A program made the translations under genes and the position numbers. The notes below the pieces were generated by a model. The model saw nothing but the letters and a program-made list of their open reading frames with translations, was not told the DNA's origin and did no database searches. From contig JAAYAB010000112.1 of the NCBI GenBank assembly GCA_012719595.1, positions 1 to 51,383 of the forward strand: a stretch of DNA of 51,383 bases, given 5' to 3'. Position 1 is the stretch's first letter. Every line of letters starts with the position of its first letter. Below, one piece after another: positions 1-51,383 of this stretch. This DNA comes from Bacillota bacterium (GTDB lineage: Bacteria > Bacillota > DTU014).

Positions 1-1512
1 CACGACGGCGGATGCGTAGGCGCGGCTGTGCCCGAGAGAGTGTGGGAAAGACGCCTGGAGATCCTCAAGGAAATGGGTTGCAACGCGATAAGGACCGCAC
101 ACAATCCACCCGCCCCGGAGTTCCTCGATCTGTGTGACAGGATGGGATTCCTCGTCATGGTTGAGGCCTTTGACGAGTGGGAGATCGGCAAATGGAAGGT
201 CTACGATCGGCGGCTGGATGTCCCTGAGACCGCATATGGATACCACAACTACTTCCCCGAACACGGTGTTGATGACCTGATCGCTATGGTGCGCCGGGAT
301 CGCAACCATCCATGTGTGGTGATATGGAGCATTCACAACGAGGTTCCTGATGAGCGGTTCCCGGAAGGTGTCGAGATATGCAAGCGTCTCGTAGATGTGT
401 GTCACCGTGAGGATCCGACGCGCCCGGTGACGGCGGGTAACTGCTGGATCAAACACGAGCCCGTGGGGACGAGCACCGAGTTCCTGGAGGCTCTAGACGT
501 AGTGGGCTACAACTACGTCGGCAGATGGCGCGAGCGGGCGGAAACCTACTACGAAGGAGACAAACGGCAGTTTCCACACTGGAAGATGATAGGAACCGAG
601 AACTCCTCCATAAGCGAGGTCAGAGGCGAGTACAGGCTCACGGATGAAATACCCGCATACTGCAGCAACATGATCGATGTAGAACGGCTGTGGAAGTTCA
701 CTAGTACACGAGATTATGTCGCAGGCGACTTCATGTGGGCGGGCATTGACTATCTGGGCGAGGCCGGTTGGCCGCGGAAGGCGTTCTGTGCCGGTCCGCT
801 GGATACCTGCGCGTTCAAGAAAGACACGTTCTACTTCTACCAGAGCCAGTGGACCAAGAAGCCGATGGTCCACATCTTCCCTCACTGGAACTGGGAGGGG
901 ATGGAGGGCACCATAGTGCCCGTGGTCTGCTACACCAACTGTGATAGCGTGGAGCTGTTCCTTAACGGCAAGTCGTATAGGAGCAAGTCCTATCAATTCC
1001 CTAGACCAGGCATGTCTGAGAGCTATGACCATTACTCGCCGCCTCGCCGCCGGTGCACGACGGGTGACCTGCACTTGTCGTGGGATGTGCCATATGAGCC
1101 GGGAGTCCTGAGGGCAGTCGGCAGGATTGCCGGCGAAGTCGTCTGTGTGGAGGAGGTAGCTACGGCGGGCAAACCCCATAGGCTCGAACTCGTGCCCGAT
1201 AGAGACCGAATGCTGCCTGATGCTCGCGATGTGTGCCATTTGACCGTCAGGATAGTGGACGACCGTGGCACTGTAGTGCCATATGCTGACAACCGGGTGA
1301 CCTTTGAGGTCGAAGGCAAAGGACGGCTCATAGGCGTGGACAATGGGGACCCGGCGAGCCACGAGGACTACGGGGCAAGCAGCTGCAAGGCGTTCCACGG
1401 TCTGTGCTTGGCGATAGTGAAACCGACACTAGAGCCAGGAGAGGTGCTTGTGAAGGCGACTTCGCCTGGGCTGGTACCGAGTGTGGTCAAGATCGTCTCC
1501 AAGTACGACTAA
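1..1512 (+). CDS. Glycoside hydrolase family 2 protein, beta-galactosidase-like (5' truncated by window edge)
   Basis: The open frame runs in from base 1, so the N-terminal sugar-binding and immunoglobulin-like domains lie outside the window. The GTG at 28 is internal, because GH2-typical residues are readable upstream of it. Counting from that GTG, the TIM barrel shows the NAIRTAHNPP segment (residues 19-28). The acid/base pair is Asn104-Glu105 in WSIHNEV and the likely nucleophile is Glu191 in GTENSS. After about residue 280 come beta-rich C-terminal domains resembling DUF4982 and the GH2 C-terminal Ig domain. The family hydrolyses terminal beta-galactosides or related beta-glycosides by a retaining mechanism. 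No signal peptide can be judged. It fits the downstream glycan locus. The exact substrate is unknown. Confidence 0.93.
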   Translation, partial: HDGGCVGAAVPERVWERRLEILKEMGCNAIRTAHNPPAPEFLDLCDRMGFLVMVEAFDEWEIGKWKVYDRRLDVPETAYGYHNYFPEHGVDDLIAMVRRDRNHPCVVIWSIHNEVPDERFPEGVEICKRLVDVCHREDPTRPVTAGNCWIKHEPVGTSTEFLEALDVVGYNYVGRWRERAETYYEGDKRQFPHWKMIGTENSSISEVRGEYRLTDEIPAYCSNMIDVERLWKFTSTRDYVAGDFMWAGIDYLGEAGWPRKAFCAGPLDTCAFKKDTFYFYQSQWTKKPMVHIFPHWNWEGMEGTIVPVVCYTNCDSVELFLNGKSYRSKSYQFPRPGMSESYDHYSPPRRRCTTGDLHLSWDVPYEPGVLRAVGRIAGEVVCVEEVATAGKPHRLELVPDRDRMLPDARDVCHLTVRIVDDRGTVVPYADNRVTFEVEGKGRLIGVDNGDPASHEDYGASSCKAFHGLCLAIVKPTLEPGEVLVKATSPGLVPSVVKIVSKYD

Positions 1513-1574
1513 TCCATCGTCGGCAATCCCAAATCGCAGACTATTCCCAGAATAATACTACTGCGACACAGAAG

Positions 1575-1588
1575 GAAATCGCGATTTC
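1575..1588. promoter_or_regulatory. Perfect 14-bp palindrome, candidate operator
   Basis: GAAATCGCGATTTC is a perfect inverted repeat in the 219-bp gap between the GH2 gene and the NHL/Yip1 gene. It lies about 145 bp ahead of the latter's start. Its position suggests a regulator-binding site for the following transport operon. No matching regulator gene is in the window. No clear -35/-10 pair was found nearby. Confidence 0.35.
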
Positions 1589-1614
1589 GCAAAGAATAGT
1601 AGTCACAAGAGTCC

Positions 1615-1633
1615 ATTTAAAACGATTTAAAAC
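1615..1633. repeat. Two adjacent 9-bp AT-rich direct repeats
   Basis: ATTTAAAAC occurs twice, separated by one G, about 100 bp before the start at 1732. Such an AT-rich duplicated element in a GC-richer context could be a promoter upstream element or a regulator half-site pair. This is inference from position only. Confidence 0.3.
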
Positions 1634-1731
1634 CCCGCTTGCTGCATGCGATAGTACTCAGTGTGCTACTCGATTGTCCAACGCCCATTGCCGCAGCATG
1701 GTGTTGGTCGGCAGAAAAGGTGGCGGATTTG

Positions 1732-3897
1732 ATGCCTGTTCGGCGTCTCAACAGATCTGCGGTGATCCTCCTCACCGTCATCCTAGGTTCTCTCTTGGCG
1801 CTGACCTGTACCAGTGAGGTTGGTCTCGCAGTTCCGTATACGAGCTACATCTATGACTTCTGGGGCAGGGCCGTACCTGCCCCTCAGGCGTACTTGCCCG
1901 CGCGCACAGTGGGAGGCGACGATCTGGGCGTCGGTAGTTTCCGTGATCTGCGTGACCTCTTCGTCGACAAGTCCGGCGATATATATCTGTTGGACAGCAA
2001 GAACGGGCGTCTTGTCATTGTGGACAGCAACTGGACAGTCCGAAGAGTCATCGACCAGTTCGACAACGGCGGAGTGCCTGATCGGTTTAACGCGCCCGAG
2101 GGTGTATTCGTTACCGACAGCGGGAGGATTTACGTCGCAGACACCGGCAATGGCCGAGTTGTAGAGCTAGACAGGTCCGGGCATCTAGTCCGAGTGATCG
2201 GAGCTCCGAGGAGTTCTGTCAGTGGCGTTATCCGCGACACGTTCAAGTTTCTTCCGATATCCATAGTCGTCGATGGCTCGAGTCGGCTCTACGTGGTTGT
2301 CAAGGGCGAGCCTGAAGGCATACTGGAGTTTTCTCCCGATGGGGAGTTTCGGCAGTTCTTTGGGGCGCCTCGTGTAACCCCGAGCCTCGCTGACGTCTTG
2401 TGGAGCAGACTTGCTACGCGTCAACAGAGGGAAAGGCTCGGCCTGTTTATCCCGACTGAGTACAACAGCATCAACATAGATGAGCAGGGGTTTCTGTTCC
2501 TAACCATCATTGAGGGAGTGGCAGCCAAAACCGAACCTATCCGACGGCTGAGTCCCAGTGGCCGAGACGTTCTGAGACGAAACGGGTTCACCGATCCACT
2601 GGGCGACCCGCTCGTCGAGCCCCCGTCGCGGTTCGTAGATGTAGTGGCTCGACAGAACGGCCTGTACAGTGCCCTAGACATGCAGCGCGGACGTGTCTTC
2701 ACATACGACCGCAATGGTCATCTGCTCTACGTGTTTGGTTGTGTGGGGCAGCAATATGGGGCGACAGCCACGCCTGCAGCAATAGACTGCTGGGGCGACA
2801 CGATCTTGGTGGCTGACAGGATCACGAACCAAGTTACGGTATATGAGCCCACCGAGTACGCGCAGCTGATCCACGCGGCGATCGAACTCTATGAGCACGG
2901 CGACTACAACGGAGCGGCTCAGGCGTGGAAGGGCGTCCTTGCGCTTAATGCCAACTACGATAGAGCGTATACCGGAATAGGTCTCAGTCACTTTATGAGC
3001 GGAGAACTCGTGGCGGCAATGGAATACTTCAAGCTTGGGAACGACCGAGCCATGTACTCCAAGGCATTCCGCCTGTACCGCAAAGACATGGCGACGAAGC
3101 ATTTGGGCTTGGTCCTATCGTGGATCCTGCTTCTTGTGATTGTCATTGCTGCGTGCGCCAAGATGAAGGTCTTCGCTGCATTGATGGAGTGGCTGAGAAC
3201 GGCGGTTCGCCGAGTGGGCAACGGCGCTGCCCGTAGGGGAGGAGTCACCTGGACCGTATGGCAATGGCTGGTGACGACCATAGCGGCGCTGGGCTTCTCG
3301 TTGCACGTGGCCATCCACCCCTTTAGCGGGTTCCATGAACTGAAGCGGGACAGGCGCGGAAGCGTACCTGCTTCAGTGTGCATTCTCGTCCTGACCATCG
3401 CAGGATTTGTCATCATTCGGCAGCACACCGGATTTGTGCTCAACGCCCGCGATTTGAAAGCGTTGAATATCTATCGAGAGGCCTCAAGCATTTTGGTGCC
3501 ATTCGGACTGTGGTGTGTGATCAACTGGTGCCTTACGACATTGATGGAAGGCAAGGGCAGCCTGAGGGATATTTCCATCGCATCGAGCTGCGGGTTGATT
3601 CCGATTATGCTGTTTAGCGTCCCTTTGACCGTTCTGAGCCACTTCATGGTCGCCGAAGAGGGATCCTTCTATTACCTTCTGATGGCTATAGCTGTGGGCT
3701 GGAGTGCCGTTTTGTTCTTTGTCGGGATGATGGAAACTCACGAGTACGATTTTGCCACGACAGTCTACACAGGCGTGTTCACTTGCGTGGGTATGGCAAT
3801 AGCCCTCTTCGTGGGGGCTTTTCTGTACGTTCTCGTCGATCAGGTTGCGGCGTTCGCTGGTGACATCTACCGCGAGCTGGTTCTACGACGGCTGTGA
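1732..3897 (+). CDS. Membrane protein with NHL beta-propeller, TPR-like segment and C-terminal Yip1 domain
   Basis: I chose the ATG at 1732 (721 aa) over an upstream frame start at 1639, because AGGTGG lies 8-9 nt before it and it opens a proper signal/anchor segment (AVILLTVILGSLLAL). Residues of roughly 50-400 carry repeated NHL-like blades (DKSGDIYLLD, TDSGRIYVADTGNGRV). About 415-470 resembles TPRs (YEHGDYNGAAQAWKGVL, YDRAYTGIG). A transmembrane helix follows, and then a multi-spanning Yip1-type domain (HPFSGFHELKRDRRGS). The propeller and TPR are probably extracytoplasmic. From what I know of related loci, this type of gene often sits beside a DUF5696 gene and sugar ABC genes, as here. 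It overlaps the upstream GTG of the next frame but not its chosen start. Function is unproven; a sensor or scaffold for the transporter is possible. Confidence 0.8.
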   Translation: MPVRRLNRSAVILLTVILGSLLALTCTSEVGLAVPYTSYIYDFWGRAVPAPQAYLPARTVGGDDLGVGSFRDLRDLFVDKSGDIYLLDSKNGRLVIVDSNWTVRRVIDQFDNGGVPDRFNAPEGVFVTDSGRIYVADTGNGRVVELDRSGHLVRVIGAPRSSVSGVIRDTFKFLPISIVVDGSSRLYVVVKGEPEGILEFSPDGEFRQFFGAPRVTPSLADVLWSRLATRQQRERLGLFIPTEYNSINIDEQGFLFLTIIEGVAAKTEPIRRLSPSGRDVLRRNGFTDPLGDPLVEPPSRFVDVVARQNGLYSALDMQRGRVFTYDRNGHLLYVFGCVGQQYGATATPAAIDCWGDTILVADRITNQVTVYEPTEYAQLIHAAIELYEHGDYNGAAQAWKGVLALNANYDRAYTGIGLSHFMSGELVAAMEYFKLGNDRAMYSKAFRLYRKDMATKHLGLVLSWILLLVIVIAACAKMKVFAALMEWLRTAVRRVGNGAARRGGVTWTVWQWLVTTIAALGFSLHVAIHPFSGFHELKRDRRGSVPASVCILVLTIAGFVIIRQHTGFVLNARDLKALNIYREASSILVPFGLWCVINWCLTTLMEGKGSLRDISIASSCGLIPIMLFSVPLTVLSHFMVAEEGSFYYLLMAIAVGWSAVLFFVGMMETHEYDFATTVYTGVFTCVGMAIALFVGAFLYVLVDQVAAFAGDIYRELVLRRL

Positions 3898-3914
3898 TCA
3901 GAGGAGGTTCTTCG

Positions 3915-6725
3915 GTGAGAACCATCGAGCGATTAGATTGGAATACGGTGGTAGTCGCACTCCTTGTCATGTCAGTCTTGGGGCTCCTGCAAGGGTCGAC
4001 GCCCTGCGATGCGAGTCTGGGTTCTGCGGACGAGAGGCTTAGTGGGTACGAGTTGGCAGAAGAGAACGACTACCTCGAGCTATGGCTCAACCGCGACAGT
4101 GCAGAGGTCGCCGTGCTCGACAGGAAGTCTGGATATATATGGTTCAGCAATCCACCTGCGCGTGCGCAGGAGGAGCGGATAGCCGAGGGAGCGCTCAAAG
4201 AAGCAACGGGGTCGCAAATCTCGCTCACGTGCTACACCCCTCGAGACCAGAGGCTGAGCCTTGAAAGCTACAATGACAGCGTGCGATATGGTCAGTTTGA
4301 GATCACCGCTATTGAAGGCGGGGTCAGGGTGGATTACACGGTCGGGCAAGAGTGGAGCGATCAAGACTTCCTGCCCATCATAATCAGCCAAGACGAGTTT
4401 CACAGGCTTATACTCGGCTCGGTGGACGAGTCAGAGCGAAGCCTCTTCCTGAACAGCTACGACCTGGTGCAGTTGGTCGAGGTAGATGAGAGCCATCCCC
4501 AAGTTGAGGTGTACCAGGTTAACCCGAGTGCTTTGCGTGGGTACACGTTTGTGTCTCCAGGCTCGGAGCTCACACAGCGGGCCCACAAGACCATGGTAGA
4601 CAACCTCGTGGATCAGCTGGTCAACGGGAGAGAGGATCTCAGTGGGAGATCAGACATCAAGAGAGAGGACATACCGCTTGCGTTGATGGATTCCCCTGCG
4701 TATGTTCTGAAAGCGGGAATCCGGTCCTGGGATAGGACGGGCATGATCGATATCCTTAGAAAGACTGGGTTGAGCCCGCTCGAGCTTCGTGGAGACCATG
4801 AGAAATACGGACTCGATCGCCCAACCCCCAATCCGATAGTGTTCCATGTCGCAGTAGAGTACACACTGGAAGGGGACAGCCTCGTTGTCCGCGTGCCCAT
4901 AGACAGCATATCGTATCCGACGAATGCGCCATACACCGGCGGTAAGCGCGGCGCCTACCCGCTGGCTTCGATTGATCTGCTGAAGTATTTTGGCGCCGCA
5001 GGACCGAGTGAACAGGGGTATATTTTCGTTCCCGACGGGTCCGGGGGGATCATAGACTTCAACAATGGCAGACACTTTGCCCCGGCATACCAGTCCCCTG
5101 TGTATGGAAGAGACAACTCACTTGACGAGTCGAGCGAGTTGCTAGCTCAGGTGGAGCGGATCTACCTGCCAGTGTTTGGAATGAAGAGAGGGGACAACGG
5201 TTTCATCTGCATCATAGAAGAGGGGCAGCCTTTGGCTCGGATACGAGCTGATGTGGCGGGTAGAGTCGACTCGTACAACAAAGTCTATCCTGCGTTCACG
5301 GTGCTGCCGCAAGGAACCTCTGCGCTCAAGGGCGTCCCGCAGTGGCGTTCAGGAGTCACCGGCGGCGATCAGCAGATCAGCATATACCAATCGAGAAAGC
5401 CCGACTCCGATTTCCAGGTTAGGTATACCTTTCTAAGTGGTGACGACGCTGACTACTCTGGTATGGCAAGGCGGTATCAGCAGTATCTCGAGCACCGCGG
5501 TGTCTTGCGGCCGCTCAATCCCGACGATGACGGCCTGCCATTCTTCCTTGAGTTGGTGGGAGCGGTTGGTGTCAAGAAGCCTGTCCTTGGGATCCCAAGA
5601 GAGATAATGGAGCCGATCACAACGTACTCGCAGGCTGGTCACACCGTTGAGGCGTTCCTCGATCAGGGCGTGTCCAACATCAAACTGGTATATACCGGGT
5701 GGATGTCCGGCGGCATCAAGCATCGCTTTCCGAAGGGAGTGTCTCTTGAGGCGAACCTTGGATCCGAACAGGATTTTCGCAGACTGCGCGACCTGCTGGA
5801 CAACCGTGGGGTGGAGTTCTACCCGATGGTCAGCCTCCTGGGAGTGTACCGGGATACGTGGTTCGACGGCTTTTCGCTAATGGCGATGGGGGCGAGGAGA
5901 CTGAACCGCAGTACGTCTCAGATCGTCAACTATGATCGAGTCACAGGACGCCCTCTGGACGATGCTGCATCGAGTCCTTACGTTCTCTCTGCGTCATGGT
6001 TGCCTCGAGTGGTTGATTCATTCGTCAGGGACTATGTGAAATACGGCATCCCAGGTCTCTCGCTGAAGTTCATGGGGACCCACGTTGACTCCGATTTCCG
6101 CGGGCGCGACGACCAATTGGTCGATAGGTGTCAAGCTATGGCAATAGTCGAGAGCCAACTTCTCCGCATCGATGAGGACTTCGGGTTGGACCTACTACTC
6201 AGCGGGGCCAATGACTACGCCCTGCGCTACGCCAGATACGTCATTAACGCACCCGAAGGGAGCAGTGGCCACAACATCGTCAACCGGGCAGTCCCGTTCT
6301 ACCAGATGGTCGTCCATGGCTATGTGGACTACGCTGGACTACCACTGAACCACTCCGAGAGCCCTAGAGTGTCGATGCTGAAGACGATCGAGACAGGTGC
6401 GAGTCCCTATTTCCAGCTCGGTGCGAGCAGCGCGTCAAAGATCAAGGACACAGCCTTTGCCGACCTGTTCTCCATGGATTACCGTGTATGGCTGCAGTCT
6501 GCGGCTAAGTTCTACGAAGCAGCTGATGAGGTTCTCGGAGATGTCCGCACGCAGAGAATTGTGCGGCACAGGGAGCTTTCAGAAGGGGTATTCGAGACGG
6601 TCTACGAGAACGGCAAATCCATCGTAGTAAACTACAGGGCTGAGGACGTTGAGCTCAGCGGCATTCGAGTGCCGGCGTTTGGATACACAGTGTTCCAGGG
6701 AGGGACGCAGGATGAGACCAACTAA
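3915..6725 (+). CDS. Secreted DUF5696-type protein, probable glycan-active TIM-barrel protein
   Basis: The start is the GTG at 3915 (936 aa), placed 7 nt after AGAGGAGG. An in-frame GTG at 3894 overlaps the previous stop and lacks such a site. A signal peptide or anchor (NTVVVALLVMSVLGLL) is followed by beta-rich domains. From about residue 540 a barrel-like region contains VSNIKLVYTGWMSGGIKH, GVEFYPMVSLLGVYRD and a C-terminal beta domain. This matches my memory of DUF5696 proteins, which accompany CUT1 transporters in polysaccharide-degrading Bacillota. Enzymatic activity is not established and I cannot assign catalytic residues. The 3' end overlaps the next permease by 14 nt, indicating translational coupling. 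Confidence 0.8.
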   Translation: MRTIERLDWNTVVVALLVMSVLGLLQGSTPCDASLGSADERLSGYELAEENDYLELWLNRDSAEVAVLDRKSGYIWFSNPPARAQEERIAEGALKEATGSQISLTCYTPRDQRLSLESYNDSVRYGQFEITAIEGGVRVDYTVGQEWSDQDFLPIIISQDEFHRLILGSVDESERSLFLNSYDLVQLVEVDESHPQVEVYQVNPSALRGYTFVSPGSELTQRAHKTMVDNLVDQLVNGREDLSGRSDIKREDIPLALMDSPAYVLKAGIRSWDRTGMIDILRKTGLSPLELRGDHEKYGLDRPTPNPIVFHVAVEYTLEGDSLVVRVPIDSISYPTNAPYTGGKRGAYPLASIDLLKYFGAAGPSEQGYIFVPDGSGGIIDFNNGRHFAPAYQSPVYGRDNSLDESSELLAQVERIYLPVFGMKRGDNGFICIIEEGQPLARIRADVAGRVDSYNKVYPAFTVLPQGTSALKGVPQWRSGVTGGDQQISIYQSRKPDSDFQVRYTFLSGDDADYSGMARRYQQYLEHRGVLRPLNPDDDGLPFFLELVGAVGVKKPVLGIPREIMEPITTYSQAGHTVEAFLDQGVSNIKLVYTGWMSGGIKHRFPKGVSLEANLGSEQDFRRLRDLLDNRGVEFYPMVSLLGVYRDTWFDGFSLMAMGARRLNRSTSQIVNYDRVTGRPLDDAASSPYVLSASWLPRVVDSFVRDYVKYGIPGLSLKFMGTHVDSDFRGRDDQLVDRCQAMAIVESQLLRIDEDFGLDLLLSGANDYALRYARYVINAPEGSSGHNIVNRAVPFYQMVVHGYVDYAGLPLNHSESPRVSMLKTIETGASPYFQLGASSASKIKDTAFADLFSMDYRVWLQSAAKFYEAADEVLGDVRTQRIVRHRELSEGVFETVYENGKSIVVNYRAEDVELSGIRVPAFGYTVFQGGTQDETN

Positions 6726-7614
6726 TCGCCTCAGGTTGTCGCTTCAACAGAAGAGAGACATTGGTGGGTATGTGTTCGTGCTGCCTTTCACCATTGGTTT
6801 CGTCTTGTTCTTCCTCTACCCGTTCATTCAGTCGATAATGTTCAGCCTGAGCGAGGTGAAGCTCGTTCAGGGCGGATTTGAGCTGGTGTACAAAGGACTA
6901 GACAACTACAGTTACGTGTTTTTGAAGCATGGAACCTTCGTCAGGGACCTTGTCGAAACCGTGCTTGCGACTCTGAAGAGCGTTCCTCTGATACTGGTCT
7001 TCAGCTTCTTTGCAGCATGCCTGTTGAACCAGAAGTTCCGCGGAAGGGGCGTCGCGCGGGCCATCTTTTTTCTACCGGTGATCATGAGTGCAGGTGCCGT
7101 CTTACAGCTAGAGCAGGTTAACTACATGATGGAACTCGCGATGGCCCAGGCTGCGGGAGGTACTGCCGGAGTAGGGGAGATCCTGGTTCCGTTCATGCAG
7201 AGCCTCAGGTTGCCGAAGTTCTTCATCGACTATATTCTCTATGCCATCGCTGAGGTGGCTGGTGTCATCAGGGCGTCAGGGATTCAGATCCTGATATTTC
7301 TTGCTGGCTTGCAGTCGGTTCCCGCATCGCTCTACGAAGCGGCGGACGTTGAGGGCGCGACGGGTTGGGAGCGCTTTTGGATGATAACTTTTCCTCTCGT
7401 GAGCCCGCTAATCCTTACCAACATGGTATACACGGTGATCGACTCGTTTACGGGAAGCACAAACACTGTACTCACCCTGGTCCGGACGACCATACTCACA
7501 GGCGCGGGATTTGGTGCAAGCGCAGCTATGGCCTGGGTGTACTTTGCCACAATAGGAGCCATGCTTGCGGTCATGATGGCTATTGTGTCAAAGAGGGTGT
7601 TCTACCAAAGATGA
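6712..7614 (+). CDS. CUT1 sugar ABC transporter permease (MalF/UgpA-like)
   Basis: The ATG at 6712 follows GGGAGG by 7-8 nt and gives 300 aa, overlapping the upstream gene. Six hydrophobic spans are visible, starting with GYVFVLPFTIGFVLFFLYPF. The cytoplasmic EAA loop that contacts the ATPase is LYEAADVEGATGWERFWMI, near residue 210. The segment between helices 3 and 4 contains an extra hydrophilic stretch rich in Met, Ala and Gly (about residues 135-165) that is unusual in length. It pairs with the permease that follows and the solute-binding protein at 8764. No ATPase is encoded here, so a shared MsmX-like ATPase is likely. Confidence 0.93.
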   Translation: MRPTNRLRLSLQQKRDIGGYVFVLPFTIGFVLFFLYPFIQSIMFSLSEVKLVQGGFELVYKGLDNYSYVFLKHGTFVRDLVETVLATLKSVPLILVFSFFAACLLNQKFRGRGVARAIFFLPVIMSAGAVLQLEQVNYMMELAMAQAAGGTAGVGEILVPFMQSLRLPKFFIDYILYAIAEVAGVIRASGIQILIFLAGLQSVPASLYEAADVEGATGWERFWMITFPLVSPLILTNMVYTVIDSFTGSTNTVLTLVRTTILTGAGFGASAAMAWVYFATIGAMLAVMMAIVSKRVFYQR

Positions 7615-7635
7615 CCTGCAGAGGAGTGATACGGG

Positions 7636-8619
7636 TTGGCTGATAGGGATACGAGCATCAGGCCCATCGCAAGGACCGTCACGCAGAGACTGCGCTTGGC
7701 TAGGGTATGGCGATGGCTGATCCATGTCGGCATGTTAGCTATCGTAGCTGGAGTGTCCTATATCATCCTGCTTCCGTTGCTCACCAAGGTCTCGGCGTCG
7801 TGGATGACCGAGGGCGACCTGTACGATGCGGCCGTGAGGTGGATTCCCCGGTCTCCTACAGTAGAGAACTACCAGACAGTGTGGCGCCTGATGAACTACC
7901 CTCGTGCCCTGGTCAACTCGCTTGGGCTTGCGCTGTGTGCCAGTGCTCTGCAGGTGGCGGCGTGTACACTGACAGCATATGGGCTGGCCAGGTTCAACTT
8001 CAGGGGCAAGGGCCTGTTGTTCACTCTTGTGATCTTCACCTTGATGGTACCTCCTCAGGTCCTCATGACGCCGCTGTACCTCAACTTCCGCTACTTCAAC
8101 ATGCTCGGTATTCTGCGAAAACCGATCAACCTCGTCAACACACCGTATCCGCTGCTTTTCATGTCGTTGACCGGTACGGGGCTGAGGAACGGGTTGTTCA
8201 TATACATCCTGAGACAGTTCTTCAGGGGTCTGCCAACAGAGTTGGAGGAGGCTGCGTATGTCGACGGCGCCGGCCTGTTCCGGACGTTCTACGCAATTAT
8301 GCTTCGGCAGGTTACGCCTGCCCTTGTTGTGACGTTTCTTTTTGCTTTTGTGTGGCAATGGAATGAGAGCTTCTACACCAGTCTGCTCATGCCGCAGTTG
8401 GAGTTGATGCCGAATGCTTTGCTGTCGATAGCGGCCAGGTACGCTGAGAGTCAGAAACTGGCCTCAGCTACTGTCGGACCCGCTACGGTGACGCCGCTGA
8501 TGCTCTCCATACTGGACGGCGCAGGCATGGTTCTCTACGTTGTGCCGTTACTGGTGTTGTTTGCTTTGATGCAGCGGCACTTTGTTGAGAGCGTAGAGAG
8601 GACCGGACTAGTCGGATAG
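7636..8619 (+). CDS. CUT1 sugar ABC transporter permease (MalG/UgpE-like)
   Basis: TTG start at 7636, about 9 nt after GAGGAG; 327 aa. The N-terminal helix (IHVGMLAIVAGVSYIILLPLL) and the periplasmic segment ending in WIPRSPTVENYQTVW are typical of the second CUT1 permease. The EAA loop reads ELEEAAYVDGAGLFRTFYAI, followed by the usual QVTPALVVTF helix. It should form the heterodimeric channel with the preceding permease, 21 bp upstream, and import an oligosaccharide or modified sugar delivered by the 8764 binding protein. The substrate cannot be read from the sequence. Confidence 0.93.
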   Translation: MADRDTSIRPIARTVTQRLRLARVWRWLIHVGMLAIVAGVSYIILLPLLTKVSASWMTEGDLYDAAVRWIPRSPTVENYQTVWRLMNYPRALVNSLGLALCASALQVAACTLTAYGLARFNFRGKGLLFTLVIFTLMVPPQVLMTPLYLNFRYFNMLGILRKPINLVNTPYPLLFMSLTGTGLRNGLFIYILRQFFRGLPTELEEAAYVDGAGLFRTFYAIMLRQVTPALVVTFLFAFVWQWNESFYTSLLMPQLELMPNALLSIAARYAESQKLASATVGPATVTPLMLSILDGAGMVLYVVPLLVLFALMQRHFVESVERTGLVG

Positions 8620-8763
8620 CATTGCAGTGTCGCTCAGCTGAGGAGGTGATGCTTGGGACTGTGATCATGCGAAGCTTGAACCCCGATCGGGAGTCGTGCC
8701 GTCGGCGGGTCAAGAAGGTTAGCAGTGACCTGTGCAACCCAATAGGAAAGGGGACGTCTTGTC

Positions 8764-10116
8764 ATGGGAGCGAAGAGAATTCTGATTGGGCTTGTATGCC
8801 TAGTATCCATGGTGTTCATGGTGGGTGGCGTCAGCCTGGCACAGTTTGTTCCTAACACCGACTACGACTTTGGCGGCGAAACGGTAACACTGTGCAGCTG
8901 GAACGCGGGGATCCCTTCCAGGTTCCAACCAGGCGGAGCAGGTGAGGGGCTCATTGAGCAGGCTGAGGCGCTGTTCAACTGCAAGATTGAGTTTCAGTCT
9001 GCTGGCTGGATGGAGTATGACAACTTCCTGCTGACTAGGTACATGGCCGGCGATGCTACAAACGATATCTGGCAGGTAGCCAGTGGCGCAGGGTACTGGC
9101 CGCTCATCGCCAAGGGCGCGCTTCTTCCCCTCGACGAGGTTCTGGGAGACGCGTTCTATGAGCGCCTACATCCGTTGGACAGATGGAAGGCCGAGGCTGG
9201 CGCGTACAAAGGTCAGAGATACCTGATGACCGCTGCGATCGACATTCCTGAGGAAGCGATCGTGGCTCACCCGGGTTGGTACCTCCAGTTCTACAACAAG
9301 ACCATGATCGAGGAAGCTGGAGCGGAGGATCCCTATGAGCTCTGGCTGAACGGCGAGTATGACTGGGATGCTTACAGCGAGATAATGAGAAAGGTCACAA
9401 TGGATACAAATGGCGACGGTACGGTTGACCAGTGGGGTATGTCGACAGACCTGTTCAGCTTCCGGAGCCGGTTGTGGATCCATGCAAATGGCGGCTGCGA
9501 GGCCAAGACCGACGAGAACGGCAGAGCAGTCTTTGCTCTGGACGACGGCGATGCAGCCAGAGTGGCGCTGGAGCAGCTGCGCACATGGCAGCACGTGGAC
9601 AAGACCATGCAGCCACCTGGAGCGGCCGACCCACTTCAGGAGTTTATAGGTGGCAGGATCGCGTTCTTCACAAACCACGGATGGGACTACTGGGGCGTGA
9701 TGGACAATGCCGACTTCGAGTGGGGCATCCTTCCGCTGCCCAAGGGCCCGAACGTGGACGAAATCCAGTACCTGAGCGAGTGGGGCGGATACGCTCTGCC
9801 AGCCTCCGCCAAGCAGCCAGAGGCTCTGATGGCCCTGTTTGTCTTCCTGTATCGTGGCGATGACGAGGCGGTCCTTGCAGACGCTGAGGGGTGGAACAAC
9901 CTGTGGGCAAGCGAGCGCGACTACGTGGTCGCCAACGCAATGCTCAAGGGATTCCGCGGCAACGTGCCTGGGGTTCTGACGGACAATAGCGTCACGGCAG
10001 GGACGTGCCTTGAGATCCAAAGGGCTATCTCTTGGGAGCAGAGGGCGTTTTCGGAGGTAGTTGCAGAGTATAAGCCCGTGCTCCAGGGATTGCTGGACGA
10101 TCTGTTTGGTCAATAG
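8764..10116 (+). CDS. Sugar ABC transporter extracellular solute-binding protein (family 1)
   Basis: ATG at 8764 with AAAGGGG upstream; 450 aa. The signal peptide ends near SLAQ, without a lipobox cysteine, so it is probably a secreted or otherwise anchored binding protein. Family-1 hallmarks include YLMTAAIDIPEE, GWYLQFYNKTMIEEAG and GRIAFFTNHGWDYWG. A calcium-binding-like loop DTNGDGTVDQWG starts at Asp214, common in this family. It is the last gene of the first transport group. The strong hairpin that follows at 10157 may stabilise its message and explain high expression relative to the permeases. The 144-bp gap before it contains a strong SD-like AGGAGGTGA at 8641 with no convincing gene. 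Confidence 0.93.
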   Translation: MGAKRILIGLVCLVSMVFMVGGVSLAQFVPNTDYDFGGETVTLCSWNAGIPSRFQPGGAGEGLIEQAEALFNCKIEFQSAGWMEYDNFLLTRYMAGDATNDIWQVASGAGYWPLIAKGALLPLDEVLGDAFYERLHPLDRWKAEAGAYKGQRYLMTAAIDIPEEAIVAHPGWYLQFYNKTMIEEAGAEDPYELWLNGEYDWDAYSEIMRKVTMDTNGDGTVDQWGMSTDLFSFRSRLWIHANGGCEAKTDENGRAVFALDDGDAARVALEQLRTWQHVDKTMQPPGAADPLQEFIGGRIAFFTNHGWDYWGVMDNADFEWGILPLPKGPNVDEIQYLSEWGGYALPASAKQPEALMALFVFLYRGDDEAVLADAEGWNNLWASERDYVVANAMLKGFRGNVPGVLTDNSVTAGTCLEIQRAISWEQRAFSEVVAEYKPVLQGLLDDLFGQ

Positions 10117-10128
10117 AGCAACTTCAAC

Positions 10129-10188
10129 GGCCGCCACTTGAGCGGCCACAGTGCGAGGTTTCTGCCCGGGTCTTCCCGGGCAGAAACC
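10129..10188 (+). terminator. Two hairpins after the binding-protein gene (terminator or mRNA-stabilising structure)
   Basis: The first stem is GGCCGC/GCGGCC (10129-10147). The second is a perfect 14-bp stem, GGTTTCTGCCCGGG with its complement and a TCTT loop (10157-10188). No T-run follows the second stem. It is therefore more likely a 3'-end stabiliser or an attenuating structure between the transporter and hydrolase genes than a classic intrinsic terminator. Confidence 0.6.
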
Positions 10189-10274
10189 CGAGCCGACCCA
10201 AACCGCTTCCTCGCGCGGGCGTGGGGCGGGCAGTGTCAGAACTACGTGTCAGCAGTTTAGGAGGACCAGCGAGA

Positions 10275-12227
10275 GTGAGCACACAGACTTACTACACCGG
10301 CTACTGCAGGCGCTTTACAGGCAGCAGGTGCGTAACCAGCGAGACGATCGTTGATACAGATGTGGCAATTATTCGTTCTACTCTGATGCGAGAGCCTAGA
10401 CTGCTCGCCGACCAGCCCCCGAAGGGCGCAGCAGCTTACGGCAGCATTCGCTTTAGGAGAGGCATACCAAAAGATGTGGTCGGCCGGGTTGAAACCGAGT
10501 TTGGCTTGGACTTCGTTGATAGTGATGAGGGCTATGTGATATACGCGGCAGACGACATTAATGTCTACTCGCGTACCGACAGAGGTCTGTTCTACGGTTG
10601 CATCGAGCTGCTTCGCTTGATTAGAGACGGGTGGCTCGATCAGATTCTTGTCTACGACTATCCGTTTTGCCGGGACAGAGGCTTGAAGGTATACCTTCCG
10701 TCGGAGAGCAACATCGAGTACTTCAAGCGATTCGTCGACCTGATCTGCCGGTACAAGTACAACACCATCATGATCGAAGTTGGCGGTGCCATGGAGTACA
10801 AGAGGCACCCTGAGATCAACGAAGGCTGGGTCGAGTACTGCGCGGAGATGTGTGAGTATTCGGGCAAGGCCAGTGAGATCCAAGAGGGCTTCGGGTGGAG
10901 GAAGAACTCGATACATGCAGAGAACGGCGGCGGCCGATATCTGAGCCAGGAAACGGTCCGCGATCTTGTCAGATACTGCAAGGAGAGGTTTCTGGAGGTC
11001 ATCCCTGAAGTCCCGTGCCTATCGCACTGCGACTACATGCTCTTTGGCGAGCACCGACAGCTAGCCGAGAGGCAGGACGATCCTTACCCGGATACATATT
11101 GCCCATCGAACCCGGGCTCATATGCCCTGCTCTTCGACATCCTCGACGAGGTCATCGACGTGTTTGAGCCCGCTGTGATTAACATCGGTCACGACGAGTA
11201 TTACTCAATCGGCGTGTGCGACAGGTGCAAGAACAGAAGTGGAGAGGACATCTTCGCTTCGGATGTCAACAAGATCCATGGATGGTTGGCGGAAAAGGGA
11301 ATACAGACGATGATCTGGTCGGACAAGACGCTGAAAGACGCTTACCATAGGCGGTACGGGTATTTCGGCGGAGCTGAGCAGAGGCGGTTGGACGAATCGA
11401 CTGGTGAGGAGATTGTAGCCATACCGGCGACCTACAAGGCCATCGAGATGCTGGCTCCTGACGTGAGGCACCTGCACTGGTTGTGGGACTGGAGCGACAG
11501 AGACGGACACTTGTTGGACCGACAGTTTACCGAGAGGAAGCTAGACGCTCTGTTCGGCAACTTCGTTGGATATCAGTTTGTCAACTGGAGAGAGAGGGTG
11601 CAGGCCGGCTTCACCGGCGCGATCATATCGAACTGGGGAACTCTCGATGAGCTGACACTCCAGCGCAATGGAATCCTCTACAACGTGGTCTTCTCCTACT
11701 ACATGCTTTGGGGACGGGACTATGACGATGACCAGTACCAGCAGGTGAGAGATGCTGCGCTGGCTGAGCTGTTCCGGTACGGAAACGCGGCAGCGGTGGC
11801 AGAGGCAAGCTCAGACTGTGACTCCGGCGAGGTCAAGTGTCTCGAGATCACTCATACCACTGATCGTAACACGAAGTACAGGGCGTTTAGTGATGGGGTG
11901 TTCATCGATCGAGAGGCAGATCATATTGGCGACTATCTTGTCGACTACGCAGATGGCACCAGCGTCCATATCCCGATAGTGTACGGCGAGAATGTAGGGC
12001 CGAGAGATGTATCGTGGGATGTTTTGCCTGGCGACCCTCCCTACGAGTATCGGGTGGACCTGCGCCTGGCGGAGGTCTCATATCGAACGCTTCCTGTCAG
12101 GGATGGCGGACACACATACTATAGGTTCATCTGGAGAAACCCCTTCCCATGCAAGAGGATTCGGAGCATATCGGTGAATGACAAAGGGACCGACAGCATT
12201 TGGGTTAAGTCTATCAGGTTCATTTGA
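10275..12227 (+). CDS. GH20-like hydrolase (beta-N-acetylhexosaminidase family) with zincin-like N-terminal domain
   Basis: GTG start at 10275, 10 nt after AGGAGG; 650 aa, no signal peptide, so probably cytoplasmic. The N-terminal part (GYVIYAADDINVYSRTDRGLFYG) matches the non-catalytic domain that precedes GH20 barrels. The barrel begins near FCRDRGLKVYLPS. The conserved Asp-Glu catalytic pair is Asp307-Glu308 in NIGHDEYY. Eight residues after Asp307 a CxxC (Cys315-Asp-Arg-Cys318) appears, shared with the next gene. A C-terminal beta domain follows (after about residue 520). GH20 enzymes release terminal N-acetylhexosamine by substrate-assisted catalysis, but these divergent members may act on other sugars. 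Confidence 0.8.
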   Translation: MSTQTYYTGYCRRFTGSRCVTSETIVDTDVAIIRSTLMREPRLLADQPPKGAAAYGSIRFRRGIPKDVVGRVETEFGLDFVDSDEGYVIYAADDINVYSRTDRGLFYGCIELLRLIRDGWLDQILVYDYPFCRDRGLKVYLPSESNIEYFKRFVDLICRYKYNTIMIEVGGAMEYKRHPEINEGWVEYCAEMCEYSGKASEIQEGFGWRKNSIHAENGGGRYLSQETVRDLVRYCKERFLEVIPEVPCLSHCDYMLFGEHRQLAERQDDPYPDTYCPSNPGSYALLFDILDEVIDVFEPAVINIGHDEYYSIGVCDRCKNRSGEDIFASDVNKIHGWLAEKGIQTMIWSDKTLKDAYHRRYGYFGGAEQRRLDESTGEEIVAIPATYKAIEMLAPDVRHLHWLWDWSDRDGHLLDRQFTERKLDALFGNFVGYQFVNWRERVQAGFTGAIISNWGTLDELTLQRNGILYNVVFSYYMLWGRDYDDDQYQQVRDAALAELFRYGNAAAVAEASSDCDSGEVKCLEITHTTDRNTKYRAFSDGVFIDREADHIGDYLVDYADGTSVHIPIVYGENVGPRDVSWDVLPGDPPYEYRVDLRLAEVSYRTLPVRDGGHTYYRFIWRNPFPCKRIRSISVNDKGTDSIWVKSIRFI

Positions 12228-12282
12228 AGCGATCGGATGCAGGAGTCATTGGCAATGTGCCAGTTGACGTGGAGGCGGTGGC

Positions 12283-13404
12283 ATGAAGAAGGCTGACGAG
12301 CTGGATAGATGCATCGAGGGTCTGCGCAACAGCATGCCCGGTGTTGACTGGTCGGCAAAGGTGAAGCTCGACATCAAGCGCATTGTGGCGAGCCAGGATA
12401 CGAGAGCGATACTACTGGCGGCACCCTTGGAAGACGAGATGGAGCTGTTCGAGAGGTTCGTTCGCGACATCCTGGTGAAGTGCGGGATCAACACGATTGT
12501 TCTGGGAGTCGGATATGGGTTCGAGTTCCGGTGCCATCCCGAGGTTGTCGAGCAGCCTGCTCTCAGTCACGAAAACGCAAGGCGGATCGCGTCGGTATGT
12601 CGCCACCATGGTATTCGACTGGTCCCACAGATGAACCTCTTTGGCCATCAGTCATTTGGGCGTGATAAGCGGCCTATAGGAATCATTCGTGCATACCCGG
12701 ACATGGAGGAGGTCGGCGCTGACGAGGTTACGTATCAGCGCTGTCTCTGCTTGACTCACCCGAGACTCAAAGCTCTTGTGTGCAGTCTGATGGATGAGAT
12801 GATCGACGTGTTCGGCACCGTTGACTTTCATATCGGGCAGGACGAAGCGTTTGAGATAGGCAAGTGCGACCGATGCAAGGGGCTTCCGGTTGAGGTCATC
12901 TACGCAGACTGGCTCAATGCGTTGCACGGTCACTTGTCGGCCCGTGGTGTCACCACGTGGATGTGGGGTGACCGACTGCTCAACGGCCACATCATCCCTG
13001 AGCGCGGCGCTGGCTACGAAACTTCCCTGTGCGGGACTTGGAAGGCGATAGACATGGTGCCTCGAGACATCATGATCTGCGACTGGCACTACCGAGTTCT
13101 GCCCTACGGTCACCACTCGCCATCGTACTGGGCCAGGCATGGGTTCGCCTTCGTGGTCTGCCCATACAACAACACGTTTGCCGCGGATCAGTTGATTGTG
13201 GCAGCGGTTGCGGCGGATACACCACTGTTCAAAGGCGTGTTCCACACCACGTGGACGAGGTTCGCGGCATTCGCAGAGGCTTGCTTTGATCTGTATCCCA
13301 GGTACCTCAGCACGCACGAGCTAGACGACTATGATGTAGTTGGAAAGGAGGCGCCTCGCGGCTACAAGGATGCCTGTACATTCATGCATCTATTCGCCTT
13401 GTGA
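12283..13404 (+). CDS. Short GH20-like hydrolase, paralogue of the preceding gene
   Basis: ATG at 12283 after GGAGGCGGTGG; 373 aa and no signal peptide. It lacks the zincin-like domain and the C-terminal beta domain of its neighbour, and consists mainly of the barrel. The putative catalytic pair is Asp187-Glu188 in HIGQDEAF. A CxxC (Cys195, Cys198) lies at the same 8-residue distance as in the 10275 product, and the surrounding DEMIDVF also resembles it. Barrel segments LVPQMNLFGHQSF and WMWGDRLLNG fit GH20. The gene lies 55 bp after the first. A partner enzyme for a related linkage is plausible. Its catalytic activity is not proven. Confidence 0.72.
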   Translation: MKKADELDRCIEGLRNSMPGVDWSAKVKLDIKRIVASQDTRAILLAAPLEDEMELFERFVRDILVKCGINTIVLGVGYGFEFRCHPEVVEQPALSHENARRIASVCRHHGIRLVPQMNLFGHQSFGRDKRPIGIIRAYPDMEEVGADEVTYQRCLCLTHPRLKALVCSLMDEMIDVFGTVDFHIGQDEAFEIGKCDRCKGLPVEVIYADWLNALHGHLSARGVTTWMWGDRLLNGHIIPERGAGYETSLCGTWKAIDMVPRDIMICDWHYRVLPYGHHSPSYWARHGFAFVVCPYNNTFAADQLIVAAVAADTPLFKGVFHTTWTRFAAFAEACFDLYPRYLSTHELDDYDVVGKEAPRGYKDACTFMHLFAL

Positions 13405-13416
13405 GGTGAGCTTGAC

Positions 13417-15849
13417 ATGCTAAATCCAAGATCGGGACTGGTTCGAGCTGGTGTCCGCGCCGGCTTTCAGCTCGCCACAGTCGTTGTTGCGGCCGCACTG
13501 TTTGCATGCATTGCGACATCAGCCGCGCTGGGGGCTGATGTCGAGTGGGATTTCCGAAGTCCGGACTTGGAGAGCGGAAGAGAGACGGTAACTCTCTCAG
13601 AGCCGTTTACGATAGCGACGAGGTTCAGTTTTGCAGATGTCAGTCTAGGCGACGATTCGAAGTGGGTTGCATGGCTGGCAGGTATTGCCACTGAGTCCGA
13701 CGGCATACCCGAGGGAGTCTTCATCGAATGGGTGGGCGAAAAGCTGCTTTGGTCAACCACGTGGAAGCTGCGGCTTGTTTCGAGTGTCGGCGCGCTGATG
13801 CCGTCGTCCAGCAGCGGACAGCGGGACAGCTCGACAACTGTTCTATCTGGCAACAAACCGATTGCGGGGCACTCGTACAGAGCTGTTATGTCATATGGTT
13901 CGGCTGAACAGGAACTCTCAGTTCTCGTCGAGGACCTGACAGCCGGCAGCGTGCTATATTCCGGTCACTTCGACGTTGGTAATCAGGCTGAGCACGCACC
14001 TGATGAGGTGCTCTTGGCGGGAGCAGGATGGGCCAGGTACGGCAAAGGCGGCGAGACTTCCGGCAGTTCGTTTGTACGCTTCGAGACGGTCTCGCTAGAT
14101 CTTGCCTACGAGAGGCTCGGGCTACCGTTCTCGATGAAGCAGGAGTTTGACAGCTACCTAGTGCGGCATCAGCCGGGCCTGCCGGATAGTCCAGCCAAGG
14201 TGACAGGCTCTGTGATCTGGGAGGACGACCTGATATCGATCGAGATGGTATGGCCAAAGACTCGGGTGGAGGGGAGCGTCGAGGTCACGTGTGTGTCGGG
14301 GGATCGCGAAGTTGAGCTCGTGACAGCGGAGTGGAGTGATAAGAGGCAGAGCCACATGCTTGACCTCAGTGGCGTTCCATGTGGAGAAATGACAATAGCG
14401 CTGCGCTATGTGATTGGAGAGGAGAGGACCCTGATCGTGGAGCGAGGGCTGACAAAGAGAGCAGTCACAGCAGGTGTTGAGGGGAAGGACTACCGCAATT
14501 TCTTCGGCCCCATCTGGTTCAGTTCGGCGTCAGAAGCAGTAAAGTACGCGCGCCAGATGGGAAATGATTATATCTTGTACAAGGACGGGATGGAGCGGAA
14601 CAAAGATGTCGACGGTATGCTGTTCTACCTGGAGAGCCCGGAATACAGCGTTTACCCGGTTCCACGGCTAATCTACAAGGACCGTGACTATACGCCAGAG
14701 GAGATAGCCCTGTACGAGGAGTACTTTGCGTGGAAGAGTGACGATCCGTTCCCGAACAACATGGCGACAGGTTTCAGCTGGGGCTATACCGACAGAATCG
14801 GTGTCGAGTTCGACCTGCAGCAGCAGAAAGTCATCGACTATATCGTGGACTCTACTCTGGCCCTGGCCAGGAGGATCGAGAGCGATGCGAAGGCCGCCGG
14901 CATAGACTTCAGGTTTGGCGGGATTGCGTGGGATGTGCCGGCCTACGAAGGATCCCTTTTCTGGAGCGAAGTCCCGCCTGGGAGCGGAAGGACAAGGCCA
15001 GTTCCTCTAAGCACATGGACTGGGAAAGACTCGACCTTTCTCCATGAAGGGATAACGCACGAGCATGAGACTTTCATCGACGGCGCGATTGCGTACTACA
15101 AGACGATGTTCGCGAGGGTCCGTGAGGTGTATCCTCATGCGAAGTTTGTGTTCGAGCCCTGGGGCATCTATGACGTCTGGAATCGGATAAGGCACAGAGA
15201 AGACCTGAAGGAGTTTGCTCCTGACTTCTACCTCACTGAAGGTCCGGACCTGAGCTATCTCACCGGTGAGATGACTCAGGAGATTGCCTCGGTATGGGTC
15301 GGGCTAGACAAGATGGGATCGACCAGTCCAGATGTCATTGGTGTAGATGAGAACAGGGCGATGCTAGGACAGATCGCGGTCAAGGGGGCCTGGTTCTGCA
15401 ACTATGGTCACTGGGCGAGAATAATGCTGCCTTCGGGTGGCGAGGAGCGGCCCTGGCCGACAATCCCATCCATACCGGACTGGTTCAAGCTCATGCGACA
15501 GGTTGCCAACTGGGATAACCTATCAGGGGTGCCACTCTCTGAAAGGCAATGGAACGGCGTGGCCTACGAGAGTACCAACAGCTGCGCGTCGCCTGATGTC
15601 ATCTACTCGAGGCAGCCGCGCACGGGGAAGATATTCGCGGTGTTCATGAGTGGTGACGGAGTCGTTCGACTGCGCCCGGGCGAGGAGGTAGTCTCAGTCA
15701 GCAGAGTAGACGGCTATTTTGTCGAGTCTGAGGACGGGATGGCTGACGTGGCGATTGCCGACGGAGTGATTCGTTTGGCGAACATGGACCGGGTAGAGAA
15801 GGGATTCATCATTGTCACGACGAAGTCGGGTGTGGCTGCTGGCGAGTGA
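13417..15849 (+). CDS. Large secreted protein with LamG-like N-terminal domain, unrecognised hydrolase candidate
   Basis: ATG at 13417 (810 aa), 12 bp after the previous stop. A signal peptide (LATVVVAAALFACIATSAALGA) leads to a concanavalin/LamG-like beta domain (about 40-240), recognised from VEWDFRSPDLESG and FTIATRFSF. A short Ig-like region follows (about 250-330). A large alpha/beta region (about 350-700) has GH-like features: FRFGGIAWDVPAYEG, FVFEPWGIYDVWN and GAWFCNYGHW. I cannot name the family or catalytic residues. A small beta domain closes it. As a secreted protein within a sugar locus it probably binds or cleaves the polymer before import. Confidence 0.6.
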   Translation: MLNPRSGLVRAGVRAGFQLATVVVAAALFACIATSAALGADVEWDFRSPDLESGRETVTLSEPFTIATRFSFADVSLGDDSKWVAWLAGIATESDGIPEGVFIEWVGEKLLWSTTWKLRLVSSVGALMPSSSSGQRDSSTTVLSGNKPIAGHSYRAVMSYGSAEQELSVLVEDLTAGSVLYSGHFDVGNQAEHAPDEVLLAGAGWARYGKGGETSGSSFVRFETVSLDLAYERLGLPFSMKQEFDSYLVRHQPGLPDSPAKVTGSVIWEDDLISIEMVWPKTRVEGSVEVTCVSGDREVELVTAEWSDKRQSHMLDLSGVPCGEMTIALRYVIGEERTLIVERGLTKRAVTAGVEGKDYRNFFGPIWFSSASEAVKYARQMGNDYILYKDGMERNKDVDGMLFYLESPEYSVYPVPRLIYKDRDYTPEEIALYEEYFAWKSDDPFPNNMATGFSWGYTDRIGVEFDLQQQKVIDYIVDSTLALARRIESDAKAAGIDFRFGGIAWDVPAYEGSLFWSEVPPGSGRTRPVPLSTWTGKDSTFLHEGITHEHETFIDGAIAYYKTMFARVREVYPHAKFVFEPWGIYDVWNRIRHREDLKEFAPDFYLTEGPDLSYLTGEMTQEIASVWVGLDKMGSTSPDVIGVDENRAMLGQIAVKGAWFCNYGHWARIMLPSGGEERPWPTIPSIPDWFKLMRQVANWDNLSGVPLSERQWNGVAYESTNSCASPDVIYSRQPRTGKIFAVFMSGDGVVRLRPGEEVVSVSRVDGYFVESEDGMADVAIADGVIRLANMDRVEKGFIIVTTKSGVAAGE

Positions 15850-15952
15850 TGTCGGCCGTCGATGGACTGGGTGACCTGTCTGAGTGGTATAAGCTGTCGA
15901 TGAGCGATGTCACAGATCGGTCAGTGGTGTCAGGTCAGGCGGAGGTGTTTCA

Positions 15953-16792
15953 ATGAAAAAGGGTATTAATGTCTGGTCGTTTCGTGCAGGGACGTCAGTG
16001 AGTGACTGCATGTCGCTCGCTGCGAAGGCGGGCTTTGATGGGATTGAGCTGGCACTCGATGAGGAGGGGCCAGTAAGTCTGCAGAGCGATTCTCGGCTGA
16101 TGACAGAGATCAAGAGCATGGCGAGCGACCTCGGCCTGGAGCTCCCAAGTCTTGCGACAGGGCTTTACTGGAAGTACAGCTTGACCGCCAATGATGAGAG
16201 GATTCGGGTCAAGGCTCGAGATATAGTGAAAAAGCAGTTGGAGCTTGCCGCCGCCCTTGGAGCCAGAGCGATACTGGTTGTCCCTGGCTTGGTTGAGGGC
16301 CAGACAGATGGACGCAACGGAGCTGTTCGCTATGATGTCGCCTGGACCCGTGCTGTCGAGGCACTGCAGGAGTTAAAGAAGGATGCCGAGGCTGCGCGAG
16401 TGATCATAGGTTTGGAGAACGTCTGGAACAAGTTCCTCCTTTCGCCGCTCGAGATGAGGAACCTTATCGACGAACTCGACAGCCCATATGTCGGTGCGTA
16501 TCTCGATGTTGGCAACGTGGTTATCTCAGGCTACCCTGAGCAGTGGATCGAAATACTTGGCAGTCGCATCAAGATGGTCCATTTCAAGGACTATCGAAGG
16601 GACGCTTGCGGGCTTGCCGGATTTGTCGACCTCCTGGCGGGTGATGTGGACTTCGCTTCGGTGATGTCAGCGTTTGAGCGGGTTGGCTACGACGACTACG
16701 CTATCGCCGAGATGATCCCTCCGTACAAGCAGCACTCGGAACAGATCATCTACAACACGTCTGGCTCGATGGACAGGATACTGGGGAAGTGA
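15953..16792 (+). CDS. Sugar phosphate isomerase/epimerase (AP endonuclease 2-like TIM barrel)
   Basis: ATG at 15953, 6 nt after GGAGGTG; 279 aa, the usual length. Motifs in order are GINVWSF (strand 1), FDGIELALDEEG, IIGLENVWNKF (metal-binding Glu), GAYLDVGNVV, MVHFKDYR and YAIAEMIPPY. These supply the Glu/Asp/His/Glu metal site of the xylose isomerase-like superfamily. Members interconvert keto-sugars or their phosphates, as in L-ribulose-5-phosphate 3-epimerase or hexulose isomerases. The neighbouring oxidoreductase, kinase and transketolase support a pentose or modified-sugar route. Exact substrate unknown. Confidence 0.88.
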   Translation: MKKGINVWSFRAGTSVSDCMSLAAKAGFDGIELALDEEGPVSLQSDSRLMTEIKSMASDLGLELPSLATGLYWKYSLTANDERIRVKARDIVKKQLELAAALGARAILVVPGLVEGQTDGRNGAVRYDVAWTRAVEALQELKKDAEAARVIIGLENVWNKFLLSPLEMRNLIDELDSPYVGAYLDVGNVVISGYPEQWIEILGSRIKMVHFKDYRRDACGLAGFVDLLAGDVDFASVMSAFERVGYDDYAIAEMIPPYKQHSEQIIYNTSGSMDRILGK

Positions 16793-16874
16793 CACTTGGT
16801 TGTGCCATGAGACCGAATGAGTCTGTGGCCCGACTATGGCTCGAGTGCAGTTCACTTGAGGAGGAGATGCTGCC

Positions 16875-17900
16875 ATGCTGAGGGTAGGGATTGTGGGCCT
16901 TGGTTTTATGGGCCGAGCACACCTGGCTAACTACTTGCGCCTGGAGTCCGAAGGCGTTGGTGTGAAGTTGGTGTCTGTGTGCGACATTGACGAAGCCAAA
17001 CTCAAAGGGCAGGGCTCGGGTGGCAATATCAACGTCGGATCAGGCCGCTTTGACCTGTCTAAGTACAACCTGTATACGAGCTTGGACGATATGCTCGACA
17101 ACGAAGAGCTAGATTACCTTGATATCACCCTTCCGACATATTTGCATGCAGAGGCATCGATCAAGGCGCTCAATCGCGGGCTCGCCGTGCTCTGCGAGAA
17201 GCCGATGGCGCTCAACACGAGGCAGTGCCGCGAGATGATTGATGCAGCGAGGGCAAACGGAAGGCCTTTGATGATCGCCCAGTGTCTGCGATTCTGGCCA
17301 GCGTACGAGTATCTAAAGCAGTGTGTTGACGACGGTCGGTATGGACAGGTTGTGAGCGGATACTTCTTCAGAGGCGGAGGAACGCCGACCTGGTCGTATC
17401 GGAACTGGTTGCTCGATGGGACCAAGAGCGGCGGATGCCTCCTGGACCAGCATGTCCATGACGTCGATACCATCAACTGGCTCTTTGGGCTGCCGGAGAG
17501 AGTCTCGACGATCGCGACTAATGTGATTCCTGGGAGCGGTTTTGACGCTCTTTCGACCAACTACCTGTACAGCGACGGGAAGGTCATTAACGCTCAGGAC
17601 GACTGGACTCTCAACGGGGACTTCGGCTTCGAGATGACCTACCGTGTCAACTTCGAAAGGGCCAACCTGGTCTTCAGCGATGGCATCCTCAGGGTGAACC
17701 CCAACGATGGGAAGTCGTTTGTGCCGGAGTTGCCCCGTGATGATGGCTACTACAGAGAGATGAGGTATTTCATAGACTGTCTCGAGCGCGGAGTCCGGGC
17801 AGAAGTGGCAGATCCAGAGAGCACTATGGATACCATTCGTCTTGCTGAGGCCGAGCTTCGATCGGCAAACAACGGGGGAGAGCCGGTTGGTATAGCGTAG
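16875..17900 (+). CDS. Gfo/Idh/MocA family NAD(P)-dependent oxidoreductase
   Basis: ATG at 16875 after GAGGAGGAG; 341 aa. The Rossmann motif is GIVGLGFMGRAH. The family's catalytic Lys lies in CEKPMALN, and the second conserved site is DQHVHDVDTINWL with the active-site Asp/His. The family oxidises or reduces sugar hydroxyls (inositol, glucose, xylose and similar) with NAD(P). It sits 12 bp ahead of the transketolase genes and after the epimerase, suggesting interconversion of an imported sugar before phosphorylation. A second, divergent member is at 22914. Confidence 0.92.
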   Translation: MLRVGIVGLGFMGRAHLANYLRLESEGVGVKLVSVCDIDEAKLKGQGSGGNINVGSGRFDLSKYNLYTSLDDMLDNEELDYLDITLPTYLHAEASIKALNRGLAVLCEKPMALNTRQCREMIDAARANGRPLMIAQCLRFWPAYEYLKQCVDDGRYGQVVSGYFFRGGGTPTWSYRNWLLDGTKSGGCLLDQHVHDVDTINWLFGLPERVSTIATNVIPGSGFDALSTNYLYSDGKVINAQDDWTLNGDFGFEMTYRVNFERANLVFSDGILRVNPNDGKSFVPELPRDDGYYREMRYFIDCLERGVRAEVADPESTMDTIRLAEAELRSANNGGEPVGIA

Positions 17901-17912
17901 GAGCTGCTGCTA

Positions 17913-18866
17913 GTGGAGACAGGTTCATTCAGAGAAGCGCTAGGACAGGAACTCCTGTTGATGGCAAGGGAGTATGAATCGCTTGTTGTGGTAACGCCCG
18001 ATCTAGCCAAGTCGGTGAGAATCGGTCGGTTCAAGGAAATGTATCCCAACCGGTTTATCTCGGTTGGGGTGAGTGAAGCCGATTGCATAGGCGTAGCTGC
18101 AGGACTCGCTACGACGGGACTCATACCTGTGGTTGCTGCATTCGCGATGTTTGCTGTAGAGAAGCCCTTTGAGCAGATTCGAAACGCAGTGGCCTATCCG
18201 TGCCTCAATGTGAAGATATTCGCAACGCACGCAGGCATATGTGTCGGCAGGGACGGTGCGACGCACCAGGCGATCGAGGACATCGCGATTATGCGTGCCC
18301 TTCCAAACATGACGGTCCTAGCGGCTGCTGACGCCACTGAGACAAGAACCGCTGTAAGGGCTGCCTTGCGACATGTGGGCCCTGTCTACCTGAGGCTCGG
18401 GCGAGACCACGCCGAGACTGTCTACGACAGGGAACAGGAGTTCATCCTGGGTAGGGCCGACATCCTTAGAAGCGGCAGCGATGTTACGGTGATAGCATGT
18501 GGTCTCATGGTCGCAGAGGCTCTCAAGGCTGCTGTGCTGCTGGATCAGCAAGGAATCGACGCGACGATCGTGAACATGCACTCCATCAAGCCAATCGATG
18601 AGGAGGCTATCATAGAGGCGGCCAGCGCGACTGGAGCTATCGTGACTGCAGAGGACCATACCAGAATTGGTGGGCTGGGGGGCGCAGTGGCTGAAGTGAT
18701 TGCCCGGGCCTGCCCGGTACCGCTAGAGCAAGTTGCAATCGACGATAGGTTTGGAGAGTCGGGCTCGCAGGCTGAGCTCTATGAGAAATATGGATTGACG
18801 GCCGAATCCATCGTCAAGGCAGCGAAGAGGGCCATCGCTCGCCGCGATTGCTCGCGTCGGCACTGA
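17913..18866 (+). CDS. Transketolase C-terminal subunit (split transketolase)
   Basis: GTG at 17913 with TAGGAG about 8 nt upstream; 317 aa. It carries the pyrimidine-binding and C-terminal domains of transketolase. The TPP-activating Glu is in SVGVSEADCIGVAAGLA, and the FAMFAVEKPFEQIRNAVAY and GATHQAIEDIAIMR motifs are also visible. The C domain includes TVIACGLMVAEAL and TAEDHTRIGGLGG. It forms a tetramer with the N-terminal subunit encoded next. The order is reversed relative to the common N-then-C arrangement. The role is transfer of two-carbon ketol units in the pentose phosphate pathway. Confidence 0.94.
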   Translation: METGSFREALGQELLLMAREYESLVVVTPDLAKSVRIGRFKEMYPNRFISVGVSEADCIGVAAGLATTGLIPVVAAFAMFAVEKPFEQIRNAVAYPCLNVKIFATHAGICVGRDGATHQAIEDIAIMRALPNMTVLAAADATETRTAVRAALRHVGPVYLRLGRDHAETVYDREQEFILGRADILRSGSDVTVIACGLMVAEALKAAVLLDQQGIDATIVNMHSIKPIDEEAIIEAASATGAIVTAEDHTRIGGLGGAVAEVIARACPVPLEQVAIDDRFGESGSQAELYEKYGLTAESIVKAAKRAIARRDCSRRH

Positions 18867-18887
18867 TTGAGAAAGAGGTAAGGTTGG

Positions 18888-19721
18888 ATGCCGTTCGATC
18901 AGGAGACAGTTGCTGAACTGCAGAATCGATCGAGGCAGATCAGACGTGACATCCTGGAGATGGTCCATGCTATTCAGTCAGGTCACCCCGGGGGGTCTCT
19001 ATCGATAGTCGAGATACTTCTGGTGCTGTATCGGAAGAAGATGAGGATCGACCCGCAAGACCCGCACTCTCAAGATCGCGACCGATTTGTCTTGTCAAAA
19101 GGGCATTGTGCGCCTGCTCTCTATGCTGTTCTAGCAGACATGGGATACTTCCCCAAAGAGGCACTTAAGGAGTCATTCAGGCGGATCAACGGCATGCTGC
19201 AGGGACATCCCGACATGAACAAGACGCCCGGTATCGACATGACCACGGGATCACTGGGAATTGGCCTCTCCGTGGGATGCGGCATGGCGTTCGGCGCGAG
19301 GATACTGGGCAAGGACTTCAGGGTATACGTGCTGACCGGCGATGGGGAGTTGAACGAAGGGCAAGTGTGGGAGGCAGCGAAGACCGCTGCTCACCACCGG
19401 CTCGACAACCTGACTGTGATCGTTGACGCAAACGGATATCAAAATGACGGCCCGACCCGAGTGGAAATGAACATGGAACCCCTAGCTGAGAAGTGGCGCG
19501 CTTTTGGTTGGGACGTGCAGGAGGTCGACGGCCACAGCATCGAGCAGCTCTCGAGCGCCTTTGATCAGGTGCCGGCGCCCAGTGGCAGGCCCACCGCGAT
19601 CATCTGTCGCACGGTCAAGTGCAAGGGCGTTTCGTTCATGGAAGAGGACAAGGTGAAGTACCATGGCACCCCTCCCGATGGAGAGCAGCTCTCTCAGGCG
19701 CTGTCAGAGCTCGGTTGTTAG
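18888..19721 (+). CDS. Transketolase N-terminal subunit (split transketolase)
   Basis: ATG at 18888; 277 aa. This half binds the TPP diphosphate: GHPGGSLSIVEILLVLY near the N-terminus, DRFVLSKGHCAPALY, and the GDGELNEGQVWEAA TPP motif ending in the conserved VIVDANGYQNDG. It lies 21 bp after the C-terminal half and 15 bp before xylulokinase, so all three are likely co-transcribed. Together they convert xylulose 5-phosphate with an acceptor aldose. The start has only GAAAGAGGTAAGG ahead, an adequate site. Confidence 0.94.
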   Translation: MPFDQETVAELQNRSRQIRRDILEMVHAIQSGHPGGSLSIVEILLVLYRKKMRIDPQDPHSQDRDRFVLSKGHCAPALYAVLADMGYFPKEALKESFRRINGMLQGHPDMNKTPGIDMTTGSLGIGLSVGCGMAFGARILGKDFRVYVLTGDGELNEGQVWEAAKTAAHHRLDNLTVIVDANGYQNDGPTRVEMNMEPLAEKWRAFGWDVQEVDGHSIEQLSSAFDQVPAPSGRPTAIICRTVKCKGVSFMEEDKVKYHGTPPDGEQLSQALSELGC

Positions 19722-19736
19722 AGAGGTGTAGTGGCG

Positions 19737-21266
19737 ATGCATCGGTGTTTCATTGGAATCGACATTGGCACATCGGGATGCAAGTCGATCATCGTTGACG
19801 AACACGGACGAGTTGAAGCTGAAGCCTTCTGCAGCTATCCGCTATCTACTCCTCAAGCTGGTTGGTGTGAGCAAGACCCCGAAGACTGGTGGAAGGCGGT
19901 CAAGCTCACTCTGAGCGAGCTACTACGCGGTTTCGGCTCGGCCAACGAGATAGCGTGCATCGGCCTCAGTGGGCAAATGCACGGCATGGTGCTGTTGGAC
20001 GAGAACGGAGAGACTCTGCGTCCCTGCATCATATGGGCTGATCAGAGAACGACAGAGCAGTGTCGGGAGATCTACGACCGTGTGGGTGGACCCGAAGGGC
20101 TGTTGAAGCTTACAAACAACAGAATGCTCACAGGGTACACAGCAGGGAAGATTCTGTGGGTGAGAGAGCACGAACCTGGCATATATGAAAGGGCCAGGAT
20201 AGTACTCAATCCCAAAGACTACATCAGGTTCAGATTGACAGGCGACTATGCGACAGAAGTCTCCGATGCCTCGGGCACGGGGCTGTTTGACGTAAGGCGA
20301 CGACAGTGGTCTTATCGCCTATTGGACATACTCGATCTCCCAAGAGAGCTATTTCCGGAATGCTATGAGTCAGTAGAGATCGTCGGTAGACTAAGCGACA
20401 CAATTGCGAGAGAGCTTGGCCTCCCGTTGGGCCTACCCGTCGCAGGTGGCGGCGGGGATGCGATCGTCCAGTCTGTAGGTTCGGGACTCGTCAAGGAAGG
20501 TACCCTTGGTGCTACCATTGGAACGGGTGGGCAGATCTGCGCCGTGCTTGACAGCTGTCGGGATAATCCCGAAGGGAAACTCCAGTTGTTCTGCAACGTC
20601 ATCCCTGAGAGATGGCATGCAATGGGGGTCATGCTCACAGCCGGTGGAGCTCTAAAGTGGTTGAAGGATCTCCTGTACGAGGATGGGCTAGACACTGCAT
20701 CTCAGGATCGCAACGTATACAAGCGACTTGATGAGCTGGCATCCACAGTGGACGCGGGCTCAGAGGGGCTGCTCTTTTTGCCGTACCTCAACGGAGAGCG
20801 CTGTCCACACAGCGATCCCGATGCGAGAGGCGCTTTCGTCGGACTGAGTCTGCGGCACAGGAAGGCACATATGGTGAGAAGCGTCCTCGAGGGCGTGGCC
20901 TTTGGATTGAGGGATATAGCTCAGATCATCTTGGAGCTAGGGAGTTCGCCCGAACAGATACTCGTCTCAGGGGGTGCCGCAAACAGCGGTGTCTGGCGGC
21001 AGATCATCGCAGACACTCTCGGCCTGGATGTCTTTACCATGAGTGCCTCGGCGTATGGCGGTGCGTTCGGGGCGGCATTGATAGCCGGGACAGCGGTAGG
21101 CGCTTGGTCCTCCCTCGGGGAGGCCGTCGAGGTCTTGAGAGTTGAGACCGAAGACCGCCCAATAGACCGCAATGTGGCCGTCTACAACAGGTTGTTTCCA
21201 GCCTACCGCGATCTATATGCCTCTCTCAGGAGCGTATTTGGACGCATATCAAGTCTTCAGCTGTAG
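19737..21266 (+). CDS. xylB: Xylulokinase-type FGGY sugar kinase
   Basis: I prefer the ATG at 19737 (509 aa) over a GTG at 19731, because AGGTG then sits 8 nt upstream. The N-terminal ATPase motif GIDIGTSGCKSIIVD, the substrate-contact GLSGQMHGMVLLD and IIWADQRT are those of xylulokinases. SDASGTGLFDV bears the catalytic-base Asp region, and the C-terminal ATP-binding ILVSGGAANSGVWRQI is present. It phosphorylates D-xylulose or a similar ketose with ATP in the cytoplasm, feeding the transketolase encoded just upstream. Confidence 0.92.
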   Translation: MHRCFIGIDIGTSGCKSIIVDEHGRVEAEAFCSYPLSTPQAGWCEQDPEDWWKAVKLTLSELLRGFGSANEIACIGLSGQMHGMVLLDENGETLRPCIIWADQRTTEQCREIYDRVGGPEGLLKLTNNRMLTGYTAGKILWVREHEPGIYERARIVLNPKDYIRFRLTGDYATEVSDASGTGLFDVRRRQWSYRLLDILDLPRELFPECYESVEIVGRLSDTIARELGLPLGLPVAGGGGDAIVQSVGSGLVKEGTLGATIGTGGQICAVLDSCRDNPEGKLQLFCNVIPERWHAMGVMLTAGGALKWLKDLLYEDGLDTASQDRNVYKRLDELASTVDAGSEGLLFLPYLNGERCPHSDPDARGAFVGLSLRHRKAHMVRSVLEGVAFGLRDIAQIILELGSSPEQILVSGGAANSGVWRQIIADTLGLDVFTMSASAYGGAFGAALIAGTAVGAWSSLGEAVEVLRVETEDRPIDRNVAVYNRLFPAYRDLYASLRSVFGRISSLQL

Positions 21267-21331
21267 TCTGGTTGAACAGAGCCCTTCGAGTGTCTACTCG
21301 CAAATGCTTGAGCTGCAAGGAGTCGGTGATC

Positions 21332-22591
21332 TTGAACGCCACTGGTGACTGCGCGATCAGTGAGACCTCGGTTCCATCATATCCGATCAGAGTGAGCGAC
21401 AACGGGCGGCACTTCGTCCAGTCAGATGGCAGACCGTTCTTTTTCCATGCGGATACCGCGTGGAAGCTGTTCTGGGAGTTTACCAGGTCAGAGGCCGAAG
21501 TGTATCTCGACAATCGGAAACAGAAGGGTTTCACTGCGATCCAGGTACAGCTGCTCCCGCATAGAGACTACCAGGCGAATCGTTACGGAGACACGCCGTT
21601 TCTCGTGAGAGGGGACATGACTACCCCTAATCCTGCGTATTTCGCCCATGTAGACTGGGTAGTTGACAAGGCCATGGAGAAGGGACTCGGCCTGCTGATC
21701 GCTCCTGCATGGGCAAGCAGCTGGGAGCAGGATTGGCACAGGCACCTGAACTCAGACAACGCCCGTTCATACGCCGCATACCTGGCCGATCGGTACAAGG
21801 GATACAAGAACATCATCGGTTGGATACAGGGCGGCGATGACGACGCGCTGCAACTGCACGACGCCTTTCGCATATGCGGCCGCACGATGAAAGAGATTGC
21901 GCCACAGCAGCTTCATACCTTCCATGCGTACATCAAGGGCGCATGGAAGTGGTTTCACAACGAGCCCTGGTACGATTTTAACATGGCATACGCGTACGAC
22001 TATGCCGACATGGTGAAGCAGCTGACCGAAGCGTACAGTCTGTCACCTGCTAAGCCGGTTTTTCTTGGCGAGACGCACTACGAGTACAATCTGGGCATAA
22101 CGGCGGCCCATATTAGGCAATACGCCTGGACGAGTGTGCTGTTGGGCACCGCGGGGCAGACCTATGGTAACAAAGACATCTGGATCGCCACTTGTTTTTG
22201 GCGCACTGCCATGGATGCGCCTGGAGCGCACAGCATGAGTCATCTTCGAAAGCTGTTTGAGAGGCTGCAGTGGCAGCATCTCGTGCCTGATATTGAGCGC
22301 GCTCTTGTCATTGAGGGCTGCGGCGCTGAAGCCGAGTTCACCCCCGCGGCCTACGCGACTGATGGTAGCGTAGCTGTCATCTATGTTCCAACAGAAAGAA
22401 CCCTCGAAGTGAACACCCGTATACTCAGTCAGAGCATAAACGCCTATTGGTTTGACCCGACCAATGGGTCAATCATTGGTACCGATGCGTCTCCCTGCCG
22501 CGAAACGTGCCGAGTCAAGACCCCAGGGACCAATTCTCACGGTGATGAAGACTGGGTTCTGCTACTCGGTGAAGGGCTGTCACTACAATAG
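21332..22591 (+). CDS. DUF4038-type TIM-barrel glycoside hydrolase (GH140-like)
   Basis: The TTG at 21332 follows AAGGAG by 9 nt and gives 419 aa; earlier in-frame starts lack a ribosome site. There is no signal peptide. YPIRVSDNGRHFVQSDGRPF followed by FHADTAWKLFW is the family's opening. Barrel strands include TAIQVQLLPHRD, GLLIAPAWAS, IGWIQGGDDD and PVFLGETHYEYN, where the late Glu is a likely catalytic residue. A small C-terminal beta domain ends the protein. Characterised relatives include apiosidases acting on rhamnogalacturonan II. The substrate here is inference. A degraded PHP gene copy follows directly. Confidence 0.82.
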   Translation: MNATGDCAISETSVPSYPIRVSDNGRHFVQSDGRPFFFHADTAWKLFWEFTRSEAEVYLDNRKQKGFTAIQVQLLPHRDYQANRYGDTPFLVRGDMTTPNPAYFAHVDWVVDKAMEKGLGLLIAPAWASSWEQDWHRHLNSDNARSYAAYLADRYKGYKNIIGWIQGGDDDALQLHDAFRICGRTMKEIAPQQLHTFHAYIKGAWKWFHNEPWYDFNMAYAYDYADMVKQLTEAYSLSPAKPVFLGETHYEYNLGITAAHIRQYAWTSVLLGTAGQTYGNKDIWIATCFWRTAMDAPGAHSMSHLRKLFERLQWQHLVPDIERALVIEGCGAEAEFTPAAYATDGSVAVIYVPTERTLEVNTRILSQSINAYWFDPTNGSIIGTDASPCRETCRVKTPGTNSHGDEDWVLLLGEGLSLQ

Positions 22592-22618
22592 GGCATCGTC
22601 GAACTAGTCGATGACAGT

Positions 22619-22862
22619 ACCGGCCCACACGATCTGCTGAGCCTGTTCAACACCTCCGGGCAATGGGCGGGGTTCCGGGGTGCTCGCACTGACGGGCGTA
22701 GCAGATGGTGGAGGACTCGCGGTATGGGCACATCCAGGTCAGTGCTATAGTGAGTACTTCAACCAGAAGGACCCCGAGAGATTCTCGCCGAAGTGGAGAA
22801 GCGTTCACACAGCCGTTTGAGGTTCTGCATATGCGTGAGGCCGACTGACGTCAGTCCCGCCT
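22619..22862 (+). pseudogene. Shrunken remnant of a PHP-domain gene, paralogue of the 25683 gene
   Basis: Bases 22619-22796 align with 26070-26249 of the intact PHP gene, with scattered substitutions and a net 2-nt loss. Bases 22797-22862 align with 26753-26818, including the stop codon and the bases just after it. About 500 nt are missing between the two pieces, and both breakpoints share GTGG. The 5' part of the gene and its signal peptide are absent. It encodes no plausible protein. It shows that a second PHP gene once followed the GH140-like gene. Confidence 0.9.
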
Positions 22863-22870
22863 TAAAAAGA

Positions 22871-22895
22871 GCAGGTGCGGGTGCCCTGCACCTGC
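22871..22895. other. 8-bp-stem hairpin ahead of the second oxidoreductase gene
   Basis: GCAGGTGC and GCACCTGC flank a 9-nt loop. An A-rich stretch precedes it on the plus strand, so on the minus strand it would resemble a terminator (stem then TCTTTTT). No minus-strand gene needs it. It may be a relic of the 3' end of the lost PHP copy. Confidence 0.35.
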
Positions 22896-22913
22896 GTTGG
22901 GGAGGGGAGAGCT

Positions 22914-24215
22914 GTGAGGAGACCATTGCGGGTGGGTGTCGTGGGTGCGGGGTTTGTCGGTGAACGGCATATCGATGCCATACGCAGGATTGGCCTAGCG
23001 GAGCTGACTGCCATAGTCGACAGCGATTACTCGTTAGCGCTAACCAGATCGGCGGAGCATCGGGTGCCCAAATGCGGCGTAGCTCTAGATGAGATTCTGG
23101 ACGATGTCGACGTCATACACAATTGCACGCCCAACAACATGCACATGGCAATAAACGTGAGTGCGATACGTGCTGGCAAGCATGTGTTCTCAGAGAAACC
23201 TCTCGCCCTTGACACGAAGGAATCCCAGGCGATGCTTGACTGCTTGAGGCGTAATCCGAAGATCGTTCATGGGGTCAACTTCAACTACCGGATGAACTCC
23301 ATGGTCCGGGAGATGAAACAAAAGGTCGCAGCCGGAGAGATAGGCGATGTGATGCTCGTACACGGAGCCTATCTTCAGGACTGGCTCATGTTTGACACCG
23401 ACTACAACTGGCGTCTTGAACCATCGGTCGGTGGGCCGATGAGGGCGATCGCGGATATCGGATCGCACTGGATCGACGCAGTTCAGACAGTGGTTGGCTC
23501 GAGAGTGACCGAGGTGTGCGCAGACCTCGCGACTCTAATACCGATCAGGAAGAAGCGCTTGGGCCATCGCGGAGCGACCTTCTCGAAAGGATGCGGTGAG
23601 GAGTTTCAGCTCCACCGGATATCAACAGAAGACTACGGCGCCGTCCTATTCCGCATGGCGAACGGAGCCAAGGGGGTCTTCTATGTGTCCCAGGTCAGCG
23701 CGGGTAGGAAGAACGACCTGTTCTTCCAGATAGACGGAACCAAGTCGTCACTCTACTGGAGTCAGGAAAGACCAGATGAGATCCGGATCGGCAACAGGGA
23801 CAGCGCTAGCTTACTCATGATGAGAGCGCCTGATCAGCTGTCCGCCGAAGCGGCCCACTACACCCGCTTGCCGGCGGGGCATCCGGAAGGATGGAACGAT
23901 ACCCTGCTGAACAGCATACGGGAGTTCTACAAGTTCGTTGTCGATGGGAAGACAGTAGGCGTAGATAGATGCGACTTTGCCACGTTTGAGGATGGCCATC
24001 AAGTCATGCAGGTGGCTGAAGCCATACTCCGAAGCAGCACGGTGCGCGGCTGGGTACGTGTCGGTGATGAGGCAGGCCGACTGGTACAACGGGTACCGCT
24101 GTTGCGTATGGACGAGGCGGCACCGACATGGGCTCAGCAGCTGTGGAAGCACGAGACCGGCTTGACGCGTTACATGACGACAGCGGTTCGATTTGAGGAA
24201 GTTTTTGCTGAGTGA
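22914..24215 (+). CDS. Gfo/Idh/MocA family oxidoreductase, second copy
   Basis: GTG at 22914 (433 aa), 8 nt after GGAGG; an upstream in-frame start at 22875 falls inside the hairpin and is unlikely. The Rossmann motif is GVVGAGFVGERH. SEKPLALDTK carries the catalytic Lys, and DIGSHWIDAVQTVVG the conserved Asp/His pair. It is about 90 residues longer than the 16875 product, with extra C-terminal helices (VRGWVRVGDEAGRLVQ onward). It is expected to oxidise or isomerise a sugar by NAD(P) hydride transfer. It lies between two DUF4038-like hydrolases, so it probably acts on their product. Confidence 0.9.
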   Translation: MRRPLRVGVVGAGFVGERHIDAIRRIGLAELTAIVDSDYSLALTRSAEHRVPKCGVALDEILDDVDVIHNCTPNNMHMAINVSAIRAGKHVFSEKPLALDTKESQAMLDCLRRNPKIVHGVNFNYRMNSMVREMKQKVAAGEIGDVMLVHGAYLQDWLMFDTDYNWRLEPSVGGPMRAIADIGSHWIDAVQTVVGSRVTEVCADLATLIPIRKKRLGHRGATFSKGCGEEFQLHRISTEDYGAVLFRMANGAKGVFYVSQVSAGRKNDLFFQIDGTKSSLYWSQERPDEIRIGNRDSASLLMMRAPDQLSAEAAHYTRLPAGHPEGWNDTLLNSIREFYKFVVDGKTVGVDRCDFATFEDGHQVMQVAEAILRSSTVRGWVRVGDEAGRLVQRVPLLRMDEAAPTWAQQLWKHETGLTRYMTTAVRFEEVFAE

Positions 24216-24318
24216 GCGTATCTCTACATTGATATGCGGGGCCGCTGGTAGATCACGCGTAGCAGTAAGCAAGGGTCAGCGAGAAGCGACCGCTTATCCG
24301 TGAGGGGGAAGATATCCC

Positions 24319-25641
24319 TTGCTGAGGGTTCATGCAAAAAACCACCGATACCTCGACAATGGGTCCGGCAAGCCTCTGTACCTCGTTTCATCTCATACCT
24401 GGATGATCGACTGGGATTTGCAGAAATGGCTGGATTACCTGAGGTTTTGTCGACACTGGGGACTGAATTTCATCAGGATGTGGTCTTGGGAGCACAATCG
24501 GGGCGATATCGGGATTTGGGTCAGGGAGAGTGATGGCCGGTCCAATCTCGATAAGCTCGATCAGAAGTACTTCGACAGCCTCCGCGCATTCGTCTCCGAG
24601 GCAGACCGACAGGGCTTGTACGTAAGCGTCATGGTGTTTCAGGGATTCAGTGGGGCCTTGCCCAACCACGACTTCAACCTTCGGAACTGGACTGCACATC
24701 CGATGAACAAGAAGAACAACGTGAACGGGATAGACGGCGACCCTGAAGGAAAGGGATACGGGACGGTGATCCACAGCATAGACCATCCTGACATCCTCCG
24801 GTACTGGGAGGCGTACGTGAGCAAGCTCGTCGATACGCTCAACGACTTCGACAACATGATCTGGGAAATGGGAAATGAGGACCCTTACCCGCCGTTTACG
24901 AGGTATTTCATCGATTGCATCCGCGAAAGAGAACGCACAATGCGGAAGCAGCACCTGATATACTACTCTGCCGGTTCCTTCACAGGGAACGATGCAGTGT
25001 TCTCTAGTAGCGCAGACATCTATGGTCCTCAGGCAGATGACCTGTTGTGGGGAACGAAAGACGACCTGTACTACAGGGATCCCCCAGTGGTGTCGCACGG
25101 CAAGCCAGAGTTCCTTGATAACGATCATCTCGGGAATCATGTAGGGGTCGACAAGTTCACACCGCTGGACCAGCGCAACTGGACGTGGAAGGCCTTCCTC
25201 AGAGGGTATCATCCCTGGCACATGGACGGATATGATGTGGCTTGGTGGCTCGGCATGGATCCTGTGAAGGATCATCCCATTCCAGGAGTGTCAACGCTGC
25301 CCCAGTGGGACCCGCAGCGCAAGAGTCTGGGGGATACGTTGCGTTACGCCAACAAGCTCAAACACCTCGCTGATGCAATCCCTACTGATGACAAGAGCAT
25401 TTGCTCAACTGGTTATTGCCTCTTTTGCCCCGGCAAGGAGTACTTGGCTTACCAGCCCGAACCCTTAGGGAGCATATCGCTGGATATCGCTCCAGGAAGC
25501 TATACCGTCGAGTCCTACAACCCGGTCGACGATTCCGTGGAGTCAAGAGAGCTAATAGGTTGGGCTGGAGGGCTGGCGACTTTTGCAGCTCCTCAGCACT
25601 GCAGTGAGGATTGGGTCATACACATTTGGTCAACCTCTTAG
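24319..25641 (+). CDS. TIM-barrel glycoside hydrolase, DUF4038/GH5-like
   Basis: TTG start at 24319 about 10 nt after GAGGGGG; 440 aa; no signal peptide. The opening RYLDNGSGKPLYLVSSHTW resembles the 21332 product. Barrel strands NFIRMWSWEHN, GLYVSVMVFQG and NMIWEMGNEDPYPP contain the Asn-Glu acid/base pair of clan-A hydrolases. FLDNDHLGNHVG and GYHPWHMDGYD follow. A C-terminal beta domain (SLDIAPGSYTVESYNPVDD) resembles the collagen-binding-like domain of DUF4038 proteins. The intact PHP gene follows by 41 bp, repeating the hydrolase-then-PHP layout seen at 21.3-22.9 kb. Substrate unknown. Confidence 0.78.
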   Translation: MLRVHAKNHRYLDNGSGKPLYLVSSHTWMIDWDLQKWLDYLRFCRHWGLNFIRMWSWEHNRGDIGIWVRESDGRSNLDKLDQKYFDSLRAFVSEADRQGLYVSVMVFQGFSGALPNHDFNLRNWTAHPMNKKNNVNGIDGDPEGKGYGTVIHSIDHPDILRYWEAYVSKLVDTLNDFDNMIWEMGNEDPYPPFTRYFIDCIRERERTMRKQHLIYYSAGSFTGNDAVFSSSADIYGPQADDLLWGTKDDLYYRDPPVVSHGKPEFLDNDHLGNHVGVDKFTPLDQRNWTWKAFLRGYHPWHMDGYDVAWWLGMDPVKDHPIPGVSTLPQWDPQRKSLGDTLRYANKLKHLADAIPTDDKSICSTGYCLFCPGKEYLAYQPEPLGSISLDIAPGSYTVESYNPVDDSVESRELIGWAGGLATFAAPQHCSEDWVIHIWSTS

Positions 25642-25682
25642 TTGGCTTGCTCACCTCTGAACGGAAGTCGGGGGGCGTGGCG

Positions 25683-26804
25683 ATGTCTGCAAGGACTAGG
25701 ATAGTGTTGCTGATAATATCGTCCTGCATAGCAGGGCTTCTGACGATCGGAGAGTCGATGAGATCATTGGCTGGCGAACAGGTGCATGATCCTGTCAGAA
25801 CGGTGAGAAATCTATACGAAGCGGTTGATTGGCAGACGTTTGGCCAGTACAAAGCGAACTTCCATACTCACACTGCCAGGAGCGATGGAACGGGCACGCC
25901 TGCAGAGATGATAGATGCGTACCACGATCGTGGGTATAGTGTCTTGGCCATAACCGATCATGACTACAGCCACCAGCAGGCATCTGATCAGGTAACGTAC
26001 CCGTGGACAGACTACGGCAGAGATCCTGGTGCCATCGACATAGTAGCTGTACCGGGACAAGAGATCTACACCGGCCCACACGACTTGCTGAGCCTGTTCA
26101 ATACTTACCCGGGTAAGGGACGGGGTTCTGAGATTCTCGCGATGGCGGGAGTCTCGAACAACGGAGGACTCGCAGTCTGGGCACATCCAGGTCAGTACCA
26201 TAGTGAGTACTTCAACCAGAAGAACCCCGAGAGATTCTCACTGAAGTGGTATGTGGATTCCTACAGGAAGAACCCTCACTTGATTGGGATGGAGGTCATA
26301 AACCAGAAGGACAGGTTTGGAAATGGAAGCTACAACGACAGGATGCTGTGGGATCAGGTGTTGACCGAGTTGCTGCCCACAAAGATGGTATGGGGATTTG
26401 CGAACGACGATTCGCACAACCGCTATGACGTCCCCGGAGGCATGGTGGGGGCTAGCTGGAATGTGCTCCTTCTGCCAGAACTGACGTACGTAGCCGTGCG
26501 AAATGCAGTGGAAGCAGGCCAGTTCTATTTTGTCTCTAGATATACCATACCAGACCCGAGGGGCGAGGCCCCCACGATAGTCGCTATTGATATAGACGAA
26601 ACAGCCCAATCGATCACTGTCACAGGAAAAGACTATGACTCGGTCACGTGGATCTCCGAGGGGCGGGCCATCCACACAGGAGAAAGGCTCGAGTATACGA
26701 GGACTCAGGGCATCGGGAAGTATGTGAGGGCTGTACTCACAGGGCCGGGTGGGGAAGCGTTCACACAGCCGTTTGAGGTTCTGGAGATGCGTCAGGCCGA
26801 CTGA
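25683..26804 (+). CDS. Secreted PHP-domain metal-dependent phosphoesterase
   Basis: ATG at 25683 gives 373 aa with a signal peptide (RIVLLIISSCIAGLLTIG). A longer frame from 25611 would place the signal internally. PHP motifs are NFHTHTARSDGTGTP, LAITDHDYSH, GLAVWAHPGQYH and WGFANDDSHN, which supply His/Asp ligands for two or three metals. A C-terminal beta domain (about 300-370) ends it. PHP proteins usually hydrolyse phosphoesters. A secreted form in a sugar locus may remove phosphate from oligosaccharides or act as another metal-dependent hydrolase. Its duplicated relic lies at 22619. Confidence 0.88.
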   Translation: MSARTRIVLLIISSCIAGLLTIGESMRSLAGEQVHDPVRTVRNLYEAVDWQTFGQYKANFHTHTARSDGTGTPAEMIDAYHDRGYSVLAITDHDYSHQQASDQVTYPWTDYGRDPGAIDIVAVPGQEIYTGPHDLLSLFNTYPGKGRGSEILAMAGVSNNGGLAVWAHPGQYHSEYFNQKNPERFSLKWYVDSYRKNPHLIGMEVINQKDRFGNGSYNDRMLWDQVLTELLPTKMVWGFANDDSHNRYDVPGGMVGASWNVLLLPELTYVAVRNAVEAGQFYFVSRYTIPDPRGEAPTIVAIDIDETAQSITVTGKDYDSVTWISEGRAIHTGERLEYTRTQGIGKYVRAVLTGPGGEAFTQPFEVLEMRQAD

Positions 26805-26958
26805 CGTCAGCCCCGTCTGCCCCGTCTGCGACAGAGCAAGTGTGTTGGTCAAACCAAGTGCGTGGACCCGTAGGTTCGTGCAATGAGAGGCAGGCCGCAG
26901 GTGCCGTAAGTTTCGTCTTGTCAACGATCAGGCCTGTGCGAGTTCTGACTCACTCCTC

Positions 26959-26985
26959 CGTAGCCCTCCCGGCTACGTTTCTTGT
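26959..26985 (+). terminator. Probable intrinsic terminator of the glycan locus
   Basis: CGTAGCC and GGCTACG form a 7-bp stem with a CTCCC loop, followed by TTTCTTGT. It lies 155 bp after the PHP gene. This is the first clear termination signal after the long plus-strand gene run. Confidence 0.6.
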
Positions 26986-27356
26986 GTCTAGCCTCCCGGG
27001 TCTTCAGTAGTTCACGGGCTGCAGTCCCCTCAGCTCCGATCTTCGAGGCTGCCCTCCTTTGACAACGAGAAGTACCTTGATGTCCCTGCGTTCGCCGTCA
27101 GTGAGAGTCGTATTCGCAGCCAGACGCCATGGGTGTAGGAAGGAGACCTGAGGTAGAGGCAGAACAATACTAGCGTTGTGAGGCATTGTTCAGAGTTCAC
27201 CGTAGTCGATTGATCGGTTTACAACCTACATTCAGCGCGCAATCCCGGAAGAAGGGAGATGGCGGGAGCTGCAGCGATGCTCGGCAGGCAAACATGCTCA
27301 GACACTCTTGTGCATATGCCAGATCGTGTATTCGGCCCATAAGGAGGCAATTCACA
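26986..27356. other. Intergenic region before the VWA gene
   Basis: No convincing coding region or RNA is seen. A TTGACA occurs at 27059 but has no -10 box at proper distance. A 60-codon minus-strand frame at 27004-27186 lacks a ribosome site and family resemblance. The promoter of the VWA gene presumably lies here but was not located. Confidence 0.4.
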
Positions 27357-30300
27357 GTGAACAGTCAGTCACGCGTATTGCGCTCGAGGGCCGCTGTGCT
27401 GATTGCGGTGACTCTGTCTCTACTTGCAGTGGTTGCAGCTGCAACGGTTGTGTCTGCAAGTCAAGATGAAGATACCTACATAGAATTCGTCTTTGACTCG
27501 TCGCTGAGTATGCGGGATCAGATCAGCGGTGGTGTCTCTCGCATGGCTGTGGCCAAGGGTGTGTTGAGGGACGTCATCGGCAGCCTGCAGGATCAGCCAG
27601 GGCTGTACATCGCCCTTCGCGTCTACGGTTCAAAGGTGATCGATGAGTACGCCTGTCAGGACTCAGAGTTGCTCCAACCGTTTGGAACCGTCGGAGAGGT
27701 GCGCGATCACATTATACGTATAGTCGAATCCCTCGAACCTAGAGGATGAACACCAATCGGACTGTCTCTGCAGCTCGCAGCCAAGGACTTCCCGATGAAC
27801 CCTGGTGACCGCAATGTCATCGTCCTGATCACTGATGGACAAGAGAGTTGCGGCATAGATCCGTGTGCAGTGAGCCTTGAGCTGCAGGAAAAGGGTGTCA
27901 TCATGAAGCCTTACGTCGTGGGGTTTGCGATCTCGGCCAAGGAAGAGGCAACGGTGCGGTGTATCGGCGAGTACTACAGCGCCAATGACCGCGACTCTCT
28001 GGCCGAGGCCCTCCAGTCGATTCTAGTGAAGGTGGTTGCGCCACCGACTCTTGAGATTACGGCCATTGGCGGTGGACAGAGTGTCCTCGACAGGACACGC
28101 ATAGAGATTCTCGACTCGGCGGGCACCGTCGTATTTGATGGGGTGCCGGGATCTGAACCGGTCATGACAGCCTCATTCGGCGAAGGAGTCTACACGGTGC
28201 GGGGTTACCTCGCGATCGGTCCTGATACGCTGACTGCATCCCAGTCGGATGTCTTGCTGACGCCAGGACAGACCACCAGCGTGCAACTCGACTTCGGTTC
28301 ACTCGCCGGAGGGCTCCGGGTGACTGCTCGCGCGAGCGGCAAGGATGTCAGTGATCGGCTTCAGATCGAGGTGTCGCAATCCGGCCGAGCTATACAGGTC
28401 GGCTGGCGAGGACTGCCGCCCACGACCGCGCTACCGGCAGGAGAGTATCTCGTCAAAGTCGTCCACAAGGACTACCCAGCATTGAGCGGCGAGCGCATGG
28501 TTCGCATCTCGCCAGACAAGGGGATTGTTGTCGACTTCGATCTCGGAGAGCTGCCCGCACAGCTTGAGGTAGCTGTTCAGTTCATGGGGCGCGATGTGAC
28601 CAGCCAGTGTGAGTTGATTGTGTCTCGGCGCGGAGAGGTTATTGGGCAGCTTGGCACGGGAAGCAGTCTCTTGGCCTACACAGGCACTCCGGGGCCGGTC
28701 GATCTGAAGGTGACCTATGTCGGTGATGTCCGGGTCGATAAAGCTGTCACGGGCACCGTTCTGAGTGGTGGAGAAACCACTCGGGTAGTGGTGGACCTCT
28801 CCGACATGCTCGGTGTCGTAAGAGCCACGGTGCTCGCCGGTGATACTGATGTGACCGCCGACAGCAGGGTCAATCTGGATGGGTACAAAGCCACTCTGGA
28901 TCTACCTCAGCATGGTGCCTACAAAGAGGCAATTGTTCCGGCAGGCTTCTACGGAGCAAAGGCCTTCGGGCAAAGTGGCTACGAGAGCAGCACCGCGGAG
29001 ATAGACGTGCATCCCGGACAGGTTACGACGGTTGTCCTGGAGCTGAACGTGCCGGGGACCATCATCCTGAAGCCTACTGCCGGAGGCAAGGCTGTGCCTC
29101 TCGACAGGGTCACAGCGTCGGTGTACAGCCACGGCAGTTCTGTCGGGACGTTCCAGGTTGTTCGCGGTCAGCTGACAGCCGTCGTCGACGCAGGTACCTA
29201 CGACTTGGTGTGCACCTATTCAAGCATCCCAGAGCAGATGCGCACTGTTCCAAGTGTCTCTGTTGATTCCGGACGGACCAAGGAAGTGGTGGTGGACTTC
29301 GCTCCTACCGGCATGCTTGAGGTGAGTGCGATCGCGGACGGAAAGCCTCTGGATGGGGCTAGCTTCAGCATCTACGACGGTGATAAGTTGCTTGCTTGGG
29401 TGCCGTCGATGGGCCGATCCGGCCGCTACCAGGTCGAAGTGGTTGAGGGAGCGTACGACGTGGTCGTTGTCCCGCAAGTCGAGGGGTTTGAGAGCGAGCG
29501 GGTCAATGATGTGCGTGTGCCTGCGGGTGAGTCCGTCGAGCTGTCGGTCGTTCTAAGCGCCGCGACTGCGATCCGAGTGAAAGCGTTCTTGGAAGATCAA
29601 CCGACGTCGGACGTCGTTCTCCAGCTCTACAAGGCTAGCCAGACAGTGGGCGGCGTCAGGATGCAGGAGAAAGCTCCTGATCGTGGCACTACGAACAAGG
29701 GCGTGTTCGAGTCCAAGGTCGAGCCTGGTACGTACGATCTTCTCGTGTCATCGACTATAGCGGGCTATCGCGATAGATGGATCAGCGGCCTCACTGTCGC
29801 CAAGGGTGAGACGCTCGAACGCCGAGTGCAGATCGGCGGAGCTGGAAAGGTTGAGGTTTCTGTCCTGGTGAACGGCCAGCCTGCGTCCGATCCTGCCCTT
29901 AGGTTGTACCCTGCTGGCGACCCAAGTGACTGGCACGTGATGAGCTACAACGACGACCGCAATGTCTATCAGCTCGGGGTCGCAGAAGGCACGTGGGATC
30001 TCGAGATCGAGCCACGCATTTCGGGCATATCGAACCGGTGGATCGAGGGCCTGGAGGTGCGCGGAGGCGAGACACTCGAGCGAGAGGTGCGGCTGGCCGA
30101 CAAGGGCACGGTTCGGATCAAGGTGCTCGTGAACGGCGAACCGACATCGAGACCCCAACTGCGTCTGTATTCGACTGACGGTATGAACAACTACTACTGG
30201 TTGAACTATAACGACAGGAGCCAGGCGTATGAGGTCGCCATTGCAGAGGGTGTGTGGGACCTTCGGATCGAACCCTACATCGACAACCTGTCGGAGAAGT

Positions 30301-30359
30301 GGATACGAGGGCTGCAGGTGTCCGGACGGAGCGTCGTAGATCAGACTGTCAGCTACTAA
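27357..30359 (+). pseudogene. Secreted von Willebrand factor A protein with tandem beta-domains, frame interrupted by one TGA
   Basis: GTG at 27357, 9 nt after AAGGAGG. The frame is open to 30359 (1000 codon positions) except for a TGA at codon 131 (27747-27749). A signal peptide (VLIAVTLSLLAVVAAATVVSA) precedes a VWA domain with MIDAS residues Asp47, Ser49 and Ser51 (DSSLS), Thr132 directly after the TGA, and Asp160 (ITDG). Both sides retain coherent VWA sequence, including TPIGLSLQLAAKDF and DGQESCGIDPC. The C-terminal 800 residues are PEGA or carboxypeptidase-regulatory-like beta-domains, the last three tandemly repeated. Such proteins bind ligands at the cell surface. One transition from TGG or CGA would explain the stop. 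Recent pseudogene, sequencing error or readthrough are all open. Translation could also restart at ATG 27795, without the MIDAS front half. Confidence 0.85.
29577..30356 (+). repeat. Three tandem beta-domain repeats in the VWA protein
   Basis: The last two units begin at about 29862 and 30123 (VLVNGQPASDPALRLYP and VLVNGEPTSRPQLRLYS) and are 87 residues apart. An earlier, looser unit starts near 29577 (FLEDQPTSDVVLQLYK). Each ends with WDLxIEPxI, an RWI/KWI element and a GLxV strand. Internal duplication is the likely origin. Confidence 0.8.
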
Positions 30360-30380
30360 ACAGGCAGGGCCGTATGCCCA

Positions 30381-30403
30381 GCGGAGGGACTCTCCGCTTT
30401 CTG
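30381..30403 (+). terminator. Intrinsic terminator after the VWA gene, first of two
   Basis: GCGGAG and CTCCGC form a stem with a GGACT loop, followed by TTTCTGT. It begins 21 bp after the VWA stop. Confidence 0.65.
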
Positions 30404-30415
30404 TCCTGAAGACTA

Positions 30416-30455
30416 GAGGGCTGCCGGACGATGTCCGGCAGCCCTCTCTCGTTGT
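30416..30455 (+). terminator. Intrinsic terminator after the VWA gene, second of two
   Basis: A perfect 14-bp stem (GAGGGCTGCCGGAC and complement, loop GAT) is followed by TCTCGTTGT. With the 30381 hairpin it forms a tandem terminator that separates the VWA gene from the convergent ABC operon. Confidence 0.75.
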
Positions 30456-30620
30456 GATGATCGCACTCAGTCCTGACCACTGTTCGTCGCCTCGGTCAGT
30501 CAAGGTCATCCGTGGTCAAGGTGACGCTTGATCCTGGCGGCCCTTGGCCACAGCTCTGTCTTGTCAGCCCGGTCATGGTGGCTCTGGCCGATGGGCACGC
30601 CGAGGTCATGGCCGCGTCAC

Positions 30621-30650
30621 AGCAGGGGCCAGCTTGTGCCGGCCCCTGCT
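30621..30650. terminator. Strong hairpin between convergent genes
   Basis: AGCAGGGGCC and GGCCCCTGCT form a perfect 10-bp stem around a 10-nt loop that can pair further (GC/GC). It lies about 70 bp past the end of the minus-strand binding-protein gene. It could terminate either direction, although no T-run follows on either strand. The remaining bases of the 30360-30720 gap hold only the duplicated 3' tag described separately. Confidence 0.45.
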
Positions 30651-30661
30651 AATCGCGCCTG

Positions 30662-30682
30662 TTCGCAGTACTGCTCGTACTT
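30662..30682 (-). repeat. Duplicated 3'-end tag of the solute-binding protein gene
   Basis: These 21 bases match 30724-30744 at 19 of 21 positions. On the minus strand both read Lys-Tyr-Glu-Gln-Tyr-(Cys/Tyr)-Glu, the C-terminal residues of the binding protein. The extra copy lies beyond the stop codon and may be the last trace of a second such gene. Confidence 0.5.
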
Positions 30683-30720
30683 TACGAACGTATTGCTGGT
30701 CCTGCTAATGCGTCGGAGAC

Positions 30721-32340
30721 CTATTCGTAGTACTGTTCGTACTTGGCCTTGCGCTCCTCGATGATCGCCCGGCCGCCGGAGGCGAGGTAGTCTTCGAAGC
30801 CTCTATCCCACACTGTATCGAACTGACCAGGCTTGGCGACTACTGCCTGAACTAGCAGGTTGTCGCGCTTCTCCTTCAGCGCGGGACCCATGCCCTCTTC
30901 AGCCCTGATATCGCCCACCTGGACATTCTTTTCGTAGCGTGCGTCGTTGCTGGTGATCGGGTATGCTATCTCGATGAATCTCGCGTCGACACCCGGGTAC
31001 GCGAGCGCCAGAGACTTGATGGTGAGTTCGGGATCGCCGAGCTCCAAGCCGTTGATCGTGATGGTGTAGTCGATGTTCTGCGGCGAATTCATGATCTTGT
31101 TGCCGGTTACCGACAGCATCTGGATGGCGCCGTCCTCTAGGACAATGTGGTTTGTGCCCTCTTCGCCAATCTGGAGGAACTTCCGGTTCTCCAGCTTCGT
31201 GATCCAGTTTAGATACAGCAGCGAGGCAAGCGGCTCATCATTGGTGGACGGGAAGAAGACCTTGCGGTCAACCGGAGCCGGGAGGAACTTCCTGTAGAAC
31301 CCGGCATCGTTCTTGAAGCAGTCGACTGCGATAAACACAGCGTCCTCACCGACTAGCCTCTGCAGGCTGTTGTGGATACCGTTCTCACCGTCGCGGTACG
31401 GATAGTCCCAGTTGTGCTGGAAGGCTCCTACATAGCCCGATTTCATCAGGTTGTCCTCAGTCTGGTCACCTGCACCGTAAAGCGGGAAGTCCTTCCAAAT
31501 CAGGCCGGCGTTGTACCACTCATTGAGCTTCCTGACTCCTTCTTTGTAGCCCGGCAGCAGCAACTGCCTGTCGTCAAAGCCGTAGATGTAGCGCTCCTTG
31601 TCGGTCAGGCTCTCGGGAACGAAGGAGGTCAACAGGTAGTTGTTGCGCCAGCCAATATCGAAGCTGGTCGAGTAGGGGATCATCTTGTCTGCGTCTTTGC
31701 CGAGCAACAGCTCCGCGTTGTTCTTGAACGCATACAGCATGGCCTCGAACTCTTCCAGGGTTGTCGGCGGCTCAAGGCCGAGCTTCTTCAGCCAGTCCTC
31801 GCGAACGAACGTATTGATTCTGGTATTGTGCGCGAGCCTGGCCTCGACAGCCCACACCGTGCCTGACTCAGGGTCCCTGTTCCAATAGATATTGTCGTCG
31901 CCCAGCCAGCCCCACAGATCCGGCAGCAGGTCTTTGTACTTCTCGAGGTAGGGGGCCAGGTCAAGCACGCCGCCCATGCTGGCATAGGTCTGGATCGTTG
32001 GATAGCTGTAGGTGACACAGACGTCGGGCGCATCGCCAGCGGCCAGCAGGTTGTTCAGCACTTCGACCTCCGTCCAACGAGGGACCGGAACGAACTCGAC
32101 TTCGATGTTGTGATCACGCAGCAATCCTTCTTTGATGAAGTCGGTGAAGAAGTTGTCTTCTGGCGGGGAGCCACCAGCGTTGCTGCGGTCGTAGACCTCG
32201 ACAGTAATGCGTTTGGTCTTGACGAATCTGCCGTTGACGAGTTCGTCGCTGTCTGCGGCAAAGAGGATTCCCGTCGAACAGACTGCCAACAGTACCACCA
32301 ATGTGAGACAGCCAACCAGTAGGAGATGAGCCTTTTTCAC
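30721..32340 (-). CDS. Sugar ABC transporter solute-binding protein, LplA-like
   Basis: GTG start at 32340, 7 nt after AAGGAGG on the minus strand; 539 aa. The signal peptide ends near ILFAAD; an LAVC sequence is present but does not fit a lipobox well. The large family-1 binding-protein fold is suggested by DFIKEGLLRDHNIEVEFVPVPRW, LLAAGDAPDVCVTYSYPT and GGVLDLAPYLEKYKDLLP. Its 500-plus residue length is typical of binding proteins paired with LplB/LplC permeases in Bacillota. It should capture an oligosaccharide outside the cytoplasmic membrane. It is the last gene of the three-gene minus-strand system. No hydrolase is adjacent. Confidence 0.92.
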   Translation of the reverse strand: MKKAHLLLVGCLTLVVLLAVCSTGILFAADSDELVNGRFVKTKRITVEVYDRSNAGGSPPEDNFFTDFIKEGLLRDHNIEVEFVPVPRWTEVEVLNNLLAAGDAPDVCVTYSYPTIQTYASMGGVLDLAPYLEKYKDLLPDLWGWLGDDNIYWNRDPESGTVWAVEARLAHNTRINTFVREDWLKKLGLEPPTTLEEFEAMLYAFKNNAELLLGKDADKMIPYSTSFDIGWRNNYLLTSFVPESLTDKERYIYGFDDRQLLLPGYKEGVRKLNEWYNAGLIWKDFPLYGAGDQTEDNLMKSGYVGAFQHNWDYPYRDGENGIHNSLQRLVGEDAVFIAVDCFKNDAGFYRKFLPAPVDRKVFFPSTNDEPLASLLYLNWITKLENRKFLQIGEEGTNHIVLEDGAIQMLSVTGNKIMNSPQNIDYTITINGLELGDPELTIKSLALAYPGVDARFIEIAYPITSNDARYEKNVQVGDIRAEEGMGPALKEKRDNLLVQAVVAKPGQFDTVWDRGFEDYLASGGRAIIEERKAKYEQYYE

Positions 32341-32403
32341 ATTTACTCCTCCTTCTTTGTAATGTGTTCTTTTTTGTGTTCAGAGACACGTTTGTATCTT
32401 TTC

Positions 32404-32418
32404 AGACACGCCGTGTCT
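32404..32418. promoter_or_regulatory. Inverted repeat in the permease to binding-protein gap
   Basis: AGACACG and CGTGTCT are separated by one base. A third AGACACG copy lies 20 bp nearer the binding-protein start (32384-32390). The site may be an operator or an mRNA stem that raises binding-protein levels relative to the permeases. No T-run follows. Confidence 0.35.
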
Positions 32419-32429
32419 TAATTCACTGG

Positions 32430-33302
32430 TTATTCCCTGATCGCTCCCAACGTTGCACCTGATATGAAGTACTTCTGTAACCATGGATACACCATCAGGA
32501 TCGGCACAGTGGCGAACATGACAGTTGCAGCCTGAATCGTCTCGTTCAGTCCCGGAGTGGCGAAGCCCTCCTGAGTAGTAACCTCAATGCTGGTTATGCT
32601 CTTGATTATGTTGTACAGCAGCAACTGGATGGGGTAGTACTTCCTGTTGTTGCCCAGGAACATCAGGGCGTCGGAGAACCCGTTCCATCGCCCGACAGCG
32701 TAGAAAAGCGAAAGCGTGGCGAGCACGGGTTTGGATAGAGGCAGATAAATACTTGTGAGTATCCGAATCGGTCCTGCGCCGTCTATCTCTGCCGACTCGC
32801 GCAGGCTCTCGGGAATGCCGTAGAAGTAGCTGCGCATGATGATCATGTAGAACACGCTCAAGCAGTTCGGGACTATGAGCACAATCGGCTTGTTGATCAT
32901 ACCCAGGTCCTTGAGCAGCAAGTAAGTCGGAATCGTTCCGGCGCTGAAATACATGGTAAGGATAATCAAGGTGTTGAAGAAGCGCCGACCCTTGAGTTTG
33001 TCGTAGGTGAGAGGAAAAGCGCAAAGGATTGTCATTGTCATGGACACTATGGTGCAGATCACGGTCAGTATCGCAGTCCATATGAGCGACCAGGTGTACT
33101 TCGAGTCAGTGAGCACGAAACGATAGGCCTCTATGTTCCAGCCCTTTGGCCACAGAAAGACCTCATTTCGGATGATCGCTTGGGCGGAGCTGAGAGAGCG
33201 CGCCAGAATATTGAGCATCGGCAGCAGACAGGCCAACATGAGCAAGAGACAGATGAAGGCGATTATATAGTCACCGACTCTCGAGCTCTTTGACTTGATC
33301 AT
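32430..33302 (-). CDS. Carbohydrate ABC transporter permease, LplC/YtcP-like
   Basis: ATG at 33302; 290 aa with six hydrophobic spans starting YIIAFICLLLMLACLLPML. The EAA loop is LRESAEIDGAGPIRILTSIYL. NEVFLWPKGWNIEAYRFVL and FSAGTIPTYLLLKDLGM are characteristic of the LplC-type branch of CUT1 permeases. It forms the channel with the 33340 product, 37 bp upstream in transcription order. Confidence 0.94.
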   Translation of the reverse strand: MIKSKSSRVGDYIIAFICLLLMLACLLPMLNILARSLSSAQAIIRNEVFLWPKGWNIEAYRFVLTDSKYTWSLIWTAILTVICTIVSMTMTILCAFPLTYDKLKGRRFFNTLIILTMYFSAGTIPTYLLLKDLGMINKPIVLIVPNCLSVFYMIIMRSYFYGIPESLRESAEIDGAGPIRILTSIYLPLSKPVLATLSLFYAVGRWNGFSDALMFLGNNRKYYPIQLLLYNIIKSITSIEVTTQEGFATPGLNETIQAATVMFATVPILMVYPWLQKYFISGATLGAIRE

Positions 33303-33339
33303 GCTACAAGTCCTCTCTTCCGGTTAGACTGTGCGCATT

Positions 33340-34290
33340 TTACCAGATGCCGCGCTCGCCGAACCTCTTAGCAAGAGCATCCGCTGCAAACAGGAAGACG
33401 ACACAAACCACAGACTGAAACAGCCCCACCGCTGTCGTCAGCGAGAACTGCAGACCCCGAATACCGTATGTGTAGACGAATGTTGCGATCACGTTGGAGA
33501 CGTTGTTGACAAGCGCGTTCCCCAGGGCATACGGCCGGTCGAACTCGCTGCTCAGGATTCGTCCAAGACTTAGAATGAGCAGGGTTATGATCGTAGGCCG
33601 CAGGCCCGGAAGCGTTACGTGCCAAATCATCCGGAAGCGGCCGGCTCCATCCACTGCAGCCGCTTCGTAGAGCTCAGGATTGATGGACGTGAGAGCTGCT
33701 AGGTATATGATCGTGTTCCAGCCGACACTCTGCCAGACTCCTAACAATACGTAGGTGCCCACCCAGAGTGTGCTGTTGTTGAGGAAGGGAATAGGCTCGA
33801 ACCCCAGGCGGCCCAACACGATGTTCACCAGGCCGCTGGTGGGGGCGAGGAGGTGTACAGTCATGCCGTAGATGATGATCCATGAGAGAAAGTGCGGCAT
33901 GTATGCCACGGTCTGAGTGACGCGTTTGAACCGCTTGAAGGGCAGCTCGTTTAGGAGCAGTGCGAGTATGATCGGTGCCGGGAAGCCTACGAGCAAGTCG
34001 AGGAGATTCAACATCAGAGTGTTGCGCACTGCGAAGCGGAAGTCGCGGTTGGCAAACGCTTTGATGAAGTACTCAAAGCCGTGGTTGTTCGCCAAAGGCA
34101 TCTCCCACGGGCTCTTGACAATGCTGTACCTCTTGAAGGCGATCTGTATGTACATCATCGGGATGTATCGGAAAATGACGAAAAAGGCGATAGGCAGGAT
34201 GAGCATCAGATAGAGCGTCCAGTACTTCCTCAGGTAGCTGATGGTCTTCTGGAAGCTCCTGGACTTCGGCGCCAGCATGGTTGTCGCCAC
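33340..34290 (-). CDS. Sugar ABC transporter permease, LplB/YtcQ-neighbour type
   Basis: Start at 34290 on the minus strand; 316 aa. Features are YLMLILPIAFFVIFRYIPMM (helix 1), the LplB-typical MYIQIAFKRYSI and WEMPLANNHGFEYF, and an EAA loop LYEAAAVDGAGRFRMIWHV. It is the first gene of the minus-strand transport operon and lies about 130 nt downstream of the promoter at 34427-34455. No ATPase gene accompanies it, as is usual for this subfamily. Confidence 0.94.
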   Translation of the reverse strand: MATTMLAPKSRSFQKTISYLRKYWTLYLMLILPIAFFVIFRYIPMMYIQIAFKRYSIVKSPWEMPLANNHGFEYFIKAFANRDFRFAVRNTLMLNLLDLLVGFPAPIILALLLNELPFKRFKRVTQTVAYMPHFLSWIIIYGMTVHLLAPTSGLVNIVLGRLGFEPIPFLNNSTLWVGTYVLLGVWQSVGWNTIIYLAALTSINPELYEAAAVDGAGRFRMIWHVTLPGLRPTIITLLILSLGRILSSEFDRPYALGNALVNNVSNVIATFVYTYGIRGLQFSLTTAVGLFQSVVCVVFLFAADALAKRFGERGIW

Positions 34291-34397
34291 TTTCGCACCT
34301 TCCCCTTCACAGTTGTTGAGCAGAAGCAGGAAAACGCTCTATGTGCCGCGCAGATCTTGCGCTCTGTACCCCCATACCCACAGGCAGCCTATGATAA

Positions 34398-34409
34398 ACA
34401 AACGTTTGT
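34398..34409. promoter_or_regulatory. LacI-family-type operator palindrome
   Basis: ACAAACGTTTGT is a perfect 12-bp palindrome with the central CG typical of LacI/CcpA-family sites. It lies just downstream of the predicted start point of the minus-strand transport operon, where a bound repressor would block transcription. Confidence 0.6.
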
Positions 34410-34426
34410 GATGTGTCTTCAAGGCT

Positions 34427-34455
34427 AAACTACCACAAAATGCCTGAGCTGTCAA
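34427..34455 (-). promoter_or_regulatory. Sigma-70/A-type promoter of the 34290-30721 transport operon
   Basis: On the minus strand TTGACA (34455-34450) is followed after 17 nt by TAGTTT (34432-34427). The -35 box is perfect and the -10 box weak. The LacI-like palindrome follows about 18 nt after the -10 box. Confidence 0.6.
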
Positions 34456-34516
34456 TCTGGAAGAACTGGTATCAGGTCTTGGCATGAGGCCTCCGACCAT
34501 ACCTCGTTCAGGGTCC

Positions 34517-34555
34517 CCGCCCGAGCGTTTTCTGCCCTCGGGCGGTTCATTCTTT
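34517..34555 (+). terminator. Hairpin with T-rich tail in the divergent intergenic region
   Basis: CCGCCCGAG and CTCGGGCGG pair in a 9-bp stem with an 11-nt loop, followed by TTCATTCTTT. On the plus strand no gene precedes it, so it may end a leader RNA or act as an attenuator for the secreted-protein operon. Confidence 0.45.
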
Positions 34556-34893
34556 GACGTTCATGGGCATACTAGGTGGTGGTTTGGCATACCGATGCAA
34601 TGACGCGAAACCCCTTGTCTATGCCCGTGCATAATGCTGTGCGTTCAAACATATATTAGTGAATGAGACAAGCCGTGCCACTCACGCACCGTCGCTTTAG
34701 CTTGGTCATAGCATAGGTTACGTAGACTGTCGGTGCCTCTGACTGAACTGAGGAATCTCGGGTTGCACGGCCACAACGCATCGAGGAGGGGGATGCCACA
34801 GGCACACATGAGTGACGAATCAGCCACGGATGCGAAGATATCGTGGGTACCTAGCGTTGTTGTTGGAATTGAGCAAAAAAGGAGCGATGAAAG
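34556..34893. other. Leader region upstream of the chaperone/usher-like operon
   Basis: No coding sequence is supported. AT-rich patches (ATATATTAG near 34650, CATAGGTTACG near 34710) could be -10 elements, but none has a matching -35 at the right distance. The bases just before 34894 hold AAAAAAGGAG, the ribosome site of the first gene. Confidence 0.35.
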
Positions 34894-35622
34894 ATGAAAA
34901 GAGTTCTAGCAATTGCATTGGCCATGGTCCTTTGCCTGAGCGCTGTGGCGATGGCTCAAGCAGCGGAGTTTGGAAGGGATGTGAAGATCACCCCGGTTGG
35001 TGGCAACGATGGGCTGGTGACTCTGTACATCTCTGACGTCGTATACCTCAGTTTCGTAAAGGCAAGCGGATCCGGTCAAGGGTTCAAGCGTGCGGAAATC
35101 GACTCCGGCCTGGCGATCTTCCCGAACATCCACAGGCTGAAGGTATCGTCGACCGTGAACTACCTGATAGCGGCGAACGTCATGAACGACGGTGACTACA
35201 AGGTCTGGTATGAGGATGACGTGCTCACTAGCATGTCACAGCTAGGAAGCAACGTGGCGGTTGGCAGCCCAAGCGGTAACCCTGATGACAACAACAGGTA
35301 CATCTCAATGAACCTTATCCAGGCTCAGGCTGTAGGGCTTGTAGACGCGAACCAGCAGGACTTCGTTGCGAACGGCTGGCAACACGTCGACAGCGCCGGT
35401 TCAGCGTATCCGGGTGTTGGCAGAGAAGGAAGCTATCAGACACTCTGCTGGGGCGGTCCAACCTCGGGGGTTGGCACGGGCGATCGAATCCAGATCGACA
35501 TCGCATTGAACCTCGCGAAGGCAGCACAAGAGGGCGTAGTCATCCCGTCAGGCACCTACACGTTCTATCTAGACTACGTGGTCGTGGAGACGGACGAGGT
35601 GCCCGAGGTGCCCGCCGTCTAG
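34894..35622 (+). CDS. Small secreted protein, probable fibre subunit A
   Basis: ATG at 34894, 9 nt after AAGGAG; 242 aa. The signal peptide is MKRVLAIALAMVLCLSAVAMAQA, with cleavage before AEFGRD. The mature protein is beta-rich and polar, without a transmembrane anchor or sortase motif. It contains FKRAEIDSG (residues 64-72), shared in pattern with the next gene (FTRREIDEG). Its end, VIPSGTYTFYLDYVVVE, resembles the neighbour's GQYRFRVRFEP, as two subunits of one fold would. It opens an operon with a PapD-like chaperone and an usher-like protein, so I infer a secreted structural subunit. I do not recognise a named family. Confidence 0.75.
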   Translation: MKRVLAIALAMVLCLSAVAMAQAAEFGRDVKITPVGGNDGLVTLYISDVVYLSFVKASGSGQGFKRAEIDSGLAIFPNIHRLKVSSTVNYLIAANVMNDGDYKVWYEDDVLTSMSQLGSNVAVGSPSGNPDDNNRYISMNLIQAQAVGLVDANQQDFVANGWQHVDSAGSAYPGVGREGSYQTLCWGGPTSGVGTGDRIQIDIALNLAKAAQEGVVIPSGTYTFYLDYVVVETDEVPEVPAV

Positions 35623-35767
35623 ACAATGCGGACTGGCAGTGTTGCGGCGTTACCTCGACGCCGCGACACTCCAGCGAATGGTCACATCCGAGCGGATGAA
35701 TGAGTGGCGGCTGGGGAGTCGTACCATCAGTCTCCAGCTGCTGCTCATCACAAGGGAGAGGGTGCAT

Positions 35768-36325
35768 GTGCTCAGCAGACAACCGGGTCTGGTTAGGTGC
35801 ACAAAGCATATCGCAGCGATCAGTATAGTTGGCCTTGTCTACGGCGTACTCTTGTTCGCATTCGTGGATAGCGGGCACGTGGCCGCTCAAGAGCCCTATG
35901 TGTCGGTGGAAGTCGATGTGTCAACCTCTGATCTGACCTCAGAAGGGCACTTCACCCGGCGTGAGATAGACGAGGGATATGCCGAGCTGAGTGGTACCAT
36001 GGAGATCGGGGTTAGGTCTAACTGGTACTGGGGGCTCTCGGTGATTGTGGAGCGGATTTCGTGGCCCAACGGCGCCAGGGAGCCCGACGCGTCGTTTCTG
36101 CAGCTTAGATCAAGGTCGAAGACACAAGAAGCCTGGTCGGACTGGTCATCTTGGGCAGTGCCGACAGAGTGGAAGGCTGTGGGCGACGGAAACGCGACAA
36201 TCGAGGTGAAATACCGCGTCGATCTGAGGGGTCGCCCTGACCTTGAAGCCCCCGATCCGGTGATTCGAGGTCAATACCGGTTCCGTGTCAGGTTCGAACC
36301 GTTCTTGAGAAGCCCGGACCAATAG
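35768..36325 (+). CDS. Small secreted protein, probable fibre subunit B
   Basis: I chose GTG at 35768 (185 aa), preceded by AGGGAGAGG, over a long frame start at 35639 that would bury the signal peptide 60 residues in. The signal segment is IAAISIVGLVYGVLLFAF, ending near VAAQE. The mature part is a predicted beta-sandwich with FTRREIDEG at residues 62-70 and a C-terminal GQYRFRVRFEPF strand. These echo subunit A, so the two are probably distant paralogues. Eighteen bases separate it from the chaperone gene. Family unknown; subunit or adaptor role inferred. Confidence 0.7.
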   Translation: MLSRQPGLVRCTKHIAAISIVGLVYGVLLFAFVDSGHVAAQEPYVSVEVDVSTSDLTSEGHFTRREIDEGYAELSGTMEIGVRSNWYWGLSVIVERISWPNGAREPDASFLQLRSRSKTQEAWSDWSSWAVPTEWKAVGDGNATIEVKYRVDLRGRPDLEAPDPVIRGQYRFRVRFEPFLRSPDQ

Positions 36326-36343
36326 GATGGGAGAGGATCTGCA

Positions 36344-37222
36344 GTGAGCATTAGGGAGTTGCGCTATCGTTTACTTGCATCCGTAGTTGTGCTATGCCTA
36401 GGATTGATGTCTGTGTCGGATCTGGTTTCTGCTGCAGACGAGCCTGACCTCGCTGAGATGGAAGAGATCGGTCCACAGATAGGCGTCTCCACTCTGAACT
36501 TGAACCTCTCCGCCGTACCTGGAGAGATTCTGACGGGCGCGATTGAGGTCCACAACCTGGGCACGGAGCCGGAGGGTGTACAAGTGCTCTTAGCTGACTG
36601 GGAGTATGATCCCTCAGGAGCTGTGTCGATCCACGAACACGGCACGGTTGATCGCAGTCTGGCAGGAATGCTCACCGTCGCTCCGGCGTCGATGATGCTC
36701 AGCCCTGGCGAAACGCGTCCTATCCAATACAGGATTGAGGTGCCGCCGGATAGCGTCGGCTCGTTCTGGGCGATGATCATGGTAAGGTCCGAGCCCAAGG
36801 TCATCAGCAGTTCTGATTTTGGCGAGGGTAGAACGGCCGTCTTTGCTGCATCCAAGACCTACGGGATCAAGCTCATCGTGACTGCTCACTCGGAGTCGGA
36901 AAAGGAGCTCGTCATTGAGGACAGCGCAGTTGAATACCTCGAGGCTGGTGAAGGATCGGTTCTGGAAATACGGAGTCTGGTGACAAATACTGGGTTAGCT
37001 CATCTTGAACTCACGGGAACCGTGAACCTCATCAACGAACATGGCGACTCTGTTGGAGCAGCCCGAATCGGTCGTGCGCGCGTGCTTCCTGGCTACCAGA
37101 GGTTGGTAAGGACGACTCTGGCTGGCCAGCTAGATCCCGGATTCTATGTCGCCGTGGTGGTCCTCGATTTCGGTGGAGACTACCTGGTTGGATCCCAGGT
37201 TGAGTTTGAGATAGGTGAATGA
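36344..37222 (+). CDS. PapD-like periplasmic fimbrial chaperone
   Basis: GTG at 36344 with GAGAGG upstream; 292 aa. A signal peptide (LLASVVVLCLGLMSVSDLVSA) precedes two Ig-like domains. The first has the hallmarks of archaic-type pilus chaperones: VPGEILTGAIEVHNLGTEPEGV, the following DW, RSLAGMLTVAPASMMLSPGETRPI and VGSFWAMIMV. The second (about 185-292) covers EIRSLVTNTGLAHLELTG to the C-terminus. Such chaperones complete the fold of pilin subunits in the periplasm and deliver them to an outer-membrane usher. The two flanking subunit genes and the beta-barrel gene fit that role. A periplasm implies an outer membrane. Confidence 0.75.
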   Translation: MSIRELRYRLLASVVVLCLGLMSVSDLVSAADEPDLAEMEEIGPQIGVSTLNLNLSAVPGEILTGAIEVHNLGTEPEGVQVLLADWEYDPSGAVSIHEHGTVDRSLAGMLTVAPASMMLSPGETRPIQYRIEVPPDSVGSFWAMIMVRSEPKVISSSDFGEGRTAVFAASKTYGIKLIVTAHSESEKELVIEDSAVEYLEAGEGSVLEIRSLVTNTGLAHLELTGTVNLINEHGDSVGAARIGRARVLPGYQRLVRTTLAGQLDPGFYVAVVVLDFGGDYLVGSQVEFEIGE

Positions 37223-37250
37223 GAGCGCTACTTCGTCACGGAGGTGGCAG

Positions 37251-37307
37251 ATGGTGACTACGGCCATTCTGCTAAGGTGCTATGGCGCCTGGGTCGATGC
37301 ACTATGA
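37251..37307 (+). CDS. Possible 18-residue leader peptide coupled to the usher-like gene
   Basis: ATG at 37251 follows GGAGGTGG at ideal distance. It encodes MVTTAILLRCYGAWVDAL, and its TGA overlaps the ATG at 37304 as ATGA. The usher-like start has no ribosome site of its own, so it would be reached by translational coupling. A GTG at 37244 in the usher frame overlaps the SD itself and is unlikely. This is inference. Confidence 0.45.
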   Translation: MVTTAILLRCYGAWVDAL

Positions 37308-40300
37308 GAGGGATTTCTGCGGCCTTAGTGCTGGTTGTCTGCGTCTTGTTTCCTGTAGTAGGTCTTGCCGGCGAAAACGGTCCAGACGCAGTCCGTCTCG
37401 CACTGCCAGAGAGCAGGAGCGCTAACCCGGGCGAGTTCTGCACGTTAGTGTGTCGGCTACATAATGTGAGCTCTGACGATTTAGACTGCCTCGTTGAGGC
37501 GGCAGTCCCAGTCGGATGGAGGGCAACCAGCACAGCTAGCCGCGTGCGAGTTTCAGCTGGCCTTGAGAGACCTGTGTTTGTCACCTTCCAGGTTCCCGAC
37601 ACTGAGGCCGAAGGAGACTACGCCGTCACATTCAGGGTTGTTGACGCGGGGGGCAGGCCTATCGCGGAAGAGCTGACCACTATTCACGTGAATTCAGTCT
37701 ATGGGGTGAGGATTGTTCCTGAGACTCAGGCGATCTGGCTTGAGTCTGGTCAGCCGAGACAGGCCGGCCTGCTTGTGGAGAATTTGGGCAACGCGACCGA
37801 CACCTACACCATATCTGTCACGCATAATACCGAATGGTCGGTCACGGGGCTGCCCAGTTCGGTGACTGTCGGCGCAGGTGAGTCTGTGAGGCTTGGGTTT
37901 GAGGTGTCAGTAGCTCCCGGCGCCGCAGGCGAAGGATCACTCATCGTGATGGTTCAGTCAGAGCATTTGCCCAGACCAGCCATATGTTCCTACTCACTGC
38001 GCCGCGTACATAAGGCAGAGGATCACTCCTGGATCGACTATGGGTGGCGGATTCCGGCAGAGGCTTCGCTCTCTGCAGTAGCCGGGCAGTCCAGCGATTC
38101 GATCAAGGTTACGGGACGTCTCTCGGCTCACGGCACTTACTACGATCGGTACAGCTTGGGTCTAGGAATAGCATCCGCCGACCTAGAGAAGGGCGTTTCT
38201 TCGTATTACCTCCAATACAAGGATAAGGTCAGAGAGTTCGGTGTAGGCCATGTAGGGCAGCATCTTGGTCCACTCGGACTGATGCGTGGAGTTGGGTTGT
38301 CATGGCTGTTCAGGTTCGGCGAGGGTACCCTGGCTGGGTTCGTCGGGCATAGGGAGGGAGTGCGGCGAACCGGTGTCGTAGCCAGTTATGCCCCTAGCTC
38401 GAGCGTGCGGGTGGCCGGTGCTGCTTCGTACGTTGACAACGATGGCATCGCATCACAGCGTCTCGGAATAGAGGTAGGTGCCTTGCTGGGGAAGAGACTA
38501 GAACTGAGTGCCAGGGTCGTTCACAGTCGCCAGGGCAGCTCCTCGGGGGGATTCTCGGCCTCTGCCTCGGCCCGAGTCACCCACCCAACCGGCTTCGTTC
38601 AGGGCAGTGCTTCCATCGCTGAGGCGACATACGCGGGAGAAGGTGCCGACCGCGCTGGGGTCGGGCTCAACGCAGGGAAGCAGCTAGCGAAGAGTCTGTA
38701 CGCAGGAGTGTCACTCTCAGCATCGCGAGACAACATCGCTGGAGACCAGTCAAAGCCTTCTCATGCATACTACAGTGCGTCTCTGACAGGCAGCACAACG
38801 TTGCTCGATCTGGTGACGCTGTCTGCGTCAGTTGGCGGCAGTCAACAGGTTGATCTTGCGTCAAACCAGGCGATCTCCGATTCGCGCAGAGCGACCGTCG
38901 GAACCTCGTGCAGTATCGGCAGGGTCTCTCTGTGGCTTCAGGCACACAACGAGACACGGAGGGATCTGGTATCCGGCCAAATCGACGATCTGTCTGCCTA
39001 TTCTGCGCGCCTCCAGTATCGGACGCCTACCTGGCTTAGCTGGGTATATGGACAGGTGGCGAACTCACCCAGTATCGTGCCAAAAGGAGATTTGCTCTCG
39101 CGGGCGAGCGCCGGTTTGATGTATAGCCCGCAAGGCAGCGGCCTGTCACTGTGGATCAAGTGGACTGAGAAGATCCCGCTTCCAGATGTCTCCGAGAAGC
39201 TGCCCGAGTCTGAGATAGAGCTGGGAGGCATGTATCGCACCGGGAAGTGGGACTGGCACATAACAGGGACTCACTGTAGGGAAGAGCTTGGCGCGGAGCC
39301 ATGGTCGGCCGAGCTGAGTCTCGGCGTCGGCTATGCCGTAGCACAGGACTTCGAAGTGGGTCTCGATGTCACGAAGTCATGGTCATCTAGCGGGACCGAG
39401 GATATGGTCCTTGGACTATCCTTGACAAAGCGCTTTGCACTGCCTATCCCCGGCATACAGGCCTATGCTCTTGTCGAAGGCGTCGCTTACATCGATCTCA
39501 ATAGCAATGGGGTCTGGGATGATGATGATCTGCCCGTGCCCGGTGTCGTCATGAAGGTGGACACCATCAGGGCACGCACGAATGAAGAAGGACGCTATGC
39601 GTTTCCGCCTCTGGAGCCCGGGCCGTACACACTGATAGTTGAAAGCATTCCAGGGGGTCTCGAATGCGTCACGCCTATGCCGATCGAGATCGATGTTTCT
39701 CCGGATGAGACACTGTGGATCGCGGTTCAGTTGGCCGAGGTATCATCTGCATTCGGGAGAGTCCAGGTTTCACCTGATGGCAAGACAAGCGAGCTTGGAG
39801 GCACCGGAGTGCCCGGAGTCGTCGTAGTCGCAGTTGGGCAGGAGGGGAGCTATCGCACCGTAACCAACAGTGAGGGCGCGTACTACCTGCAAGTCCCGCC
39901 CGGAGACTACTCGCTGACTCTGGATGTCAGGTCTTTGCCGCCTCGCTATACTTTGACGACTGCCTCGCATGTCAAGGTATCGCTGAGCAAGGGTGAGCGT
40001 CAGCAGGTCCACTTCGGCATTGCCCCGAGAGCCAGGGAGATAGTGTTTACGTCGGGAGCATCAGCATCCACGCCTCCTGTCATTTCGGTCAGTACACCGC
40101 TGGGATCGGTTCAGCCGGGAGAGGTCGGCCAGCTCACAGTCTCATCCGACCAGAAGCTGATATCGGTCGTAGCCAAGATCCGTGGCGTGGAGGGGTTGCC
40201 TGAGGTTTCATTCTGGTCCACAGACGGGGGAATGACGTGGTCCGGGCCTTTGTACGTGCCTGATGTGCCCGCAGATGCCTGCGTCATCGAGATCGTAGTG

Positions 40301-40378
40301 AGGGACAGTCGAGGGAAGTCATGGACCAACCAGTACGACACGCGGCTGGCACCGGTACAGCAAGCACCGGCACGGTAG
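37304..40378 (+). CDS. Usher-like outer-membrane beta-barrel protein with Ig and SdrD-B-like domains
   Basis: ATG at 37304 gives 1024 aa with a clean signal peptide (MRGISAALVLVVCVLFPVVGLA). Residues of roughly 25-235 form two NEW3/Ig-like domains (LVENLGNATDTYTISV). About 242-722 shows alternating short amphipathic strands rich in Gly, Ser and aromatics (GRLSAHGTYYDRYSLGLGIA), as expected for a large beta-barrel. About 724-805 is an SdrD-B/carboxypeptidase-regulatory domain with a DLNSNGVWDDDD calcium-type loop. A second such domain follows (about 810-905), then an Ig domain (about 920-1010). The barrel plus soluble Ig domains resembles an usher but the order is not classical. A secreted porin or other outer-membrane translocon is the alternative. 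Confidence 0.65.
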   Translation: MRGISAALVLVVCVLFPVVGLAGENGPDAVRLALPESRSANPGEFCTLVCRLHNVSSDDLDCLVEAAVPVGWRATSTASRVRVSAGLERPVFVTFQVPDTEAEGDYAVTFRVVDAGGRPIAEELTTIHVNSVYGVRIVPETQAIWLESGQPRQAGLLVENLGNATDTYTISVTHNTEWSVTGLPSSVTVGAGESVRLGFEVSVAPGAAGEGSLIVMVQSEHLPRPAICSYSLRRVHKAEDHSWIDYGWRIPAEASLSAVAGQSSDSIKVTGRLSAHGTYYDRYSLGLGIASADLEKGVSSYYLQYKDKVREFGVGHVGQHLGPLGLMRGVGLSWLFRFGEGTLAGFVGHREGVRRTGVVASYAPSSSVRVAGAASYVDNDGIASQRLGIEVGALLGKRLELSARVVHSRQGSSSGGFSASASARVTHPTGFVQGSASIAEATYAGEGADRAGVGLNAGKQLAKSLYAGVSLSASRDNIAGDQSKPSHAYYSASLTGSTTLLDLVTLSASVGGSQQVDLASNQAISDSRRATVGTSCSIGRVSLWLQAHNETRRDLVSGQIDDLSAYSARLQYRTPTWLSWVYGQVANSPSIVPKGDLLSRASAGLMYSPQGSGLSLWIKWTEKIPLPDVSEKLPESEIELGGMYRTGKWDWHITGTHCREELGAEPWSAELSLGVGYAVAQDFEVGLDVTKSWSSSGTEDMVLGLSLTKRFALPIPGIQAYALVEGVAYIDLNSNGVWDDDDLPVPGVVMKVDTIRARTNEEGRYAFPPLEPGPYTLIVESIPGGLECVTPMPIEIDVSPDETLWIAVQLAEVSSAFGRVQVSPDGKTSELGGTGVPGVVVVAVGQEGSYRTVTNSEGAYYLQVPPGDYSLTLDVRSLPPRYTLTTASHVKVSLSKGERQQVHFGIAPRAREIVFTSGASASTPPVISVSTPLGSVQPGEVGQLTVSSDQKLISVVAKIRGVEGLPEVSFWSTDGGMTWSGPLYVPDVPADACVIEIVVRDSRGKSWTNQYDTRLAPVQQAPAR

Positions 40379-40487
40379 ACGAAGCCGGATTCGAAATCCC
40401 GGTTGCCGTGGTTCCGGGCGCCTGCCTGTGACATCACCCACCTGGCTGTACAACGGTGCGAAGAGAGTTCGCTCGGTTCCACGTGAT

Positions 40488-40520
40488 GGCGGAGCAAAGT
40501 AGAAAGCTCCGCCTGTTTCA
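40488..40520 (+). terminator. Intrinsic terminator of the chaperone/usher-like operon
   Basis: GGCGGAGC and GCTCCGCC form an 8-bp stem around a 10-nt A-rich loop, followed by TGTTTCAT. It lies 110 bp past the usher-like stop. Confidence 0.65.
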
Positions 40521-40587
40521 TGTCCTGCCTCGTTGCGGTGTTCCATCTGCCTCGCAAGGGTTGCGGGCGCCTTGCGCCGTGCATGCT

Positions 40588-40638
40588 ATAGGTGCACCAA
40601 CTGACTGCGCGCGGTGCCGGACATCAGATAGGTGCACC
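40588..40638. repeat. Two 11-bp direct repeats containing a palindrome, exactly 40 bp apart
   Basis: ATAGGTGCACC occurs at 40588-40598 and 40628-40638. Its GGTGCACC core is a perfect palindrome. It lies in the convergent intergenic gap near the end of the ABC exporter gene; function unknown. Confidence 0.45.
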
Positions 40639-40661
40639 GGTCCATCTGCTTAACGGACCGG
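40637..40661 (-). terminator. Hairpin directly after the ABC exporter gene
   Basis: CCGGTCC and GGACCGG form a 7-bp stem with an 11-nt loop, starting immediately beyond the exporter stop codon on the minus strand. No T-run follows, so termination efficiency is doubtful. Confidence 0.35.
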
Positions 40662-42398
40662 CTACCCAACGTCAGAGAGCAGCTCAAACTGCGAGTGGTA
40701 CAGCCTCGCATAGATGCCGTCGCGGGCAAGAAGTTCTCTGTGAGTGCCCATCTCCTGAATGCGACCTTCCTCGAGCACCACTATCAGGTCGGCGTTTTGC
40801 ACTGTAGACAGCCGATGGGCGATCACCAGAGTGGTCCGTCCCTCGGAGAGCCTGGCTAGAGACGCCTGGATCTGCCTCTCCGTCACTGTGTCCAAAGAGG
40901 AAGTGGCCTCATCCAGAATCAGAATCGGCGGGTTCTTGAGGAACACTCGGGCTATGGACACTCGCTGCTTCTGTCCACCGGACAGCTTGATGCCTCTTTC
41001 TCCGACGTAGGTGTCGTACTTGTCCGGAAGAGAGTCGATGAAGGCATGGATGTTGGCGTTCTTCGCAGCCTCGATTATCTCTTCGTCAGTGGCGGTCGGC
41101 CTTCCGTAGAGGATGTTTTCCTTGATGGTGCCCGTGAACAGGAAAACATCCTGCTGAACGAGTCCGATAGCCTTTCTCAGGTCTTCGAGCTTGATGTCTC
41201 TGACGTCCGTACCGTCGATCAGAATCTGGCCGGATGCCACGTCGTAGAACCTCGGTATCAAGCGGCAGAGTGTCGTCTTGCCTCCGCCGGACGAGCCGAC
41301 TAGAGCTACAGTCTGACCCGGGCGTATGTCGAGACTGATGCCGTGCAGAACGGACTCTGATTCTGCGTACTCGAAGGAGACGTCGCGAATCTCTATGTGA
41401 CCCTTGACCTCAGTGAGAGGCTTGGCGTCCGGGCGGTCGACTATGCTCGGCCGCGCCGCCATCAGCTCAACGAACCGGTCGAACCCCGACATGCCCGACT
41501 GGTACTGCTGCGTGAAGGCAGTCAACCTGCGAATCGGCTGCAGAAAGAGGCCGATTGACACCAGATACGTCATCAAATCTGCGTAGTCTATCAGCCCGCG
41601 ATACACGTAGAAGGCGCCGGCACACAGGACTGCCAAGTTTAGCACATTCGTCAGGAAGTCGAGCCCTGAGGTATACTCGGCCATACGCTTCATCGCCACT
41701 TCTCGGGCGATTCGGAACAGGTTGTTGGATTGATCGAATCTGCACATTTCGTAGTCTTCATTGGTGAAGCTCTTGGTTTCTCTCATCCCGGACAAGCTGT
41801 TCTCGAGATCAGCGTTAACCTCGGCTATGCTTTCGCGCTCCATCCTGAACGCATCGTACATCCTCTTTCGATAGCTCATCGCAAACCAGCCTATGACCGG
41901 AACACAGAGAAACACAATCACTGTGAGCTGCAGGTTTATGGTAGACAGGTACGCAAACGATCCGATGAGCATCAGGGTGGCAATGAACAGGTCCTCCGGC
42001 CCGTGGTGGGCAAGTTCCGACACCTCGCGCAAGTCGTTGACTATGCGTGACATGAGGTAGCCCACCTTGGTGTTGTCGAAGAACTTGACATCCAGCGTCT
42101 GCAGGTGTGAGAAGAGGTCTTTCCGCATTCTGTATTCCATCCGCACGCCCACGACATGTCCCCAGTAGTTGACGATATACTGGAAGCCCAGCCTTGCCAG
42201 GTAGAGTGCCGTCATCGCAGCAGTCAGGATGATTATCATCCTGAGCTCCCTGTTCGGGATGAGATCCTTGGTCAGTATGCGAGTGAAGATCGGAAACGTC
42301 AGATCCATCACAGCAATGCAGCTCGCGGCAAACATGTCGAGAGCGAACAGCCAGGGCTCATATCGGTAGTACGATACGAACTTCTTGAGTCTATCCAT
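40662..42398 (-). CDS. MsbA-type ABC exporter (fused permease and ATPase)
   Basis: I chose ATG at 42398 (578 aa), preceded by AAAGGAGAC on the minus strand; an upstream ATG at 42458 lacks a site. The N-terminal 310 residues hold six transmembrane spans ([39 protein letters not shown] and others). The ATPase domain has Walker [12 protein letters not shown]-loop in [10 protein letters not shown], signature LSGGQKQR, Walker [10 protein letters not shown], and H-loop IAHRLST. All key residues are intact. It should act as a homodimer or heterodimer exporting a lipid, drug or peptide. Its substrate is unknown. It lies 152 bp after the broken gerB and may be transcribed separately. Confidence 0.95.
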
Positions 42399-42550
42399 AG
42401 AGCTAGTGTCTCCTTTGGGCAAGTCATTGGTGGTCTTGGGAAATGCGCTGATTACCACTGGTAATCTTCAAGAAGGGTGCCAGATATCCTGCTGAGCGCT
42501 GTACGAGGAAGCGAGCTGTCGCGGCTTACGGTGAAGCAAGATGCTGCGGC

Positions 42551-43660
42551 CTACCTTCCTCGAGTCCTCAGGAGCGCGGGCAGCAGCCGCCGGAAGACAT
42601 ATCCTAGTCCCACAGCGCTGATGATGAATATGACTATTGCAGTCGAGAAGGGCCCCCACACGTCGTGCAGGTACTCACGGAACGTCATCCGCTGCTCGAA
42701 GAAGATGGTGCTGAAGACAGTCGCAAGCGCAGCGTACGGATATGCAAGGCTCTTGTGGCTCTCGAGCCCAAAGACCTGTCTGGTGGCAACGGCGGCAGCC
42801 CAGATGAATGCAGCCAGTTTCACGGCTGCGACCCATGTCCAGAGCACCATCACGATTGATTCCGTCCGCTCTATGAACTCGCCGAGAGCTATCATCTGTG
42901 TCAGTCTCAATGTGGGAAGGGTGCTGTCCAGAGCATTGGGACCCAACACGACAGTAAGCGACACAGCGACCGTCAGCGCAGTCAATCCCGTTACCGTAAC
43001 TGCCCAGGCTATGTACGTGCCGGCCCTGTTTGGCTAGTCGAGGTGAGGGATGATCAGGGCGGCGAGGATGAACTGCGAGTAGAAAGCCAGTGATTCCGCG
43101 ACCGGGGGTATGAGGTCACGCAATTGGCCTGGAAACAGTGGCAGCAAGCGGTCAAATCTCATTGCATCATATGGCAGCAGAGCTATCAGCGCCGTGCTGA
43201 CGAGTGCGAAGAAGAGGATTGCTTCTCCCAATCTCGCCGTCACCTCGATGCCGTGGCGTGCAGCCGTCGCGGAAACAAGTGCGAGGACTGCCACGAAGAT
43301 GACCGTCGGAGTCTTGGGCATTGTGGCCACGACGAATGCGTCGGCCACTTCCCTCGCGACCTGTGCGGATACTATTAGGAAGTACCATATCAGCAGCACA
43401 CCGACGGCTTTCCCGAGCACGGGTCCAAGGTAGTCCTGGGCATACTGCACGATACTGTGATTGGGATGGGCTTGGCCGAGCTTGGTGATGACGAATACGG
43501 CTGGCAGGCTTAGTGCGATCGCGAGAATCATGCCGATCCATGCATGTTGAATGTAGGTCAACTGATGCACGGCAGGAAACGTTATCGTTATCGGGACTAG
43601 TCTCATGAGGACCAGAACCGCAAACAACTGCCTTCCCGTGATCTTGGTATGCTGAATCAT
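42551..43660 (-). pseudogene. Second GerB-type spore germination permease gene, split by an in-frame TAG
   Basis: ATG at 43660 overlaps the stop of the preceding gerB (ATGA). The frame runs to 42551 apart from TAG at codon 209 (43036-43034). Both halves are intact GerB-like: ITGRQLFAVLVLMRLVP to LIIPHLD before the stop, and VVLGPNALDSTLPT with FIWAAAVATRQVFG after it. The paralogue reads PHLDSPRSG at this point, where this gene reads PHLD-stop-PNRAG. A TCG-to-TAG change would explain it. The product would lack roughly half its transmembrane helices. The remaining coding quality suggests a recent event. GerB proteins sense germinants with GerA and GerC in the spore inner membrane. Confidence 0.88.
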
Positions 43661-44754
43661 CCTGGGTTTGTCTCCTTTCGCCGGTCTGCTATGGCGATGA
43701 ACAGGCTCAGACCGGTCACGAGGACGGCAGTCGCCGCGGAGAAGATGACCCACGGGCCGGTGGAGAAATCGAAGAACCTGAAGGTGGTGTTCAAGCTGGT
43801 CAGGCTGAACAGCGAGACTATCCAACCCAGTGGGTAGGCAATGGCTGCGCTGGTTCTCAGCGAGAAAGCCTCTCCGATTGCCTCGGCCGCGGCCCAGATA
43901 AAGACTGCTGCGGTGGTGGCAGCCCCGGTCGTCCACACGACCATCATCAAGACCTCGAAGCGCTCGAAGAAGGTTCCGATGCTTGCCGTTCGGGCCAAAG
44001 CAAATGCGTGCAGTACAATTGCGTTGGTTGTAGGACCGAATGTGCTGATCATTGCAATGCACATGATGACGATCAAGGCACCGCAAATCAGCAAGGCCGC
44101 GAGGGAGTTGGCGATGCCGGACCTTGGCGAGTCGAGGTGAGGCAGCAGCATTGCGATGACAGTGAACATGGTGAAGTAGCTGAAGACGCTGCTGACCGGA
44201 GCGACCAGGTCCCCATAGCCGCCGGGGAGGAATATGGGCCTTAGGTAGCCGAAGTCCATCCGGTTGACGGAGAACACCGCGATCGACAGGAGAGCGGTCA
44301 CAACAGCGGGTGCCAGGACCTCTGAGAGACGGCCCACCACTTCCAACCCTCTTCGCGCTGCGTTGGCTGCCAGAAAGGCAAGTACCACAACGAAGACGAG
44401 CATGGGCGTGTCCGGCATGATCGCGGTTGAGAACGAGTTCCCCACAGAACCCAGAACCATCAGAGGTATAAGGAGGAAGAAGATCGTAATCCAAACGCAG
44501 ACGATCGTGCCCACCGGCTTGCCGAGGACTCTGCGAGTACGAGCGAAGAAGGTCTCTCCCGGCCGTCCCGCACTCGCCTTGGCTACCAGATAGACCAGAG
44601 GAACTGCGAGGGCGGTGCCGATGAGGTCTGCGATCAGGCCGATTGTCGGTATACGCACTATATTCAAGGTGGTGCAGTTCAGTGTCTGAGGCGTCATGCG
44701 AACGAGCACCAGGAGAGAGATCAGCTGCCGCTGTGTGATTCTTACGTGATTCAT
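43657..44754 (-). CDS. GerB-type spore germination permease (GerAB family)
   Basis: ATG at 44754 on the minus strand with AAAGGGG upstream; 365 aa, the family's usual size. Ten or so hydrophobic helices are visible, with ITQRQLISLLVLVRMTPQTL at the N-terminus, LVFVVVLAFLAANAARRGLEVVGR, and AAVFIWAAAEAIGEAF near the C-terminus. GerB proteins are APC-superfamily-related and carry the nutrient-binding site of germinant receptors. It lies 50 bp after gerC2 and overlaps the second gerB by 4 nt. Confidence 0.93.
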   Translation of the reverse strand: MNHVRITQRQLISLLVLVRMTPQTLNCTTLNIVRIPTIGLIADLIGTALAVPLVYLVAKASAGRPGETFFARTRRVLGKPVGTIVCVWITIFFLLIPLMVLGSVGNSFSTAIMPDTPMLVFVVVLAFLAANAARRGLEVVGRLSEVLAPAVVTALLSIAVFSVNRMDFGYLRPIFLPGGYGDLVAPVSSVFSYFTMFTVIAMLLPHLDSPRSGIANSLAALLICGALIVIMCIAMISTFGPTTNAIVLHAFALARTASIGTFFERFEVLMMVVWTTGAATTAAVFIWAAAEAIGEAFSLRTSAAIAYPLGWIVSLFSLTSLNTTFRFFDFSTGPWVIFSAATAVLVTGLSLFIAIADRRKETNPG

Positions 44755-44804
44755 CCGCTACCCCTTTGCTGCTGCATCGTGCGGCGCAGTCTTGGCCCTA
44801 CACT

Positions 44805-46103
44805 CTAGTGGCCCCAGACTGAAAGGCCTGTCTGTGGCAGTTTTGCATGCACATCGATGTCAACCTCAATCTGTCGAAGCAGGTCGCTCCACTGGCCCTC
44901 GAGCTGTTGCCACTCGCGTGGACTGGCCCTGTACACCGCCGTCCCGAAGCCGAAGATGTCCGACTGCAGCTCGCGTGCTGTCTGGTCTATCATAGCTGCG
45001 ACTTCCGCCTGAATCACCGACTCCAGGGCGGTCTTCAGGCTGCGTGAACTCTCCGGGGCGTCGGAATCCGGAGGCACGTCGGAATCGCCGATGTTGGCTC
45101 TGATCTCAGCCTGAACAGTTACCACCGGGCGGCCGCCGGCAATGGCAGTGTTCACGTGCGTTCGCGCGGACATGGCTCTCATGCTAACGGTTGTCAGAGA
45201 ATCCGTCGGATCGGTCAACACGACGACTGATGATACCACGTCCCCGCGAAGCCACCGGAAGCCCCGCGACTGCTCCTGGTTCAGCCATCCTACCAGGCGG
45301 TCGCCTCTGAACACTGCCACGCCACTCATTTCGACAATCGACGAGAGAGAGGCACGCTTCAGCACGCCCGGTGAGAACATCGCATGCTCGAACATTCCTG
45401 GTGAGCCGGCTGATTCCTCGGGCTCACCTGGTGAGCGTGCCGATCGCTCGAGCATACCCGGTGTGTCTGTCGACGGATCGGTTACTGCCTGTAGCGGCCT
45501 GACCTGCATGCCTGCGATTGTCACATCTACGCCAGGGGTTTCGAGCAGCTTCAACACGTCGTTGACCGTGCTGATCACAGATGTGGGGGTTATGTATGCG
45601 GCGTTGCGGATCATTCCGAGAACTGCTGTAGATGGTATCTCATCGAGACCGTGCTCGGCGCTCATCAGATCCAGCGCCGTGCCGTCTTTGACAACAACCA
45701 GCACGGCAGTCTCCCGTGTCGACTCTGCCCGTGCCAGGAAATCGATCAGCCCTGCTATGCCCGCCCGGGCGTACTCCTCGCCTATCGCAATGATCGTGCT
45801 GTGCGCCCACGTGATCCGCCGCGGAAGCATCTCAGCGAGGCTTTCAGATGCTGCGCCGACAGTCGGTCCGGTCGCAGAGACTATCGATACTCGGCGTTCT
45901 TCTGCCATCACTCCGCTGCCGGCAACGGCGGACGGCTTGGCTATGTGCACGGTGAGCATAACCTCACCAGGATTCTGTCCCAGGTCTACACCTGCCATTG
46001 TCACAAAGGCGAAGTCCTCGATCTCTTGCCTGCCCCAACAACCTGATACCAGCGGCAGGAGAGCCAAGGCGATGAACGCAGCAAGCCACTGCATTCGCGT
46101 CAT
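44805..46103 (-). CDS. GerC-type spore germination lipoprotein, minisatellite-bearing
   Basis: I start at the ATG at 46103 (432 aa). A longer frame from 46337 would hide the signal peptide. The signal ends in the lipobox LVSGC, followed by the family's WGRQEIEDFAF. Downstream motifs include MLTVHIAKPSAV, GGRPVVTV and QTARELQSDIFGFG. Relative to the other gerC here, it has an insertion of about 30 residues made of 10-residue SPG repeats at 45367-45486. GerC is the lipid-anchored subunit of germinant receptors. No good ribosome site precedes the start, so coupling to the upstream small gene is possible. Confidence 0.9.
   Translation of the reverse strand: MTRMQWLAAFIALALLPLVSGCWGRQEIEDFAFVTMAGVDLGQNPGEVMLTVHIAKPSAVAGSGVMAEERRVSIVSATGPTVGAASESLAEMLPRRITWAHSTIIAIGEEYARAGIAGLIDFLARAESTRETAVLVVVKDGTALDLMSAEHGLDEIPSTAVLGMIRNAAYITPTSVISTVNDVLKLLETPGVDVTIAGMQVRPLQAVTDPSTDTPGMLERSARSPGEPEESAGSPGMFEHAMFSPGVLKRASLSSIVEMSGVAVFRGDRLVGWLNQEQSRGFRWLRGDVVSSVVVLTDPTDSLTTVSMRAMSARTHVNTAIAGGRPVVTVQAEIRANIGDSDVPPDSDAPESSRSLKTALESVIQAEVAAMIDQTARELQSDIFGFGTAVYRASPREWQQLEGQWSDLLRQIEVDIDVHAKLPQTGLSVWGH
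45367..45486 (-). repeat. 30-bp minisatellite inside gerC
   Basis: A block CC(C/T)GGTG(A/T)G recurs at 45367, 45397, 45427 and 45457, giving an exact 30-bp period. In the protein it makes four 10-residue units: TPGMLERSAR, SPGEPEESAG, SPGMFEHAMF and SPGVLKRASL. The other gerC lacks it. Copy number may vary between strains. Confidence 0.85.
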
Positions 46104-46210
46104 CTTTCGGCGCCCGGCTGATCGTCTTGAGCCGCCCGGGCAATAACCATGCAGCGATTTCGATCGCTCATGCCCGGCGCTATCCGGGATGCGGTGCGGA
46201 TCTCGGTGCG

Positions 46211-46438
46211 TCAGAAGAACCTCCCTAGCAGTCGGCCGGCTTGGTGGACCAGAAAGCCCATTGCGTCGATAGGGCTCGGGACGTCGATGCCCAGTACATG
46301 AAGAAGGCTGATCGTGAAGCCGGCACCTAGGATGCAAGTGAAGACAATGAGCTCCCTATACAGCCTTTCAGCAAGCAGCTTCGGCACCTCATACGCTGCT
46401 ATCGCAGCAAAGGCGGCTGTAAGGAGAACCACGTTCAC
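46211..46438 (-). CDS. Small membrane protein, GerD-subunit-like (ger operon accessory)
   Basis: GTG at 46438 with GGAGGGAAGG about 6 nt upstream; 75 aa. Two hydrophobic segments are visible (VVLLTAAFAAIAAY and LIVFTCILGAGFTISLLHVLGI). Small two-span proteins of about this length, sometimes called D subunits, are known in ger operons of Bacillus relatives, where they modulate receptor function. It lies 23 bp after gerC1 and ahead of gerC2. Identification rests on size, topology and context, not strong sequence identity. Confidence 0.7.
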   Translation of the reverse strand: MNVVLLTAAFAAIAAYEVPKLLAERLYRELIVFTCILGAGFTISLLHVLGIDVPSPIDAMGFLVHQAGRLLGRFF

Positions 46439-46461
46439 GTGCCTTCCCTCCGATCCCGACG

Positions 46462-47709
46462 TCAGCGCTCCACTCTCGCCCCTCTGAAGACCAGTCCAGG
46501 CCCTGCCAGTTCTGCGTTTACCGATGTCTCAACAGCCACTGTACTGAAGACCTGGTCCCAGTTCGGGCCCAGCCTGGCCCAGACCTCAGGGTGGCGCCGA
46601 TACAGATACTCGCCAAAACCGAAGACATCGGAGCTGTACTCCAGCTGTGCCTTTCTTAGTGCTGACTGCATCTCACTTTCGATCGCTGCTTCCAGCTGAT
46701 GCTCTAGCCGTGTCCAGATCTCGGGATCCAGCGGATCAATATGCGAGTCCGAGTCCCCAAGGTTGGCCGCGGCATCAACAGCCACGCGAAATGAAGGCCC
46801 AGCCCCTTCGTCGTGGAAGGTGATCTTCCGTGAGCTGGTCGTAACCTGAAGGCTTACCTCTTGCCCCGGCGCCTGAGGGTGCGGAACCACGACCACCGCG
46901 CGGCCGGCACTTCCCACGATCCACTGCCGACCCCTCGTCTCTTGCAGATCGAAGAAGCCGACGAGCTTGTCCTGCCTAAACACCGCGGATCCGACAAAGC
47001 GCGCAGTATATGCAATCGACTCCCTCTTTAGCTCTCCTTCGAATGTGCCTGCTTCGGGACTTACCGGCTCGAGTGTGAAGGCGGGCAGAAGCATCTCTAC
47101 GCCATCCGTTTGCAGGATCTGAAGCACTTCGTTGATGTTCGTCATTGTTGTTATCGACAGCCGGGAGAATGCGGCCCGTGCCGTGTTCTGCAGCGCATCA
47201 GAGGGAATCGGATTGAGTTCAGATTCAGTGGTAAAGGCTGCGTACGCGGCCGTGAACCCTCTGACCACTAGTGGTTGCACCCGGAGCCTGCTTTCTCTGT
47301 GCCTGGTTAGGAAGTCGAGCGCATCTCCTATGCCGTGACGGGCGAAAGCCTCGCCAAAGACGACCATCTCGTTGTGGGCCCACACAGCCGGGCGTGGCGA
47401 TTTCTGGGTCAGTTGGGCCACGGCATCGAGCACCGTTTTCCCTTGGGCCTGTACGGTCCAAAACGGACGCTCGCCGACGCTGCCGCCGCCGGGTGCGCCT
47501 CGCCCGATGGCAAACGGCTTTGCGATTTGCACAGTAACCATTATGTCGTCAGTTTCAGAATCGAAATCGATTGCCAACCCCGCTACAAAGCCGATCTCCT
47601 CGATTTCGCGCCTGTCCCAGCAGCCCGACAGACAAGCCGCCATGAACACGAACAAAGCGACGAGCAGAGCTTTTCTGGCAGTCGTGTGCATCCGGAACGC
47701 CTCACTCAT
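46462..47709 (-). CDS. GerC-type spore germination lipoprotein
   Basis: ATG at 47709, overlapping the gerA stop (ATGA) with AGGAGG about 11 nt upstream; 415 aa. A second ATG 18 nt later is also possible. The lipobox is CLSGC, followed by WDRREIEEIGFVAGLAID, the family's strongest signature. Later motifs are MVTVQIAKPFAIG, WAHNEMVVFGE and LEYSSDVFGFGEYLYR. The mature protein would be anchored to the spore inner membrane and work with GerA and GerB. It lacks the SPG repeat insertion of its paralogue. Confidence 0.94.
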   Translation of the reverse strand: MSEAFRMHTTARKALLVALFVFMAACLSGCWDRREIEEIGFVAGLAIDFDSETDDIMVTVQIAKPFAIGRGAPGGGSVGERPFWTVQAQGKTVLDAVAQLTQKSPRPAVWAHNEMVVFGEAFARHGIGDALDFLTRHRESRLRVQPLVVRGFTAAYAAFTTESELNPIPSDALQNTARAAFSRLSITTMTNINEVLQILQTDGVEMLLPAFTLEPVSPEAGTFEGELKRESIAYTARFVGSAVFRQDKLVGFFDLQETRGRQWIVGSAGRAVVVVPHPQAPGQEVSLQVTTSSRKITFHDEGAGPSFRVAVDAAANLGDSDSHIDPLDPEIWTRLEHQLEAAIESEMQSALRKAQLEYSSDVFGFGEYLYRRHPEVWARLGPNWDQVFSTVAVETSVNAELAGPGLVFRGARVER

Positions 47710-49433
47710 CGGCGAGACTTCCTCCTGCTGCGCGGCTGTCGTTCCTTTTGAGTTGCTGGGCCCAGAGAACTCGGCCTCTGATCCGAGCTCGATTGCTGCT
47801 CGTCCGGATTTGAGGCATTGCCTTTTTGCTGCTTCTGCTGCGAACTGCGCTGTTGCCCTACTGTGCCAGCAGGACTGGGCTTCTGCGGCGATCTCGGAGG
47901 AGTTGGCTTCTGATCGTCTCCGATTCTCACTACGTTGTCGTGTGCGATGAGCTCAGGCCGCTGCTTCATTGCCCACCAGGGGGCCCGCGTGATGGCATCC
48001 TTCAGATCGGGCAGCACTACGGGGGCAAGGGGTTCGAAATACGGAATGCCAAACGAGCGCATGGCCGCCAGATGGATGAACAAGCCGAAGAGCACCGCTG
48101 CTACACCGAAGAGCCCTAGGAAGCCGGAAACGATCGTCAGCACGATTCGCAGTATGCGCACGGTATTGGACAGGCTGAAAAGCGGTATCGTGAATGAAGC
48201 AATCGCAGTCAGCGCTACGATGATAACCATTGCTGCCGAGAACAACCCGGCCTCAACAGCGGCCTGCCCGAGGATCAGTGCTCCCACGATGCTGATTGCC
48301 GAACCCACCGCAGTCGGCAGACGGACTCCGCCTTCGAGAAGGACCTCGAGGAAGAAGATCATCGTAAGAGCTTCGATGGCTGCGGGGAAGGGGACACCTT
48401 CACGCTGAGCAGCTATGCTGAGGACCAAGGGCGTCGGCAGCATCTCTTGATGATACGTGGTGATCGCTACATAGACTGAAGGAAGGGCCAGAGCGACCAG
48501 GAATGCAACTCCCCTTACGAGCCGGATGAACCAGCTAGCTGTGAACCGCTGGTAGTAGTCTTCAGTTGCCATGAGGAATTGGAGGAATGTCGCGGGAACG
48601 ACCAATGCCGTCGGGCTTCCGTCAACCAGTATGGCAACTCTGCCCTCGAAGAGGGATCCAGCGACCTTGTCGGGCCGCTCAGTGGTCAGGACCGTCGCAA
48701 ACAGGGACCATGGGGCGTCCTCTATCAGTTCCTCGAGCTGCCCGCTCTCCTGGAGTGAGTCCACCTTCACGCGCCCAATGCGTTCCCTAACCTCCTGCAA
48801 TACCTTCTCATTCGCGATGCCCTTTAGGTACACGATGGCGATGTCGGTTTTGCTCACCTCGCCAACGACAGTCTCTTCGATCCACAGTCGAGGGTCGCGG
48901 ATTCGGCGCCGGAGAAGGCTTGTGTTAACCCTTATGGTCTCTGTAAAGCCTTCCTTTGGACCTTTGATCGCAGGTTCAGTGGTTGGGTTCTCGGGTGTCC
49001 GGGTCATCCAACTCCGTACGCTGCATATAAGGGCTGAGTCGACTCCTTCCACGATCACAGCGCAATCGCCTGAGCTGATGTGGAGGAGCACGTCGGCCAT
49101 TCGGGTTGCCTCTTTGACTTCGCTGCTCTCCAACAGCCTGTTCCTCAGGTCGTCATAGATGTAGGCGGGAGACGGCGGCATCTCTATGGTTGCGGTATCT
49201 TTCATGCCAATTGGGCGAATGATCGACCTGGCCACAAGGTCCTTGTCCACGAGACCGTCGATATGAGCAATAAGTACGCTGAACCTCGGATTTTCTCCAG
49301 AACGGATGATCCGGACCACCAGATCGGTGCTGTATCCAAACGCGCTCTTTATGCTGATCTCGTTTTCCGAGATCTCGCGACTGACGAAGACGCTCACCGC
49401 GGCTGGTGAGGCCTTTGCTTGTTCGTTCGGCAA
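47706..49433 (-). CDS. GerA-type spore germination protein (germinant receptor A subunit)
   Basis: TTG at 49433 with GGAAGTGAG upstream; 575 aa. The N-terminal soluble region includes FGYSTDLVVRII, VLIAHIDGLVDKDLV and a SGDCAVIVEGVDSAL element. Next come KTDIAIVYLKGIANEKVLQEVRERI and FEGRVAILVDGSPTALVVPATF, all GerA signatures. Four or five membrane spans follow (for example VVRGVAFLVALALPSVYVAITTYH and VALTAIASFTIPLFSLSN). The tail of about 65 residues is rich in Gln, Ser, Pro and Lys and probably disordered; it is longer than usual. First gene of the operon, read from the sigma-G-like promoter. It forms the germinant receptor with GerB and GerC. Confidence 0.95.
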   Translation of the reverse strand: MPNEQAKASPAAVSVFVSREISENEISIKSAFGYSTDLVVRIIRSGENPRFSVLIAHIDGLVDKDLVARSIIRPIGMKDTATIEMPPSPAYIYDDLRNRLLESSEVKEATRMADVLLHISSGDCAVIVEGVDSALICSVRSWMTRTPENPTTEPAIKGPKEGFTETIRVNTSLLRRRIRDPRLWIEETVVGEVSKTDIAIVYLKGIANEKVLQEVRERIGRVKVDSLQESGQLEELIEDAPWSLFATVLTTERPDKVAGSLFEGRVAILVDGSPTALVVPATFLQFLMATEDYYQRFTASWFIRLVRGVAFLVALALPSVYVAITTYHQEMLPTPLVLSIAAQREGVPFPAAIEALTMIFFLEVLLEGGVRLPTAVGSAISIVGALILGQAAVEAGLFSAAMVIIVALTAIASFTIPLFSLSNTVRILRIVLTIVSGFLGLFGVAAVLFGLFIHLAAMRSFGIPYFEPLAPVVLPDLKDAITRAPWWAMKQRPELIAHDNVVRIGDDQKPTPPRSPQKPSPAGTVGQQRSSQQKQQKGNASNPDEQQSSSDQRPSSLGPATQKERQPRSRRKSRR

Positions 49434-49471
49434 GCATGCTCACTTCCAGGTGATTCTGAGGAGTCTGCAGA

Positions 49472-49501
49472 TAGTGTACCCCCGTGCAGGACGGGTATTC
49501 T
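49472..49501 (-). promoter_or_regulatory. Sigma-G/F-type promoter ahead of gerA
   Basis: On the minus strand AGAATA (49501-49496) and TACACTA (49478-49472) are separated by 17 nt. This is close to the forespore sigma-G pattern of GnATA and CATAMTA. It lies about 38 nt before the gerA start. Known ger operons are transcribed by sigma-G in the forespore. Confidence 0.6.
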
Positions 49502-49613
49502 GGGCAACTGGCGGGCATCGGGCTGCGGTTCAGCGGTTGACGAGGGTAGGGTGCGTGTCGTCCGGCGGACATTCGGACTGCGTCCGCGGAAGCAGGATCC
49601 CGTGAATTTGCCC

Positions 49614-49641
49614 TTGACGAAGACGAGTATCGTGGTATAAT
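49614..49641 (+). promoter_or_regulatory. Sigma-70/A promoter of the tRNA cluster
   Basis: TTGACG at 49614-49619 and a perfect TATAAT at 49636-49641, spacing 16. The first tRNA starts about 52 nt after the -10 box. Confidence 0.85.
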
Positions 49642-49693
49642 AGTCTTGCGCCCGGAAGGGCCGCAATGCAAACCTGAGCTGGATTAACGATGT

Positions 49694-49770
<77 letters not shown>

Positions 49771-49789
49771 GTTCTCTCTTGGGCTACAT

Positions 49790-49866
49790 GGCGGTGTAGC
49801 TCAGCTGGTCAGAGCACGCGGTTCATACCCGCGGCGTCAGTGGTTCGAATCCACTCACCGCTACCA
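49790..49866 (+). tRNA. tRNA-Met (CAU), elongator
   Basis: A 77-nt cloverleaf with CCA encoded. The acceptor stem GGCGGTG pairs with CACCGCT through a G-U first pair. CAU is at 49824-49826. It lies 19 bp after tRNA-fMet. A CAU-bearing isoleucine tRNA is possible but less likely. Confidence 0.9.
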
Positions 49867-49873
49867 AATACAT

Positions 49874-49950
49874 GCCCCGCTAGCTCAGCAGGCTAGAGCA
49901 CCTGACTCTTAATCAGGGTGTCCGGGGTTCGAGTCCCTGGCGGGGCACCA
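49874..49950 (+). tRNA. tRNA-Lys (CUU)
   Basis: GCCCCGC pairs with GCGGGGC, discriminator A, CCA encoded. The CUU anticodon is at 49908-49910. It is followed by a terminator and by copies of its own 3' end (50001-50098). Confidence 0.95.
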
Positions 49951-49953
49951 CAC

Positions 49954-49980
49954 AAACCTCAGTTTATCTGAGGTTTTTTC
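49954..49980 (+). terminator. Intrinsic terminator of the tRNA cluster
   Basis: AAACCTCAG and CTGAGGTTT form a 9-bp stem with a TTTAT loop, then further T residues. It starts 4 nt after tRNA-Lys. Confidence 0.9.
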
Positions 49981-50000
49981 ATGTACTTGCAGCCGAGTGC

Positions 50001-50098
50001 GCCAGGGACTCGAACCCCGCAGGCCTCCGATGTATGGGTCGGCCTGTCCGGGGTTCGGGGAATGCTCCTATTCGTCGCATTCCCCTGGCGGGGCACCA
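50001..50098. repeat. Scar of tRNA-Lys 3'-end copies: one inverted, one direct and split by a hairpin
   Basis: Bases 50001-50019 are the exact reverse complement of tRNA-Lys bases 49923-49941. Bases 50045-50057 and 50083-50098 repeat tRNA-Lys 3' sequence in direct orientation, ending GGCGGGGCACCA. Between them, in place of the T-loop AGT, sits a 9-bp perfect hairpin (GGGGAATGC and complement, 50057-50085). The pattern suggests recombination or an attachment site at this tRNA gene. No integrase is in the window. Confidence 0.85.
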
Positions 50099-50526
50099 CT
50101 TTCAATTCCATGGAGGAACCTGTCTGGTGGCATTGAACATTTTCTTGGAAGTTTTAAGCAACGCTTTGATATTGGTCACACGTCACGAGGAGCGAGTCCT
50201 AAACCACTCCAACAGCAAAACGAGGGCTAGCACTGGGCCGAGCAAACCACATGTGTGCCGGAAGGAAGAAGGGCAACAGTACCGGGCTAAAGGTCTACAG
50301 ACAGAACCTACAGACATAACCTCAGGCAGAACTGCGATTACGTCCATTCTGCGGCAAACGTTGATCCTAAAGGAGAGCATCGGAACCGTGAAGTGATCAC
50401 CCTTCAGGGACCAGACCTCTTGGCAGGCTGGCCTGACGATGCCGGCGGTGACGGCTCAGGCGTGCTAGTCTAGCTGAGACTGGCCAGGCTTGCCGTGGTG
50501 ATCGCCAATGCTGGGGAGGCCATCAA
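50099..50526. other. Intergenic region after the tRNA scar
   Basis: One 89-codon frame (50127-50396) is described separately. Otherwise I see only loosely repeated CAGACA/CAGAAC motifs near 50298-50335 and a short inverted repeat (AGTCT/AGACT) near 50468-50483. No promoter was located. Confidence 0.3.
50127..50396 (+). CDS. Small open frame of doubtful coding status
   Basis: GTG at 50127 follows GGAGG by 10 nt and opens 89 codons (LNIFLEVLSNALILVTRHEE at the start). The C-terminal half is low-complexity polar sequence. No family resemblance is seen and composition differs from the neighbouring genes. It may be spurious or the remains of a mobile element's gene. Confidence 0.2.
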   Translation: MALNIFLEVLSNALILVTRHEERVLNHSNSKTRASTGPSKPHVCRKEEGQQYRAKGLQTEPTDITSGRTAITSILRQTLILKESIGTVK

Positions 50527-51279
50527 ATGAGAGTGGAATCATGGGTTGCACTCGGAGACAGACGAGAGCAGCTGTCCACTGGCCTTGATGAGAGTCTCCT
50601 AGTGCATGCACCTGGCTTGGTCTTCCGGGTCTTCTTTGAACACGTGGACGCCTTCGACGTGACCTTCCTGTATATCCGCGGCAGCTGGCTAGACAGCGAT
50701 CAGTTGCAAGGGTTTTATGACAAGCAGTGGATTGACGACATAGTGACTCCGCTTGTGTGCGGGTACCGATCATCGTTCCTTTGGCCGATGGGTAACAGGG
50801 TCTTCTGCAGCAAGAACGCAGGTGGCCTGCTGCCGTCACTGTATAGGTCATGGCAGGACGTGTCCTGGCTGGGGCCGAGACGTGGGTGCTCCGCCGGTGC
50901 AGACCTGGTAGTCCTTCAGACGGATCGGAACCTGTACTCAAACCCTTCTGTTGCAGAGAAGCTAGGCATTGATGCCAAGTCCCTCGTCGAACTGATGGTG
51001 AACGTAAACGTACCCGGTGACTACCTAGACCTGGGTATGACCAAGTACTGCATCACGTACCAGGAAAGCACATCCCATGGGATTAGCGGCGGCCCCCTCT
51101 GGTTCGACACGCTCGAGGAGGCCAAGCGCTTCTTCAGGGAGAAGCGATGGGATAGGGTTGCGTCGGGCTCCTATTCTCCGTGGGACAGCTTTGACATTGA
51201 CCCCAAGTCGAGGCGGGCCATTGACGACCTGACGATCCCGTATCTTCTCGCTGCCGACACGATCGTTCGCGGGTGGTAA
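50527..51279 (+). CDS. Hypothetical protein, 250 aa
   Basis: ATG at 50527, about 8 nt after GGGGAGG. I do not recognise the family. The product is soluble-looking, with no signal peptide or membrane span, and rich in Trp, Asp and Tyr (DVTFLYIRGSWLD, FLWPMGNRVFCSKNAGG, YSPWDSFDIDPKSRRAIDDL). It stands alone downstream of the tRNA scar with no related neighbour, which may mean it arrived with an element that integrated there. The frame is intact and codon use looks ordinary. Confidence 0.65.
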   Translation: MRVESWVALGDRREQLSTGLDESLLVHAPGLVFRVFFEHVDAFDVTFLYIRGSWLDSDQLQGFYDKQWIDDIVTPLVCGYRSSFLWPMGNRVFCSKNAGGLLPSLYRSWQDVSWLGPRRGCSAGADLVVLQTDRNLYSNPSVAEKLGIDAKSLVELMVNVNVPGDYLDLGMTKYCITYQESTSHGISGGPLWFDTLEEAKRFFREKRWDRVASGSYSPWDSFDIDPKSRRAIDDLTIPYLLAADTIVRGW

Positions 51280-51383
51280 GAGTTGTAGTTGTGCCCGAAC
51301 CGCCGGGCATTCTGCGCCGGCGGAATACCAAGTGCCTGTCTTGCGCAAGCTGGGAGTGGTAGGATTTCGAACCCCCGGGGGCG
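51280..51383. other. Window end, nothing supported
   Basis: The last 104 bases include a TTTCGAACCCCC stretch resembling part of a tRNA T-arm on the minus strand. The T-stem does not pair and no CCA end is present, so no tRNA is called. Confidence 0.3.

What the first reader, a model, noticed from the sequence alone, without database searches (positions are those of the whole stretch)
34894..40378. Chaperone/usher-like surface-fibre operon next to spore germination genes
Two small related secreted proteins, a PapD-like chaperone and a 1024-residue usher-like beta-barrel protein lie in one operon. Chaperone-usher systems need an outer membrane and are known mainly from Proteobacteria and some Deinococcus-Thermus. 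Here the flanking gerA operon shows an endospore former. If right, this is a diderm Bacillota with its own fibre-assembly system of atypical usher architecture.
Basis: partly seen in the sequence, partly recalled or inferred. Interest (0 to 1): 0.85.

Follow-up and report, generated by a model that had tools for sequence, protein, structure and literature searches.

The report
Divergent chaperone-usher system in diderm Bacillota
A spore-forming bacterium with two membranes carries a four-gene operon that most likely builds a protein fibre on its surface with a far-diverged version of the chaperone-usher machine of E. coli pili, in a branch of life where I found no report of such a machine.

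Summary
Window 34894-40378 is a tight operon: two secreted Ig-like proteins, a two-Ig-domain chaperone-like protein and a 1,024-residue protein. AlphaFold predicts for the latter two N-terminal Ig domains, a large beta-barrel (about 23 strands) and three C-terminal beta-sandwiches. The genome has Omp85/BamA-type proteins, so an outer membrane is likely.

The same operon recurs across the phylum. Chaperone family: 73 of 399 genomes, 67 of them Omp85-positive (Fisher p=1.6e-42). One subtype (Orenia, Halanaerobium, MAGs) is a genuine distant usher: its profile matches E. coli ushers (E=1.7e-12, no shuffle close), and the predicted structure has the plug between barrel strands 6 and 7; its 18 best PDB matches are all FimD/PapC. 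The window's subtype has no plug, and its barrel cannot be linked to ushers by sequence. It is usher-like by gene partner, C-terminal domains and architecture, with weak Foldseek support.

Two surprises. In about 20 loci a tandem chaperone pairs with a short secretin instead. In four Omp85-negative genomes the chaperone bears a C-terminal membrane helix, the layout of Gram-positive WxLIP proteins, its closest solved relatives (E=1.1e-10).

New variant of a known kind; nothing tested at the bench.

The parts
34894..35622 (+). candidate fibre subunit 1: secreted 242-aa protein, signal peptide, C-terminal SGTYTFYLDYVVV strand
   Evidence: first in the operon as subunits are in related loci; no Pfam hit above chance; ribosome site AAAAGGAG
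35768..36325 (+). candidate fibre subunit 2: secreted protein, about 185 aa from GTG 35768 (ORF open from 35639), C-terminal GQYRFRVRFEP strand
   Evidence: no Pfam hit above chance
36344..37222 (+). periplasmic chaperone-like protein, 292 aa, two Ig-like domains
   Evidence: member of alignments A1/A5; A1 profile vs E. coli K-12 fimbrial chaperones E=1.5e-8 and A5 4.6e-7, no block shuffle reaches the A5 score; PDB profile hits EfmWxLIP1 1.1e-10 and EcpB 4.8e-4
37304..40378 (+). usher-like outer-membrane protein, 1024 aa (ORF open from 37244): two NEW3/Ig domains, about 23-strand barrel, two SdrD_B/CnaB domains, C-terminal Ig domain, no plug
   Evidence: Pfam NPCBM_assoc, SdrD_B, CarboxypepD_reg; AlphaFold pLDDT 70.9; Foldseek, best outer-membrane barrels are FimD and PapC

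Best explanation
The operon encodes a divergent chaperone-usher-like surface-fibre system of a diderm, endospore-forming Bacillota. Mechanism (inferred): the two small Ig-like subunits are exported by Sec; in the periplasm the 292-aa two-Ig-domain chaperone caps each subunit by donating a strand; the complex docks on the N-terminal Ig domains of the 1,024-aa barrel protein, which take the place of the usher's N-terminal domain; subunits polymerise by strand exchange and leave through the roughly 23-strand outer-membrane barrel, with the C-terminal CnaB/Ig domains acting like the usher's periplasmic C-terminal domains. Shown here: the operon, the recurring gene pairing, homology of the chaperone family to fimbrial chaperones, outer-membrane marker genes, a predicted barrel architecture, and in sister operons a genuine usher fold with plug. 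Not shown: strand donation, pore function, a fibre, or common descent of the window's barrel with ushers.
For: Chaperone family profile matches E. coli K-12 chaperones over both domains (A1: 95.5%, E=1.5e-8; A5: score 52.9 vs 60 shuffles max 31.2) and EcpB by PDB profile search (E=4.8e-4). Sister plug-type ushers: profile vs eight K-12 ushers 97.7%, E=1.7e-12, score 115.7 vs 40 shuffles max 34.6, N-terminal 400 residues alone E=6.9e-8; AlphaFold of the Orenia metallireducens protein, pLDDT 83.6, shows N-domain, 6 strands, plug sandwich at 303-371, 24 further strands, two C-terminal sandwiches; Foldseek top 18 all FimD/PapC, E to 1.2e-27, next LptD 1e-8. The window's protein: predicted barrel 267-741, best outer-membrane hits FimD/PapC (3.2e-12), same kind of C-terminal domain pair as the plug type. 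The chaperone tree tracks the partner channel: 5 label changes (least possible 4) vs 51 in shuffles. Chaperone presence tracks Omp85: 67 of 73 vs 35 of 326, p=1.6e-42; all 36 genomes with a chaperone-barrel pair are Omp85-positive.
Against: PF00577 (Usher) finds nothing in the genome while E. coli rings. The window-type profile A3 vs K-12 ushers scores 29, within shuffles; with C-terminal domains cut off, its barrel is not convincingly related to the plug-type barrel. No plug in the window protein. The model has pTM 0.45 with a poor stretch at 541-683, and TM-scores to FimD are only 0.22-0.34. Subunits match no known pilin family in Pfam or PDB. The basic residue at the position matching PapD Arg8 is absent in the window chaperone (alignment).
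Confidence: 0.74

Rival explanations
1. The big protein is a self-displaying outer-membrane adhesin (inverse-autotransporter or intimin-like): the barrel anchors and exports its own C-terminal CnaB/Ig domains, and the chaperone-like protein only protects it or the small proteins.
For: C-terminal CnaB/Ig domains are typical of exposed adhesins; Pfam SdrD_B and CarboxypepD_reg hits; no plug and no detectable usher homology of the window barrel.
Against: The chaperone and subunits are conserved with it in many loci; no inverse-autotransporter barrel family hit; the predicted barrel has about 23 strands, not 12; sister proteins with the same kind of C-terminal domain pair have the usher plug and fold.
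Confidence: 0.12
2. The operon makes a non-fibrous surface complex: the two-Ig-domain protein is a structural partner, as WxLIP is thought to be for WxL proteins, and binds the small proteins permanently at the cell surface rather than acting as an assembly chaperone.
For: The closest solved relative of the chaperone family is EfmWxLIP1 (E=1.1e-10), which belongs to proteins that bind WxL proteins (PMC10599100); membrane-anchored versions occur in Omp85-negative genomes.
Against: In Omp85-positive genomes the protein has no C-terminal membrane anchor and is paired with an outer-membrane channel, usher fold or secretin, as expected of a shuttle.
Confidence: 0.1
3. Ordinary unrelated envelope genes lie together by chance; the barrel is a structural or lipid-transport barrel such as LptD.
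For: LptD and porins also appear in the Foldseek list.
Against: Synteny across many families, with chaperone phylogeny matching channel type, speaks against chance; LptD hits are weaker than FimD in both models.
Confidence: 0.03

Closest known systems
Chaperone-usher pathway (FimC/FimD, PapD/PapC; archaic Csu; alternative ECP)
   Same: Operon of small secreted subunits, two-Ig-domain chaperone and large outer-membrane barrel with N-terminal and two C-terminal sandwich domains; chaperone family homologous to FimC- and EcpB-type chaperones; sister proteins have the usher fold with plug between strands 6 and 7
   Different: Window protein has two NEW3/Ig domains in place of the usher N-domain, no plug, CnaB-type C-terminal domains plus an extra Ig domain; found in diderm Bacillota, while the literature lists Proteobacteria, Cyanobacteria and Deinococcus-Thermus (PMC4654587); invisible to PF00577; the plug-type relative has about 30 predicted barrel strands instead of 24
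WxL / WxLIP (DUF916-DUF3324) clusters of monoderm Firmicutes
   Same: WxLIP is the closest solved relative of the chaperone over both Ig domains (E=1.1e-10); both sit with small secreted partners
   Different: WxLIP has a C-terminal membrane helix and no outer-membrane channel partner; no WxL domain was found in the subunits
Stand-alone secretins (pIV of filamentous phage)
   Same: The secretin partner of the tandem-chaperone variant matches the pIV family (phrog_1012, E=6e-46) and Pfam Secretin
   Different: Not part of the window; paired with a two-copy chaperone and Ig-like subunits, a pairing I know of in no described system
Inverse autotransporters (intimin/invasin)
   Same: Barrel followed by C-terminal Ig-like domains
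   Different: About 23 strands not 12, no family hit, conserved chaperone and subunit genes

Membership tests
Chaperone-usher pathway | periplasmic chaperone with two Ig-like domains homologous to PapD/FimC | tested here: met
   A1 profile (with the window protein) vs K-12 chaperones E=1.5e-8; A5 4.6e-7, beyond all 60 shuffles; EcpB in PDB search E=4.8e-4. The window sequence alone has no Pfam hit.
Chaperone-usher pathway | basic anchor residue in the first strand of the chaperone (PapD Arg8) | tested here: inconclusive
   R/K at the equivalent position in most plug-type and several other relatives, absent in the window protein; whether non-classical systems need it was not checked.
Chaperone-usher pathway | usher: detectable homology to PF00577 or known ushers | tested here: not met
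   Window protein and genome: no PF00577 hit, profile within shuffles. Plug-type relatives: met by profile-profile comparison (E=1.7e-12).
Chaperone-usher pathway | usher plug domain between barrel strands 6 and 7 | tested here: not met
   No plug in the window model. In the Orenia relative the plug is there, residues 303-371 after strand 6.
Chaperone-usher pathway | large (24-strand) outer-membrane barrel with two C-terminal sandwich domains | tested here: inconclusive
   Window model: about 23 strands at 267-741 and C-terminal sandwiches, but 541-683 is of low confidence and TM to FimD is low.
Chaperone-usher pathway | subunits with incomplete Ig fold completed by a donor strand | not testable with these tools
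Chaperone-usher pathway | organism has an outer membrane | tested here: met
   Three Omp85 hits, best 3.4e-46; LptA-like hit on the same contig; association p=1.6e-42 across 399 genomes.
WxL/WxLIP cluster | DUF916-DUF3324 Ig pair | tested here: met
   Profile A5 vs EfmWxLIP1 E=1.1e-10 over both domains; Pfam WxLIP_PGBD only below cut-off in relatives.
WxL/WxLIP cluster | C-terminal membrane helix | tested here: not met
   Absent in the window protein; present in four of the five inspected Omp85-negative relatives.
WxL/WxLIP cluster | partner proteins with WxL domain | tested here: not met
   No WxL Pfam hit in window subunits or in relatives.
Inverse autotransporter | 12-strand intimin-type barrel family | tested here: not met
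   No such family in Pfam or NCBIfam scans; about 23 strands predicted.

The most novel reading that the evidence does not exclude
Diderm Bacillota run a whole superfamily of chaperone-dependent fibre exporters in which one chaperone lineage serves three kinds of outer-membrane gate: true plug-bearing ushers, plugless NEW3-type ushers (the window) and short secretins. When the outer membrane was lost, the gate disappeared and the chaperone was tethered to the cell membrane, giving rise to the WxLIP/WxL surface systems of Gram-positive Firmicutes.
Probability: 0.4. Interest if true: 0.92.

Novelty: new variant of a known kind. Interest (0 to 1): 0.8.

Why it matters
Chaperone-usher pili are treated as a Gram-negative, mostly proteobacterial invention. 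A divergent version widespread in diderm Bacillota would push the pathway back in bacterial history and give Halanaerobiales and relatives a surface-fibre system that standard usher profiles do not see. The plugless usher and the chaperone-secretin pairing would be new solutions for exporting a donor-strand fibre. The link from chaperone to WxLIP would make a concrete, testable case of what happens to an outer-membrane machine when a lineage loses its outer membrane. Orenia metallireducens and Halanaerobium salsuginis are cultivated, so the central claims can be tested.

Tried and rejected
Pfam and NCBIfam scans of the four proteins alone: no usher or PapD hit for the window proteins. PDB phmmer with single sequences: nothing useful. 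PF00577 in own genome: none. TamB: none. Subunit profiles vs PDB and Pfam: none, including no WxL. Relatedness of the two window subunits: rejected. Homology of the window-type barrel to plug-type or E. coli ushers by profile with C-terminal domains cut: not convincing. EcpC (alternative usher) vs the profiles: nothing. Promoter and terminator scan: nothing useful above chance. Explanations considered and set aside: chance neighbours, LptD-like transporter, inverse autotransporter (see rivals).
Full report
OBSERVATION. The four ORFs lie at the stated places on the + strand with gaps of 16-21 bp between the open frames. The second gene most likely starts at GTG 35768 behind GGGAGAGG (185 aa), and the fourth at ATG 37304 (1,024 aa; the frame is open from GTG 37244). 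Pfam gives nothing for the first three and, for the fourth, NEW3-type Ig (NPCBM_assoc), SdrD_B and CarboxypepD_reg domains plus a sub-threshold outer-membrane barrel hit. The flanking genes at 43.7-49.4 kb are a spore permease, two GerAC and GerA. The two small proteins are not related to each other by BLAST.

AN OUTER MEMBRANE. The window's genome (G000, 94% complete, 313 contigs) has three Omp85 hits, the best 3.4e-46, and an LptA/LptD_N-like hit about 6.5 kb away on the same contig; TamB was not found. In 399 genomes of the phylum, 102 have Omp85 and 73 have the chaperone family at E<=1e-6; 67 have both, odds ratio 93, p=1.6e-42. This counts genomes, not independent events. All 36 genomes in which I saw a chaperone next to a large barrel-like protein are Omp85-positive.

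A RECURRING OPERON. Reading the neighbourhoods of about 75 loci shows three arrangements. (a) Plug type: subunits, chaperone, a 900-1,030-aa protein with a Cu-amine-oxidase-N-like N-domain, barrel and two SdrD_B domains (about 18 loci). (b) NEW3 type, including the window: subunits, chaperone, a roughly 720-1,160-aa protein with N-terminal Ig domains, barrel and CnaB domains (about 22 loci), sometimes on the opposite strand; L023 is a short variant. (c) Subunit, a tandem two-copy chaperone of about 510-650 aa, and a short secretin of about 390-450 aa with Secretin, Secretin_N and STN/N0 domains (about 20 loci), which matches the pIV family of filamentous phages. Small secreted proteins in these operons fall into several clusters; many end in a G-x-Y strand motif followed by a hydrophobic Y/F-T stretch.

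CHAPERONE. A profile of ten family members, the window first, matches a profile of nine E. coli K-12 fimbrial chaperones at 95.5% (E=1.5e-8); a broader 28-row profile gives 92.6% (E=4.6e-7), score 52.9 against a maximum of 31.2 in 60 block shuffles. Against PDB sequences the 28-row profile finds EfmWxLIP1 at 1.1e-10 over both domains and EcpB at 4.8e-4. So the family is homologous to fimbrial chaperones and, in that search, nearer to WxLIP (DUF916-DUF3324), the Gram-positive protein that binds WxL proteins (PMC10599100, whose text does not mention chaperones or ushers). In the tree of chaperone domains, channel type needs only 5 changes (least possible 4) against 51 in shuffles: plug-type chaperones are one group, the C-copies of tandem chaperones another (quick tree, deep branches weak, near-copies inflate the contrast).

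BARREL PROTEINS, PLUG TYPE. The profile of 16 sequences aligns with eight K-12 ushers at 97.7%, E=1.7e-12, score 115.7 against 34.6 at most in 40 shuffles; the first 400 residues alone give 6.9e-8, and the alignment runs in register through the plug and the GxYR motif. AlphaFold of the Orenia metallireducens protein (pLDDT 83.6) shows six barrel strands, a plug sandwich at 303-371, 24 further strands and two C-terminal sandwiches. Its 18 best PDB matches are all FimD or PapC (E from 1.2e-27; TM normalised to target up to 0.53); the next is LptD at 1e-8. This is an usher fold, with about 30 predicted strands where FimD has 24.

BARREL PROTEINS, WINDOW TYPE. AlphaFold (pLDDT 70.9, pTM 0.45) shows Ig 50-149, Ig 155-255, about 23 barrel strands at 267-741 with a poor stretch 541-683, sandwiches at 742-832 and 834-930 and an Ig domain at 945-1035, no plug. 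Its best outer-membrane matches are FimD and PapC (3.2e-12), ahead of LptD and porins, but TM-scores are low (0.22-0.34), and Ig-rich ciliary proteins also rank high, so part of the match comes from the Ig domains. By profile its barrel is not linked to ushers nor convincingly to the plug-type barrel once the C-terminal domains are removed; those domains match at 99.9%, but shuffled blocks of such repeats can score as high, so this is weak evidence of descent. I therefore call it usher-like and do not file it as a member of the usher family.

WHERE. Named relatives from one genome scan with plug-type chaperones: Orenia metallireducens, Halanaerobium salsuginis, Halobacteroidaceae and unnamed Bacillota MAGs; in nearly every locus the chaperone is followed by a plug-type usher or a cut-off piece of one. 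Halanaerobiales and Limnochordia are known diderms (PMC11456536). The literature lists chaperone-usher systems in Proteobacteria, Cyanobacteria and Deinococcus-Thermus (PMC4654587); the held papers gave no report for Halanaerobiales, Limnochordia or diderm Firmicutes, and none linking WxL with chaperone-usher. That is a search of open-access papers only. The window organism itself was not named.

WITHOUT AN OUTER MEMBRANE. Six chaperone-positive genomes lack Omp85. In four of the five whose locus I read (L035, L073, L076, L082) the chaperone has a hydrophobic helix right after the second Ig domain, the WxLIP layout, and no barrel protein was seen beside it. The fifth (G366) is a metagenome bin whose near relatives have Omp85; the sixth (G164) was not read. 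This is a small sample.

MECHANISM. Shown: operon, gene pairing, chaperone homology, outer-membrane marker genes, predicted barrel, usher fold in sister systems. Inferred: Sec export of subunits, capping by strand donation, docking on the N-terminal Ig domains, polymerisation through the barrel. In the plugless form another element, perhaps the low-confidence stretch or the first Ig domains, would have to seal the pore; that is speculation.

VERDICT. A divergent chaperone-usher-like fibre system in a diderm spore former, new variant of a known kind, confidence 0.74. The broader reading (one chaperone lineage, three gates, and WxLIP as what remains after outer-membrane loss) is not excluded and is the more interesting part, probability about 0.4.

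Noticed in passing
L032:7804-10672, L033:7444-10321, L034:6734-9942, L085-L097, L099, L100, L102, L104: Tandem two-copy chaperone of the same family beside a short pIV-like secretin, with secreted small proteins: a chaperone-secretin module in about 20 loci, including the genus nearest the window's (G001).
   Followed up: partly
L035:8456-9841, L073:1328-2212, L076:6274-7821, L082:2840-3760: In Omp85-negative genomes the chaperone-like protein has a C-terminal membrane helix right after two Ig domains, as WxLIP proteins do; two of them also carry a long coiled coil.
   Followed up: partly
L085:8312-9196, L086:4558-5490, L087:9482-10372, L088:10562-11482: A porin-like protein of about 300 aa (Porin_4 E=3.9e-7 in one) follows the secretin in several chaperone-secretin operons.
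   Followed up: no
window 27795-30359: Large 854-aa ORF of CnaB/Ig-like repeats (CarboxypepD_reg) upstream of the operon, separated from it by an ABC sugar-uptake operon on the other strand.
   Followed up: no
L037:15588-16484 (G000 contig 312): A second, more distant chaperone-family gene in the window's own genome at a contig end; no barrel protein seen beside it.
   Followed up: partly
L122:6770-12803, L117:6740-12713, L129:708-6674: Halobacteroidaceae loci with two plug-type ushers in a row behind one chaperone.
   Followed up: no
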